A program made the position numbers and the translations under genes. This document shows, in pieces, positions 1 through 64,000 of a stretch of 64,000 nt of DNA. Positions within the stretch are counted from its first letter, which is position 1, and each line of letters begins with the position of its first letter. The notes under the pieces were generated by a model that searched no databases, was not told the origin of the DNA, and was given only the letters and a program-made list of their open reading frames with translations. Source of the stretch: Chaetoderma sp. LZ-2023a (Eukaryota; Mollusca; Caudofoveata; Chaetodermatida; Chaetodermatidae); contig CM067371.1 in NCBI GenBank assembly GCA_034401795.1, positions 83,207,306 through 83,271,305 on the forward strand, read 5' to 3'.

Positions 1-109
1 CAGCTGTGCCCAGAACAAAGTGGTGTGTGTGTGTGTGCAAATAATAGGATTTAAATACAGGATGGTCTAATATTTAACCCTTTAGACTTTGCAAACCAGA
101 AACTACAAA

Positions 110-250
110 TTGCTTTTGAAACTAATTTGACTGGGAGCTGTTGTTGCCTTTTGGCAGCAACAAGTCTGGACAGACTAATTAGTTTCAAAATATTCAACAG
201 CTTACCTGTATAGTTCTCGCTTTATTGGGACACTGGAATTTCAGGATTTA
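110..250. repeat. Palindromic repeat, family A
   Basis: A hairpin-forming repeat. The arm GAAACTAATTTGACTGGG and an inner GTTGTTGCC pair with GGCAGCAAC and a rightward TAGTTTCAAAATATTC. It is followed by CAGCTTACCTGTATAGTT, which recurs in the longer family copies near 12560, 30120 and 36420. The rest of bases 1-640 shows no gene; it holds only a short GT run near 25-38. Confidence 0.6.
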
Positions 251-659
251 AATACATTTGTAACTACTCAAGTTGCATCATTATTACCATTTTGTTCTGC
301 TCGCCTTTTGAAGCTAGATTAATCAATTGTTTGAAACGATTACACTAATATAACAATATTTCTCACTCAGATTCTTCTCGGAACAAATTACCTGTATTGT
401 AATCAACAGAATATCTTTACATTGTACATAATTTTTTTCTGTATAAATTATTTGGCGATCAAATGGCTTATGCTTAGATTGAAACCATTTAAAATTTTGC
501 ATGTCTATTAGAGGGGGAGAAAGATGACACCTCCACTCCTCAGTAAATACCAACTTTGTTGGGAAACTAAGTCATCAAGGATTGCGGGCTGGCATCCGCA
601 TAGAGAGGCAACTCTGATTATGTCTATCCTTCTTCAAACAAGAAACTGTGCTTGACATT

Positions 660-1511
660 CTCGGACGACATGCTCTTCCCAGGAGCCTACCATCTAGCTA
701 TGTGGAATGTACGTGGTCTGAGTGTAACATCAAAGCGGTAAACCTTAGATGCAGACTGTGAACACTAAAGATCGATATTACATGCATTCAAGAGACTAAA
801 ATACCTAAACACTCAGAGCAGCAACTACAGACAGGCCATAAGCTAGTACTCATGGAGCAAAAACAGGTCACATACTGGGGTTTCGGCTTCGTAATCGGAG
901 CAAGGGTCTTGGAACATGTCATTAGTTTTGAATACGTCAGTGATCGCGTTGCATTCATTGACCTGGCTATACCTACGCGAAAACACACCACCACTAAGTG
1001 TCACATAGTCAACGGATATGGTCCAACTACCAAAAAAGCCAAAGCGAATCCAGCAATATTGGATTCCATGTTCTGCCATTACAATCCCAGCTAGATGGCA
1101 ACTGTTCGTGTATGGAGATTTCAACTCCCAAGGCAGGTAAACTCGGATTTGCAGACAAAACTTCATGACTTGGCTTATGCATGGGATCGTATGGAGAGGG
1201 CACACGCAACAGCAATGGAGATGCACCGGTGGCATTCCTTAGTTCCAATAGCCTATTTGCCACAAATACGTATTTCAGACACCCATGCCAACACCGGAAA
1301 ACATGGACCGGACACATTGCTGATCACAAAATAGACTTCATACTGTGCAAGACAGAAGCAAAACCCATACTTCGGAATGCTCGTTCATATGGAGGCACAG
1401 ACCTCAATTCTGACCACAAGCCAGTCATTACACGCCTTCAGATGAACGATCTCTACCTAATGTATAAACACCATACCAGGCAAGGGGGTAGAGTCACCTA
1501 CAACCTACCCA
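660..1511 (+). pseudogene. LINE endonuclease domain (EEP/APE-like), broken
   Basis: Translated pieces resemble the exonuclease-endonuclease-phosphatase domain that nicks target DNA in APE-type LINEs. They include WNVRGL near 700, ITCIQETK near 780, VNGYGPTT near 1010, VYGDFNSQGR near 1110 and a TDLNSDHKPV motif near 1400. The last is the catalytic SDH signature seen in this family, where the Asp and His act with Mg2+. The pieces fall in different frames, so the gene is frameshifted. Reading runs into a foreign insert after 1511 and resumes in frame at 2805, so the interruption is a later event. Confidence 0.7.
1501..1511. repeat. Target-site duplication, left copy (11 bp)
   Basis: CAACCTACCCA here is repeated exactly at 2805-2815, flanking the Penelope-like insert. 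Removing the insert and one copy restores a continuous LINE reading frame, which supports a true target-site duplication. Confidence 0.8.
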
Positions 1512-2804
1512 ACGATTATAACTACGTTTTCAGATACCAGGGTTTTTCCCGGTATCTGAAAGCAATGGCGGGTATCACCCTGCTAGGTTAATCCCAGATG
1601 GTTCCATAGTGTGGAGTTGGTGAATCCAATGCGATTCTTTTTGTCTTCTCCATTTTGTGGATTCTGGGTCTGTGGGGTCGGAGGACAATACTTGTATTAT
1701 CCTGAAACTCATGTGTTCCCTTGTATGTTTTTTTATGTTGAAATGCCTTGATACTGGGGTGTCATAACTTTCTTTTCTGTTGAAGTGGGTTATGGATCTA
1801 AGGTGTTCCTGTATCCTAATTTTGAAAGTTCTTAGAGTTTCTCTGAAGTACTGTTTTCTGCATACCTTGCAAGTGATGAGGTATATGACATTGCGTGTTA
1901 AGCAATTCCCGATGATCTTGCTTCTATATGAGAGTCCTATGTGTGTGCTTGTGAAAAAGCGGGACTTGTCCATGTGGTAGCAAATGTTGCAGTTTTTTGT
2001 TTTGCAATTTAGAAGAGAGTTTCTGTGGGTTCTGGTTTCTTCCAGGACCCTGGGAGTTTGGCTACGTGATCTCTTATGGTCTTGTTTTTGCAAAAACCCA
2101 AGATCAGGGAAAGCGTCCATGCAGCGTTGACTGGCTTGAATGATAGGCAAGTATTTTATATTGCTCTCTTGAGCAAAGTGCCTGTGTGCGTGAATTTGCA
2201 GATAAAGATGTTTGAACACCCGTTTGTTGGGTGCTGGTGTAGTTGTCGGTGGGGCCTTAAGAAGTAAGCGCCTGATTTTGTTCCTGGCAGTGATGAGGAT
2301 GTCAGTTGGGTATCCTCTTGCCTGATAGAAGGCCTCCATTACGGCGCTATTCCTATCGTAGTCCGGAATGTGGGTACATATTCTCCTGACATGGAGAAAC
2401 TGACCATATGGGCTGCCGTCCTTGCAGGAGGACGGAAGGGGCGATGTATAGTGGAGGTAGCCATGTGTGTCCGTTGGTTTGATGTATAGGTCAAAAGAGA
2501 TGATGTGTCCATCTACGGTCTTGACCCAGGTGTCTAGAAATGCCACTTTTTCTCTTGAGCTTTCCATAGTGAATTTTATGCCATGATGTCCACTATTCAT
2601 GTGTTGGATAAACTCTGAAAGAGCCACGTGGCCGTGTTCCCAGATCATAAATATGTTGTCTATGTAACGTACATATAGTGCTGGATGGTGTGGGGCATTT
2701 GCAAGCAGTGTCTCTTCTAAGTCTGCCATGAAGATACATGCGTATGAGCAGGCTGCTTTGCTGCCCGTGGCTGTGCCTCCTATTTGTAGGAAGTGTTCCC
2801 CATC
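1512..2804 (-). mobile_element. Penelope-like element, 5'-truncated
   Basis: A 1.29-kb insertion on the minus strand inside the LINE, bounded by an 11-bp direct repeat. It holds the C-terminal half of a Penelope-like polymerase: the end of the reverse transcriptase plus a GIY-YIG endonuclease. The 5' half of the RT is missing. Near the 3' end, 1531-1562 can fold into a hairpin (CAGATACC paired with GGTATCTG). Confidence 0.8.
1575..2804 (-). pseudogene. Penelope-like RT plus GIY-YIG endonuclease (partial)
   Basis: About 410 codons stay open on the minus strand. The reading continues to 2831, but the first residues come from antisense LINE sequence. The RT portion has GTATGSKAACSYACIFMADLEE-like spacing (split here: GTATGSKAAC then FMADLEE) and the palm motif RYIDNIFMIW. 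A Cys-rich linker (NCKTKNCNIC) follows, then the GIY-YIG core with VIYLITCKVC and KQYFRET. Penelope-like elements normally have YIDD and a YVG(E/Q)T-type motif. Here the second Asp of YIDD is Asn and the GIY-YIG glycine position reads Arg, so the enzyme is probably inactive although the frame is open. Confidence 0.8.
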
Positions 2805-2815
2805 CAACCTACCCA
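2805..2815. repeat. Target-site duplication, right copy (11 bp)
   Basis: Exact repeat of 1501-1511; it marks the right edge of the Penelope-like insertion. Confidence 0.8.
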
Positions 2816-4863
2816 AGCCCATCAGCGACACTCAAATGTCATACAAAAAGGCCCTTGGGGAGCAGATAGCTAACATCGGCGTCAGCTCTGATCCAAACGA
2901 AGCCCTAACCAAAATACGGAAATCTATGGAATGATCAGCTACCAGCACCATAGGTGTTCTTAGAAACAACCGAACTAGGTATCCTGACGACCGTCTAGTA
3001 GTAAAACTGTTAACAGAACGGAAAGCGTTGCAGCTGCACATCTATCGAAGTGGCCAAACTGAAGACCGCACCAAACTACGCCGGGAGCGCAATAACATTC
3101 TGCGCCTCATTAGCGAACGCTTAAAAGATCTTGCTATTCAACAAGCAGACTCCCTAGCAGATGAAATCACTGCCACGGATCACTGTCACAAAATGTTTCG
3201 GGCAGCCAGAGCCCTGAAAGGTACTGAGTACAAACCACCACTCGCTGTACACAACTCTGAAGGAGACTTTATATCGGGACTGACTATGGCAAAGCCGAGG
3301 CAATTCTAGAGTGGTTCAAGGAACATTTCACTGACCAAGATGTTGAGCCCTTACACCCATTCTCAGGAGTCTCCAGACCATTACTAACACCAATTAAAAC
3401 AGCCGAAGTTGAGAAGGCACTTAAAGCCCTGAAAAATGGACATGCATCTGGACCTGATCGCATAAGCAATGAATTATTCAAATATGCAAATGAATCACGC
3501 ACCTAATCAATTCAGCTTTTATGCACCACCTTCCCATCGATGCTGTAGACCAAGGCACCCTTATCACACTACCCAAGCCCAAGAAGCCACCTGGCCCTTC
3601 CAGCCAATCTGCAGCCCATTGTGCTCCTCAACAGCATACAGAAAATCCTATCAGATATTACTTTGCCACATCCGAGACAAGATCGTGTCAAAGTGGCTTC
3701 AAACATAGATGCAGCTGCGCAGACATTGTATGGGCTCAATGCATGCGTGTGTCGGTAGTCATGTCCAAACACTGGGATTTCCACAAAATGGGCATTGACA
3801 TGTCACGAGCCTTCAACAATTAAACGTAGAAAGATCTGAGATGTACTACGACAGGCCAGTTGCAATGAAGATGAGCTACGACTACTGCTTGCAGACACCA
3901 AGCTGAGAGTACGAGTCAAGTCAGTGAAGTCTGTAGAGTTTGAGACATCAATCGGCTCCCCACAGGAAGATTATCTATCTCCTGTGCTTTTCACCTGTTA
4001 CCTTGCTGCTGCATTGAAATCCATGCAGGAATGTTCCACAAGACCAAACACCCACCCACCCCATCCCCACCCCACCCCTGTGTCTATACTGGGTATGCCG
4101 CTAGAGATAGCATATGCTGACGATGTGGACTTCATAGACGAGGAAAAGAAACCCCTTGATGAAATTCTCCCAATAGCTGCAAGCAAACTAAAAATTGAGA
4201 ATCTCTATGAATGAATCCAAAACAGAGTTCGCCCACATATACCTATATACAAAGCATGAAACTAAGGAAATTGACGATGCACTTCATGGCGGCGAACCAT
4301 GGAGGGAAAGTAAAATCCTGGGCTCACTGCTTTGCAGTACTGCTGACGTTGCTACACGCTGTGTCATGGGTAACATAGCTTTCCAATCCTTCTGGAAGCT
4401 ATGGATTCGTAGATCAAACCTGCATATCCTTGATGCTGTATAACTGTAACAGCTGGGCAGCTCCAAAGGCAGCTCTAGACAAACTCGATGCCTGCCACCG
4501 CAAACAACTATGCACCGTCACTGGACACTGATGGCCAGACAGCATAATTTCCAATGATGCACTGTACAAGATGTGTAATACGTCGCCGCTGTCTGTAACA
4601 GTCGCCCAGCAAAGACAGTCCATGTTTGGCCATGTCCTAAGGATGCTAGATGACACACCAGCGCAGAGAGCCTTGGAATTCGCCCTACTCAGAGCCAGCA
4701 AATACAAAGCCAGGAGAGGACATCATTCCATAAATCTGCCAAGTGTTCTACGAGGTGACCTCAAGAAATCAGGACTTGGTACACTCAAGTCAAGAATGGA
4801 CCTGAGGAAGCTAAATATTTCGGCTGAGAACAAGACGCAGTGGGAAAAAGTAAAGCAGAACTG
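2805..4863 (+). pseudogene. LINE reverse transcriptase and C-terminal region, broken
   Basis: Continuation of the LINE reading frame after the Penelope-like insert. Recognisable pieces are a linker rich in charged residues (2820-3300), an RT opening with LKNGHASGPDRISNELFK near 3430, LPKPKKPPGPSSQ near 3570, and the palm motif IAYADDVDF near 4110 with both Asp residues kept. The C-terminal pieces include NSWAAPKAALDKLDACHRK near 4450 and MFGHVLRMLDD near 4630. Frame changes occur near 3300, 3500, 3830, 4200 and 4440. A closely related 3' piece lies on the minus strand at 38696-39290. Confidence 0.75.
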
Positions 4864-4957
4864 ATTGCCGCTGTAGGATGTTTCTACTACTACAGCCACA
4901 GAATACAGTAATCATACATGTCTATGAATGTCTATGTTGATAGTATTGCACTAGCCA

Positions 4958-5180
4958 AGCCCTTTAATTGTCAAATTTGGTCAAGAAAATGAAAATATTT
5001 ACTTACTGAATGTTCTTTTGCAGGCCAAGAGAGGACCATTTTTGAAAACCTACTACTGGAATGACTTGCTCAGTTATTGAGCCAGGAATTCCAGTGCTAA
5101 TTTTTCAAAAATGGTCTATTGGCCTGCAAATGGACATTCCTCAGGACTTCATCAGATTTGACTGACTTGACCATTAAAGA
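4958..5180. repeat. Palindromic MITE-like repeat, family B
   Basis: A long imperfect inverted repeat centred near 5080. The left arm has GGCCAAGAGAGGACCATTTT and the right arm AAAAATGGTCTATTGGCC; the centre has GAATGACTTGCTCAG and GAGCCAGGAATTCCAG. It ends with CCATTAAAGAGTTA. It is one of about nine family B copies in the window and is internally non-coding. Confidence 0.7.
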
Positions 5181-5718
5181 GTTAGTATATTGTATTGTTG
5201 AACTTTTATTGACCACCCTGTACTACATCTTCGTGGAATGTCCATGTTCACGAGTACATTACTACTGGTAACTGTGCAGTAGTGATCTCATTTACATTGA
5301 ATGACATTTAGCATCATATCATTAACGTGAACATTATTTCCCCTCACACACCTGGTGACTAAATTGGACCCCAAGCTAGCTACAGCCTGAAGTTATATTA
5401 ATTTCAGAATATTCAACAGCATATCCGTATACGTGTATGTATGCCTTGAAATTTAGATTGAGTGACACGCATGGGACTAAGTTTTACATTTATATTCCTT
5501 GGAAATCAATACCTGTGGAGGGGAGAGGGATGTACCTATTAACCATGTGCACTCAGCTCCAGAAACGACAAATTCTTTATGATATAAGGAATATTTTGCT
5601 GAAAAATTTGAAATTAATATGACTGGAAACTGTTGCTGCCTATGCGATTGATTCACTGCAATTAAATAATAGATAATAAATGTTCCTACATGTTATGGCA
5701 AGAAATAGCTCTGTTGTG

Positions 5719-5934
5719 TTTAACCCTTTAACACTTGAATTTGTTCGAAAAAAATTAAATTTTCTCATAGAAAATGTCGATTTGCAGCCCAAGAAGACTA
5801 TTTTTGAAAATTTACCAATGGAATGACTGGCTCGGTTATCGAGCCAGTCATTCCAGTGGTAAATTTTCTAAAATAGTCTTCTCTTGGTCTGCAAATCGAC
5901 ATTTCTGAAGACCACTGCAGTGTTAAACGGTTAA
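5719..5934. repeat. Palindromic MITE-like repeat, family B (best copy)
   Basis: Nearly full-length hairpin of about 215 bp. The ends read TTTAACCCTTTAACACTTG and CAGTGTTAAACGGTTAA, so the terminal inverted repeat is TTAACC(C/G)TTTAACAC-like. The core is GAATGACTGGCTCG, GTTAT, CGAGCCAGTCATTC, a 14-bp perfect stem. The arms also contain AGAAGACTATTTTTGAAAA and its complement. The 200-bp palindrome suggests a non-autonomous transposon; the mobilising family is unknown. TTAA at both ends may be the target site. Confidence 0.75.
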
Positions 5935-6410
5935 GTGTATATCTGGCAGGGCAATATATACCGGTAACCTAATATTTATGGAAACAGAATGCCTAAGTAC
6001 TGTTTGATAGGCAAGGCATACGTAGTAGCCAGTCACATATATGTTTAAAATGTGCAATTGATACACCTTTCCCAGATTGACGTATTTTGGGAAAATACCT
6101 TCCCACAATGCATCGCTCATAACACTTTGGCTGGTAAACCGGCGGGCAAAGCGAGAACAGTATTATTTTATTTTTATGCTCCGATATAGCGCATTTTAAG
6201 CTCTTTATATAAAGTAGTATGATTATAATATTATTGACGTCATACATCATTGGAAAGATAATTTTCTAATGATGTATGTATCAGTTTTTCTTCTCTTCTA
6301 AAATTTTGTCATGCTAATTCTAGTTTTTTATTGGCTAATTGTTTTACTAAATCAAGTAATGTGGGAAAGGTGTATGCAGACTACAATTTTAATGGGAAAT
6401 AAATCTGCAC
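5935..6410. other. Stretch without recognised gene
   Basis: AT-rich sequence. Two short open frames of 60-85 codons show no recognisable motif or codon bias, and I see no support for a gene here. Confidence 0.4.
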
Positions 6411-6510
6411 CTCCTGAATATTTTGGAAGCAATTTGACTGACAGTTACGCCATCAACAACTTTCAGTCAAATCGCTTTCAAAATATTCAGCAGGTCCAGA
6501 GTTAATGGGC
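6411..6510. repeat. Palindromic repeat, family A2
   Basis: Inverted repeat with AATATTTTGGAAGCAATTTG and AAATCGCTTTCAAAATATTC as arms and an inner ACAACTTTCAG segment, followed by AGCAGGTCCAGAGTT. Related copies are at 11370-11455 and 30340-30440. Confidence 0.55.
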
Positions 6511-6759
6511 ATTGAGATTATTGTGTGGTGGCTCGCTGAAGTCAGTCAGTTACAACAGGTTTTTACTGCATATCTTACAAAAATACACTGTACTCAGTCT
6601 GTTGATGGAGCCTATCCTGTTTTCAAAAATTATTTTAGCTTGTCTTACAACCATTTTCTGAAAGAAGAAATATATTTTTAGTAAAATCTTTTCCATTAAA
6701 ACCTCAACGACTTGTTATTTTTTTCCCACAACATCATTTCATATACGGTACAACTGACA

Positions 6760-6992
6760 TTCATGAAACTTTTAACAGTTACGGTAGGCCAGCCAAACCT
6801 GACCTTTGCAGTGGTCTTGAGCAATGGACATTTACAGGCATATGAACAATTATTTTTTATGATCCCCACTGGGGTTACCAAGCCAGTCAATCCAGTGGTA
6901 AATTTGAAAAAAGTGAGTTTTCTCTTGGCCTGCAATGGGCGGCGTTCATTTTATCAATCATTTCCTCTTATCTTGACCATTAAGGGATACTG
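6760..6992. repeat. Diverged family B palindromic repeat
   Basis: Contains GACCTTTGCAGTGGTCTTGA, ACCAAGCCAGTCAATCCAGTGG and CTTGACCATTAAGGGATA, matching the order of elements in the better family B copies, with an asymmetric left half. An open frame crossing it (6712-7170) is an accident of the repeat. Confidence 0.5.
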
Positions 6993-7014
6993 TAAGAGTG
7001 CAACTATCATTAAT

Positions 7015-7260
7015 GACCCCCACCACACTACCCCCCCCCCCCTCACCTTATTTTCTATTCATTGCCATGTTTTGTCTGCCCCACCCTTGCTCTGCCATGT
7101 TCATTATGTCCGCCTCCCTTGCTGTGCCATGTTTTTGTGTCTCCCCTGTGCTGTGCCCCCCGCTGGTTAGTTTATCTATGCCCTGCCTGTACCCTGATCA
7201 CTGTAACCATGCTGGTTATGTGCCCACCCCAACAACTGCGCGCCTTTAAGCCTTACATTT
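7015..7260 (+). repeat. Pyrimidine-rich low-complexity tract
   Basis: A run of about 13 C at 7030-7042 is followed by 200 bases rich in CCC, TGCC and CTGTGCC. Open frames in this tract reflect composition only. Confidence 0.6.
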
Positions 7261-7284
7261 TTTTCAGGAAAATAAAAGACTAAT

Positions 7285-7415
7285 AAAAGATTCTTTTTGA
7301 AAATTTATCACTGGTATGTGATATATTTTCAAAATAGTCTTCTTGGTCTGCAAATGGACATTTCTGAAGACCACTGAAGCGATTTTTGGCTGTTATGAAT
7401 GTTAAAGAGTTAAGC
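7285..7415. repeat. Family B repeat, collapsed copy
   Basis: Left part TTTTTGAAAATTTATCACTGG and right part AAAATAGTCTTCTTGGTCTG, then CATTTCTGAAGACCACTG and GTTAAAGAGTTAA. The central stem is mostly missing. Confidence 0.55.
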
Positions 7416-7740
7416 ATGTCACTACTTATACCCGACCAATGTTATGCGTATGTTTTCTAGAATATTTGACTAATTATTTCATACATGTATGCTGCATACA
7501 TGTGCCCCTGTTTCCATACTGGATGAAAAACCTTGATCTTCACCAAACTTTGGTGGGAGGTTGCCATAATTGTGGAGCGAAGAACCCTCTTGATCTTAAG
7601 GTCTACGGTCATGATAGCTCATTTAAGGAAATTGTGTTGTTTCCATATGATGATTCAAATTCTACTTAGGTGTTTTTTCCAGCCTATGCCTGTAAGACCA
7701 AGAAATGATGTATAACCAACCTACGGTTGTAACCTGATGT

Positions 7741-8493
7741 TTTGACAGTACATAACTAGATTGCTTCGTCAATCACACGTCATCACAAATCCCCACATTC
7801 ACCGCTTTGATCTCGTGACCCCAACCCGGGGTGGGGGGGGTTGCAGCCAAATGTAAATGTCCTCGTGGACTCTACAATCATATGGGTAACACACCTACCA
7901 AATTTGTTTGAATTCCATCCACCGGTTTCAGAGAAGTTGCATTATAACCAATTTCATTACCTTTTGATCCATTCCCCACCTCCTTGGGGCAGAGCCAGAC
8001 ATAAACATTGTCACGCAATCCGCAATTATATGGGTAACCGGCATATAAAATTTGTTTGGATTCCACACAACCAGACGAGTTTGGGAGGAGATAAGCGTGA
8101 CAGACAGTTTTTAGGATATTTCACTTTGGCCCCCGCCCCCTGAACCCCCATGGGGAAGGAGCCAGATGTAACTGTCGTCACGCAGGCCGCAATTATATGG
8201 TAACCCACATTCCAAATTTGATTGAATTCCACACAATGGTTTGGGAGGAGATAGTGACGGACAGTTTTTAGAATTTGAACTTTTGACCCCGCCACCTGAA
8301 CCGTGAGCTAAATCTAAATGTTGTCTTGCAATGAACAATCATGTGCGTAAAGAGAAAAATATTTGGGTAACCCACATGCCAAATTTGGTTGAATTCTTTT
8401 GTTAAACGTTTTGGGTGAGATAGTGTGACGTACAGACAGACGGATATGATTATAATATCCCCAACATTTTGTCAAAATGTGGAGATAATTATT
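7741..8493 (-). repeat. Family C dispersed repeat with about 160-bp internal units
   Basis: Four imperfect units each carry a version of ATATGGGTAACCC, then CAAATTTG(G/T)TTGAATTC, then a GGCTCCGCCCC-like stretch in the opposite sense. The end CCCCAACATTTTGTCAAAATG at 8459-8480 and the other end near 7780 (AAATCCCCACATTCACCGC) correspond in reverse complement to both ends of the copy at 62618-63460, so this copy is inverted relative to it. No open frame is shared between copies; I regard it as non-coding. Confidence 0.65.
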
Positions 8494-8751
8494 AAAATCA
8501 GGACTTGATAATGTCACTTGATTTGCAAACAAGTGCAATAGACTTTTAGTATATATGTGAATCGCAACTAAACAACGTCTAGAGAAAGCTTAAATAGACA
8601 TAGTGATTTGTCATTGAGTACATAGTAACATTCTTAGAAGATCCCAATAGGAGTTTATAAATTGTATGTTTATTATGTTACGACTTAATTAATTAAAATT
8701 AGACACATCATACCCTACCTATTATTTTCGCATTGTTGCTAATATTCACAG

Positions 8752-8979
8752 ATTGGCGGCAAAGTGAAGAGTGTTGGTGGGAAGCCTGGTGAGGCCATCG
8801 TAGACGCAGCTAACGAGGAGAATGCTGCGATGATCATCACTGGTACGCGTGGCATGGGAAAACTTCGCCGGACATTAGTTGGCTCAGTTAGTGACTATAT
8901 CCTGCATCATTCGCATGTTCCTGTGCTAGTGTGTCGACACAAAGATATGCCTCACCAAGCTCATCATGAGAACCACTGA
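8752..8979 (+). CDS. Universal stress protein (USP/UspA-like), terminal exon
   Basis: A 75-codon segment ending in TGA, preceded by a good splice acceptor (TTGCTAATATTCACAG, AG at 8750-8751). The peptide is the C-terminal half of a USP domain: GEAIVDAANEENAAMIITG, then GTRG, nine residues, and GS. This is the G-2x-G-9x-G-(S/T) nucleotide-binding motif of ATP-binding USPs (exon residues 31-45). It continues with SVSDYILHHSHVPVLVCRH, the last helix and strand of the fold. USPs of this type are common as small multi-exon families in molluscs and cnidarians and act in the cytosol in stress responses. Earlier exons are not visible in the 8.7 kb upstream, so they may lie beyond the window or be missed because they are short. 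No clear poly(A) signal follows. Confidence 0.85.
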   Translation: MGGKVKSVGGKPGEAIVDAANEENAAMIITGTRGMGKLRRTLVGSVSDYILHHSHVPVLVCRHKDMPHQAHHENH

Positions 8980-9239
8980 TGTGTCCAACCTGAACCATCA
9001 CATTGAAAAATAAGCGTAGATGAATTGATTCTTTTATTGGCGGACCAAATGAGAACTGAAATTACTACATGTACTAATGTATTATACAGAGAATTGAACC
9101 TGGGAGTAGCTATATTTACATTAATTCACCATTGCAGTTTGCGAATACAATCCACTGATAGGCCGAGGGAGTATATAGCAATAATCATGCTAGCCGTTTA
9201 TTGGTTTTAGTTAGTTTGCAGAATGTAAACTTCTGTATT

Positions 9240-9566
9240 GAGTTTTTTCATTGTGAAAGCCAAGAGAAAAATATTTGCGAAAACATACAACTGGAATAGC
9301 TGTCTTGCTGTTACACCAGTGCTAATGGTAGTCAAATTGTCTGTTGGTAAAAAAAAAAATTCAAGATTTTTGCTTCATAATGTCCATTTGCAGGCTATGA
9401 GACAGCTGTTGTAGAATATTTACACCTGAAGTAACTGACTTGGTTATTGAGCCAGTCATTCCAGCGGTACAGTTCTCAAAATAGCCATCTCATGGCCTGA
9501 AAATAGACATTCATGAAGACAACTGCTCAGGCCAGTTTTGTCCATCTTGACCATTAAACGGTTAAA
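9240..9566. repeat. Two family B repeat copies (half and full)
   Basis: 9240-9332 is a half copy with GAAAGCCAAGAGAAAAATAT. 9375-9566 is a fuller copy with ATGTCCATTTGCAGGC, ACTTGGTTATTGAGCCAGTC, ATAGCCATCTCATGGCC and a terminal CCATTAAACGGTTAA. Confidence 0.6.
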
Positions 9567-9929
9567 CCTTTCACTCAGACTGATCAACACGGGTATCATA
9601 GTTATTCACCAGATAGCAATATTCATATAATATACAGATAAGGATTATTTTTTGAAAATTTACCAATGATATGTTGGGCTTGGCAGTAGATGAATCAGAC
9701 AATTAAATGCGACATATCTGACTTGGAATAGATGAGACAGGCATTTGCGTCATATATCTGCAAGCTTGGCATATACACGAGTCAGACATCTATGTGTAAA
9801 GTATTATAAATATTCTATTGATAAATGTAGATATAAATCAGTTTAGCTACTCCCACTTTGCTAGTACATTAACCATTACCACTCTGATGTCAAAATTATA
9901 TTTTTTCACTGTCAATAGCAAAGAAACTG

Positions 9930-10012
9930 GTGTACATTTTTCAACAATTTTGGTGAATGATGTTGCTGTCTGTGACAGCAACATCTTACACTAAATTTGT
10001 TGAAACATGTAC
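9930..10012. repeat. Long hairpin with GATGTTGCTGTC core
   Basis: The arms GGTGTACAT...TTTCAACAA and TTGTTGAAACATGTACAC enclose a perfect 12-bp stem, GATGTTGCTGTC / GACAGCAACATC, with loop TGT. The hairpin spans about 83 bp. No coding potential was seen. It may be another foldback repeat family. Confidence 0.6.
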
Positions 10013-10136
10013 ACGAGTTCCCATCTTTTAATTTAATTTTGAAAATTTTAAATTTTGGCTTCAAAGTTGTAAGGGTTAAATAAGATTTCCAGGTACGTCG
10101 AATAATAACTTATCCACTACTAATTACATTTTCACC

Positions 10137-10395
10137 AGCTTTCCTAGTCTTCTTCTTTTCGTTCGCTGATCATACCGCCAGTCCTGTAAGTGACTATCGA
10201 CCTGATCATAAGCGTTAAGTGCGTGGATCCATGGTTTATTAGAGTGCGCCGTGCGGCCTGGAACCTCCGTCTTCAGCACTCGAGGTTTCTGTCAGGGTTA
10301 CCTTACCCTTACCTCCTTTAGTCACCTCTTACGACACGCAGATGATACGGAAGGTGTATTCTAAGCCCCACCTACAGGGCAAAGCTTTCCTAGTC
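10137..10395 (-). mobile_element. SINE-like retroposon with 13-bp target duplications
   Basis: A 233-bp insert (10150-10382) is flanked by the perfect direct repeat AGCTTTCCTAGTC (10137-10149 and 10383-10395). On the minus strand it begins TGCCCTGTAGGTGGGGCTTA, includes CTGCGTGTCGTAAGAGGTGA, and ends in the purine-rich tail GAAAAGAAGAAGA next to the duplication, as expected for target-primed retroposition. No ORF is present. I cannot confirm tRNA-type A and B boxes, so it could also be a short LINE 3' end. A second, 5'-truncated copy of the tail lies at 11535-11613. Confidence 0.7.
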
Positions 10396-11129
10396 ATACA
10401 CATGTTAGTGAATATTATAACTACCCATTATTTTTGTTAATATTATTCCAACTATAATTTACTGATAATTGTCATATTGAATATTGAAGAAAACACACCT
10501 TATAATTCCCCAACAAACCATTGTTATCCCATTGACATGGGTATTTGAAACCCTGAATGCACTGTTGTTCTATTTATAGAAATTATGTTTTAACCCTTTG
10601 AATCCGAAAGGACGAATTCAAATTCATTTAAGAGAAGCTATATTGGTTGACTCGTCCACCAGGCATTCTGGATCCCATTATCTTCACAAAAATAACTTTC
10701 CTGAAACGTTGCACTAATCATAGCAAAACATAATTTCTTTTAAAGACAAGAGGAAACCAATATAATTGCAAACATTTCTCGACACACGTTATCGTCTAAA
10801 ATGACTATGTACTGCTTATGGATTTGTATTTCATTTTACTAACATTTAATATCATAATATGAAACTGTTGAATTCAATTCACTAATTCGAAAACTGTATC
10901 CAAAGCTTCTTAACTTATCAGTTTTGAGCTTGTGTGGCTATATCGGTTTGTTTGAATGAAACCAACTTTCTAATTGTTCATTAGGTTATAATATCAAGCC
11001 AAAATTCAGTTTGAACAATTCAAGCCAGTCTGACTTCTGTTGTTTTGCTTGTTTTAAAACTAGCCTTGATCAAATGCTGTAGTGAGAGTATGCACTGATT
11101 ATTTCTTCAAACCCTGAATTCCCAGAATC

Positions 11130-11275
11130 TATATTCCAATGTAACTATTCAGTGAATAAACTGGTGAATATTTTGAAACTAATTTTAAAAGACCTGTTAG
11201 TGACATAGGCATGATAGGCAACACCAGCTCCCAGTCAAATTAGTTTCAAAATATTCAGCAGAAATTGTAAATGAG
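11130..11275. repeat. Palindromic repeat, family A
   Basis: GAATATTTTGAAACTAATTT and CCAGTCAAATTAGTTTCAAA form arms around a short loop containing GGCAACACCAGCTCCC. It is a non-coding foldback repeat. Confidence 0.6.
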
Positions 11276-11369
11276 TTCGAATTTTGCCTTTCAGGTTCAA
11301 AATGTTGGATGATCATGATTCATGGGGTATAAGTTTAGACAAAAATTTCATTGAGCAAAAATTCTTTAA

Positions 11370-11455
11370 CTTGCTTAGTATTTTGAAAACAAGCTTAGCC
11401 ACCAACAACTTTCAGGCAAATTGTAATGAAAATATTTAGCGGGTCCAGAGATATA
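11370..11455. repeat. Palindromic repeat, family A2
   Basis: GTATTTTGAAAACAAGCTTA, GCCACCAACAACTTTCAGGC and AATGAAAATATTTAGCGGGT match the layout of the copies at 6411 and 30340. Confidence 0.5.
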
Positions 11456-11534
11456 GCCCCTGGAATATGTCGTCTGCATAAACTCAGGAGTCAGTCGGTT
11501 GTGAATCCATTCTTGTTTATGATTGTAGTCCTCG

Positions 11535-11613
11535 CTAGATTATGATCATGTTGATAGTCACTTACTGGACTGGCGGTATGATCAGCGAACGAAAAGAAAA
11601 GAAGAAGCTAGCT
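11535..11613 (+). mobile_element. SINE-like retroposon, 3' fragment
   Basis: The sequence GATAGTCACTTACTGGACTG, then GGCGGTATGATCAGCGAACG and GAAAAGAAAAGAAGAAG is the same 3' tail as the retroposon at 10150-10382, in the opposite orientation. The 5' part is absent. The rest of 10400-12110 shows no gene. Confidence 0.6.
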
Positions 11614-12114
11614 TGTGTTTGATAAAGCGCCATGCTAATCAGAATTAATAATTATAATAAAGGCTGGAGTTCCAAAAACTATATAATTATATTTTAAGTA
11701 AGTCAAGCATTATAAATAAAATTAAAAGTTAAAAGTTACTTGTTTCATATTTAAACATATATTATAAGAGGACTAAGTTTTTGTCGTGTAAAATGTTAAT
11801 CGAATCATGTTTTGGAGTCGTTATCAAATTGTTGTTAATTTCATTCTCCTAAATGAAATTTTGTCATCAACTTTAAAAAGTATAATCATGATTGTTTGTG
11901 TATCATTTGTTCCAAGTTTTCACAACATTGTAATCATTGTGGATATATACTAATTGTCAAATTTGAACTTCTTTGAATGATTATAAACAAATTATCTTCC
12001 TGTAAAAGGAGTGTTTGTTGTTACTCCTGGATGAGTCGCCTGATTGAAATGTGACTGACAAATAGTAAGCTTATGGGGTCTTGAGTATGTGCTCATAGTA
12101 CAGGGCATGAATTA

Positions 12115-12691
12115 ACATGGGATAGATCCAGTCTGTCACTCAATTTACCTTTCCAGTTTATCCATCCATCATATGACGTCATAATCAACTATGTGACATG
12201 TAGGATGACTTCATAATCAATTACAGCATGAATGACTGGATTAAGTCCGTCTTTAAAGCTTAATAGTCGGACACATTGTAAGAATTGTATGCCCTTACCA
12301 ATTTAACCCTTTAAGCCTTAAATTTGTTAAAGAAGATTTCAATTTTGTCAATGAAAATGTTAATTTTCAGACCAAGAGAAGACTATTTTTGAAAATTTAC
12401 CAATGGAATTACTGGCTCGATTAATTTTCAAAAATAATCCTCTCTTGGTCTACAAATTGACATTTCTCAAGACCAATGTAGAAACCGTTTTTGGCTGATA
12501 TAAGTGTTAAAGGGTTAATAAACTGTAGCAGTACCCAGTCAAATTAGTTTCAAAATATTCAACAGCTTACCTGAGTGTACAGTTTTCTGGAAATTGATAG
12601 TCAGTGAGTTCAGGGATCAATAGATCCAAACACGAGCAAGGTGTGGGTGGAGCTTAGCTAGTGATGGGTGGAGCATAGCTAAAACAGGAAA
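12115..12691. repeat. Long family A repeat copy with embedded family B palindrome
   Basis: The order of blocks (CATATGACGTCATAATCAAC, then CAAATTAGTTTCAAAATATT, then CAGCTTACCTGAGTGTACAG, then GTGTGGGTGGAGCTTAGCTA) is the same as in 35630-36545. Bases 12302-12516 are a family B hairpin with ends TTTAACCCTTTAAGCC and GTGTTAAAGGGTTAA. The right end of this repeat abuts DIRS-B. Confidence 0.65.
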
Positions 12692-12707
12692 GTTATTACT
12701 ACATTAC

Positions 12708-13017
12708 AACTTACCTCCTTGCATTACTATTGCTCTTTCCTTCTCTGAAGGGAAGCGTAGTAGGATGAAATTTTTACAGCCAATGTTTGCTGCGCTTTGT
12801 GGTTACGGAGTGACTGAAGGCTTCTTCAGGAATCTCCATACTCTCTCCAATGATGAGATCCATAGCAATTCGCTTGAATGCTATATCTCAGAACGAGGCA
12901 GGAAGAGGGTTAATACATAACCCAGAGCCAATGAGTGAGTCATAAGGCATAATGACAATCTCATTGGCTGACAGCCGTCACATGACTTTGTTGTAGCAAC
13001 CAAGTCTTCATTCCTTT
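12708..13017 (+). repeat. DIRS-B left inverted terminal repeat
   Basis: About 300 bp, reverse-complementary to 29563-29868 with few differences. Shared landmarks are TTGCATTACTATTGCTCTTT, CTATATCTCAGAA and CACATGACTTTGTTGTAGCA. A minus-strand open frame here (12881-13084) is incidental. Confidence 0.85.
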
Positions 13018-13500
13018 TCCTACTAGTGAAGGAAGGGGTAGTGGAAAATTTTATAGCCAGTTTTAAAAAAGTTTTAAACTTCAATACTGCTGTGGTATTA
13101 TTTCAAGCGTTCAAAGGATCCACAAGATGTCAGACAAAAAGAGTTGACCTTCTAAGATAAGTGGTTGTAGGTCTTTATGATCAATATTGATTTTATTGAT
13201 CATTTCTATTTTCGTGTTACCAGTTTTGGTTTTTTACTCCCAGAGTGTTTTAGACATTGTTATTGTCTATAATTGCTTCTTCCTTACAGTAGCTTGTTTA
13301 AGTTACCTATGTACATGCTTGGTTAGCATTTGAGCATGAAATCCATGATATCTCAGTAACATACTCTCTTAAAGAAAAACCAATATTAAATAATTTAGAG
13401 ACTGGTTTGGTCTCTATTGTTTAATGGGTTCAGCGCTGTCTGATCCCTTTTTAGCTTCGGGACTTTACCCTATCAAATCTTTCTCTGTTACGATTCAGAT

Positions 13501-14169
13501 TTGAAAAAGTCTCCAAAGAAGATTAAAGTCAAGTCTAAAGAAAAGGAGATTGCTCTTTATTCTATTAGATGTCCTAACACCAGCTGCCATAGATTCATTC
13601 TGGCCATGTGTGCCTTAAATGCACTTCGTGCTCTATCAATTCAACCTGTCTTATTTGCAGCTCATGGTCCCAGGCTACTAGACTTGCCTTTTTCAAACCA
13701 AACACACCTGATCACTAAAGGGAATTCTTCTCCTTTAGGGTATGTGATTAAAATAAAGGCCAAACCCGATCCCTCACTTTATTCATCCATCCTTGAAAGG
13801 ATTGTATTATCAATGGAATGCCTGCAGAAACAAGTGAGCAATATAGATGCGTCGATTGATGGAAGAATTAATAAAATGATCCTGGACCAGTCAGCTTCCA
13901 ACGTTTCATTTCCTGATATTATTGAAGGGGAAACGTCGGAACTGACTGTTCCTAGGAAATGCTTATTCAAGTCCAAGAGTGTTTTACGTCTGATAATCTT
14001 CACTGTTTCAGGGGTTCAAAATCATCAATGACAGGAAAGAACAAAAGTACGAAAAAGCCTCTGGTTTCGCCTCGTTCATCGCTTCAGAAGCCAGTCATTT
14101 CTACTCAAGCACCTTCTACAGTCAACATTCCGCATCCTGCGCCTATGAGGACCGAGTCAGGATCATCCT
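13501..14169 (+). pseudogene. DIRS-B gag-like N-terminal region
   Basis: An open frame of up to 176 codons, lysine-rich at the start (KKSPKKIKVKSKEKE), followed by a CPNTSCHRF segment that recalls the Cys/His opening of the DIRS-A gag, then a region with SILERIVLSMECLQKQVSNI that could form a helix. It begins with TTG rather than ATG. The frame stops near 14031. The downstream gag sequence is cut by DIRS-A at 14170 and resumes after 21243. Position, just inside the left terminal repeat, is the main reason for calling it gag; the homology itself is weak. Confidence 0.45.
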
Positions 14170-14183
14170 TTCTCCTTCGATCA

Positions 14184-14345
14184 ATACTCACCATTCTGTT
14201 ACTTCTGATATACAGCTGGCCTTGACAGCGGCTCTAGGATTATAGACTTAGAAAGCTTTACCGACTCCTGGGAACCGGGTACTCGCCTCCCAACTGCCGA
14301 GTACCCGTTTACCATAGAGCTCATTCTTGTTTGCATAGCAACAAG
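14184..14345 (+). repeat. DIRS-A copy 1 left inverted terminal repeat
   Basis: Complementary to 21048-21198. Landmarks are ACTCACCATTCTGTTACTTC, AGAAAGCTTTACCGACTCC and CTGCCGAGTACCCGTTTACC. About 900 bases of untranslated leader follow; I see no gene there. Confidence 0.85.
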
Positions 14346-15237
14346 AGCAATACATGCTTTCTGCATTAAGGATTTTAGTGGTTTTTTTGTGAAACAAAAG
14401 ATATAAGTCTTTAATCTGTGATAGTTTGTGTGTTCGTGAAAGGATAACTAAGGACTATGGAGAATACCGCCGAAGATAACCAGGTTGTATCGTTCTTTAT
14501 TATCCATAGTTAAAAGACTTAGGTCTCTAAATTTCGTTGTGTCGCATGTTCCAATTTCTGACCCCATAGAATCTGGGACGTGTGCTAACAACGATATATG
14601 CCAGACGATCGCCTTCTTTAAACCCCAACAGGCGATCGGCAGATATGAAAATAGGTGTTTGCTACGGTATTTCTAACACGAATATCGGCTGACGTCGTTC
14701 TCCGTAGGATCCGAGCGGGTGACGTCACACCCGGTCGCTCGGATGTTTATGTGAAGAAAATTTGTTCATTAATTCGCGCATCTTGTTCTGGGTGCTGCGT
14801 ACTAAAAATGGTACCGGAAACTTTAGAATGATCAAGTTTACGTGCGATCACGATCGGTTTGCAATGATCGGTGGTTTCAAAATTCTTGAGTGGATGCGTG
14901 GTCTGCGGTTTTACCGTGTGATACAGCAGTTTGTTATACATTTTGTTGTTTTCTTCACATATCGTGCTGCTTTCGTTAGGAGTATAATTTATATTGATTA
15001 GTAAATATACCCCGAATGCTATGCGATATGATTCCTGGAGCCGTTACACATCCTGGAGGATCTATTATGGGTGTGTTTGATGCCCGCCGCGTTCTTGTCA
15101 TCATAATCAATGCGATCGTTGTTGTAACGTGGCGGGTGGGGTGCGGGGAGGTTACGGTTAATTTATGAGTCAAAATTATTTGAAAATTAATTGTCTGCCT
15201 TCCATCCGGGTCTCGTTCCGCTTGTTTATTGTAGGTT

Positions 15238-15253
15238 TGTGCTTATTTTATAG
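15238..15253 (+). promoter_or_regulatory. Possible splice acceptor ahead of gag
   Basis: The pyrimidine-rich TTTGTGCTTATTTTATAG ends exactly where the conserved gag peptide begins (GCC AAG CCA). The same arrangement occurs in copy 2 (50103-50119). In copy 1 the in-frame codon just upstream is TAG, so the peptide needs a start or an upstream exon spliced to this point. No donor was confirmed. Confidence 0.35.
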
Positions 15254-17330
15254 GCCAAGCCAGCCCCGCCATCATGTGACGAATGCCATAAGTTTGTCCG
15301 TGTAGTGTTCAAGGACCATGGTTGTTTTAGGTGTTCCCTGTGTAATATAGGTCATAGGTGTAATGTTTGTGCAGTGTGGTCCGTCGAGATGATGGTTAAG
15401 TTCCTTGCCCAGAAGGACTTGGCTGGGTCTGACGCGGGGTCAGGCGGTCCGAGACGAAATTGTGGAGCGCCCGGTTCGGCCGGTGGGGGTGCTCCACGTC
15501 CCCAGCTGGAGGTGGCGGAGATGGCACCGCCGGCGTGGTTTGGTCCGGCTATGCAGGGTTTTCTGCATAGTGTTCTGCCCACGCTGGTGTCGTCCCTGCT
15601 ACCAACGGGTGGGGGCCAGTTTCTCCCCATGCCTGGTACGGATCCTGTCCTTGGACAGGATTCTGGACTGGTTACCGAGCGGGCCGTCTCGTACGGCCCC
15701 CTGGCAGTCCCGTCTGGCTTCGGCCAGACGGGTTCTGTCTCTCTGCGGCCACCTCCGGGTGGTCCAGTAGCGGTGGCCGGTCCGTCAGGTTGACTCGTCT
15801 AGTGACGGCTCTTCGGAGTCTGAAGACGAGGAGGCCGAGGAGGAGAGGTTGCTGCGGCCCGTGAAGCCGCAGGTGGAGAATATGGAGGTTGATTCCGTCC
15901 TGGACGGAACCAGCCTCCATTTGTCTGGTTTGGCGCAAGCCAGGTCAGCGGCTCCGCCTGCGGCTGAGGCCAATCCGTTACCGTGCACCGGTTCCGGGCG
16001 GCTTGGTTTGTCACCAGCCGTCACGGGAACGGGTGTGCCGGGCCAGGCGTGGTACTCACCTATCTCGCCTGGTCCGGCAGCCGGACGTGGGGTGCCGTTG
16101 GTGCCCGTGTCCGGCTACGGTTCCGCGACTGTTATGGGTCCGTACGGTTTTCCGTGCGGACCTACCCCATGGACCGGAGTGTTTCATGGGGTGGCGGCGG
16201 AACCGTGTGGTAGCGGAGTGCCTGGCGTGTCAGCCGTGGCTCCTTTCCGGGAGGCCGTGGCTGGCAGACCCGTGAGCACGTCAACGGGTGACGTGTTTGC
16301 GGGGGTGTCTTCGTCGGAGGTAGATTGGTCGGATGCTCTGGCATGGCTAGCCAGGGTTGACCCGTCTGTGGTTTCGGCCACGGCCGATGAAGATGCGCCC
16401 CGTCCGTCGGTTGCGTCGATTAGGACGGGGATTTTGCCCGCGGCCCGGATCCAGTCAGTGGGACTGGATCCACGGTTCATAGATTTGTTGGATGCTATTT
16501 ATAGCAAACAACTAATGACCAAGGGTCAGCTCCCTGCGTCCTCCAGGGAGGTGCGGGCAAGATGTCGTATTCCGCGGGGGTAATATGACAGGTATGGTGT
16601 AGTCCCGTCGGTCACGGAGGATGACGGATGGGTACTGGGAGTCCAGAGTGCCGGGTCGGGTGGCCCCGGTCCGGCACTAGTGGATAAATCTCAGGTACAC
16701 CAGGAAGAAGTCCTGTCCCTATGCGATGAGGGTGTGAGGGCAGCGATGAGCGCTGTCAATCATTCTTATCGTCTCCTTCAGTCGGTGTGGGCTGAAGCGG
16801 GGGCAGGCCACCCTGTGGCGCTTTCATGTGTTAATGACGGCTTGGTGCTGTCGATGGACGCATTGGCAAGGGTGCAAGCGCGAGTGACGAAGTCCAGGAG
16901 GCAAATGGTCATTGACCATATGCGTCCGGCTACGGCAGTCAGGGAGCGTCTTTTTGGGACGCCCCTGACAGGGCCTAGCATCTTCGGTGCCCAAGCGCGG
17001 GCCATCTTAGAGGATACCGCCAGTATCGCGCAGAATCGGTTAGCGGTAAACCTACAGCTAGAGCTAGTGCGGCAAGCGCACGCACTAGGGGCTGTGGGGA
17101 AACCGCTAACGGGACAGCCTTCAAAGAAGCATAAGGGCAAGGCGAAAGCCAGGCCTGTTGCGACTTCTGCTTCAGCTGGGTTTTCGGAGCCGCCGCCGGC
17201 GAAGAAGCCCAGGAAGGTTGTAGAGGCGCCTACCCTCCCCAATGTTGCTCCTGACCGCCCTAGGGGTGGGAAGGGGAAGGGTAAGGGTAAGGCCTCAAAG
17301 GGCGGACAGGAGGGGCCGAAGCGTACCTGA
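15254..17330 (+). pseudogene. DIRS-A gag-like ORF1 (one frameshift, one stop)
   Basis: Begins with a Cys/His-rich module (CDECHKF, then CFRCSLCNIGHRCNVC), probably a zinc-binding domain. A long Pro/Gly/Ser-rich segment and an acidic stretch (EDEEAEEERLL) follow. The C-terminal helical domain (16680-17100) has LCDEGVRAAMSAVNHSYRLL and GTPLTGPSIFGAQARAIL, then a Lys-rich basic tail. Copy 2 reads through positions where copy 1 is broken. Copy 1 lacks about 32 nt near 15790, shifting frame, and has TAA at 16581-16583 where copy 2 has GAA. Gag would package the RNA in virus-like particles; in this copy it must come from another element. Confidence 0.75.
15640..16570 (+). other. Array of short hairpins inside the DIRS-A gag region
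   Basis: At least nine short perfect or near-perfect inverted repeats occur in 930 bases. The arms are 15642-15650/15653-15661, 15681-15687/15693-15699, 15709-15718/15723-15732, 15893-15900/15902-15909, 16137-16147/16152-16162 and 16164-16171/16185-16192. Further stems are a CACGTCA/TGACGTG pair near 16276-16296, 16447-16456/16462-16471, and CTCCCTG/CAGGGAG near 16530. In copy 2 three of them differ at paired positions in ways that keep the stem. Confidence 0.65.
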
Positions 17331-20300
17331 GGGTACGAAAGCTCCCTTCATATCCGCCTGGACCGCGCCTGTGCGACAGGAACAGCGGTGCCAGTTATAC
17401 CCGTCGTGCCTAGAACGAAATGGTTCTCACTCTCTCTCGTTAAGAAAAGGGGGGGGGGGGGGGGCGGAATGCGAGCCGGACAACCCCGTTAGATGTCGAG
17501 GCGTCTATGGTGGGTGGAAGGCTCATGCGTTTCGTCGAGGCCTGGCGAGGTGTGACGTCAGACAGTCTGGTCCTGGGATGGTTATCCCAGGGTTACATGC
17601 CGGAGTGGTGGGACTTTCCACCACAAAATCTGTCTTTGGCACCTGTCTGGACACCCGTACCAAGGGAGCCAGACAAGTTAGAAGCCGTTCAAAAGGAAGT
17701 GTCGGGTTTGCTTCTGAAGGGAGCAATAAAACCAGCAAACCGAAACACTCCAGGCTTCTATTCAAACATGTTCCTTGTCCCCAAGAGCACAGGGGGATGG
17801 AGACCCATACTCAATCTCAGGCCATTAAATTGGTTTATCCATACGCCTCGGTTCCAGATGGAAACGCCGAGGTCGGTAATGGCGGGATTGAGGAAAGGAA
17901 TGTGGTGTGTATCGATCGATCTGAAAGATGCATATTTCCACATTCCTATGAATCGGAGTTGGCACAGGTTTCTGAGATTTGCGTTTCAGAATCAAGTATG
18001 GGAGTTTACAGTTCTCCCGTTCGGCCTGTCGACAGCTCCGAGGGTTTTCACAAGAGTGGTCCTTGCGGTGACAGCGTTTCTCAGAAAAGAGAACGTGGCG
18101 CTACACACCTACCTAGACGATTGGCTGCTCAAGGCAGACTCGCCAGCCAGGTTGAACGTGGATACTGCTCTGACTCTGAAGTTACTTTCAGATCTAGGCT
18201 GGATAGTCAACAAGGAGAAATCCGAGTTGAAGCCCACTCAACATTTCGTTTATTTGGGGATGCGATTCAACCTCGAGGAGGGCAGGGTTTACCCGTCAGA
18301 GCCCAGAATGGTGTCTCTGTTAGCCATCCTCAGGAGTTTTCGAGTGGGAAACCACATTCAGGCGAGGCGGTTCCTTCAGATGCTGGGCATGATGGTCTCC
18401 ATGGAGCAGGTTATCCCGTACGCTGCTTTAATGCGAAGGCCTATCCAGTTGTATCTGATGTCTCTGTGGAAACAGAGAACAGAACCCCTGTCAAAACTGG
18501 TGCCAGTTTTGGAGCCGATAATATCGCATCTTCTATGGTGGAAACAGCGTCAGAATCTCCTATTAGGGGTTTCGCTGCACCTACCCCACCCCCAGCTATC
18601 CGTCTACACGGATGCATCGCTGGAAGGGTGGGGTGCCTGCCTGGGAGAACACCAGGTCTCGGGCACATGGACTCTCCCGGAGAGTCAGCTGCATATCAAT
18701 CTGTTGGAAATGATGGCAGTGGAACTGGCGTTGGAAGAGTTCCTACCGATGATCAGGGGCAAGGCGATATTGATACGGTCGGACAATTCGACAGTAGTAT
18801 CATATATAAATCGCCAAGGCGGGACCAGGTCGCCCACTCTGTGCATCAGGGTGTGGCACTTGATTCAATGGTGCAGGAATTACTCGGTTGTTTTGAAAGC
18901 AGCTCATCTTCCTGGCCGATTGAACATTCTGGCGGATGCTTTGTCTCGCAGACAGAGAATCTTGCCAACAGAATGGTCCCTCAACCCTCCGGTTCTGGTA
19001 CGGATCTTCGAGCATTGGGGCAAACCCAACGTGGACTTGTTCGCCACAAAGGAAAATGCTCAAATCATGACATATGTCTCGCCGATTCCAGATCCAAATG
19101 CCGTCGATACAGACGCTCTGGCGATAAGCTGGAGAGGGATGCACGCTTACGCGTACCCACCCACCATTCTTCTACAGAAGGTATTGGTGAAGGTCAGGGA
19201 GGAACCGTGTCTGGTCCTGCTAATAGCGCCGTATTGGCCGAGCAGGGCGTGGTTCACGGATCTTCTAGATCTGCTGGTGGAAAATCCTGTGCAGTTGCCC
19301 GAGATTCCGAACATAATCTCCCATGCCAAGGGACGCTTCCTACACGAGCGTCCCGAAATGTTCAAATTGACTGCGTGGATGTTGTCAAACAACGTTCCAC
19401 GTCGGAAGGCTTTTCTCGACAGGCTGCTGATTTCATCGCGGCTGCGAGAAGGAGGTCAACCTTCAAGTCATATAACAACAAGGTTAAAAGATTTGCAGAC
19501 TGGTGTGAAGAAAAGGGTATTGATACCTTTCAATCCACTATTCAGCAAATAGCAGACTTTCTCTGTGAGCTGTTCTTTTCAGGACTAGCTCCCGTCACAG
19601 TTGCTGGATACAAGTCAGCTTTGGCATCAGTTATCCCTTGTCTAGCCAACAGGGATAGTCCAGAGGTGGCCCAGTTAAATGTGATGTTGAAGGGAATGAG
19701 CAATCTCCGACCGAGACAACCGGTAGTCATTCCAGCCTGGAGTCTATCTTTAGTGCTTAATGTACTGGCCAAGCACCCTTTCGAACCGTTGTGTTCGGCT
19801 AGTCTAAAGCATTTGACTCTAAAGGCGGTCTTTCTATTGGCAGCTTCCTCAGCTAGAAGGCGCAGTGAGATCCATGCGCTTTCGGCAGAGAGGAACCAAT
19901 TTATTGTTTCTGGAGAAGGTCTGCGTCTTCTGCCAAGAGCAGAGTTTATGTCAAAGAACCAATCTTTGAGATATCCCGGCAAACCGATCATTATACCGAA
20001 GTTAACTAGGTTTGATCGTGATGCCAGTGTCTGGTGCCCGGTCCGTGCTTTGACTAAGTACAAGAAACGGACTGACTCGTTACGGTCGAACGATAGACAT
20101 CTGTGGATCTGCCATAAAAAGCCTTATGGCGCTGCATCCATGGATACTATCTCTCGTTGGGTGGTCGAATGCATTCAGACTACTCACGAGATGGCGACTG
20201 GGCACCAGGTGCAGGGCGTAAGGGCACACGATGTCAGAGGAATAGCCGCCTCGACCGCCCTTTACAATGGTGTTCCGTTAGAGGACATCATGGCCGTTGC

Positions 20301-20394
20301 ACAATGGCACTGTGAGTCCTCATTTACGGATTACTATATGAGGGATGTGTCAGACTCAGCCAATCCACTCGCTTTAGCTGTTTTGAAACGATAG
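17242..20394 (+). CDS. DIRS-A tyrosine recombinase frame (1050 codons open)
   Basis: The recombinase itself occupies the last third, from about 19360. An N-terminal SAM-like part (SRQAADFIAAARRRSTFKSY, then FADWCEEKG) precedes a catalytic domain with SARRRSEIHALS (Arg), HDVRG (H-x-x-R), AVAQWHCES and FTDYYMRDV (Tyr nucleophile). It would recombine the circular cDNA into the target. The same frame stays open upstream for another 2.1 kb, through all of RT and into the end of gag, beginning with an ATG at 17242. Only the C-terminal part has known homology; the upstream part may be a spacer read by chance or a genuine overlapping product. RT and recombinase domains overlap in different frames near 19360-19552. 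Confidence 0.85.
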   Translation: MLLLTALGVGRGRVRVRPQRADRRGRSVPEGTKAPFISAWTAPVRQEQRCQLYPSCLERNGSHSLSLRKGGGGGAECEPDNPVRCRGVYGGWKAHAFRRGLARCDVRQSGPGMVIPGLHAGVVGLSTTKSVFGTCLDTRTKGARQVRSRSKGSVGFASEGSNKTSKPKHSRLLFKHVPCPQEHRGMETHTQSQAIKLVYPYASVPDGNAEVGNGGIEERNVVCIDRSERCIFPHSYESELAQVSEICVSESSMGVYSSPVRPVDSSEGFHKSGPCGDSVSQKRERGATHLPRRLAAQGRLASQVERGYCSDSEVTFRSRLDSQQGEIRVEAHSTFRLFGDAIQPRGGQGLPVRAQNGVSVSHPQEFSSGKPHSGEAVPSDAGHDGLHGAGYPVRCFNAKAYPVVSDVSVETENRTPVKTGASFGADNIASSMVETASESPIRGFAAPTPPPAIRLHGCIAGRVGCLPGRTPGLGHMDSPGESAAYQSVGNDGSGTGVGRVPTDDQGQGDIDTVGQFDSSIIYKSPRRDQVAHSVHQGVALDSMVQELLGCFESSSSSWPIEHSGGCFVSQTENLANRMVPQPSGSGTDLRALGQTQRGLVRHKGKCSNHDICLADSRSKCRRYRRSGDKLERDARLRVPTHHSSTEGIGEGQGGTVSGPANSAVLAEQGVVHGSSRSAGGKSCAVARDSEHNLPCQGTLPTRASRNVQIDCVDVVKQRSTSEGFSRQAADFIAAARRRSTFKSYNNKVKRFADWCEEKGIDTFQSTIQQIADFLCELFFSGLAPVTVAGYKSALASVIPCLANRDSPEVAQLNVMLKGMSNLRPRQPVVIPAWSLSLVLNVLAKHPFEPLCSASLKHLTLKAVFLLAASSARRRSEIHALSAERNQFIVSGEGLRLLPRAEFMSKNQSLRYPGKPIIIPKLTRFDRDASVWCPVRALTKYKKRTDSLRSNDRHLWICHKKPYGAASMDTISRWVVECIQTTHEMATGHQVQGVRAHDVRGIAASTALYNGVPLEDIMAVAQWHCESSFTDYYMRDVSDSANPLALAVLKR
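17440..17465 (+). repeat. Poly-G tract at the gag/RT boundary
   Basis: AAGAAAAGG continues into a run of about 18 G. Copy 2 has a (GT)n run at the same place (52218-52236). Its length sets the frame relation of the sequence on either side. Confidence 0.7.
17480..19552 (+). CDS. DIRS-A RT / RNase H with methyltransferase-like tail
   Basis: An open frame of at least 681 codons counted from the ATG at 17507. Similarity to copy 2 (TTPLDVEAS versus TPALDVNAS) extends a little upstream, so the true start is uncertain. RT motifs: SIDLKDAYFHIPM (about residue 135), LPFGLSTAPRVFTRV (about 175) and the palm YLDDWLL (about 201) with both Asp. RNase H motifs: VYTDASLEGWG (about 366), INLLEMMAVELAL, SDNSTVVSYIN and NILADALSR (about 475). 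The tail (VDLFATKENAQ, then IAPYWPSRAWF) matches the region that DIRS elements share with Dam-like DNA methyltransferases. All catalytic residues I can recognise are present. Confidence 0.9.
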   Translation, partial: TTPLDVEASMVGGRLMRFVEAWRGVTSDSLVLGWLSQGYMPEWWDFPPQNLSLAPVWTPVPREPDKLEAVQKEVSGLLLKGAIKPANRNTPGFYSNMFLVPKSTGGWRPILNLRPLNWFIHTPRFQMETPRSVMAGLRKGMWCVSIDLKDAYFHIPMNRSWHRFLRFAFQNQVWEFTVLPFGLSTAPRVFTRVVLAVTAFLRKENVALHTYLDDWLLKADSPARLNVDTALTLKLLSDLGWIVNKEKSELKPTQHFVYLGMRFNLEEGRVYPSEPRMVSLLAILRSFRVGNHIQARRFLQMLGMMVSMEQVIPYAALMRRPIQLYLMSLWKQRTEPLSKLVPVLEPIISHLLWWKQRQNLLLGVSLHLPHPQLSVYTDASLEGWGACLGEHQVSGTWTLPESQLHINLLEMMAVELALEEFLPMIRGKAILIRSDNSTVVSYINRQGGTRSPTLCIRVWHLIQWCRNYSVVLKAAHLPGRLNILADALSRRQRILPTEWSLNPPVLVRIFEHWGKPNVDLFATKENAQIMTYVSPIPDPNAVDTDALAISWRGMHAYAYPPTILLQKVLVKVREEPCLVLLIAPYWPSRAWFTDLLDLLVENPVQLPEIPNIISHAKGRFLHERPEMFKLTAWMLSNNVPRRKAFLDRLLISSRLREGGQPSSHITTRLKDLQTGVKKRVLIPFNPLFSK

Positions 20395-20890
20395 TTAGTG
20401 ACCACACTGCTCTTCCCCTTTTTTCACTTTGGTAAGAAAAGAACCTAAAGCAGGCATGGTCAGGCGAGAGGATGTCAACCAGATTGTGTCACTGATGGCC
20501 GAACCGGTGAATGGTTGGAGGCGGTACGTCTGAAGTCCTGTTATCATAAGGTAATTCAATAAGTGAGTTTTTTGTATTATGTATATGTATCATGTTCATT
20601 CATCTTATATATTCATGCTCATTCCCAGGCTAATACATGGAATATGCAGGGAGTAGTTAACCCTCTTGGCATATTGGTGTTTTCAGGCGAGATACATGTT
20701 CGTTAGTTCTCTCCCTTTTCTTAGGAGGAAAAAGGGGGGGGGCTGTGACGCGAATGTGATTTGGTTCCGTGAACTTGACGGTCCTTTTAGGTCTCCGTTA
20801 GTCAAGTTTGAAGTCTAAAATCTTTCTCCAAGGGGCAAAATTAGCATTTATGGCTTGCCCCTTCCCACCAGGTTACTGATCAAATCTGGT

Positions 20891-20992
20891 GTATATCAGA
20901 AGTAACAGAATGGTGAGTATTGATCGAAGGAGAATGCAGGAAATGTCAATTTCCTTTTCTCCGAGATCTAACAATACTCACCATTCTGTTAC
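20891..20992. repeat. DIRS-A copy 1 internal complementary region
   Basis: Starts GTATATCAGAAGTAACAGAA and ends AATACTCACCATTCTGTTAC. The junction between the two halves is at GAGAA / TGCAGG (about 20934). It holds the sequence needed to restore the two outer ends from a circular intermediate. Between 20395 and 20890 lies the 3' untranslated region, with no gene. Confidence 0.85.
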
Positions 20993-21047
20993 GGACCCAG
21001 CCTCCCAGCCCCACGGAGGCAAGCCATAGTTTTCTCTTGTTTGGTGG

Positions 21048-21243
21048 CTATGCAAACAATATGAGCTCTATGGTAAACGGGTACTCGGCAGTTGGGATCC
21101 GAGTACCCGGTTCCCAGGAGTCGGTAAAGCTTTCTAAGTATAATCCTAGAGCCGCTGTCAAGGCCAGCTGTATATCAGAAGTAACAGAATGGTGAGTATT
21201 GTTAGATCTCGGAGAAAGGGAAATTGACATTTCCTGCATTCTC
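21048..21243 (+). repeat. DIRS-A copy 1 right inverted terminal repeat and outer end
   Basis: 21048-21198 is complementary to the left repeat. 21199-21243 is the outer extension (GTTAGATCTCGGAGAAAGGG onward), repeated in complement within the internal complementary region. Confidence 0.85.
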
Positions 21244-22259
21244 GGGGCCCGAGCAGGTTGTAAGTAGATCTGACTCTCCATCAATCAACATTCCGCAGCC
21301 TGTATCTGAGCGGGTTGTAAGTCGGTCCGGGTCTTCATACCCTATCACTACTACTTCTTCACTGGCCGGATAGAAGGATTCCGGACCAGAGATGTTCAAG
21401 TAATCTCACATCATACATTGTTTCTACTGTTTCTCCAGCTAGTCCCCCGGGTCTGGGGATGGACTGGTCTAGCTTACCGATTTCTTCCTTGGGGCTGACC
21501 CAGAATCCGATCCGGGTTCGGCCTCTGGGGAAACTTCGGGAGTACTGTTGGTATCGGTTCCAGCCCTGGGTCCGGGTTTTGTCCCGGACCCGGGTCGGGA
21601 AGCCGGCCAACTTAAGTTACCGATTTCTTCTTGGGGTCCGGACCCGGATTTTTATCCGGCTCCGGCTTCTAAGGATTCTTTGGGTTCTATTTTCCTCTCT
21701 AGTCTGTTTCTTTCAGGCCTGTCAGAATTAAAATTTCTCCCGCCCCGGCTCCGGCACTGGCCAGAATCGGGACCGGTTCATTCCGGCATGTCAATTAAAT
21801 TTGAAAATTTATCCCGGTTTTCCCGCCCCGGCTCCGGCCTAGTCGGTAATGGTAGTTTCGGTATTTCTAATTAGAATTAATATTGCTTCTAATTTTGGTC
21901 AATCCTTATATGACTTTCAAATGTTTCCCCAGTTTCCGGGCCTAGTTGGGCTCCGGAGCCGGGTTAGTTCTAAATTTCTTAGTCATCCTCTTTAACTGTC
22001 AAATGATTTCTGAACGGTTGGCGGGTTCTCTCTGGGATTCTATTAGTACAGTAAAGTTTATTTGCTTTTTATGCCAATTGGCTGATTTGCATACATTTAC
22101 AGTCAGGTTTACAATGTCAACAAAATAGAAATATACAAACATACGCATTATTAAAATCAGTCAATAACACTGATGCCATCACCTCCACTGTATGCATCAT
22201 GTTGTTCAGTTTTGCATGATTACGTGACTTGTATTTTAAATTATCCTAATGATATTCAT
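21244..22259 (+). pseudogene. DIRS-B gag-like region, second part
   Basis: Resumes DIRS-B after the DIRS-A insertion. The phrase AACATTCCGCAGCCTGTATC echoes AACATTCCGCATCCTGCGCC on the left side (about 14128), which places both in one repetitive gag segment. Short open frames rich in Pro, Gly and Ser (for example 21548-21874) resemble a degenerate gag. No intact domain remains. Confidence 0.4.
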
Positions 22260-24448
22260 TAGCTCACCTGGCCTGAAAGGCCAAGTGAGCTTATGTCGTG
22301 GCGACCGTCCGTCCATCAACTTTTCCTTTAAACAACTTCTCAAGAACAGCTGGGCCAATTTAAATTATATTGGGCAGGAAGCATCCTTAGGGCATAGGGA
22401 TCCAAGTTTGTTCAAATGAAGCCGATCGGCCAATTAGGCCGGTGGCCATCTTAGATTTTGGCCGATTTTTAGAAACATCTTTAAAAATCATCTCCGAAAT
22501 CGCTTGAGGGATTGAAGGAAACCTCATGAAATATGATCTAGGGCAAGAGCTCAACCAAATTTGTTCAAGGGAACTTAATTGATCAAATAGTTTGGCAGCC
22601 ATCTTGGTTGACCTAGTTTTAGCGAAAATAACTTCTCCAGAACTGCTGAAGGGATCAGGCCGAAATTTGGCAGATATGATTAGGACTAAGGGCCAGTAAA
22701 GTTTGTTCAAGAAAAGTTGATCTGTCAAAAAACATGGCCACCGTGGGCCAATCAAAATATAGTATGTTTGGCGGCCATATTGGATTTTTTTATTTGATGG
22801 ATTTTGAGGCCGAAATTGGTTTTATATATGTTTTTAGGTGTTCTGATCTCAAATTTACAATGTTCGAAACTGTCGGATAAATGGTTTGGTGGCCATCTTG
22901 GATCATTCCCCCCCCCCCCCCCCAAAAAGCTCCCATACTAAAGCAATGGGAAATTAAAAATATCCTCCTCTCAAGAACTACTGGGCCGATTTCAATTATA
23001 TTTGATAGGAAGCATCCTTGAGGCATAGAGATTCAAGTTTCTTCAAACGAACCCGATCGGCCAATTTGGCCGGTGACCATCTTGGATTTCGGCCGATTTT
23101 TTGAAATGTTTTTAAAAATCTCCTCCCAAACCGTTTGAGGGATCGATTCAAAACTCACGAAATATGATCTAGGGTAAGCGCTGAATCAAGTTTGTTCAAG
23201 GGAACTTGATTGACCAGATGGTTCAGCGGCCATCTTGGATGACCTAGTTTTCACAAAAACGACTTCCCCAGAACCGCTGAAGCGATCAGGCCGAAATTTG
23301 TGATATATAATTAGGAACTAAGGGCGATTAATGTTTGTTCACGAAAAGTTGATTTGTCAAAAAACATGGCCGCGGTGGACCAATCAAAATATGGTGTGTT
23401 TGGCAGCCATATTGGATTTTTTTATTCAATGGATTTTGAGGCCGAAATTCGTTATATATAAGTTTTTGGGTATTCTGATCTCAAATTTGCAATTTTTGAA
23501 ACTGTCGGATAAATGGTTTGGCAGCCATCTTGGATTATTTTCCGGCCAAAAGCTCCCATACTAAAGCAATGGGAAATTTAAAATGTCTTCTCGAGAACTA
23601 CTGGGCCGATTTGAATTATATTTGGCAGGAAGCATCCTTATGGCATAGAGATTTCATTTTGTTCAAACGAAGCCGATCGGCCATCTTGGATTTTGGCCGA
23701 TTTTTAGAAATGTCTAAAAATCTTGTTCTCCGAAACGGCTTGGGGAATCGATTCAAAACTTCTGAAACCTCATCTAGGCAAAGAGGTAAGCCAAGCTTGT
23801 TTAAGACGACTTGATTGACCGAATGGTTTGGCAGCCATCTTGAATGACCTAGTTTTCCAGAAAATGACTTCTCCAGAACCGCTGAATGGATCAGGCCAAA
23901 ATTCGGGAGATATGATTAGGGACTAAGGGCCATTAAAGTTTGTTCAAGGGAAGTTGCTCCGTCAAAAAACATGGCCGTCGTGGGCCAATCAAAATGTAGC
24001 GTGTTTGGCGGACATGTTGGATTTCTTTATCTGATGGAATTGGAGGCCAAAATTGGTTCTATATATGTTTTTGGGTATTCTGACCTCAAATTTGCAATTT
24101 TCGAAACTGTCGGATAAACGGTTTGGTGGCCATCTTGGATAATTTTCTCGTCAAAAGCTCCCATGCTAAAGCAATGGGAAATTTAAAATATCTTCTTGAG
24201 AACTACCCAGCCTATTTCAATTATATTTGGCCGGAAGCATCCTTAGGGAATAAGGATCCAAGTTTGTTCAAATGAACCCAATCGGCCAATTTGCCCAGCG
24301 GCCATTTTGGATTTCCGCCGATTTCAGGAAATGTTTTTAAAAATCTCCGAAACCACTTAACTGCTAAACCACCCACCAACAATTTTTACAAAAATTGATG
24401 GTGCTCCTGGTGAGCGAGACAGGCCCCTTCAACCTTGGGACTCTTGTT
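22260..24448 (+). repeat. Family D repeat block: about 3.3 tandem units of 615 bp
   Basis: Begins AGCTCACCTGGCCTGAAAGG and ends CTCCTGGTGAGCGAGACAGG plus GGGACTCTTGTT, matching repeats I know as widespread in marine invertebrates. The phrase GGGCC(G/A)ATTT(C/A)AATTATAT recurs near 22352, 22988, 23606 and 24210. Each unit contains GGCCATCTTGGAT and AAAGCTCCCATACTAAAGCA. It is inserted in DIRS-B and not shared with its terminal parts. A poly-C run lies at 22908-22923. There is no coding content. Confidence 0.75.
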
Positions 24449-26885
24449 AGTATTCCCAGAGGGTTCGGGGTCGCATCTGGGATTATTAGATCCATTCCCT
24501 GGTTCCCTAGGTCTGTATGGATCTCATCTTTCTCCCGGTAGTTTACTGTCTATTTCTTAGCTTTTTCTTGAGATTATAATTTCTGATTCCGTCCTCCTTC
24601 ACATTTTCTAATCTGTCAGTTCATTACGCAATTCTATTTAGCTTTGTTTTGGTCATCTTTTCGCCCCGAGTTAGAGGCGCAGTTCTATTCGGGTCGTTCA
24701 TCTTTTCGTATAGTACTCCTTCTCCCTTCTAAGTTGGCGGGTTGGCATACTTTCAAGACGTTAGGAGAATTTACCGATCATGCTATATTTTTATCGTGAA
24801 TATTTCATTCTTTTAAGACTAATTTCCCCATTTATCACCCCCCCCCCCTTTATTGTATAATATTCATTACCTAAAGTTAGATTAGATTTGCGCTCTTGGT
24901 GTTTTGTGATTTCTTTATTATAAGTTTCTTTCAAGTATTTCCCTATTCTTAACTGTCCCAGTTCTTATCGGCGAAATGCGTAGACCTATTTATTCGGCAG
25001 TCTATTCATCCTAGTCTCATTTCGTCACGGTGACATTATCGCTTTTTTCTCTTCTATATACCCAAAGTTTTTTTGTGTTCTTTAACTAAAACATGTTATT
25101 TAGAGTCATGTTCTTTCCCACCATCGCTGGATTGGTGATTTTGGGCCCAAAATTTATCCTTTTCAATCCCTTTTTATCTACTTCCGGTAACTGTCAGAAT
25201 TGTCATCACCGTGTATATGGGTCGTTGTCAATTCGTCCCATATATATTTCGTCCCCCTTTTGTTTACATGGAGTAATTCTTTTGGATATTATTCGTTCTT
25301 AACTTAGATCAGTTCTATTTTAGCTAATTCTTTCTGACCATAGCGGGACTCGCTCCCCTCCCATAAGTTTCTATGGGATTTCTATTTGCCACTTAATCTG
25401 ATAAATCACTATAAATAGTTTTTCTTTATTTCAATATGTGCAACTTTTAATTACTTAGTGTGGATAATTAGAATATGGATATAACGCTTTTAAGTAAGAA
25501 ATATCGCTTTCTCTCGACTCACCAGACATTACTGTCCAATAGTATACCGGGACAAATCTGATATTTGCTACGTTCTAGCCAGTAGATTAATCAAATATTT
25601 TTCTTTTCTAGCCAAATAGTATATATTTTAGCCACATCTTTCTTTAATTTCACTTAGGATTATGTTTGCAGTCAGTCCTCATCAATTAATAGCCTGCTTT
25701 AATTTCACAGTCCAGATTCAATACGGTCTTTCTATATAAAATATGTATTGATTATTTGAACTTCATATGTTTAAAAGTAGTTTTTTGGCCATATTGTTTT
25801 AATATGTTCAACAACGTAAACAAGAATTTTTGTTTTGCATTTTGTTACACTGGAATTGTTCATGATTCAACCAATCAAGAAAGTTAAATTATTTTTATTC
25901 TTCAGCCAATGATTTTTCCAATTCTTCCCTTGGTTAGTCAGACTGCGTTCTTACTAGCATTTGGCTGATTGGCTGGTGGTTAGATTGGTCCCTGATATAA
26001 ATTAATGCTTGGAAGTCTCTGTCTGATCTCGTAATATCCTAATTTATTTTTCAGACTCATGAACACTGATCTAATTCTGAGATAACTCAAGAAAAATCTT
26101 AACTATCTTATATCATATCTTTTATCAGCCTAGCCGTTATAGGAATTTGAGACTTTTTAGCTTTTATTCTTCTTTTATATCTTTCTTTATTCAGATATTA
26201 GGTATCATACAAGTATGGCTTCCGTGGGCAGGCTTCTTATTCTCTTGGTTATTAGGTCTTCTTGTTTTATTCTTTATCTAGTCCTCTGAGATTCCTTATT
26301 ACGCGGTTGATCAATTCTTATCCTCATGGACACTTCACTGTTGTCTAGTTCTTCAATCAGGGGGGTGGGACCAGTTTGGTGTCTGTTTCTAAGAGTCCTT
26401 GATAATTCTTCACTGGTGTAGATCCCTCGATATTTCATTCAGCTATTTACGATTGATTTACAATCATCCTTATTGGTGGCCTTTCCATTTTTGTCTCGTT
26501 CGTTGCAAGGGTCGTTATACATGATATCTTATTATGGAAAAGTTCCTCTGATTCGGGTTTTACCCACCTGAGGGTCTCTTTCGTCCTCTCATGGGAAGTT
26601 AGCCTCCATCCATTCCAAATGTTCAAACACAGATATTCACTATTCAATCTCTCATGGTAGGCAAATTAGTGTCGGCTAGGTCCTTACAGAATAGTAGACC
26701 TCATGGTTCCAGTAGAGAAGGTGATGCCTCCGGTTCCTTTGATGAGAACACCTTTCCAGTTTTATCTTAAGGCCCAATGGAATCAATCTCTAGATTCTCT
26801 GTTTCATCGGATCCTCATCAAGTTTCTATCATGGTTCATTGCCAGTTTTGATTAGATAGTCAATCCCTTTTGTTAGGGGTTCCTC
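24449..26885 (+). pseudogene. DIRS-B reverse transcriptase region, highly degenerate
   Basis: Most of this stretch has no readable domain. Near the 3' end, translated pieces match DIRS-A RT: VSLHPFQMFKHRYSLF (near 26600) lies where DIRS-A has the PTQHFVYLGMRF segment, and DLMVPVEKVMPPVPLMRTPF (near 26695) matches GMMVSMEQVIPYAALMRRPI. Stops and shifts are frequent. From 24449 to about 26290 I see only AT-rich sequence without a recognisable gene. Confidence 0.5.
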
Positions 26886-27320
26886 TCCATCCTTCAACTC
26901 TTCAGGCTATCTTTTTCACAGATACATCTCTGGAAGGATGGGGAGTCTTCTGGAATTCCATAAAGATTCAGGAATCTGGTTCCTCCTAGACTCTTCTTAC
27001 CACGTCAATCTTTTGGAACTGTGGCCTGGTTCATTCCCTAGCTTGTTGGGAACCCATGATTCTCGGTATGTCAATCCTCATCAGGTCAGTCAATTTCACA
27101 GTAGTCTTGTTCATCTATCATCAAAAGGGGGGGGGGAGCCATTTCAGACCGGTTTCCCTGGGTCGAGAGATCATGATCATTCTCTATTGGTGCAGGTCTC
27201 GTTACATTTCTTTCAAGCATTTCATTCCCAGGCAAACTGATTTTCTGGCTGACCCATTATCTCGCCCTTCAAAGATACCAGAAATAGAGTGGGAATTGTA
27301 AGAGGATGTAGTCCAGTAAT
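26886..27320 (+). pseudogene. DIRS-B RNase H remnant
   Basis: Frames between 26886 and 27300 contain FTDTSLEGWGV (compare YTDASLEGWGA in DIRS-A), HVNLLELW (compare INLLEMM) and, near 27100, NFTVVLFIYHQKGG, matching DNSTVVSYINRQGG with the Asp replaced. FLADPLSRPSK near 27243 corresponds to ILADALSR. A run of G at 27125-27134 breaks the frame. Domain order and spacing match DIRS-A. Confidence 0.7.
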
Positions 27321-27759
27321 TTTTCCTCAGTTCCTCTCGACCCCATATAGATCTGTCTGCTTCTCTCAAGAACAAAAAAGATATCCACTTTCACATCCCC
27401 TTTCCCGGAATCTCTGGCTCTCAGTAGTCTCTCTAAATCTTGGGACATCATATTCTCCTACGCTTCCCCCCCCCCCCCCTACGATTCTCATTCCTCTGGA
27501 TCTCAGAATGATCAGGCAACATCCCTGCATAGTCCTGTTATTAGCCCAGTTTTGCCGACTAAATCCTGGTTTCCGGATCTCCTAGACCTTGTAGATCTCC
27601 CTCTGCTACTCCCTGTCTCCCACGATCCATTTTCCCAGAACATAGGCAGGATTCTCCATTAGAACCCAGAAATATTTCGCCTGTCAGTCTGGAAACTGTC
27701 GAGTTGCCCTCGCCTTCGTCAATCTTTTCAGTCAGATCTCAAGAACTATTGAAAATTTT

Positions 27760-28690
27760 TTTTTTTCTCAGATCTTCCACTCAAGGCATCTATAAAGCTA
27801 GATTTGAATTTTTCAAAGAATGGCGTGCAGACCATTTATCTTACCTTCTGAGGCCTCTGTAGCTCAGGTCACCGAGTTTCTGTTCTTCCTCTTTGATCAG
27901 AGGAAGAATTCAGTTAATATTATTAGATCCTATCTTTTTGGTCTGAATTCCTTCGTCGAGTGTCTAATCGATCCTTCAGTCCAAATTCAGAAACATTTCG
28001 CTATCTCAGTAAAGGTTTGGGTTCTTCTCGTACTCAATTTAAGAGACACATTCCTTCCTGGAACCTTTAGTTTATATCACAGGTTCTAGCGGGGATACAT
28101 TTAGAAACTTTGGTTTCTGTGTGCTTGATACATCTTACACTAGAAACAGTTTCTTCTAGCAGTAGCATCAGCTATCCATGGCTCTGAAATCCATGCTCTT
28201 TCAGCTGAATTAGTTAGATTTCAAGTTAGGGGTCATAGCCTTATTCTCTATCCCAGGGCAGAATTCTTGTTGAAGACTCAGTTTAACTGTTGAGTCAACC
28301 TTTGATAATTCATAGACTTTCTTCTTTGTTGCCAGATGATTCTGTATGGTTCCCAGTCAAGCCCCTTAATATGTATCAACTTCGTACTGATTCTATACGA
28401 TCCGACAATAGACATCTTTGGGTTAAATTTGCAGACAGTCTAAATCGTCCTGTCTCCTTAATCAATATTTCCCGTTGGATCGTGGATACTATTAAAATTT
28501 GCTTTGAATTAGCTTCTCCAGGAGATAATCCTCTGGTGGGAGTCAAGGCCCATTGTGTTAAGGGCCTTGCTCCATCTTGCTCTCTCTTTTTAATGGATCT
28601 TCATTAGATTGCATCATGCTAGTTGCTAACTGGAAGTCAGAGAACACCTTTATTAACCTGTATATTATAGATTTTAGTCCCTCTTCCTTT
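27760..28690 (+). pseudogene. DIRS-B tyrosine recombinase remnant
   Basis: Pieces follow the DIRS-A recombinase in order: VAQVTEFLFFLFDQRKNSVN (27850; compare IQQIADFLCELFFSGLAPVT), AIHGSEIHALSAELVRF (about 28170), DSVWFPVKPLNMYQLRTDSI with RSDNRHLW (28340-28420), INISRWIVDTIK (28465), GVKAHCVKGLAPSCSLF (28540), and IASCXLVANWKSENTFINLY (28608). Against DIRS-A, the RRR of SARRRSEIHALS reads IHG here and the R of HDVRG reads K, so catalysis is lost. Frame breaks lie near 28090 and 28600. Confidence 0.75.
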
Positions 28691-29123
28691 TTCTATAAAA
28701 AGATTCATAAGGTAACTTCAAGGACCATGACTCGTATTCCTCATTCATCATCTCTTACCTCTTCATCTTCATTCTCTTTAGTCTCTAGTTGGGGTTAGTG
28801 GAAATTCATTACTTAATTCTCATGTGTGTATTTCACCCCTTTTTTCATATCATCTCTCTCATCACCCCTATTATTCATCTCTTTCTTGCATGTTCATCTT
28901 CTCTTTCTTGCTTTCAGGGGTCATTTATGACCTTTATTATCAACTCGTTATTCTTTAATTTTATCTCTTTCAAGATGCTTGATAGAGCTATTCTTAGAAA
29001 TTGCTATCTTAGTATCTTCCTTACTCGTTATTTCTAACTTCGTATTCTTTCTCTATTTTTACATCAATTTGCACAAATTTGCCTCCATCCGGGTTTTGTG
29101 CAATGTTGAAATCTGTATTTGAA

Positions 29124-29230
29124 CAATAGTAATGCAAGGAGGTATGTTGTAATGTAGTAATAACGACCAGACGACCCGAAGGGTCTGGTCTTATGTTTTA
29201 CTAATTACATATACCTACCTCCTTGCTTTA
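29124..29230. repeat. DIRS-B internal complementary region
   Basis: CAATAGTAATGCAAGGAGGT to TGTAGTAATAAC complements the left outer end (12692-12740). CGACCAGACGACCCGAAGGG to ACCTACCTCCTTGC complements the right outer end (29863-29920). Confidence 0.85.
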
Positions 29231-29562
29231 CGGCCCATCTCAAACCTACCCTCTGTCGAATTATTTTTGGGTGGGGGTGGGGTGGGTGGGTGGGCTTGAG
29301 GCTTCGTTGTTTGGTCATATCTTGTTAGAATAGTTATATTCAATATAAGATATTCACTATATCTCTCAGCCTTAGAGTATACCCGGATATGTCAGTTTTC
29401 GACATATTTGGGTATTTGTTAAAGATTTTTTTATCATATAATATTAAGTATTGAGGTAAATTCTTAAGTTTCAGCTTTAGTTGGATTCAGAGTCGAGTAG
29501 TGATAGGATCATCTGCCACTTCATGAATTTGCACAAAGCTGGATTGTATGACTGGATTCGTC

Positions 29563-29920
29563 AAGGAATGAAGACTTGGTTGCTACAACAAAGTCATGTG
29601 ATGGCTGTCAGCCAATGAGATTGTCATTATGCCTTATGACTCACTCATTGGCTCTGGGTTATGTATTAACCCTCTTCCTGGCTCATTCTGAGATATAGCA
29701 TTCAAGCGAATTGCTGTGGATCTCATCATTGTAGAGAGTATGGAGATTCCTGAAGAAGCCTTCAGTCACTCTGTAACCACAAAGCACAGCAAACATTGGC
29801 TGTAAAAATGTCATCCTACTACGCTTCCCTTCAGAGAAGGAAAGAGCAATAGTAATGCAAGGAGGTAGGTATATGTAATTAGTAAAACAAGACCAGACCC
29901 TCCGGGTCGTCTGGTCGTTT
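29563..29920 (+). repeat. DIRS-B right inverted terminal repeat and outer end
   Basis: 29563-29868 is complementary to the left terminal repeat. 29869-29920 is the outer extension, ending near GTCGTCTGGTCGTTT. The GGGTCTGGTC / GACCAGACCC pairing within the end can also fold on itself. Confidence 0.85.
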
Positions 29921-29929
29921 CATTACATG

Positions 29930-30440
29930 ATGTTATCATCAATTACATCACATCAAAATGCCTATTGAACATTGAATAGTCCGTCAAGTGTACGAATAGT
30001 GTGTCTTTACTATTTAATAAACATTCTGTTGAATATTTTGAAACTAATTTGACTGGGCGTGGAGGTTTTGTTGCCATCGACACCAACAGCACCTTGTCAA
30101 ATTAGTGTCAAAATATTCAACAGCTTACCTCTATAGTTACCTTGAAAGTGGGTTTCTGGGAATTCAGGAGTCAAAAGTATATAAATCGATGCAAACACGC
30201 GCAAAGCATGGGCTTAGCTAGAAATGGGCGAGACGTAGCTAGAAGCGGATCCCCTATATTACTAGGTTACTGTTACTAGGTTAACTATCTTCCTGCTGAA
30301 TTTCTGCAGAATACATGTTCAATGGGATTTAACTGTGGATATGCTGAATATGTTGAAAAATTTGGCTGAAAGTTGTTGGTGGCTTTGACAACAAGCGCCT
30401 TCAGTTAAATTGTTTTACAAATATTCAGTAGGTCCAGAGT
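29930..30440. repeat. Family A and A2 palindromic repeats
   Basis: 30015-30135 is a family A hairpin (TGTTGAATATTTTGAAACTA paired with TCAAAATATTCAACAG), followed by the family tail near 30200-30245 (GGGCTTAGCTAGAAATGGGC). 30340-30440 is an A2 copy with AAAGTTGTTGGTGGC and GGTCCAGAGTTG. Confidence 0.6.
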
Positions 30441-30698
30441 TGTTATTACAACCACAAACAACCGTACTGTTCAATCACTAGTTAAATTAATTTACCTACA
30501 TTTAGCACCCGAAAAGTTTTAAAATCTTACTCCAGCACAAGAACCATAACTCTGTTCTATTCTAGACTTCTAGAATGAAATACCGCCCTTATTGTCAGTC
30601 AGTTAGACTGCTACCAGTCTAGACAGCTCTGAGAGTGACCCGAGTCATTGCACATGCGCAAGAACTACCACTTGCAAACCGCAAGGATATTATTAGCT

Positions 30699-32100
30699 TT
30701 GGCCAGTTGAGCTTATGATATGGCGACCATCCATCGTCCATCCATCTGTCTGTCTGTCTCTCTGTCCATCAACTTTTGCTTTAAACTTCTCAAGAACCAC
30801 TTGGCCGTTTTCAATTATATTCAGCAGGATGCATCCTTAGGGCAAATAGATTCAAGTTTGTTCAAACGAAGCCGATCGGCCAATGTGGCCGGTGGCCATC
30901 TTGGATTTTTGCCGATTTTTAAAAATGGCTAAAAATCCTCTTTGAAACCTCTTGGCGAATCGATTCAAAACTCATGAAACATCATTTAGGGCAAGAGCTA
31001 AGCCAAGTTTGTTCAAGGGAACTTGATTTACCAAGTAAAACGACCTCTAGAACCGCTGAAGAGATCAGGCCGAAATTTGGGAGATATGATAAAAGGACTA
31101 AGGGCCTTTAAAGTTTGTTCAAATGGAAATTGCTCAGTCAAAAAACATTGCCACCAATGGCCGATCAAAATGTAATGTATTTGGGCGGCCATATTGGTTT
31201 TTGTTATTTGATGGATTTTGAGGCCGAAATTGATTTTCTATATGTTTTTGGGTATTCCCGATTTCAAATTTGGCATTTTCAAAACTCGAATAAATGGTTT
31301 GGTGGTCAATCTTGGATAATTTTGCCGCCAAAAGCTCCTATACTAAAGTAATGGGAAATTTAAAATGTCTTCTCGATAACCACTTGGCCGATTTAAATTA
31401 TATTTTGCAGGAACATTCTGTAGGACATGAAGATTCATGTTTGTTCAAACGAAGCCGATCAACCAGTTTGGCCGGTGGCTATCTTGTATTTTGGCCATTT
31501 TTAGAAATATCTTTAAAAATCTCCGAAACCACTGGGCATCGATACAAAACTCATGACATATGATCTAGGGGAAGAGCTGAACCAAGTTTGGTCAAGGGAA
31601 CTTGATTGGCCAAATAGTTTGGTAGCCATCTTGGATGAACTGGTTTTCGCGAAAAACGACCTCCAGAACCACTGAATGGATCGTACCGAAATTTGGCAGA
31701 TATTATTACGGACTAAGGGCCATTAAGGTTTGTTCAAGGGAATTTGATACGTAAAAAAATATGGCTGCCATGGACCAATCAAAATGTAGTGTTTGGCGAC
31801 CATATTGGATATTTCTATTTGGTGGATTTTGAAACCAAAATTGGTTTTATATAGGTTGTTAGGTATTCTGATTTCAAATCTGCCATTTACGAAATTGTCG
31901 GATAAGCGGTTTGTCGGCTATCTTGGATCTTTTCCCCGCCAAAAACTCCCATACTAAAGCAACGGGAAATTTAAGATGTCTTCTCGAGAACCACTGAGCT
32001 GATTTCAAGTATATTTGACAGGAAGCCTCCTTAGGGAGTAGGGATACACGTTTGTTCAAAGGAAGATGATTGGCCAATTTGGCCCACGGCCATCTTGGGG
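30699..32100 (+). repeat. Family D repeat block, second copy
   Basis: Starts GAGCTTATGATATGGCGACC and carries three versions of the unit start near 30793, 31377 and 31992 (TTGGCCGATTTAAATTATAT and similar), spaced about 590-610 bp. The closing CTCCTGGTGAGCGAGACAGG is missing. It is not coding. Confidence 0.75.
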
Positions 32101-32823
<723 letters not shown>

Positions 32824-33562
32824 CCTTTATCAGAGCAACACATTTTAAATGACAAAAACGTACAGTTGGAAACAAATTGGAATTCCAATGCAAAATATGG
32901 GGTCATGATAATGCCATTTTAGATTTGTGACATCATACCATTTCCATTTTCTAAAATCTGTCATTAATGCGGCATTAGTATGCATCGAAATCATTGGCTA
33001 ATATATTCTTTAGTGATTTCGCGCAGTATGTGGTCAAAAGGTCTATGTGGTCCTCGGTGTTTCTTATTAATCAATTTCTATGGACATTTCAAAGGTGGAC
33101 CTGGCGGCTGTGAGGCCACTCGCCGGTCATGATTATTGTCACCCCATCCCCATTATCATAACCATTGCCACGCCACATCTCACCAGATGCGAGTTCCGGT
33201 GATTTCTTGCATTTAAATACTGCTGTACTCCCTATGCGTGCTACAACAATATTGGGTGTGATCCTGTAATTGTGCAGAAACCATGGATAGACACTTTCAA
33301 GATTCAAGATTATTTTCGTATTTAGTCGTCAGTATTAGAGATTACAACAGGCAGTCCACCAAAGGCAATCCTATGAAGTGGTGGACTCCTAACATATAAA
33401 CATTAATTGCACAATATATTATGACATATATAATATGATGTAACATAAACAGACATATATTACGTGATACTATATGAACCGTAGGTACATACATGTAGGA
33501 TACAACAGTAAAACAGGACAATTACATTCATGAACATAAAGGGATGCAGGGTAGGATAGTGA

Positions 33563-33629
33563 GGGGGGGGGGGGGGGGGGGAGGGGGGGGGGGGGGGGGG
33601 CGGGGGAGCTCATCTATTATATATTACCA

Positions 33630-33676
<47 letters not shown>
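33563..33676. repeat. Poly-G tract and (ATT)n microsatellite
   Basis: 33563-33606 is almost pure G with one A and one C. 33630-33676 is (ATT)n. Sequence length through the G run is unlikely to be accurate. Confidence 0.9.
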
Positions 33677-33677
<1 letters not shown>

Positions 33678-33859
33678 TCCGATACCGTTTTACATTTAAT
33701 GTTCTGTTCCGGTGAACAGATGCCTTGAATAGTTCAAGTAGTAAAGCGTGATAAGCTGTGGTCCGACGTTATAAATTCTTAGACTGCAACACAGCTCGTA
33801 ATAGCATTAATAATGCTAAAAGAAGTTGGTATGCCTCCAGGTCAGGACAGTAAGTTAAC

Positions 33860-34500
33860 ATGTTAATTAGTGAGTAGTGCTTCGCTGAGCACTCCGAGCA
33901 CAATCGGATTGGAAGGCTCTCTTTGGGAAGCAATGTTTTCCATCACCGTGCCCAGAATGGCCAACAGGACACCTCAGCTCACTCCGGAAGCATGCCAAGT
34001 TGTTCCAGAGCTGTGCTGTGTAATGGCCATGGCGGTGGTGGTTAGTGGTGTGGTTTCTAGTAGTTGTCAATAATTATGTTTTTGATGAATTTTTTGGATG
34101 ATTTTAACATGAGAATTTGTGTACGTATGTCTGTATCTGTATTATTCCATAGTTGTATTGCTTGGTAGGATGGTGTTCGTGTAGCTGCCTCTGTTAGGTG
34201 GTATGTGACGCGTAGGTTGGAACTTGTCCTTGTGTTGTGCGTATGTATGTCTGCATTTATTGAAAAAAGATTGGATAGAGATTAGGGTAGGTTGCCATTG
34301 TGGTAGTCCTTTAGAATTGCATGTAATTGAACCCTTCCAATGTCTTCGAGTTTTGTCCCCCTGCTCTTTGCGAAAATAGTTTGATAGATTGCTTTTGTAG
34401 TGATTTTAGTTAAGTTTCCCGTTTTAGCCTCCATCAACTTCAACATGGCTACCTTTAAATTAAATCTTATAGAGATGCAAGATAAGAGGCGATAAGAGAG
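33860..34500 (-). pseudogene. LINE reverse-transcriptase C-terminal fragment
   Basis: On the minus strand a frame from about 34460 downward reads LEDIGRVQLHAILKDYHNGN, then, past an in-frame TAA near 34285, NADIHTHNTRTSSNLRV, TEAATRTPSYQAIQLWNN. The HTHNTR followed 25-30 residues later by LWNN is the usual ending of Jockey/CR1/L2-type LINE proteins. The upstream RT is absent, so this is a 5'-truncated insertion. The clade is not resolved. Confidence 0.6.
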
Positions 34501-35310
34501 ATAAGAAGATAATGGAGCGGGAGGGGTGGAGCGGTTTATCCAGTCTTTCAACAGGAAGTGCGAAGCTGAGTCGGTCGATCGCTTGCTACTTGTAGGCTAC
34601 AACGCGACAGAGCCGTCACTGTTTATAACTATTTCAAGGGAGATAAACTGGCTAAACGTGTTACAATCCTGGCTGTAAGGAGTGCACACCCTTGCTACTT
34701 GAACAATCCCAACCATTTGAAAACTGATTATTGACCTCATACTCAAAGCAATCCTATATAAAAAGCTGAAATAGTCACAATATAAAAGGGTTGTACCCAA
34801 TCTGGTGGCAGAGGTGTATAAACGTACTTTGACCTGGTGTGGGGGGGGGGGGGGGACAAAACCTAAGGAGCGCGATGGGGATACACTATGGGACAGCAAA
34901 AGCCCGTGGCGCCCCCCCCCCCCCCCTTCCTCATTTCGCAAAGTTCTATGGCCGCCACAATGTGTATTCACATATATGATCCCGTAACGTAGACATTTGA
35001 CCCTTTAAGCTGAAACTCAAATCATATCTAGCCAATTACAATATAACTGCATCTGCCAGATTTGGTTATCTATCCTTTTGTACCAGATGTAGGCCTACTG
35101 TAGATAAGCAGCCATATGTCCTACAGACGGCATCAGTCACAAACGTCGTACCATGGAATTTAATCAATATGCAAATCGCGTCCTCCAGGAATTAGTGACC
35201 ATTGTTGACACAACGCCTTTGGATAAGCCTATACAGTACAGCTCATGAAAAATAAGTTAACACGTTCCCAGAGCAAAAAACAGAGGCGTGTTAGTTAATA
35301 TAATTTTGAA
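34501..35310. other. Stretch without recognised gene; G and C homopolymers
   Basis: A G run of about 15 at 34840-34855 and a C run of about 16 at 34911-34927 lie 60 bases apart and could pair. Open frames around them are compositional. No gene seen. Confidence 0.45.
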
Positions 35311-35319
35311 CACGATGTA

Positions 35320-35430
35320 AAATGTTCGGTTGAAATTTTGAAGACAATTGGATTGGAAAACATTGCCGATTAAGGCAACAGTGTCTTTCAATCCAATTAT
35401 GTTTCAAAATATTCAACAGTGCGTTCTATT
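35320..35430. repeat. Diverged family A hairpin
   Basis: GAAATTTTGAAGACAATTGG and CAATCCAATTATGTTTCAAA are the arms; GCCGATTAAGGC is a small inner stem. It ends AATATTCAACAG, as in other family A copies. Confidence 0.55.
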
Positions 35431-35589
35431 TTGTTTTGGAAACCCATTAATTTATTTCCCAGCTGTACTGTTCTTTGGATGCCTATATTTGGATAGCTAG
35501 GCGCATGTTAGCGACCTGCGGAGTACGACCACTTACATAAAGTGGGTTTAATGTACGCAATGCATCTTGTGTACTAGCAGAATTAGTTA

Positions 35590-36545
35590 ATCATTATAGA
35601 GGAGTGGCAGAATTGACCTCTCCATTTTATATATCCATCATATCACGTTATAATTAACTACATGACGTGTAGGATGACACCATGACCAATGAGGTCATTA
35701 TGACGTCATGAATGACGGAGATACGTCACGAACGCATAATTGAAGACGGATGCGTTGTTGTATGAATTGTATATCTACTATTTAATAAATATTCTGTTGA
35801 ATAGTTTGAAACTAATTTAACTGGACGCTGTTGCTGCCATAGGCAGCAAACATCGTCGTGTCGTNNNNNNNNNNNNNNNNNNNNNNNNNNNNNNNNNNNN
35901 NNNNNNNNNNNNNNNNNNNNNNNNNNNNNNNNNNNNNNNNNNNNNNNNNNNNNNNNNNNNNNNNNNNNNNNNNNNNNNNNNNNNNNNNNNNNNNNNNNNN
36001 NNNNNNNNNNNNNNNNNNNNNNNNNNNNNNNNNNNNNNNNNNNNNNNNNNNNNNNNNNNNNNNNNNNNNNNNNNNNNNNNNNNNNNNNNNNNNNNNNNNN
36101 NNNNNNNNNNNNNNNNNNNNNNNNNNNNNNNNNNNNNNNNNNNNNNNNNNNNNNNNNNNNNNNNNNNNNNNNNNNNNNNNNNNNNNNNNNNNNNNNNNNN
36201 NNNNNNNNNNNNNNNNNNNNNNNNNNNNNNNNNNNNNNNNNNNNNNNNNNNNNNNNNNNNNNNNNNNNNNNNNNNNNNNNNNNNNNNNNNNNNNNNNNNN
36301 NNNNNNNNNNNNNNNNNNNNNNNNNNNNNNNNNNNNNNNNNNNNNNNNNNNNNNNNNNNNNNNNGTTGCTGCCATAGGCAGCAACAGCACTCAGTTAAAT
36401 TAGTTTCAAAATATTTAACAGCTTACCTGTATAGTTTTCTGGAAATTCATAGTCAGGGAGTTGAGAGATCGATCGATCCCAACACGGACGAGGTGTGGGT
36501 GGAGTTTAGCCAGAACTGGGTGGGGCTTAGCAAAAACTATAAAGG
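35590..36545. repeat. Long family A repeat interrupted by an assembly gap
   Basis: The left part (35630-35864) and right part (36365-36545) are the two arms of a family A hairpin. Both sides of the gap carry GTTGCTGCCATAGGCAGCAA. The right part continues with the family tail GTGTGGGTGGAGTTTAGCCA. Open frames running through the gap are meaningless. Confidence 0.75.
35865..36364. other. Assembly gap, exactly 500 N
   Basis: 500 consecutive N. The round number suggests a nominal or estimated gap. It falls at the tip of a palindrome. Confidence 0.98.
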
Positions 36546-37261
36546 TCCATTCAGAAAGATGCCTCTAAAACCTTTGACAGGCAAAATTCAGTACAAATGT
36601 GTCATCTATGGTAGTTGCATTATATAGATCATTGGGGGCCGGATGATACATTTGTTTTTTGCTTCCGGGGGTGGGGGGGGGGCATTTGGGGGTCGAAATT
36701 AGATCATGACCATCCATTGTCCAGCAGCATTCGTCAACAATAGTATCACGTCTCGCCATGTGTTGATGGTTTACAACAAAATTTGGCAAATATGTCCCTA
36801 GTGATATTATTTATTAGAAGGATGAAAATTATGTGAATACATTCTTTAAAAAAATAGAGTTATGGCCCTAGCATATTTACGGTGTATTGAAACATATGGG
36901 AAATTCAATTGTGGCCCATCTTATTGTTCAATATATTAATTCGACACATTGTGAGATTGTTGATATTAGCAATATGTATCACATTGCCGAGAATCGGGTT
37001 AAATTGTTACCATGTTATAGAGTTAAATCCCCTTATATTAGGTATTGATGTCTATGGAAACAATTCGGAAAGGATAATAGTCTTGAGATGTCTTGACATA
37101 TTTGCACAAAACTTGGTGGGTGACAAAATCTGAACCCAGGTTACCAGCTCTCTAGAGAATAGGTCAGTTTGACCTAGTTTCTGGAAAATATAAGCCAAAG
37201 GTATATTTAATTCCCATTGAAACCAATAGTAATTTAACCATATATTACTTTTGTCAAACCT

Positions 37262-37299
<38 letters not shown>

Positions 37300-38690
37300 G
37301 ACCTAATTTATATCTGGGTGTTTGGCATCCAACGGTGCCAAGTTGGGTCAAAATGTATATAGAAATAAACAAATTAATTTCCTTTTTCCATTTTTTCAAT
37401 GACCTCAATAGGCCTACTCCAAGTAACTAAGGGGAGGTAACGTTGTAATATATCGAAAATTTAACACGAAAAACATATTGTCAATAACAACAATCTCCCA
37501 AAGTTTACAAATATTACATTGAAGAATAAGAAAACGAGCCACATAGGATCCAATACTTTAAAACTCCATATGTTTCAGTACAGCGAAAATGTGCGAGTGT
37601 CGTAACTATTTTTTAGGATGTATGAACTCCATGTTCATCCATCTAATAGATAATACCACTAGGGACATATTTGCCAAGTTTAGTTTTAAACCATCAAGAA
37701 ATGGCGAGACCTGCTACTATTTTTGACGAACGATACTAGACCTAATTTCGATCTCAAATGTTTGTTGGGGCAAAAACAAAGGTGTCATTCAACCTATTGA
37801 TGTTCCCAGTGACCATACAGGGTGTCATATTGTACTGTACTTTGCCCTGCCACTGTCACATTTTTGGATTCTGCCACTCCACTATTACTCTAAATGAAAA
37901 TTATTTTTTTTCTGTGTCTTAGACATCGGCTAAAATGACTGCATCTCAAGTGCAAAGTAAATCATTTTCGATGAAATTTTGTCCGTGCACCGTTATGAAG
38001 GGTAACCTGATTCAAGGCACACGGCCGAGGTAAAAACGCCCAACCCTTCTAAAACAACTCAAGTGCGCCAATTATTTCCATCTTTGTTCAACTAATGGAT
38101 TATCTCCCTGTGCAATAAGCTCACATCCAACCGAAGCCTGTGTAGTGACCCCACCCCACCCGCACACACGATTCGCCCCCACCCCCACGCACGCAATCAC
38201 GCACGCACGCACACACCGCCCTGCCTGCCTGTCTGTCTGGCCTCACGATATCTTCGGAGTCCACTAAAAATCACTAAATTTGTCCCATCCATTCATGTTA
38301 TAGGTGGCTAGCAATTCTATGAGATTCATGTCAAAGTATCAAATATCTAGGCCACATGGTCACAAGATACACCACGCGGTGGTGTGTTGTAAGGTAAAAC
38401 GCATTTGCACGAGATTTTGAAATAATCTTTTCACAATATGTCTTTCTGAGACCTAGACGGTTTAATGTCATGTATTGGTTTTGATTTCTTATCGGTATCT
38501 TAACCGTATCTACTTGTTTCTATAACAACACAAAATTGGGGAGAATTTTGTGCCTCGACATTCCATCGTGACATCGACATTTAACTTCTGTACTTGAGAT
38601 CCAGACACAGATAATGATTTCGTCATGTGGATACATATTTTAAAAAAGACATCGTTTGTAATAACAAAGACAGATTAATAGGCATTGGTA
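36546..38690. other. Stretch without recognised gene; short microsatellites
   Basis: Contains (ATT)n at 37264-37299 and CA/CG-rich runs at 38155-38230 (GCACGCACGCACACACC). Segments near 36560-36790 and 37620-37760 share phrases (ACTAGGGACATATTTGCCAA in both senses), so a dispersed repeat is present in two inverted copies. No coding domain seen. Confidence 0.45.
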
Positions 38691-38695
38691 TGTCT

Positions 38696-39290
38696 GATTA
38701 CTGTATTCTGCGGCTGTAGTAGTAGTAGAAACATCCTACAGATGCAATCAGTCCTTCTTCGCTTTTGCCCACTGTGCCTTGTCCTCAGCCGAAATCCTTA
38801 GCTTCCTCAAGTCCATTCTTGACTTGAGTGTACCGACTTTTACAGACAGTGGCAATGTACTGCACATCTTGTATAGTACATTGTTGGAAATTGTGCTGTC
38901 TGGTCATCGGTGTCCAGTGTTGGTGCGTAGGTGTTTGCGGTGGAGGCATCGAGTTTGTCTAGAGCTGTCTTTGGAGCTTCCCAACTGTTACAGTTATACA
39001 GCATCAAGGATACGCAGGTTGCATTGTATAAACGTAGCCTCTTTATCAAGGGCATCTTTGATCTACGAATCCATAGCTTCCAGAAGGACTGGAAAGCTGT
39101 TCCCCATGACGCAGCATGCAGAAATGTCAGCAGTACTGCAAAGCAGTGAGCCCAGGATTTAATTTTTCCTCCATGGTTCGCCGCCATGAAGTGGGTCGTG
39201 ATTTTCTATAGTTTCATGCTTTATCGATAGGTATATGTGGGTGAACTATGTTTTGGATTCATTCATAAAGAGATTCTCAATTTTTTTGTA
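38696..39290 (-). pseudogene. RTE-like LINE, 3' fragment (same family as 640-4915)
   Basis: On the minus strand, MAANHGGKIKSWAHCFAVLL and ATCVSLMLYNCNSWEAPKTA match MAANHGGKVKSWAHCFAVLL and ISLMLYNCNSWAAPKAALDK of the element at 4200-4560. The untranslated end TAGGATGTTTCTACTACTAC is also shared. The fragment covers the last 600 bases only, with frameshifts, and is in the opposite orientation to the first copy. Confidence 0.8.
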
Positions 39291-39299
39291 TGTGATATG

Positions 39300-40216
39300 T
39301 ATATACCACCAGAATCCTCCAAATATTACTTAAACGTAGCGTTTGGCAAAATTGAACAGGACTTTCTAACTCTTAACAGTAAGTATGAAATAGTCTACTT
39401 AGTTTGAGATTTTAATGCAAAAACTGAATCACAGCGTGACTGAAATTTATGATAAATCCAGCAGTTTAGAGAAGACGATTGGGCAAATGAAAAACTTCAA
39501 AAATAGTCATTCAATGGATTCCTTATAGAAAGACGCAGCCAATGCCAAGCACTACTGAACGGCAATGGTCGAAAGTTATTGCAGCTATGCAAAAATCTTT
39601 GCACATTTCTTTTAAATAGCAGCCTAGGTAAAGACGCAGTAATGGGCAAAGCGACTTGTAGACATGGAACTGTATTAAATTATCTAATAGTGAATAGGAA
39701 ATTTATTGAAATAGTAAAAGGATTTGAGATATACGACTATGATCCGCTAATTTCAGACATACAACCAGCCATGGTTCGGCAAAGAATGTTCCGAGAAACG
39801 CCAACTATACCATATATTCTCAACAAAACTGAAAACAACTATCAGGGACTTAAAGCAGCTAGCAACCAATAAAAAAAACCAGAGCAGTTCGGCAGTACTC
39901 GCAAGACATGCGACACCAATTACACACCAAGCTATGCAACCTACGCAAAACGGACACAAAATCATTTTGGAAGTTAATTAACAGTAAACACAAGAAAACC
40001 GTTGATACACACACATTGAGATTGATAAGCTCTTTGAATATTATAAGTCAGTTTATAGAAACAGACGACATAAGCCCTGAAATTGAAATCCGGAACTGTA
40101 AGGAACTCGGTGTACCTATCATACAAAACGAAATTGCTGAAGAAATCAAACGTTTGAAACAAGGAAAGGCGGTGGGACTTGACCAATTAAGTAATGGATA
40201 TATTAAAGCTATATAG
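39300..40216 (+). pseudogene. Second LINE type: endonuclease and RT N-terminal fragments
   Basis: Frames on the plus strand give YMPPESSKYY (39300) and a QDFLTLNSKYEIVYLV-DFNAKT segment (39358), matching the GDFNA region of LINE endonucleases. RHGTVLNYLIVNRKF (39660) and, at 39970-40210, FWKLINSKHKK and IKRLKQGKAVGLDQLSNGYI follow; the latter is the RT start motif (LK.GKA.G.D.I.NE). The order endonuclease-linker-RT is kept but catalytic boxes of the palm are absent. It ends abruptly near 40216. Confidence 0.65.
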
Positions 40217-40580
40217 ACGTAATGATTCATATCTATGAAAAACTCTAACTTAATCTTAGACAATGAACGGGAGGCGGATTACGGTGGAGAGTGCGTGGTC
40301 GATCCTGCCGCGGTGAGGGCTGTCATTCCTCATATGTCGGTGGTGCAACTGGCTGACAGTTGTGGTATGTTGCGTGACTGATGTACCGGCGGAATGGTGC
40401 TGCCGATTCCTCCCGATGACTCCGCAATGTTCATCGCGAATATAGGATTTCGCTAGACAGGGCCGGTGCGGGAGGTTGTCTATGTAATGGATTATCACCC
40501 GGCCATACTGTCTCCGTAGATGACACGGGTGAATGATAGTAGTCTGAAGGAGTGTATATATGCCCGTAATCGGGTCTTTG

Positions 40581-41051
40581 TCAGAGTCGTCCACGATTCG
40601 GCCCTAGTGGTGTTGGCCTGTCGCGGACGTCCGAGATGGTTCTAAATTCTGTTCCCGCCTGTGAGGCATCCCGAAAGGTGCCATCGCTAACAGGCGAAAA
40701 CAGATGATAGTGCGGAGTTGTTGACTCCACAGAATTTCTGGCACAGTCGGTGAGCATATGTGCTGAAAATCCATCGTATGAGGCTACCTCTTGATCGAGG
40801 GAGTCCTCGCTGAATGGAGATGGGATTGAACTGAGCTCACTATATGGTGTGGGCGTGAGTTCGCTACGTGTTATTACTGTTGTTCTTTGGGCCCCACATC
40901 GGACACCCCTTGTAGCTCGCCAGGTAGTGTCAGGCCGTTCTGATGTCTCTTGTCGACTCGCCATGCCGCATGTGCACAACGAATGATGCCACTGGTTAGC
41001 ATCTGGTCTCGGGGTGACGGACCTTGAACGAGACTTCCCTGCGGGAAACAA
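40581..41051 (-). other. Minus-strand open frame, Ser/Pro-rich (alternative frame)
   Basis: A 156-codon open frame overlapping the module gene at 40874-41251 in another frame. It is rich in Ser, Pro and Thr (SELSSIPSPFSEDSLDQ). Beyond its TGA stop the same frame continues with Pro/Tyr-rich sequence (YSPSDYYHSPVSS and, past another TGA, PPTYEE) down to about 40320. It could be a frameshifted C-terminal region of the same gene, because a run of seven T sits between the two frames near 41062. No homology is recognised. Confidence 0.35.
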
Positions 41052-41251
41052 AAACGGGAAACAAAAAAACGGCTCCTAAGGCCGGTGTAACTCAATCGTT
41101 CCAGTGGGGCCATGCGACCATTGCCGTGAACATTAAACATAACAGTATCATCCCAAGAATTTGTGTCACCAGTCTGCCTGTCCATAGCAATTTCGTGATC
41201 TATGGACTTACAAGATTTGATTTGGTGACATAAAAATATAAGTCTATACAA
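40874..41251 (-). CDS. Unrecognised module, copy 1, downstream ORF
   Basis: A 125-codon open frame on the minus strand. Residues 25-52 include TGDTN, TVMFN, GNGRM and APLER. They align with the downstream ORF of copy 2 (44235-44522), where the same positions read TGDTN, TVWFN, GNSRM and PPLKR: 17 of 28 residues are identical and two more are Asp/Glu swaps. Many nucleotide differences fall at third codon positions, as expected of a protein-coding relation. Similarity continues weakly afterwards (SLVQG..PRDQMLTSG versus SVQSG..ARDLLLTG). A repeated CGGGAAACAAAAA motif inserts about 14 residues. I recognise no known family and assign no function. Confidence 0.5.
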   Translation of the reverse strand: MYRLIFLCHQIKSCKSIDHEIAMDRQTGDTNSWDDTVMFNVHGNGRMAPLERLSYTGLRSRFFVSRFCFPQGSLVQGPSPRDQMLTSGIIRCAHAAWRVDKRHQNGLTLPGELQGVSDVGPKEQQ

Positions 41252-41332
41252 TGCGTTTACCTAAAATATGCTAGATAAAACTACAATAAGAACATACGAA
41301 AATATAAGACATGCAGGCAGGTAGATGAACTT

Positions 41333-41623
41333 TTAAACATGGGGCTCCCGGAGGTACCACACAGACTCATAGGTCCGCAGAGGTATCCCCGCAAGGGAGG
41401 CTCCCATACACGAGACATAGCTATTTAACTTAATATGAGTTATTATACCTCTAGGCTGGAAGGAAGAAGAATATCTCAGACGAAAAGTGATGTGCCTCAC
41501 GCGGGCACTACTCCTAGTGCAATTTTGGGTGAGGAGTATTATCCTGGCGTGGACCGTCATCGCTGACTCCTTGCGAGAGGCAAGTGCCTCGCGCAGGCCT
41601 CCATCTCGGGAAGGTGCTGCCAT
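41333..41623 (-). CDS. Unrecognised module, copy 1, upstream ORF
   Basis: A 96-codon open frame on the minus strand, 81 bases upstream of the previous ORF and in the same direction. Its C-terminal third (IKLNSYVSCMGASLAGIPLR then WYLREPH) aligns with the frame 43803-44144 of copy 2 (ILN-LSNRARVLLCGDTPQ then VPLARAT). The DNA alignment is clearest around TTGCGGGGATACC and GTGTGGTACCTC. The function is unknown. A basic N-terminal half is the only other visible property. Confidence 0.4.
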   Translation of the reverse strand: MAAPSRDGGLREALASRKESAMTVHARIILLTQNCTRSSARVRHITFRLRYSSSFQPRGIITHIKLNSYVSCMGASLAGIPLRTYESVWYLREPHV

Positions 41624-41862
41624 AGCTTAAAGCGGGAGAAGAATAGCAGTAAAAAACAGGCCTACTCTAATATTTCAAACAAAAATGCTATACAAAGAAA
41701 AGACCATACCTAGTGAAATTATGACTGTAGGGGTGCGTACTGTTTTACGTGAAGACGGGACAGAAGTGTCCCGATGGATTCCTTCATCCCCGTCTTATGT
41801 ACTTCTAATATGCTGAGTTAGCAGTTGCTGTTTTATTTCTGCGGGCCTTCTGCTTTGCTTAA

Positions 41863-42057
41863 TTCCTTTTAGTTGTTTTCAAGACAAGAATTAGTTTGGG
41901 GCCGCAACTGGCCGATAACTACCTAGCTATTAGATATGGCGGTCACGGAGAACCGATGCCCGAGGACATCCGTACTGCAGACAGCGCTCTTACATGTTAC
42001 TTAGCGGGATCTCCGAACTGGGTGGGAATCCGGACATTCCACGCCGCAACCACATGA
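41863..42057 (+). other. Unassigned open frame in the island
   Basis: 64 codons without an early ATG. The frame reads LGPQLADNYLAIRYGGHGEP, then SALTCYLAGSPNWVGIRTFH. The residue mix is protein-like, and TTCCTTTTAG just upstream could be a splice acceptor. No family recognised; it may be an exon or a chance frame. Confidence 0.25.
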
Positions 42058-42915
42058 AACATTACAAGACATGGTTTACATTTCACGGAAGCATTATTAG
42101 GCCATATCGCCTATCGTTATGGTGGGGGTTGAGAGAGACGGATGCACACCGTGGATGTCCTTCCCGTAAGGGCGTGGCAGATCTAAATATCTTGCCCAGA
42201 CATTCGAACAGAATTCGGTGAGCATACATATCTCGCCCGTCACGTCACCGGGTCCTATGGAACTAACCATTTAACCTGTCATTAGGTTTATACACAAGTT
42301 GCCAGTTTTGCACTGCGGTGCGGGAGGATTGTCAGTAAAACAGAATAATAATTAATACATATGTTTTTGCAGTGCTTTCCTACATTGGCTTGAGGTACTA
42401 TCTACTAAGTATCCGAAGATACGCGGGTGTGTGTGATACCGCACCCTAGCCATCACCGCTCGGAAACCCCAATAGTTTCCCAGAGTCGGATCAGCCCATG
42501 GTGCAGATAGGGACATCCAAACAATTAAGAAGCCACAAGGCTAAGAGGAACATGAAAAGAGACAAAATCTGCGAGTTATGAGTCTTACCGGAGTGCTGGG
42601 CTAAATTATCGCACTACCGGAAGAGAAGACTATTACACAGTATGTAATGATGAAAGTGTCTCTAATCATTCTGAACCTATCCTATCGAGCTGAATAGAAA
42701 AGGTTTTAGGCGGTAGCATGCCGGGCTAAACAGAGTTGTAGCACGAACAGTGATCTCAGTGAAAAATTGTTGGTGGCGGGAGAAAGTGCTGCATATATAA
42801 ATGTTGCTGTATAGTGGTTTCTACGTGCACTGCAGTCCTATATTTTTATAACTAAACAAAACGAGTTAACGGATGGCCACTGGCCATATACATACATAAT
42901 CTAACCAGATAAACA
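42058..42915. other. Island interior without assignable gene
   Basis: Moderate GC, few repeats. One 46-codon frame near 42556-42700 (KSASYESYRSAGLNYRTTGR onward) is open but unsupported. Confidence 0.3.
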
Positions 42916-42920
42916 ATACG

Positions 42921-43127
42921 GTGTCAAATGATTATGGTGCATATTTTAGTAGAGGTCTACGAACCTACTATAGTGCGGTTAGCAACGCACTGCGGAAAAA
43001 TGATAATAACTATTTAACAAATACAGAAATTATAACTATCGGTCCTAAGACCGTTGCAGTTCCTTTTAGTCATCGGAACCATTATTACGGATATGAGATA
43101 ATTAACAAAACCTATATAGAGAAATAA
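42921..43127 (+). other. Unassigned 68-codon open frame
   Basis: Starts with GTG, not ATG (an in-frame AAT ACG precedes). The peptide is rich in Tyr and Asn (SNDYGAYFSRGLRTYYSAVS, then NHYYGYEIINKTY). No known family is recognised. Confidence 0.25.
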
Positions 43128-43202
43128 TTAAACTCTGAAGTATAGTTACTTGAATACTGGGTAGCCATTCCCAAGTAAGGCTATGGTGTTACCGAAATTG
43201 AT

Positions 43203-43783
43203 ATGTCACTCCATACGCGACGTGAGATGATGCGCTCTCCGGAAGCTGGAAAGTTCCCGCAGGCTGGTTCCCGCGAGCTGTTGTCCACAACCAAGATTCC
43301 CGCAAGAATGTCCATGGTGGGGAAATCATCGCTCAGCACTGTAAGCCTATTCAGAATGTCTAATGATCAGTCAGTAAAAGATACGATAGTACTACGAGGT
43401 GAAGAAAGTTCCCGTACACCGATGGTATGGATGGAAAGTGTAAACAACCTGATCACTAGCGGGGGTTGTCAAATGCGGATGAAGATACAAAACAAAGCGT
43501 CACAGTGCTGGGTATGTCAACCAGCTCTGAAGACGGGCCGGGCAGAGTTTACTTGCTACGGTCGAAAGTCAAAGGACCTATACGACAGGTGCGGCGGCGT
43601 TTGAAATACCACTTTTTAGGTGTGGCCGGCAGATCCGGCGAGTCATCCATCAAAGAACATCCTGCCTCTACATCTGTAGATTCACATTATCAGGCCGCAA
43701 AGGCCTCACCGCAAGTTTGTGTTCCGAATGTAGATATTGTATTCGTGAACGCTTTATCAAAGGTTTCTAAACTACTCCCGTAA
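43203..43783 (+). other. Two overlapping unassigned open frames
   Basis: 43203-43604 (133 codons, MSLHTRREMMRSPEAGKF) and 43466-43783 (105 codons, MSNADEDTKQSVTVLG) overlap in different frames. The second includes a basic stretch (LLRSKVKGPIRQVRRRLKYH). They lie directly upstream of module copy 2 on the same strand and could be parts of one frameshifted gene. No homology is recognised. Confidence 0.3.
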
Positions 43784-43802
43784 AAGTTACAAAATTGATT
43801 TA

Positions 43803-44144
43803 GTGCGGTGGGTTGGAAACTGTACTCTACGGGATAAAAACCCGACCCATAGCGAAGAAAGACGTGTGTCGCGCTTGATAATAGTTGGTACCGCTCCAAC
43901 CTGTTCGGCCACTGGCCGAGGATGCTCTCGATCTCTGGATCGCTTCTCCTTTTATACTCTCCGTGAGGTCACAGGCGCAGGCTTCGTCCAATCATCGCTC
44001 AATCAACAGTTACAGTTTATATTAAACTAGCTAAGTAACCGCGCTAGGGTCCTCCTTTGCGGTGATACCCCACAGATTTCATTCCATGAGGTACCTCTGG
44101 CGAGGGCCACGATTATGAGTCATCAATCCGGCTCCATGTACTAG
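43803..44144 (+). pseudogene. Unrecognised module, copy 2, upstream ORF (one in-frame TAG)
   Basis: Open from 43803 to a TAG at 44028-44030 and, in the same frame, on to a TAG at 44142-44144. The part around and after the first TAG aligns with the C-terminal third of the copy 1 upstream ORF (41333-41623), which has Ser where this copy has TAG. The spacing to the next ORF (90 bases) is similar to copy 1. Function unknown. Confidence 0.35.
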
Positions 44145-44234
44145 ACCTCTCAGGTGGCAGCAAACGAGTACAATTGTTTGACTGCACCACATTAATTATT
44201 GTGTGTATTTTTAACTTTATTTCCCGGCTGAAAA

Positions 44235-44522
44235 ATGGAGCCATGGAACCGTCACACCGGTGACACCAACGGCGTGGAGGAGACAGTGTGGTTCAACTTT
44301 GGCGGCAATAGTCGCATGCCCCCACTCAAACGTGAACGTTCCACCGGCTCTCAGTAGGTTTCTGTACAATCAGGTGGCGCCCGAGATCTGCTGCTAACCG
44401 GCTTTCCTGCCCCACTGCACCACGCACCTGCAGTGCAGCGGAACGGGTACATCCGGTGGACCAACGCATACACCCAGCAGCTACATTCTGGTGACCTCAT
44501 AGAAATGCATGCACTGTGGTAA
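44235..44522 (+). pseudogene. Unrecognised module, copy 2, downstream ORF (one in-frame TAG)
   Basis: An ATG at 44235, immediately preceded by an in-frame TGA (44229-44231), opens a 95-codon frame ending at TAA (44520-44522), interrupted once by TAG at 44355-44357. Residues 6-33 align with residues 25-52 of the copy 1 protein (TGDTN, TVWFN, GNSRM, PPLKR). After the TAG the frame continues with similarity (SVQSGGARDLLLTG). It may yield a 40-residue product, or be decayed, or the TAG may fall in a small intron (TAGGTTTCTGTACAATCAG). A poly(A) signal follows 26 bases downstream. Confidence 0.45.
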
Positions 44523-44547
44523 AAAAATTGCATTGCAATTTGTTCCA

Positions 44548-44553
44548 AATAAA
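44548..44553 (+). promoter_or_regulatory. AATAAA poly(A) signal candidate
   Basis: AATAAA lies 26 bases after the stop of the module copy 2 downstream ORF. Position and strand fit a transcript ending here. Confidence 0.4.
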
Positions 44554-44639
44554 CCGTTCATTTTGCCCGGACTATAAGCCAAATCACCCGAAAATCACCA
44601 TACATTAATAGCTACATAGTTATATAGTCCTCTTCTGCT

Positions 44640-46465
44640 TGCTAGGCTATGCAGCCTGTAGCAGGTCTTCACTATCTTCATTGGCGGCTGGATCCTGTAC
44701 CTGTTGAACTGGTATGTTGGTGTCGACAGGCATGATCGGGGAATCTATCGTGTATGTGGCCTCACTGTAGTGTCTGTCTAACCTTGCCTTGAATGAGTTG
44801 ATGGACGGAACCGTCACTACTGACTCTGGTAGATTGTTCCAGTGGTTAGATGCTCTAACAGTGAAAAAATTCTTTCTGGTGTCTGTGTTGAAACGTTGTT
44901 TCTGCACTTTGAAGCTGTGACCTCTTGTCCTGTCGCCTTTGTCAAGTGGTGGAGTGGCGTTATGGTCTACGTTGTACACATCATGTAGATATTTGGACAT
45001 TTCTATTAGGTCACCCCGTAGACGTCTGTACACTAGGCTTGGCAGTTTGAGTGATTTGAGACGCGCTTGGTATGGCATTTGCGTGAGTCCTGGAACAGAT
45101 TTCGTGGCTTGACGTTGAACATTTTCCAGTAGTTGGATGTCTTTCTTGTAGAAGGGGGACCAAACGGCATTGCCATATTCTAAGCGTGGTCGGACTAGGC
45201 TCTTATACAACAGGACAAATGTACCAGGATTTATGTAGTCAAATGATCGTCTAATCAGGCCAACTAATCTGTTGGCCTTATTGACTGCCTTTTCTGCATG
45301 CTGGTTGAATTTTAGACAATTGTCTACGTACACTCCTAGGTCCTTCTCACATACGGTCTCCTCGAGTACAACTAGCTGGTCACTTTCCTGCATGCTGTAT
45401 TGGAACTTATCGTTAGATCTGCCTAGGTGCATAACTTTGCATTTAGTTGCATTAAAACGGAGCTGCCATTTATGTGGCCACTCTTTAAAGCTATTCAAGT
45501 CTTTTTGGAGCGCATCATGGTCAGTTCTGGAGTTAACTCGTGTGAACAGCTTGGTGCCATCTGCAGAGCTTGATCATGCTTTCTACTACTCATGGCATGT
45601 CATTAATGAAGCAGATGAAAAGTACTGGTCCAAGCACGCTGCCCTGTGGAATTCCGCTTAACACTGGAGTCCAATTGGAGCAAGATCCACTGATGGATAC
45701 TCGCTGCTTTCTGTTGCTTAGGAATGCGGCCTGTATCCATCCTAAAGTGTCGCCACTAATTCCATAGCTGTGGAGTTTGCTCAGTAGTCTTTGGTGTGGA
45801 ACAGTGTCATACGTTTTAGCGAAATCAAGGTAGATGACATCAACTGCATCACCGTTGTCAACAGCTTTAGTACAGTAATCTAGCATGTCTATGAGCTGTG
45901 TGATGCAGGACCGGCCATTTAAGAAACCATGTTGGTGGTCTGACATGAAGCTGGACATATACTTTGTTAGTGCGTCTTGGATGAAATATTCCATAATTTT
46001 GCATACTACTGATGTTAAGCTACTGGTCTGTAATTGCCTGCTGATGATTTAATTGCTATACCTTTCTTGAAGATTGGTGTGTCTTGTGGGAGCGTTCTTT
46101 CAGTGAGGGACGGTTAAATAGTATTGTCAGTGGTTTGGCAATGAAATGGCTGATCTCATTTAGAATTCTTGGTCAGTGGTGAGATTTCGTCTGGTCCTTG
46201 GGAGTTTGACACTGCAAGTTTCTCAAGTCTTTTTTTTTTGCACATCAGTTTCTATGATTCTGATTTGGTCCAATGGGTTGTTAGTTAAGTTACTGGCAAG
46301 CTGTGGTATACTACTGGTGTCCTCGCGCGTAAATACCCTTGTGAAGTATGTGTTCAGTTCTTCTGCCTTCTCTGTGTCAGTTATTGCTGTTGTGCCATTG
46401 GCTCTTGCGAGGTCTGCAACCCCAGTCTTTGTCTTTAGTTTGGATCTTATTATGTTATGTTAAAG
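44640..46465 (-). mobile_element. CR1-like LINE, 3' half
   Basis: A 5'-truncated non-LTR element on the minus strand. Linker and RT N-terminal pieces lie at 46000-46465, the RT core at 45590-45994, and the thumb and C-terminal domain at 44647-45498. The 3' end is near 44640. It sits directly beside the unassigned island. Confidence 0.8.
44647..45994 (-). pseudogene. CR1-like LINE reverse transcriptase (frameshifted, active site changed)
   Basis: The core frame (45994 down to 45590) contains HGFLNGRSCITQL, VIYLDFAKTYDTVPH, a turn with SGIPQGSVLGPVLF and INDMP, the usual RT motifs of CR1/Rex1/Jockey elements. The palm box lies in the break between the two frames and reads SADGTKLF instead of (Y/F)ADDTKLF. 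The second frame (45498 down to 44647, 283 codons) reads WQLRFNATKCKVMHLG, ARLEYGNAVWSPF-like RPRLEYGNAVWSPF, TRGHSFKVQKQRF and NHWNNLPESVV. One frameshift near 45500-45590 separates them. It is non-functional as it stands. Confidence 0.85.
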
Positions 46466-46978
46466 ACTCTAACTAGGCATTAATTAATTTAATCTTACTC
46501 ACTCAGAGTGTGTTGTTGTATTTAAGACTTTTAATGTTATATAGACATTTTGAAGAACCGTTCGCGCCATACAGAATAGGGGCGAGTCCATCGTGGCTGG
46601 ATTTCCATATGCATACAGATACAGAATAGGTGAAATACCCTAAAAATTTGATACGCTAACGAAAACATCCGAATCCATACGAAAATATCCGAATTATAAA
46701 CCGGGTACTAGTCTGTCAATTCTGTTTATTTTCTGTTAGAAGGTCATCTTTGTAAGTTCATTGGTCAATATATCTATAATTATGTTACTAGCCAATGAAA
46801 CAGCAATAAATTTCTTCCAGCTGATAGAGGAATTAAAGCCAGATCTCCAAATCGAATAAACTAGTAATCCGTCAAGAATAATGCCAAAAAAGTGTAGTTA
46901 GGTAATGAATTTACTTCCTAGTCTAATAAGATGTAAGGTAGATATTTAGAGGAGAATGTATAGGAAGAGACCGTGAAA
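46466..46978. other. Intergenic sequence ahead of a possible gene start
   Basis: AT-rich; no repeat or domain recognised. It may hold the promoter of the exon at 46979, but no convincing TATA or initiator is seen. Confidence 0.3.
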
Positions 46979-47083
46979 ATGTCGACTACACTTGAACAAC
47001 AACTACAGAAGTTTATCAAGCATGCAGAAAGTTTAAATGAGAAAGACGATAGCGACCAAAATGGTTACCAACTGGAATACCAG
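46979..47083 (+). CDS. Possible first coding exon of a host gene
   Basis: An ATG in fair context (GTGAAAATGTCG) opens 35 codons ending exactly at a strong splice donor, CAG|GTAAAC (47084). The peptide MSTTLEQQLQKFIKHAESLN followed by EKDDSDQNG is hydrophilic and acidic with a probable short helix, as at the start of many cytosolic proteins. The frame closes soon after the donor, so it makes sense only as an exon with a phase-0 junction. No downstream exon was recognised in the window; a (TA)n run and a LINE piece follow. I cannot name the gene. Confidence 0.4.
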
Positions 47084-47363
47084 GTAAACACTTATTAACC
47101 TTTTAATTATCTTAAAAAAAATATACACTAGATTAAGATTGTAGACATATCCAACTAATATATTAGGAAATGTTGTGTGCAATATTGCTGTAATTTGCAT
47201 TTCTGGACGGGGCAGGGGTTATGTGCCTGTCTAGTGTCTAGATAATATTATATACGTCGGGGTATCTCTAATTGAGTATCCTGTGTATAGGTTATGCATG
47301 GATGATGGGGAATGGGTTTAGTGCCTATCACAAAAATATAAATTTTGATACATACTGGCCTAG

Positions 47364-47367
<4 letters not shown>

Positions 47368-47440
<73 letters not shown>
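47368..47440. repeat. (TA)n microsatellite
   Basis: About 73 bases of TA dinucleotides; an open frame crossing it (47272-47571) is not a gene. Confidence 0.95.
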
Positions 47441-47443
<3 letters not shown>

Positions 47444-47618
47444 TAGTCAAGGAACTTGGCGCTATCTCTGGATCACCGATAGCTTGCGGAAGTTATACAT
47501 GTGTGCAGCATATTATGTACAGTTGCTTGTATAGGATCGTCTGTCGACCAGTTGTATATATCTCCTGTTAACGGAAATCTGTACAGTTATATTTGCATAT
47601 ATTTATAACCGTTCTGAC

Positions 47619-47903
47619 ATGGAGCAGAACATAAAGGTATTGCCTGCGTTCTGTAATATTTTTAACTTTAACTTTAGACATGATTGTAGACAGTTAAGAG
47701 AAAATCTTATAACTAGGGGTCATAGTCTAAAGTTATACAAAGCGAGAGCGAGACTCGACTTGCAAAAATACTCTTTCAAACATCGAGTTATAAGCTTATG
47801 GTATAGCATTGTATTTACAAAAAGGGATTTAACGGTGACCCTAGCAACTATAGACAAATCAGCCTTACATGATGTATCCGTGTGTAAAGTTTTAGAGCTT
47901 TAA
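47619..47903 (+). pseudogene. LINE C-terminal fragment (CR1/Rex1-like)
   Basis: 94 codons on the plus strand. LITRGHSLKLYKARARLDLQ, KYSFKHRVISLWYSIV matches the C-terminal signature TRGHS.KL..., then F..R....WN.LP of CR1-like LINE proteins, as in the element at 44640-46465 (TRGHSFKVQ... NHWNNLP). The WN position reads WY. It is an isolated 3' fragment with no RT core nearby. Confidence 0.65.
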
Positions 47904-48004
47904 TATGAGATACGAGACAGTTGCGCTGTACTGGAACAAATTGTGTGTGAAACCATACCAATCTAACTAGCATGTATGTGTATGGTCAGGGTACCTGTTT
48001 CTAA

Positions 48005-48160
48005 TGGTATCGGGATGTTTCGTACCTGGGACAATTCGTCCCCAAGACATTTCGTGCCAGGGATGTTTCATCCTGGGACAATTCGTCTAGGATGTTTCGT
48101 CCCAATTTTTAGATGGGTGGACTCATACCTTTACTGGGTCACTATATCGCGAGACAGTTC
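48005..48160. repeat. Cluster of GGGACAATTCGTCCC-like motifs
   Basis: GGATGTTTCGTACC, GGGACAATTCGTCCCC, AGACATTTCGTGCC, GGGATGTTTCATCC, GGGACAATTCGTC, AGGATGTTTCGTCCC and GAGACAGTTCGTCCC occur within 155 bases. Each is nearly self-complementary. It is non-coding. Confidence 0.6.
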
Positions 48161-48227
48161 GTCCCTGTAATTATTATTGTAAAATATGCACCAAGACAGC
48201 ATACTTAATTAGTTTAGTCTCATAGTA

Positions 48228-48340
48228 AATGTCTATTTGCAGACCAAGAGAAGACTATTTTTGAAAATTTACCACTGGAATGACTGGCTCGGTTATGGAG
48301 CCAGTCATTTCAATGGTAAATTTTGTAAAATTTCAAATAA
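48228..48340. repeat. Family B repeat, partial
   Basis: AGAGAAGACTATTTTTGAAA, AATGACTGGCTCGGTTATGG and GAGCCAGTCATTTCAATGG; the right arm stops early. Confidence 0.6.
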
Positions 48341-48769
48341 TATACTGATTTATAATTTCACTTTCAGTAGCACTTTGCTATGTTCCAATACGAATTCGTG
48401 AGTATTACGAACAAATATTAATTTAAGATAGATTCAGCCTTCATATTTCATAGTGTTATCATATGTATTGGATACAGATATGAGATGAAAGCCAATAGAC
48501 TACAGGGCTATGATACATTCTTGAAAATTTATAAATGATAGCAATTCTACAACAAAGTGAAGGTCCATAGTACATAGACATGCGGGAGATACACACTGAA
48601 GGCGTCAATTAGATTTCCACCCCAACTTACACTCTGACCCCATTCCATGTTAGCGCCCATGATTTTCCGTAAAGAATCACAATTTAACCCAACATCATAT
48701 TTTACCCACAAAAAGGAAACATTCAGAAGTCACATCTACATATCATAAGGAACACATACCTGTGCAGGT

Positions 48770-48900
48770 GTAACGCGCCAATATCGAATTTGCGGCGCTG
48801 GTCAATGGCACAGGGGCCAATATCGAATTTGATATTGGTGCACTCATTGGTCAACAGCGCAGGGGTCGATATCAAATTCATTAACAGCGCAGGAAAACAA
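48770..48900. repeat. Tandem CCAATATCGAATTTG motif repeat
   Basis: GCCAATATCGAATTTG appears twice and a GATATCAAATTCATTAACAG version once, each with CTGGTCAATGGCACAGG-like spacers. The complement of this unit occurs at 58230-58330. Confidence 0.5.
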
Positions 48901-49139
48901 TGTCAATTGAGCATATATCCGCCAGTGCTCCAGATAACTTTCTTCTCTTGGGAGTACGGTACAACTTAATTGATGAGGAGTACAAGACTTTTCGCTTTTG
49001 ATCACTGGTGGCTTCTTTAAACCTCAAGTTTGTTCAAGAAAATTTCTACTTTCTCAGACATGATGCCTGAGGTGGACAACCTAGTTGAATCCATGACATT
49101 TATATTTTGATACTGAATAAATAATATTGAATCTTGAAT

Positions 49140-49303
49140 CGGAGAACATGTCCAGTTGTAGACCACACGAATATTATTTTTGAAAATTTATCACTGTAAT
49201 GACTGACTTGATTATCGAGCCAGTCATTACAGTGGTAAATTTTCAAAAATAGTCTTCTCTTGGTCTGCAAATGGACATTTCCCAAGGCCACTACAGAAGC
49301 CGT
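49140..49303. repeat. Family B repeat abutting DIRS-A copy 2
   Basis: AATATTATTTTTGAAAATTT, ATTATCGAGCCAGTCATTAC and AATAGTCTTCTCTTGGTCTG; ends near CCGTTTCTAAG, exactly where DIRS-A homology begins. Confidence 0.65.
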
Positions 49304-50119
49304 TTCTAAGTCTTTTCTGTGATAATGATAGCTTTGTGTGCGCTCTATAAGGATTATTTGGATTACCATGGAAGGAGCCGATGATATCCACGTTGTATAA
49401 TTCCATGTTATTCCATATTTAAAAAACTTAGGTCTTCAAAATTTTGTGTGTGTCGCATGTTCCAATTTCTGACCCCGAATCTGTGTTAACAACGAAATAT
49501 GCCAGATCGGCAGATGTGAAATAAGGTTTTGGCTATACAGTGTTTAACACGAAAATCGGCTGACGTCGTTCTCTGTATGATCCGAGCGGGTGATGTCACA
49601 TCCGAGTTATCTCAGATTTTAATGTGAAGAAAATGTTTCATTAATTCGCGCATCTGATTCTGGGAGCTGCATACTGTAATTGGTATCAGAAAAACTGGAA
49701 TTTTCAAGTTTTGCGTATTATCACGATCTGTTTGCAATGATCGGTGGTTTCAAAATTCTTGATTCAGATGTGTGGTCTGCGGTTTTACCGTGTTCTACAG
49801 CAGTTTGTTTACATTTTGTTGTTTCTTCACATATCGTTTTGGCCTTCGTTAGAAGTATAATTTATATTGATTAGTAGATATACCCTGAATGCTATGCAAT
49901 ATCGTTCCTGGTTCCATTTATACATCATGCAGGATCAGTATATGGGTGTATATTTCCCACTTCGTTCTTGTCATCATAATCAATGCGATCTTTGCTGTAA
50001 CGTTGTGGGGTGCTGGAGAGTTAACACTAATTTATGGTCAAATTTATTTGAAAATTATTTGTCTGCCTTCCATTCCTGTTTTGTTCCGCCTGTTTATTGT
50101 AGGTTTGTGCTTATTTATA

Positions 50120-52107
50120 GGCCAAGCCAGCTCCGCCATCATGTGGCGAGTGCCATAAGTTCATGAGGGTCTTGGTCAAGGACCCTGTCTGCTTTAGATG
50201 TACAAATTGTAATCTTGATAATAGGTGTAATATTTGTGCATTGTGGTCGTCCGATATGATGGTCAAGTTCCTTTCCCAGAAGAACTTGGCAGGGTCAGGC
50301 GGTCGGAAAGTAAATCGTGGAGCGTCTGTTTCGGCCCCTGGGGGCACCACATCTGCAAGCAGAGGTAGCGGAGATGGCATCTCCGGTGTCGGAGATGGCA
50401 TCTCCGGCGTGGTTTGGACCTACTATGCACAGCTTCTTGTATAGCGTCCTTCCCACGCTGGTGTCGTCCCTGCTTCCAAAAGTTTCAGGGCAGTCTCTTC
50501 CTGTGCTTGGTACGGACCCTGTCTTTGGACAGGGTTCTGGACTGGCCACCGAGGGAGCCGTCTCGTATGGCTCCCTGGCAGTCCCGTCAGGCTCTGGCCT
50601 GATGGGTTCAGTATCTCTGCGGCCACCTCCGGGTGGTCCAGTAGCGGTGGCCAGTCCATCAGGCATGGGAGCCATCCACCATGATGGCTCCAGTGCTTCC
50701 TCGTCTGGTGACGATTCTTCGGGGACTGAAGACGAGGAGGTCGAGGAGGAGAGATTGCTGCGGCCTGAGATGCCACGGGTGGAGAGCATGGAGGCCACTC
50801 CGGTACCGGCCACCGGTTCCGTGATAGTTGGTTTCTCACCAACCGGCACGGTGACCAGTGTGGCTGGCCAGGCATGGTATACACCTAGCTCACCTGGTCC
50901 AGCGGTCAGGCATGGGGTGCCGATGGCGCCCGTGATTGGCCACGGTTCCTCACGCATTATGGGTCCGCACGGTTTTCCATGAGGGCCAACTCCATGGACT
51001 GGTGTTTTCCATGGGGTGGCGGTGGAACCGTACGGTACCAAAAATCCTGGTGTATCGGCAATGGCTCCTAGCCGGGAGGCTGTTGCTGGTAGACCCGTGA
51101 GCACGTCAACGGGTGACGTGTTCACAGGAGTGTCCTCTTCGGAGACAGACTGGTTGGAGGCCCTGGCTTGGCTAGCCAGGGTGGACCCGTCTGTGGTTTC
51201 GACCACGGCCGAGGAAGATGCACCCCATCCATCGGTGGCATCGATTAGGACGGGGATTTGGATATTGGACTAGATCCAAGGTTTATGGAGTTGTTGGATG
51301 CTATAGCAAACAACTTCTGACCAAGGGCCAGCACCCTGCGGCCTCCAGTGAGGTGCGGGCAAGGTGCCGTATTCCCCGTGCGGAATACGACAGATATAGA
51401 GTTGTACCAGCAGTCACTGAGGATGCTCACTGGATGCTGGGAGTCCAGTGTGCTGGAGCGGGTGGCCCCGGTGCTGGTGGACAAGTCCCAGGTGCACCAT
51501 GACAAAATCCTGTCCCTATGCAATGAGAGTGTGATGGCAGCAATGAGTGCTGTCAACCATTCTTATCGCCTTCTTCAGTCGGTGTAGACTGAAGCGGGGG
51601 CAGGCCACCCTGTGGCACTTTCATGCGTGAATGACGGCCTGGTACTGTCTGTGGACGCATTGGCAAGGGTGCAGGCGCGAGTGACAAAGTCTAAGAGGCA
51701 GATGGTCCTTGATCATATGCGTCTGGCTACGGCTGTTAGAGAGCGTCTTCTTGGGACGCCCCTTACTGGCCCTAGCATCTTTGGTGGCCAAGCACGGGCC
51801 ATCTTGGAAGACATCGCCAGCATCGCGCAGAATCGGTTAGCTGTGAATCTGCAGCTGGAACTAGTGCGACAGGCGCACACACTAGGGGCTGTAGCCAAAC
51901 CACTAACCGGACAACCTTCTAACAAGCAGAAGAAGCACAAAAGCAAGGCGAAAGCCCAAGCCTAGTGCTGCTTCTGTTTCTACTGGGTCTTCACAGCCGC
52001 CTCCGGCGAGTAAGGCCAATAAGTTTGTGGAGGCACCTACCCACCCCAATGTTGCCACCGAGAGGCGGGAAGGGGAAGGGTAAGTCCTCAAAGGGAGCGG
52101 ATCATAC
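50120..52107 (+). pseudogene. DIRS-A copy 2 gag-like ORF1, broken
   Basis: The Cys/His module is conserved (CGECHKF, then CFRCTNCNLDNRCNIC). The frame 50317-50982 runs without break through the point where copy 1 is shifted. It ends at TGA (50980-50982) where copy 1 has Cys (TGC). 51016-51273 and 51612-51965 carry the rest: ALARVQARVTKSKRQMV and RERLLGTPLTGPSIFGGQAR. There is a small deletion near 51270-51310 and a TAG at 51586. The basic tail follows. Comparison of the two copies gives the best view of the original protein. Confidence 0.75.
50365..50691 (+). other. Hairpins in DIRS-A copy 2 gag region
   Basis: 50516-50523/50528-50535, 50554-50561/50567-50574 and 50583-50592/50597-50606 are the counterparts of three copy 1 stems with paired substitutions. 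50668-50676/50683-50691 (GGAGCCATC/GATGGCTCC) is present here and absent in copy 1. GGAGATGGCATCTCC occurs twice, near 50379 and 50391-50405. Confidence 0.65.
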
Positions 52108-52217
52108 CTGAGGGTACGAGGGCTGCCTTCGTATCTGCCTGGACCGCACCTGTGCAACAGGCACAGCGGTGCCAGTTAGACCGGCCAAGCCAAGACCAAA
52201 ATTGTTCTCTCTCGTCA

Positions 52218-54085
52218 AGAGGGTGTGTGTGTGTGCGGATCGCGAGCCAGACACCAGCATTAGACGTCAATGCGTCTATAGTGGGTGGAAGGCTCATGCG
52301 TTTCGTCGAGGCTTGGCGAGGTGTGACGTCAGACAGTCTGGTCCTAGGATGGTTATCCCAGGGATACATGCCAGAGCGGTGGGATTTTCCACCACAAAAT
52401 CTGTCTTTGGCACCAGTCTGGACTCCCGTTGCAAGGGAGCCAGACAAGTTAGAAGCCATTCAAAAGGAAGTGTCAGGTTTGCTTCTGAAGGGAGAAATAA
52501 AACCAGCAAACCAGAACATTCCAGGCTTCTATTCAAACATGTTTCTTGTTCCCAAGAGCACATGGTGGTGGAGACCCGTTCTCAATCTCAGGCATTGAAT
52601 TGGTTTATCCATACGCCTCGGTTTCAGATGGAAACTCTGAGGTCGGTAATGGCAGGATTGAGGAAGGGAATGTGGTGTGTATTGATCGATCTGAAAGATG
52701 CATATTTCCACATTCCAATGAACAGGAGGTGTCACAGGTTTCTGAGATTTGCGTTTCAGAATCAGGTATGGGAGTTTCTAGTCCTCCCATTCGGCCTGTC
52801 GACAGCTCCACGGGTTTTCACCAGAGTGGTCCTTGTGGTGACGGCGTTTCTCAGAAGAGAGAACGTGTCGCTTCACACCTACATAGACGATTGGCTTATC
52901 AAGGGAGACACGCCAGCCAAGTTAGAGGTGGATACTGCTCTGAATCTGAAGTTACTTTCAGATCTAGGCTGGATAGTCAACATGGAGAAATCCGAATTGA
53001 CACCCACTCAACATTTCGTTTATTTCGGGATGCGATTTGATCTCGAGGAGGGCAGGGTTTACCCGTCAGAGTCCAGAGTGGTGTCTCTGTTAGCCATCCT
53101 CAAGAGTTTTCGATTGGGAAACCACATTCAGGCGAGGTGGTTTCTTTAGATGCTGGGCATGATGGTCTCCATGGAGCAGGTAATCCTGTATGCTGCTCTG
53201 ATGCGAAGACCTATCCAGTTGTATCTGATGTCTCTGTGGAAACAGAGAACAGAACCCCTGTCAAAGCTGGTGCCAGTTTTGGAGCTGTTAATGTCGCATC
53301 TTGTATGGTGGAAAAAGCGTCAGAATCTCCTAGTAGGAGTTTCGCTGCACCTACCCCACCCCCAGCTGTCCGTGTACACGGATGCATCGCTGGAGGGGGG
53401 GGGGGGCCTGCCTGGGAGAACACCAGGTCTCTGGCACATGGACTCTCCAGGAGAGCCAGCTGCATATCAATCTGTTGGAAATGATGGCAGTGGAACTGGT
53501 GTTGGAAAAGTTTCTTCCAAAAGTCAGGGGCACTGCGGTATTGATACGGTCGGACAACTCGACAGTAGTATCATACATAAATCACCAAGGCGGGACCAAG
53601 TGACCCACACTATGTATGAAAGGCACTTGATTCAATGGTGCAGGAATTACTCGGTTGTTTTGAAAGCAGCTCACATTCCTGGGTGATTGAAATTCTGGCG
53701 GATGCTTTGTCTCGCAGACAGAGGATTCTGCCAACAGAATGGTCTCTCAACCCTCCAGTTCTTCACAGGATCTTCGAGCATTGGGGCAAATCCAACGTGG
53801 ACTTGTTCGCCACAAAGGAAAATGCTCAAATCATGACTTCCAGATCCAAATGCCATCGATACAGATGCTCTGGCGATAAGCGGGAGAGGGATGCATGCTT
53901 ACGTGTATCCACCCACCATTCTTCTGCCGAAGATATTGGTGAATATCAGAGAGGAACCGTGCCTGGTCCTGCTAATAGCACCATTGTGGCTCAGCAGGTC
54001 GTGGTTTACGGATGTTCTAGATCTGCTGGTGGACAATCCAGTGCAGTTACCTGAGATTCTGATCATAATCTCCCAGGCCAAGTGA
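52218..54085 (+). pseudogene. DIRS-A copy 2 RT / RNase H, broken
   Basis: The RT start is in one frame to 52598 (GGRLMRFVEAWRGVTSDSLV). After a shift at about 52595, a second frame carries IDLKDAYFHIPM, LPFGLSTAPRVFTRV and YIDDWLIKG. A TAG at 53147-53149 is followed by LGMMVSMEQVILYAALMRRP, YTDASLEGG with a G-run shift (53395-53406), SDNSTVVSYINHQGG and ILADALSRRQ. A deletion near 53838 removes part of the methyltransferase-like tail. The catalytic residues themselves are mostly kept, so the inactivation is by frame and not by active-site change. Confidence 0.85.
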
Positions 54086-55139
54086 TGCTTCCTACACGAG
54101 CATCCCGAAATGTTCAAATTGACTGCGTGGATGTTATCAAACAACGTTCCACGTCGGAAGGTTTTTCTCGACAACCTGCGAAATTCATCGCAGCTGCGAG
54201 AGGGAGGTCAACCTTCAAGTCATATAACAACAAGGTTAGCAGATTTGCAGACTGGTGTGAAGGAAAGGGTATTAATACCTTTCAATCCACTGTTCAGCAA
54301 ATAGCAGACTTTCTCTGTGAGCTGTTCTTTTCAGAACTAGCTCCTGTCACAATTGCTGGATACAAGTCCGCTTTGGCATCAGTTATCCCTTGTCTAGCCA
54401 ACAGGGATAGTCCAGAGGTGGCCCAGTTAAATGTGATGGTGAAGGGAATGAGCAATCTCTGACCGAGACAACCGGTAGTCATTCCAGCCCGTAGTCGATC
54501 TTTAGTGCTTAATGTACTGGCCAAGGACCCTTTCGAACTGTTGCGTTCGGCTAGTCTAAAGCATTTGACTCTAAAGGCGGTTTTTCTATTGGCAGCTTCC
54601 TCAGGTAGAAGACGCAGTGAGATCCATGCGCTTTCAGCAGAGAGGGACCGATTTATTCTCTTGAGAGGGTCTGCATCTACTGCAAAGAGCAGAGTTTATG
54701 TCAAAGAATCAGTCTGAAATATCCCGGCAAACCGATCATTATACCGAAACTAACTAGGGTTGATCGTGATGCCAGTGTCTGGTGCCCAGTCCATGCTTTG
54801 ACTAAGTACAAAAGACGGACAGACTCGTTACGGTCGAATGATAGACATCTGTGGATCTGCCATAAGAAGCCATATGGCGCCTCATCCATGAATTCTAGCT
54901 CTCGTTGGGTAGTCGAATGTATTCAGACTACCCATGAGATTGCGACTGGGCAGCAGGTGCAATGCGCAAGGGTACACAATGTTAGACGAATAGCCGACTC
55001 GACCGCCCTTTACAATGGTGTTCCATTAGAGGACATCATGGCTGTTGCACAATGGCACTGAGTCCTCTTTCACGGATTACTATATGAGCGATATGTCAGA
55101 CGCCGCGAATCCACTCGCTTTAGCTGTTTTGAAACGATA
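54082..55139 (+). pseudogene. DIRS-A copy 2 tyrosine recombinase, broken
   Basis: Opens SRQPAKFIAAARGRSTFKSY and runs to a TGA at 54460-54462 that replaces a CGA codon of copy 1. It continues with KAVFLLAASSGRRRSEIHAL; near 54690 and 55060 small deletions shift the frame. HDVRG of copy 1 reads HNVRR, so the conserved HxxR motif is altered. The final YMRDV-like segment is out of frame. It is non-functional. Confidence 0.85.
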
Positions 55140-55631
55140 GTTAAACGACCACACTGCAATTCTCTCATTTTGTCATTTGTAAGCAAGAATTAAGAAGCAG
55201 ACATGGTCAGGCGAGAATATGTCAACCAGATTGTTTCACTGATGGCCGGACGAGTGATTGGTTGAGGTTCCACGTCTGGAATCCAAATATCATGAGGTAA
55301 TTTAAGATTGAGAGTTATTTGTATTATGTGTATATATCATGTCCATTCATCTTATATATTCATGTTCATTCCCAGGCTGATATATGCAAAGAGCAGTTAA
55401 CCTGCTTAGCATATTTGTGTTTTCAGGCGAGATGCATGTTCGTGAGTTCTCTCCCTTTTCTTAGGAGAAAAAAGGGGTGGGGTGGGGGGCAGTGATGCGA
55501 ATGTGATTCGGTCCCTTTAACTTGATGGTCCTTTTAGGTTTCCATTTGTCAAGTTTAAGTCTAGCTCTTTCTCCAAGGGGCAAAAGTAGCAATTGATGGC
55601 TTGCCCCTTCCCACCAGGTTACTGTCTAAAT

Positions 55632-55739
55632 TTGGTGTATATCAGAAGTAATAGAATGGTGAGTATTGATCGAAGGAGAATGAAGGAAATTTCAATTTCC
55701 CTTTCTCCGAGATCTAACAATACTTACCATTCTATTACG
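55632..55739. repeat. DIRS-A copy 2 internal complementary region
   Basis: GTATATCAGAAGTAATAGAA to AATACTTACCATTCTATTAC; its centre reads GAATGAAGGAAATTTCAATT. This complements the copy's own right end (AAATTGAAATTTCCTTCATT), not that of copy 1. Confidence 0.85.
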
Positions 55740-55792
55740 GACCCTGCCTCCCAGCCCCACGGAGGCAAGCCATGGGTATCTCTTGTTTGGTG

Positions 55793-55988
55793 GCTATGCA
55801 AACAATATGAGCTTCATTGCAAACGGGTACTCAGCTGTTGGGAGCCGAGTACCCGGTTCCAGGAGCCGGTAAAGCTTACTAAGTCCTAGGGCCAGCTATT
55901 CACGATAGCTTGTATCAGAAGTAATAGAATGGTGAGTATTGTTAGATCTCGGAGAAAGGGAAATTGAAATTTCCTTCATTCTCATGGA
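55793..55988 (+). repeat. DIRS-A copy 2 right inverted terminal repeat and outer end
   Basis: Matches 21048-21243 of copy 1, including CGAGTACCCGGTTCC and GAGTATTGTTAGATCTCGGA. Confidence 0.85.
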
Positions 55989-57375
55989 GCATTTCTTTAT
56001 TTAGAAGGGAAATTCCAGTTTTTTGCTTCCTATTTGATTAAGATGGGACTAAGGTATAGAACTGACAAGACAAGTTATTGCAATTAGAATATTGTTCATT
56101 TAATCTTGGCAAGTTTCTTACTAAAAATATAATCCTAGGTTAGAAGCGTTAATATATTGGTTACTGTAATAAGAGAACAGATCTTTTAATATTTGCCGGT
56201 AAACTAAATCAGGTGAAGAGAACTTGCAGTTGTTATTGGCAGAGTAATGCTTTAGCCTACCAACAGAAATTGTTGTAAATTTCATGTTAAAAGTTATTGC
56301 TCTCTCTCCAATTAAGTGTGAAAGGACAAACTTTTACAAATATTTCTGTATATTTTGCCGTGTTTAATGAAATATTCACAATTAAAAAATCTTCCATCTC
56401 CACTCATATAAGCCTTAGTGGAGATTCAGAATTTCTGAAAGACAAACACGTATTATATTCGTGTGGGAATTTCTTTCATTGATACGCATATATATATAAG
56501 CAAATGTCTTGTACAAAGAAAAGAATAACCTTTTGCGGAGACGGAGATCATACCATTTAGTTTTAGTAGTATAGGCACTGCTTTTATGCTTTAATCATGG
56601 TATGTCAGCAATGCCGCCTCAGTGGCAGGCTGATCTTGGTAATAGGCTCTGATTTTTTAAGTTCAACAAAGTGATGCGTTTGAAATCTACTCACGTATCG
56701 GAGATCGACTTTCGCTAACGGGACATTTTTTAATTCATAATTTATGTGGCTACGTCATTTCCCAATTGGTCCAATCAAATAATCGGAATTGACTGCATTC
56801 GCTGCATACTCTTTCATCTATGTTGAATGCTACATAACACACAGTTTTATTGGACTAGCATTGTACGGGCGAGTTGTCATTGGCTAAACCGCACACGTAT
56901 GGCTTTGAGTGAAGAGTTTTCCGACAAAATGAAAAAAATCTTCCGAGTTTGGCAGCTACGTGTCCAGTTTTCATGCATATATTTTATGCACCCGTTTGTC
57001 CCACTAGGTTATTTATTTTGCGCCGCTGATTGGAATTTATGGGACTGTGGCACGACCTGGAATGAACACTGTTATTTGATAATGGCAACAGACCAGTACG
57101 GGTCAGATTAATACGCCGATGCGTACAGCATTTACTTGAGGCATACATGGTACGCATGAATATTTATGTCTGCGTACATTGACAATTTCTATGCGTACAG
57201 TACGCTTGTACGAGCCTTATCTGGAGCGCTGATATCCACGCCAATATGAAACAGTATGATTTTACACAATTTTCTGATTGCTTGCTTGTAGCTTACCTTA
57301 TTAATGCTCAAGTTCCCTTTTTATTTGCTCAGGCCTTACAAAGGCAAAATGTATAGAGGTTTACTCAGGTGGTAC
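55989..57375. other. Stretch without recognised gene
   Basis: AT-rich. A 94-codon frame at 56827-57111 has no recognised domain. A GCGTAC-rich cluster lies at 57118-57215 (TGCGTACAG, GTACGCATG, GTACGCTTGTACG). Confidence 0.35.
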
Positions 57376-57760
57376 GTAAGGCCATCTTGAAAATTGGTTT
57401 GCGAACGATAACTCCGTTACCCTTTTTCGGATCGCTTTGAAACTTCACAGAGTGGTTGGACTAGGTCTGAGGAAGAAACCTATCGAAATCGGCAATGATC
57501 CAAAATCTAAGATGGCCGCCAGCCACCGACGGCCATCCTGAAAATTGGTTTCCGGATGATAACTCTGTTACCGTTTATCGGATCACTTCCTAGGGTTGTT
57601 GGAATATGTCTGGTGAAGAAACTTAGTGGCAGCCATCTTGAAAATTGGTTTCCAGACGATACCTCCTTGACCGTTTAACGGATCGCTTTGACACTTCATA
57701 AGGATGACTTGTCTGATTGGTCTGAGGAAGAAATAAATATTTTATGATAGCTCTCATTCA
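57376..57760. repeat. Tandem repeat with GCCATCTTGAAAATTGGTTT
   Basis: Three imperfect units, near 57381, 57530 and 57630, each carry GGCCATC(T/C)TGAAAATTGGTTT then ACGATAACTCCGTTACC and CGGATCGCTTTG. The unit length is about 100-155 bp. It resembles family D in style but not in sequence. Confidence 0.6.
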
Positions 57761-58229
57761 TTGGTTAGTCATCATGGCAGGTATTATGCGCCATTTGCGG
57801 AGCTCTTGTTTTAAATAAACGCTTGAATAAACTGGTACAATATATAATCAACAGAATAGATTAGACCGTTGCAACAATTAATGCAATATAGAACACATAA
57901 TATCAAACTTCAGGACTTCATTTCTAGAAAATCGTGAGCTAAAAATTTCTCCACGGTCACTGCTAGGGGAGTGATCACTCCTTAAGCAGAATTAAAATTT
58001 GCACATATAGTATTAAATATGCACTTAAAGTATCTAAATTTTGATCAAAGTTTTGAGGCTTAAAGTGAGCTATTAATTGCTCTCCTGGGATGAAATGTTA
58101 GGTGAGCTGCGTGATCGAGGGTGATAGCTGGCCTCAAAAATGATGCCCTGAAACTTGATATAATGCCCGAGTCAATACCAATGCACCAATTCATGAATTA
58201 GCGGGGAATCAGAAATTTATCTAGCATAA

Positions 58230-58330
58230 TATTGTTTCAAATCGGCGCAAGCATAACACTTGATATTGGTTCCCTGTGCCATTGACCAGTGGGTGCGCAG
58301 ATATCGAATTTAGCGTGAAACAAAGCATGT
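58230..58330. repeat. Inverted relative of the 48770 motif repeat
   Basis: Contains CTGTGCCATTGACCAG and AGATATCGAATTT, the complement of the spacer and unit at 48770-48900. Confidence 0.45.
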
Positions 58331-58369
58331 GTAAAGTTATCAACAGCATTACATGTAATACAACTTGGA

Positions 58370-58450
58370 CTGCAGTTGACTACAAAATTGACGTTGTTAC
58401 TACTTGTACTGTACAAGTAGTAACAAAGTCAATTTTGTAGTTAACTGCAG
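58370..58450. repeat. 81-bp near-perfect palindrome
   Basis: Two 40-base arms around a single central base (58410). The outermost bases are CTGCAG on both ends and the centre reads CTTGTAC T GTACAAG. Only two of the 40 pairs mismatch. It is not part of families A or B. Confidence 0.85.
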
Positions 58451-58535
58451 GCCTGATTGGTGTCGCTTGATGGAGTCACTTCCAACCTTCATGTGATCCA
58501 AATGGTGGAACCAACCTAAGACCAATGGATAACTA

Positions 58536-58640
58536 TTATCCCCACACGCTTTTAAAAAATGGAGGGGTTATTGCAATCGCCATCTGTCTGTCCATCTGGA
58601 TATCTCCTCCAAAACCATTCGGTGGAATTCAATTAACCCT
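58536..58640 (+). repeat. Family C repeat, 5' fragment
   Basis: ATTATCCCCACACGCTTTTA, then ATCTGTCTGTCCATC and AACCATTCGGTGGAATTCAA, the opening of family C. Confidence 0.55.
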
Positions 58641-59920
58641 CTGGGCCCTACCAAGAATTTACAAAAAAGTGCTAGAAACCCTACAGCCAAAAACTAGAAA
58701 CTTGCTTAGAAACCTAGCCTATAAGCGGTAGTGGAGTGATAGCGGCGTGGTGCTACCATGCCAACTATATTAACTATTTTTGATTACTATATATAAAACT
58801 ATATATCATTAGAAAGGGCAATAAAATACCTTTAAGTACATATACAATTTGTATGAATAAAATATATTTTAGTTAGTCAACGTGCCTCTCAAAATGGCCA
58901 CACCGTATAGGATAAATACATTGGTCTATTTTTGCAAAGTTTTATCGAAGTTTTTTTAAATTTTACAAATGCCATTGATAAATTTAATCACAATGGTATT
59001 AAAACTAACAGATACCAAAGTTTCGTGAAGGTTTTCATCCGATAAGATGTGAAAATGACAATCATATTATGTCATGGTACCATAAAATTTCGAGAAATTC
59101 CGGTCATGATTTTGGGGGGGGGGAGGCCTCATTCAATGTTGAATAATTCCTTTATACATAATCGAACACATACCAGGGTTTCTCAGCGTTGACAGCGAAT
59201 AAATGGCAAATTTTTTGCTATGTAGCAATGCTGGGTGCACTCAGCCATTTAAAAAGCGAACGCGAATGTTTTAAACTAAGATTCTATAGCATCAGACATT
59301 TTCTCGTAGCGGCGTCCCAAACAGGAATCGTTTATCGCGAAAGATCGTGAGAGAACGAGAGGAATTTGTAGAATTGTACCAGTATCTAATATACGAGTAC
59401 CAAGCTCATTACCCGTTATTGGCAACACCGTATCACGTGCTATAAGATTGATGCGTCTGATTGGTCGGGAATACATGAATATTAAGTTTTCCGGCAAGAT
59501 GGCGACACGATCAGCTGTTTTGCAAAATAGTATGAGTGTTCAAATGTCAATCTATGCATATTTCTTGTACGCCACAAACTAAAAAGTAGACGGATGACTA
59601 GATTAACGATATTGCCAATCGGGAAGTGGGATGCCGATATATTTGACAACTTTCGCATCTCAACTCGCCCTAATTAGATCCATCCATTAGAAAATCAAAA
59701 TTTCTACTTTGTCCTTCCTTTTGTCAATTCCAGTTTTTACTATGTTTAACCCTTTCGTGACAAGTCCTGAAAACAATGAGGCATGGCAAATGATGGTTGT
59801 AACCTAATTCCTCAATCCGAAAGAAAATTACATTTTAGTATGATGACTGAATTAACTATACCTACCTACCTTGTCTCTTTGAGTCCATTCATTATCCCGA
59901 TACCTACCTTGTCTCCTTGA
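58641..59920. other. Stretch without recognised gene
   Basis: No repeat or domain recognised. A run of nine G at 59112-59121 and a 73-codon minus-strand frame at 59276-59497 are not supported as genes. Confidence 0.35.
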
Positions 59921-59924
59921 AAAC

Positions 59925-60270
59925 ATTCATTATCTCCATGTTTTGAAAAAATGGTGATATAATTGCCTCCATCCACTTATCTGTACGTCCATCATGCTAT
60001 CGCCTCCCAAACAGTTGGGTCGATTTCAACCAAATTCGGTATGGCGGTTACCCATATGATTGCGCTTTGCAAGACAACATTTAGATTTGGCCCCGCCCAC
60101 TGGAGGTCAGGGGGTGGGGGTCCAAAGTTCAAATATCCAAAAACATGTCTGTCATACTTTACTCCCAAACTGTTGTGTGGAGTTCAAAGAAATTTGGTGT
60201 GTGGGTTGCCCATATAATTGTGGAAGGGTTGGAGAAGGGGTTAAAAGGTCAAGAAATGTATTGTAAGCAG
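59925..60270 (+). repeat. Family C repeat, partial copy
   Basis: TTATCTCCATGTTTTGAAAA opens the copy; two units follow with GGCGGTTACCCATATGATTG and GGGTTGCCCATATAATTG. It breaks off near 60270. Confidence 0.6.
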
Positions 60271-60724
60271 AGATTGGAGTCTTCCGGATTTTTCATAGAC
60301 CACTCTCGCTTTTCCCTAGAAGCTAAATGACGGGTGTGATATAATGGTATTAATGGGCAAGCCATGTAAGGATGCACAGTTTAAATCTTGTAGGCGTCAG
60401 TGTAGATATTCAGCTGTATGTAATATTTTACCGAATGCAATTATAAATTAGGTTAAGCATTCTCACTAAGTGATTCCGGCAATCAGGGAATCGAGTACTC
60501 GGTTTAATAAAGGAATCGACATGCTATCGTTGACGATTTTACGCTAGGAATTTCATTCACAGAAAACTATTTATATTTTCCCGTAGAAATTTGTAAACAA
60601 ACAGAATTGACCAATCAACAGTGGATTTATAAAATTCAATCATCTGACGTAATGTAACGCTAAGTTTAATTGGATAAAACGCCTGTAATGCTTGCGTATT
60701 TAGCGATCAAAAACTGGTGCTCTT

Positions 60725-60870
60725 AAAGCCGTCCAGACGGCGCGTAGGCCACCACGTCCAATTATTGAAAACCGTCCAGACGGCTCGTAGGTTTATTTGT
60801 ACGCTTTTTGCGTGCCATCTAGACGGCTCGTAGGTTTATTTGTACGCTTTTTGCGCGCCATCTAGATGGC
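60725..60870. repeat. 43-bp tandem repeat with GCCGTCCAGACGGC palindrome
   Basis: GACGGCTCGTAGGTTTATTT, GTACGCTTTTTGCG repeats at a 43-bp period (60781 and 60824), preceded by a diverged unit. The head GCCGTCCAGACGGC is a perfect 14-bp palindrome. Confidence 0.7.
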
Positions 60871-61389
60871 TCCTGGGTTCCTTAGGGTTAAATCTGTTGC
60901 ATGTATGTGATTACCCATATAATTGAGGAGTGCTTTGCCCTCAGGGTGGGTGGGTGTGGGAGAACGTCAAAGTTGATGAAGGCGTGCAGGTGCGATGGCA
61001 TGCCATTGACTCTGCGTACTAGGTAATTTATAATTTCTAGAGTTATACTTTATTGTAATTTTCTGAAGATGTAGATTATTATATCAAGTGATCAATAGTC
61101 ATCATCAGCCTTTTGAGCAGTGACCATCCATCAAGCCATTATAACATGTCACATGGCTATACTGTAGGGGCTTATGGTGCAATTGTTATCCTAATAAAGA
61201 ACAGGAGTTTTAGTCAAACTCAGCATACACCTGCAGGCATACTTGTTTGAGGAATGCTAAATGTGAACAGTTTGTCTTTGATAATTTTCTGAGAAATGGT
61301 GTGGGTTGGTGGGGGTTGAGGGAGGGGTGACATCTATTAGGTACACATTTGGAATTCACGGCAAAGACATCACTAAAAATCTTGATTTA

Positions 61390-62400
61390 GTCTTCACAGC
61401 TGCATAGATCAGTAAAATTACAACAAGACAATTTTGATGAATTTCAGTCTTTCAAGGGAGTTAACTGGTGAATATGGGCAGATTTTGCCGAAACGAAATT
61501 GTGACACTTCGTCTATCACTAAAACATCTGCTGATCAAAGAATTGTGAGTGTAGGTTCAAACACTTCGAGATATGGCTCTGACAAGAAAGTTTTTACAAA
61601 TTTTAGCTTTTGAAGGGAGATAACTCTGGAAAATCTGGGCGGATTTTGCCGAAACAAAATCATGACACTTCGTCTATCCCTAACACATCTGCTGAAAGAA
61701 AAATTGTAAGTGTATGTTCAAAACTGTTCGAGATCTACTTCGGACAAGACAAATTTTAGCTCTTCAAGGGAGATAACTCTGGCAAATAAGTGCAGATTTT
61801 GCCGATACAAAATCATGACACTTTGTCCATCCCTAACACATCTGAAATAAAATTGTGAGTGTAAGTACAAAACTCGTCTAAATACGCCTCGGACAAAATA
61901 ATTTTGATTAATTTTAGCTTTTCAGGGGAGATAACTCAGGCAAATATGGGTGGATTTTACTTAAACGAAATCATTGCAATTCGTCTATCCCTAACACATC
62001 TGCTGAAAAGAAATTGTGAGTGTAGGTTCAAAACTGTTCGAGATCTACTTCGGACAAGACAAATTTTAGCTCTTCAAGGGAGATAACTCTGGCAAATAAG
62101 TGCAGATTTTGCCGATACAAAATCATGACACTTTGTCCATCCCTAACACATCTGAAATAAAATTGTGAGTGTAAGTACAAAACTCGTCTAAATACGCCTC
62201 GGACAAAATAATTTTGATTAATTTTAGCTTTTCAGGGGAGATAACTCAGGCAAATATGGGTGGATTTTACTTAAACGAAATCATTGCAATTCGTCTATCC
62301 CTAACACATCTGCTGAAAAGAAATTGTGAGTGTAGGTTCAAAACTGTTCGCGATCTGCTCCGGACAAGAAATCGGACGGACAGATGCACGGATGGATGCT
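61390..62400. repeat. 155-bp tandem repeat with a recent 310-bp duplication
   Basis: About six imperfect units carry AAGGGAGATAACTC(T/A)GGCAAAT, CATGACACTT(C/T)GTC and TCCCTAACACATCTG. Bases 61731-62040 and 62041-62350 are almost identical at a 310-bp period. Duplicate open frames at 61904 and 62214 are a by-product. It ends with the GGACGGACAGATGCACGG motif (62374). Confidence 0.85.
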
Positions 62401-62617
62401 TACCCGGAGGTATAAAAACGAAAGAAAAGGTTTTGACTCCCCACCACTTATCATATGGCCCTTTACTTGTATCATACACTATATATGTCTTACAGATTTT
62501 GCGGGACGAGACTTTGAAAGACCGACAGAACAGTACATATCCGGCAGAAGAGGGTCGCAATGATTCCAACATCAGAAAGAATCGTTACAAGGACATATTA
62601 CCGTGTAAGTATTAATT

Positions 62618-63460
62618 ATCCCCACGTCTTGAAAAAGTGTCGGGGATATTAAAATCTCCATTTGTCTGTATGTTTGCCCGCCTGTCATGCTATCTTCTAA
62701 ACCGTTTGATGGAAATCACCGAAATTTGGTACATGTGTGTTACCCATATGATTGTGCTTTACAAGATAACATTTGGATTTGTTTCTGTCCGCGTGTGTGG
62801 GGAGGTGGTGGGTAGGGAGGGGGGGGGGGAAATGTTAAAACGTAGACTATCCTGAAAACTGCCAGTCACTCTACATGTATCTCCTCCAAAACCGTTGTGT
62901 GGAATTCAACCCGATTAGGTATGTGGGTTACCCATATAATTGCAGATTGTGTGACTACATTTGGCATTTGGCTCCGCCCCTATGGGGATTCAGGGGGATG
63001 GGTCCAAAGGTCAAATTGATTGTGCGTTGCAAGACAACCTTTGGATTTATCTCAGTTGGGGGTCAGGGGTCTGGGTGGGGGGAGGGGCCAAAGGTCAAAT
63101 ATCCTAAAAACTGTCCATCACACTATCTCCTCCAAGACTGTTGTGTGGAATTCAAGCAAATTTTAATTATTGTAGTTACCCATATAATTGCAGATTGCAT
63201 GACAACATTGCTGTTTGGCTATGCACCAGGGGATGGGGAAGGGGGTCAAACAGTCAAGAAATTGATTGTGATGCAACAGCTCCAAAACCTGTGGACAAAA
63301 TTGAACTAAGTTTGGTAGATGAGCTACTCATATGATTGTGGAGTGCAAGAAGACATTTACATTTGGCTCCGCCCCCAGGGGTGGGGTGTGTGAGTCAAAG
63401 CGGTGAATGTGGGGATTTGCAATGAAGCGTCATCGACCAAAGCAATCTAATTTTATTTAT
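62618..63460 (+). repeat. Family C repeat, full copy
   Basis: Opens AATTATCCCCACGTCTTGAA, contains five TTACCCATAT(A/G)ATTG units and GGCTCCGCCCC(T/C)-type boxes, and ends with GCGGTGAATGTGGGGATTTG and AAAGCAATCTAATTT. These ends match the reverse complement of 7741-8493. Confidence 0.7.
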
Positions 63461-64000
63461 GGTCACCATAGGCTTGCGCGATTTTTCGATTTAATCGTGA
63501 AGTTCGATTTATTTTTAAAATCGCGATTTTTACTGTGTAATTGAGGAAAAATCGGAAAATCGTAAAAAAAATGTCATGTTTTTTTAAAATCTGAGGTGTG
63601 TACTTTTCCGTCACATTTTATCAATACCTGAGTACAATTATAATCGATTCATGCCTGTGCTCATTGTGTTTATATCCCGTCGTGCCATGCAAGTGTCGAA
63701 TAATTACTAATCACAACACAAAGCGCTACAATGGCGAGGTACTGTAACACCTTTTGTCATTGAGACTCCGTCGAATCGCCATAAAATGTTCTTTCTTTCG
63801 CTGCAGACCCTGAGTCTGTCGTGAAATGTCAAGTATATACTTAGTTGCAGAGTGTTAGGCAATGTGAACATAAGTCTCTAATTCTATAGTTAGCAATTTC
63901 AGGCGGTGTAATACTTTTTCCTTTTTGATTCGGTTGTCATGTCAAATTAATGAAAATAAACCAACAGCATTCCAAATTGTTTGATTTTGAACTGTGCGTT
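63461..64000. other. Stretch without recognised gene; CGATTTT-rich segment
   Basis: 63478-63572 is dense in TCGATTT, AATCGCGATTTTT and AAAATCGT. The rest shows no motif. Confidence 0.4.

Follow-up and report, generated by a model that had tools for sequence, protein, structure and literature searches.

Head-to-head pieces of two gypsy-type retrotransposons with giant LTRs, and an apparent gag start inside the LTR, in a caudofoveate mollusc

Introduction

Two similar peptides are encoded close together on opposite strands of a 64,000-nucleotide stretch of contig CM067371.1 of Chaetoderma sp. LZ-2023a (assembly GCA_034401795.1; “the window” hereafter), and the question that they raise is what kind of DNA carries them. 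A preliminary description had presented them as an inverted pair of related two-ORF modules matching no known family. Our analysis gives a different answer: the locus very probably (probability about 0.86) consists of two decayed, inverted pieces of Ty3/gypsy-type LTR retrotransposons that have giant LTRs, with the start of gag inside the LTR.

Results

Layout of the locus

Comparison with other genomic copies resolved the locus into pieces of two related repeat families, A and B, whose LTRs are ~60% identical and which stand head to head, each without its 5' part. Positions 40263-44009 (minus strand) are a truncated family A element: its LTR, ~3.55 kb when complete, is represented by 3.1 kb and is followed by a primer-binding site (PBS) and the first part of the internal region. 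Positions 44015-44485 (plus strand) are the last ~470 bp of a ~3.33-kb family B LTR. The features are:

40263..40910, minus strand: family A PBS with the beginning of the internal region, cut off at 40263
40581..41051, minus strand: ORF, collinear polyprotein continuation over the LTR end and PBS, from alignment to the ORF of copy L023
40885..40908, minus strand: degenerate tRNA PBS immediately after the LTR end, 18 of 24 bases matching the family B PBS
40911..41185, minus strand: LTR-encoded start of the family A gag-type ORF, ATG at 41185-41183, frame broken in the window copy
40911..44009, minus strand: LTR of family A without ~490 bp of its 5' end, 3099 bp aligned with 11 other copies
44010..44014, no strand: A/B junction, both pieces 5'-truncated; A matches stop at 44009 and B matches start at 44011/44015 in most copies
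44015..44485, plus strand: last ~470 bp of the LTR of family B, 77-83% identical to all nine B LTRs compared
44235..44357, plus strand: LTR-encoded start of the family B gag-type ORF, with a stop after 40 codons in the window copy

The length of the missing ~490 bp was taken from copy L041; the ends and full length of the family A LTR (3.55-3.68 kb) were read in five copies without a large deletion. Of 2705 candidate matches to the family A internal region, 40 were scored; the 39 other than the window itself share 88-93% identity with it, and the listed matches almost all stop near query base 647, which is window position 40263. The ~2.2 kb that had been called an unassigned spacer is the remainder of LTR A.

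As previously described, the minus-strand frame 40874-41251 is open; it extends beyond position 40911, where the LTR ends, and reaches into the PBS. Its peptide, TGDTN..TV.FN..GN.RM..PL.R, does recur on the plus strand from an ATG at 44235. The reported identity of 17/28 residues becomes 16/28 when counted from TGDTN, and 17/30 when counted from two residues earlier; at the DNA level the shared block shows 70% identity along 111 bp (E = 4e-5, searched against the 64-kb window). The remaining frames of the proposed modules did not hold up. The single ORF drawn at 44235-44522 ends after 40 codons (44235-44357), and that at 43803-44144 contains a stop ending at 44030, the frame 43803-44030 itself straddling the junction of two different elements (44009/44015). 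The supposedly related second ORF at 41333-41623 is not conserved between families: it is open over its full length in 3/9 A copies and is closed within 25 codons in 8/8 B copies.

A divergent host gene pair, or the arms of one undescribed element, would fit the inverted arrangement and the protein similarity. However, the two halves are 3' LTR parts of two repeat families that have their own copies and ends elsewhere, the LTR runs on uninterrupted past the window junction in 10 of the 11 other A copies examined (L036 differs upstream), and both window frames are broken. We regard this explanation as scarcely credible. What survives of it is the mobile DNA: many further copies with defined ends were found, in two retrotransposon families and not in one element. 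A separate candidate, terminal inverted arms of one element, was rejected, as only ten short inverted pairs were present and none linked element ends. On the retrotransposon reading, the A and B copies in the window are both dead, and a deletion, a nested insertion or some other rearrangement joined them head to head.

Identity of the elements

The repeats can be identified as LTR retrotransposons because they combine TGTAG...CTACA ends, a PBS, a purine tract, target duplications and downstream pol pieces. The termini are sharp in both families, repeat ends in common were seen at 20 loci, and the window LTR B terminates in CTACA like other family B copies. A PBS adjoins the LTR end in L017, L018, L019, L023, and L035. 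Its 21-nt complement, searched within a 23-mer, occurs exactly 64 times in the genome, 54 of them in one tandem array on C1 which we take to be tRNA genes of Lys type; the reversed 23-mer, used as a control, occurs 0 times. A search for tRNAs within the 64-kb window found none. A purine tract precedes the LTR in L010, L015, L031, L036, L039, and L040. Among the nine LTRs with both flanks readable, inspected by eye, a 4-bp target duplication is exact in five (L011, L030, L033, L037, L038), carries one mismatch in two (L012, L022), and is absent in two (L021, L028).

Downstream of LTR B, protease-like, RNase H and integrase pieces occur at the same loci; in L019 and L017 the protease, RNase H and core integrase pieces have Pfam first-look scores below the curated cut-off. 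Locus L044 carries on one strand, in order, an RVT_1 piece, RT_RNaseH, H2C2 and rve (the integrase core), and in the PDB this pol piece matches Ty3 Gag-Pol best (E = 4.5e-30). L044 is tied to our families through 76% identity to the L019 piece, and no LTR was seen in the stretch examined. The pol order and the PDB ranking point to a Ty3/gypsy-type assignment; NCBIfam searches of the integrase part returned transposase matches only, all below the cut-off. Family A shares the PBS, purine tract and ORF start with family B, beside whose LTR the pol pieces are known. Element size is ~17 kb, an estimate from match coordinates only.

The earlier statement that no known family matches is true of the peptide, at the thresholds used, and untrue of the element, which appears to be Ty3/gypsy-type. 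With Pfam, the sole match past the cut-off among ten window ORFs was the reverse transcriptase of a flanking LINE, PA28_C staying below it. Genomic searches yielded 2574 to 25923 unscored first-look candidates each, and giant-LTR gypsy-type elements look very numerous in the host genome.

An ORF that crosses the LTR end

The shared TGDTN peptide is coding, because the ATG in the LTR, ~250-275 nt ahead of its end, opens an ORF that continues in frame through the LTR end and the PBS. In the best copy, L023, this ORF is open for 248 codons, 91 of them inside the LTR. The ATG was found in 12/12 family A copies, and the common frame is open to the LTR end in 3/12 A and 7/17 B copies. Both window frames are collinear with the L023 ORF in the alignment: the LTR-encoded start of family A (40911..41185) is 68% identical to it over 40 residues, and the window ORF 40581..41051 aligns with residues 54-194 (38% identity, 152 columns, E = 2e-16).

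The 248-aa product has no Pfam match above the cut-off (best E 0.18) and no PDB match, so the label “gag” rests on position and phase. We infer that the LTR-borne ORF is the start of gag since a capsid-like ORF further on in L023 shares its phase. Alternatively, the ORF could be an independent small gene inside the LTR, as sag of MMTV is. Consistent with this, two in-frame stops separate the 248-codon ORF from the capsid-like ORF in L023, and the lengths of open frames at matching places vary widely. On the other hand, those lengths reach 533 codons, the capsid-like ORF keeps the same phase, and 106 of the 150 genomic matches listed run from residue 12 or earlier to residue 150 or later, well past the PBS. 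We consider an independent gene unlikely.

Another possibility is that conservation acts on the block at the DNA or RNA level (U5, a packaging structure or a promoter element), that it looks coding by chance, and that gag begins after the PBS. Functional RNA is to be expected around the PBS, and the block does lie near it; its frame is broken in most copies, and its codon statistics are weak, resting on 35 codons compared in 17 B and 12 A copies. A scan with Rfam (E up to 5), made for structured RNA given the hairpin-rich look, gave two weak sub-gathering hits in 37000-48000, both outside the region, and this candidate was rejected. Against conservation as nucleic acid, one frame is kept over the LTR/PBS boundary (residues 81-101) in 146 of the 150 matches listed, 15 of the 150 spanning it without a stop, some at 47-56% identity. 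Moreover, pN/pS between families is 0.51 in this frame (bootstrap range 0.29-0.95) as compared to 0.65-1.11 in the other five. We consider this alternative improbable and retain a coding block that probably opens gag.

Within families pN/pS of the shared block is 0.81 in A and 0.91 in B. Between families, net A-B divergence at codon positions 1, 2, and 3 is 0.21, 0.17, and 0.30; this third-position excess, which had been noted before, and the between-family pN/pS bear out a common protein-coding ancestor of the two stretches. In a scan of the LTR, the three lowest of 528 windows all fell in the gag-type frame; a few elsewhere came near (0.49-0.52). Antisense frame 0 had 0.10 stops per copy, even fewer than the 0.21 of the true frame. 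By itself the codon evidence is modest, one other frame of the block reaching 0.65 between families. The strongest three-phase signal of the scan, at 41334, was left out of the coding evidence: it lies upstream of the ATG and its A/B alignment is unconvincing.

Discussion

The elements share with Ty3/gypsy elements of animals (Metaviridae) the LTR ends, PBS, purine tract, 4-bp duplications and the order reverse transcriptase-RNase H-integrase. They differ in having LTRs of 3.3-3.6 kb, with an ORF start within; the portion of PMC6238403 that treats LTR length gives 100-500 bp as usual. The Ogre elements of plants and Burro of planarians are likewise giant and gypsy-type, a likeness drawn from description alone. 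Ogre LTRs measure 1.9-6.5 kb and Burro occurs in thousands of copies, according to the relevant parts of PMC6431247, and an ORF start in the LTR does not figure in the description given there. The element kind is known; LTRs of such length that apparently also hold the gag start make an unusual variant of it.

In Ty1 of yeast, a copia-superfamily element with a short LTR, the GAG ORF starts in the LTR. Its PBS sits within the GAG ORF (PMC4974528, in the section concerned), as the PBS here sits inside a gag-type ORF, whereas our elements have ~91 LTR-encoded residues in a 3.3-kb LTR. In a literature search of partial coverage, mostly of titles and abstracts, we recognised no description of gag beginning within the LTR of a Ty3/gypsy element.

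A gag that starts in the LTR would work as follows. Transcription would begin within the LTR, ahead of the ATG; ribosomes would translate U5 and the PBS as a portion of gag; and the coding part of the LTR would enter both LTRs at every round of reverse transcription.

The apparent orphan protein pair is resolved as what looks like an LTR-borne gag start. Elements with LTRs of this size would escape the 80-1500 bp range that the mollusc survey PMC6238403 states, in its account of LTR length. If gag does start in the LTR, U5 and the PBS would be under simultaneous coding and replication constraint, and solo LTRs would be possible sources of chimeric proteins. It could be speculated, with considerable doubt, that every LTR of these families, solo ones included, carries a start codon and ~91 gag codons, probably behind a promoter, and that the N-terminal part is perhaps a separate domain which selection maintains in a giant LTR; with such a start in each of them, dispersed LTRs might serve as portable start modules, joining the Gag N-terminus to any sequence that follows them.

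LTR families A and B

We compared two segments of the window with the genome (2.44 Gb, 2753 contigs). When the best 40 of 2574 first-look candidates were scored for 44217-44545, all 40 matched, the window itself included. Twenty 10-kb loci shared an approximately 3.33-kb repeat (family B), frequently carrying internal deletions, with common ends (TGTAG on the left, CTACA on the right). A tRNA-type primer-binding site (PBS) lay directly past the right end in L017, L018, L019 and L023, and a purine tract preceded the left end in L010 and L015. The common ends, PBS and purine tract together identify this unit as an LTR.

For 41640-43800, scoring the best 40 of 11767 candidates gave full-length matches of up to 93% identity besides the window. 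This second LTR (family A) measured 3.55-3.68 kb in five copies without a large deletion. It shares its type of ends and its purine tract (L031, L036, L039 and L040) with family B, and L035 carries a PBS. Further genomic copies with defined ends, for which the preliminary description had proposed a search, thus exist for both families. Local alignments between A and B LTRs were mostly 56-62% identical, and mean divergence was 0.45 over 3160 shared columns. The best-conserved 150-column bin (divergence 0.33 versus this mean) corresponds to 41846-41697 on the minus strand; it is non-coding by our scan and could hold promoter elements.

Arrangement in the window

Features of the window
40910 to 40263, minus strand: PBS and internal region of family A; matches to other copies stop at 40263
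44009 down to 40911, minus strand: LTR of family A, 5' end lacking about 490 bp
44010-44014: head-to-head join of the A and B pieces
44015-44485, plus strand: LTR of family B, last ~470 bp only
44647-45498, minus strand: LINE fragment, a long open frame without Pfam hit, adjoining the RVT_1-bearing one
45590-45994, minus strand: LINE fragment with an RVT_1 match (Pfam, E = 3.4e-16)

Past the position of the junction, the LTR runs on in 10 of 11 other A copies examined, which indicates that the A/B junction is a local rearrangement; in the eleventh, L036, the alignment starts only at 43835. The two LINE fragments adjoin the A/B pair. Immediately left of the retrotransposon piece ends a plus-strand ORF (39908-40216) that by eye resembles the start of a non-LTR reverse transcriptase domain; its only Pfam match was PA28_C, below cut-off. 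A tandem array occupies 61430-62372 (about 6 copies of a ~158-161-bp unit, or 3 copies of 310 bp at 90%).

The preliminary description had seen here an inverted pair of two-ORF modules sharing a TGDTN peptide. The minus-strand frame 40874-41251 is present, and from 44235 onwards the plus strand encodes a second version of the peptide; identity, put at 17 of 28 residues, was 16/28, or 17/30 counted from two residues earlier, and the DNA alignment of the two regions covered 111 bp at 70% identity (E = 4e-5 in a search of the 64-kb window). The plus-strand ORFs had been misplaced: that at 44235-44522 stops after 40 codons, and that at 43803-44144 contains a stop ending at 44030. Nor did a conserved second ORF hold up, as three of nine A copies (L031, L035 and the window) had 41333-41623 open from end to end, and the frame closed within 25 codons in 8/8 B copies. 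Its supposed plus-strand counterpart, on the B side, straddles the junction of two different elements.

The elements are probably of Ty3/gypsy type

A 23-mer containing the 21-nt PBS complement had 64 exact occurrences in the genome (reversed control, 0). Fifty-four of these lay on one strand of a single array outside the window, C1:39533977-39585196, at a spacing of about 471 bp, mostly 460-472 bp, or multiples thereof. This array is probably made up of tandem tRNA genes, presumably of Lys type, matching the PBS. Among nine LTRs with both flanks readable, scored by eye, a 4-bp target duplication was exact in five (L011, L030, L033, L037 and L038), one base off in two (L012 and L022) and absent in two (L021 and L028).

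Pieces of pol lay downstream of LTR B. In L019 they were a protease-like piece that missed the Pfam cut-off (E = 0.0026) and an RNase H piece that narrowly missed it; in L017 they were an integrase piece with PDB matches at E = 3e-8, plus an Integrase_p58_C match that passed the cut-off. A related locus, L044, picked up because it is 76% identical to the RNase H piece of L019, carried RVT_1, RT_RNaseH, H2C2 and rve, all above cut-off and in Ty3/gypsy order; its top PDB match was Ty3 Gag-Pol (E = 4.5e-30). By match coordinates, internal-start and LTR matches of family A lay ~10 kb apart on contigs C11 and C12 and ~12.4 kb apart on C13. We infer that these pairs are single elements, in which case family A would be ~17 kb or more in full length.

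A probable gag-type frame crosses the LTR end

The TGDTN block, which we read as the LTR-encoded start of a gag-type ORF, was located in twelve copies of A and 17 of B. An ATG immediately precedes it in 12/12 A and 15/17 B copies (missing in L015 and L020). Reading from the block, 7/17 B (L009, L018, L020, L022, L023, L024 and L028) and 3/12 A copies (L030, L031 and L034) stay open in a common frame as far as the LTR end. The LTR end is reached in another frame in five B copies (L010, L013, L014, L019 and L021) and two A copies (L035 and the window), and the frame stops earlier in five B and seven A copies.

In L023, 248 codons are open from the ATG through the PBS, the LTR ending after codon 91. 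Further on, in the same phase but preceded by two stops, lies an ORF that we read as capsid-like; a Pfam search with it gave no hit. The best 150 of 25923 genomic candidates were scored against the 248-residue ORF. Among the 150 matches listed, with 3 more falling outside the list, 146 covered residues 81-101, and 106 started at or before residue 12 and reached residue 150. Fifteen of the 150 were stop-free, including the query itself and an apparent duplicated pair on contig C14, and some open matches were only 47-56% identical. Window frames 40874-41251 and 40581-41051 align collinearly to residues 5-44 and 54-194, respectively. The frame of this copy is broken between the two alignments, which is why unconnected frames had been seen.

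Selection on the frame

We calculated pN/pS on the 35 codons of the TGDTN block. Within families the values were 0.81 (A; bootstrap range 0.44-1.51) and 0.91 (B; 0.55-1.67), as expected for dead copies. The proposed comparison between modules, made between families, did give a value below 1 (0.51; 0.37 with Jukes-Cantor correction, 0.41 net), with a bootstrap range of 0.29-0.95; the remaining five frames gave 0.65 to 1.11. In a scan of the LTR alignment excluding the window A copy, the median was 0.92 over 528 windows and the three lowest (0.44-0.48) fell in the TGDTN frame. The fourth (0.49) lay outside it, with 1.6 stops per copy, and others followed at 0.52. Antisense frame 0 of the block had fewer stops than the true frame. 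Given these bootstrap ranges, near-equal windows and antisense frame, the codon evidence alone is modest. The stronger argument is that diverged copies keep this frame through the end of the LTR and the PBS.

Comparison with known elements

Passages of one survey give a usual LTR length of 100-500 bp and a search range of 80-1500 bp (PMC6238403). Ogre LTRs are put at 1.9-6.5 kb in a passage of a paper that also describes Burro elements in planarians (PMC6431247); those here measure about 3.33 kb (B) and 3.55-3.68 kb (A). According to a passage on Ty1, its PBS sits within the GAG ORF (PMC4974528), and here too the open frame from the LTR ATG runs through the PBS (L023). Precedents therefore exist in these passages both for long LTRs and for a PBS lying within gag. 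We recognised no description of both in one Ty3/gypsy-type element in the portions of the literature searched, and the combination is a variant of such elements.
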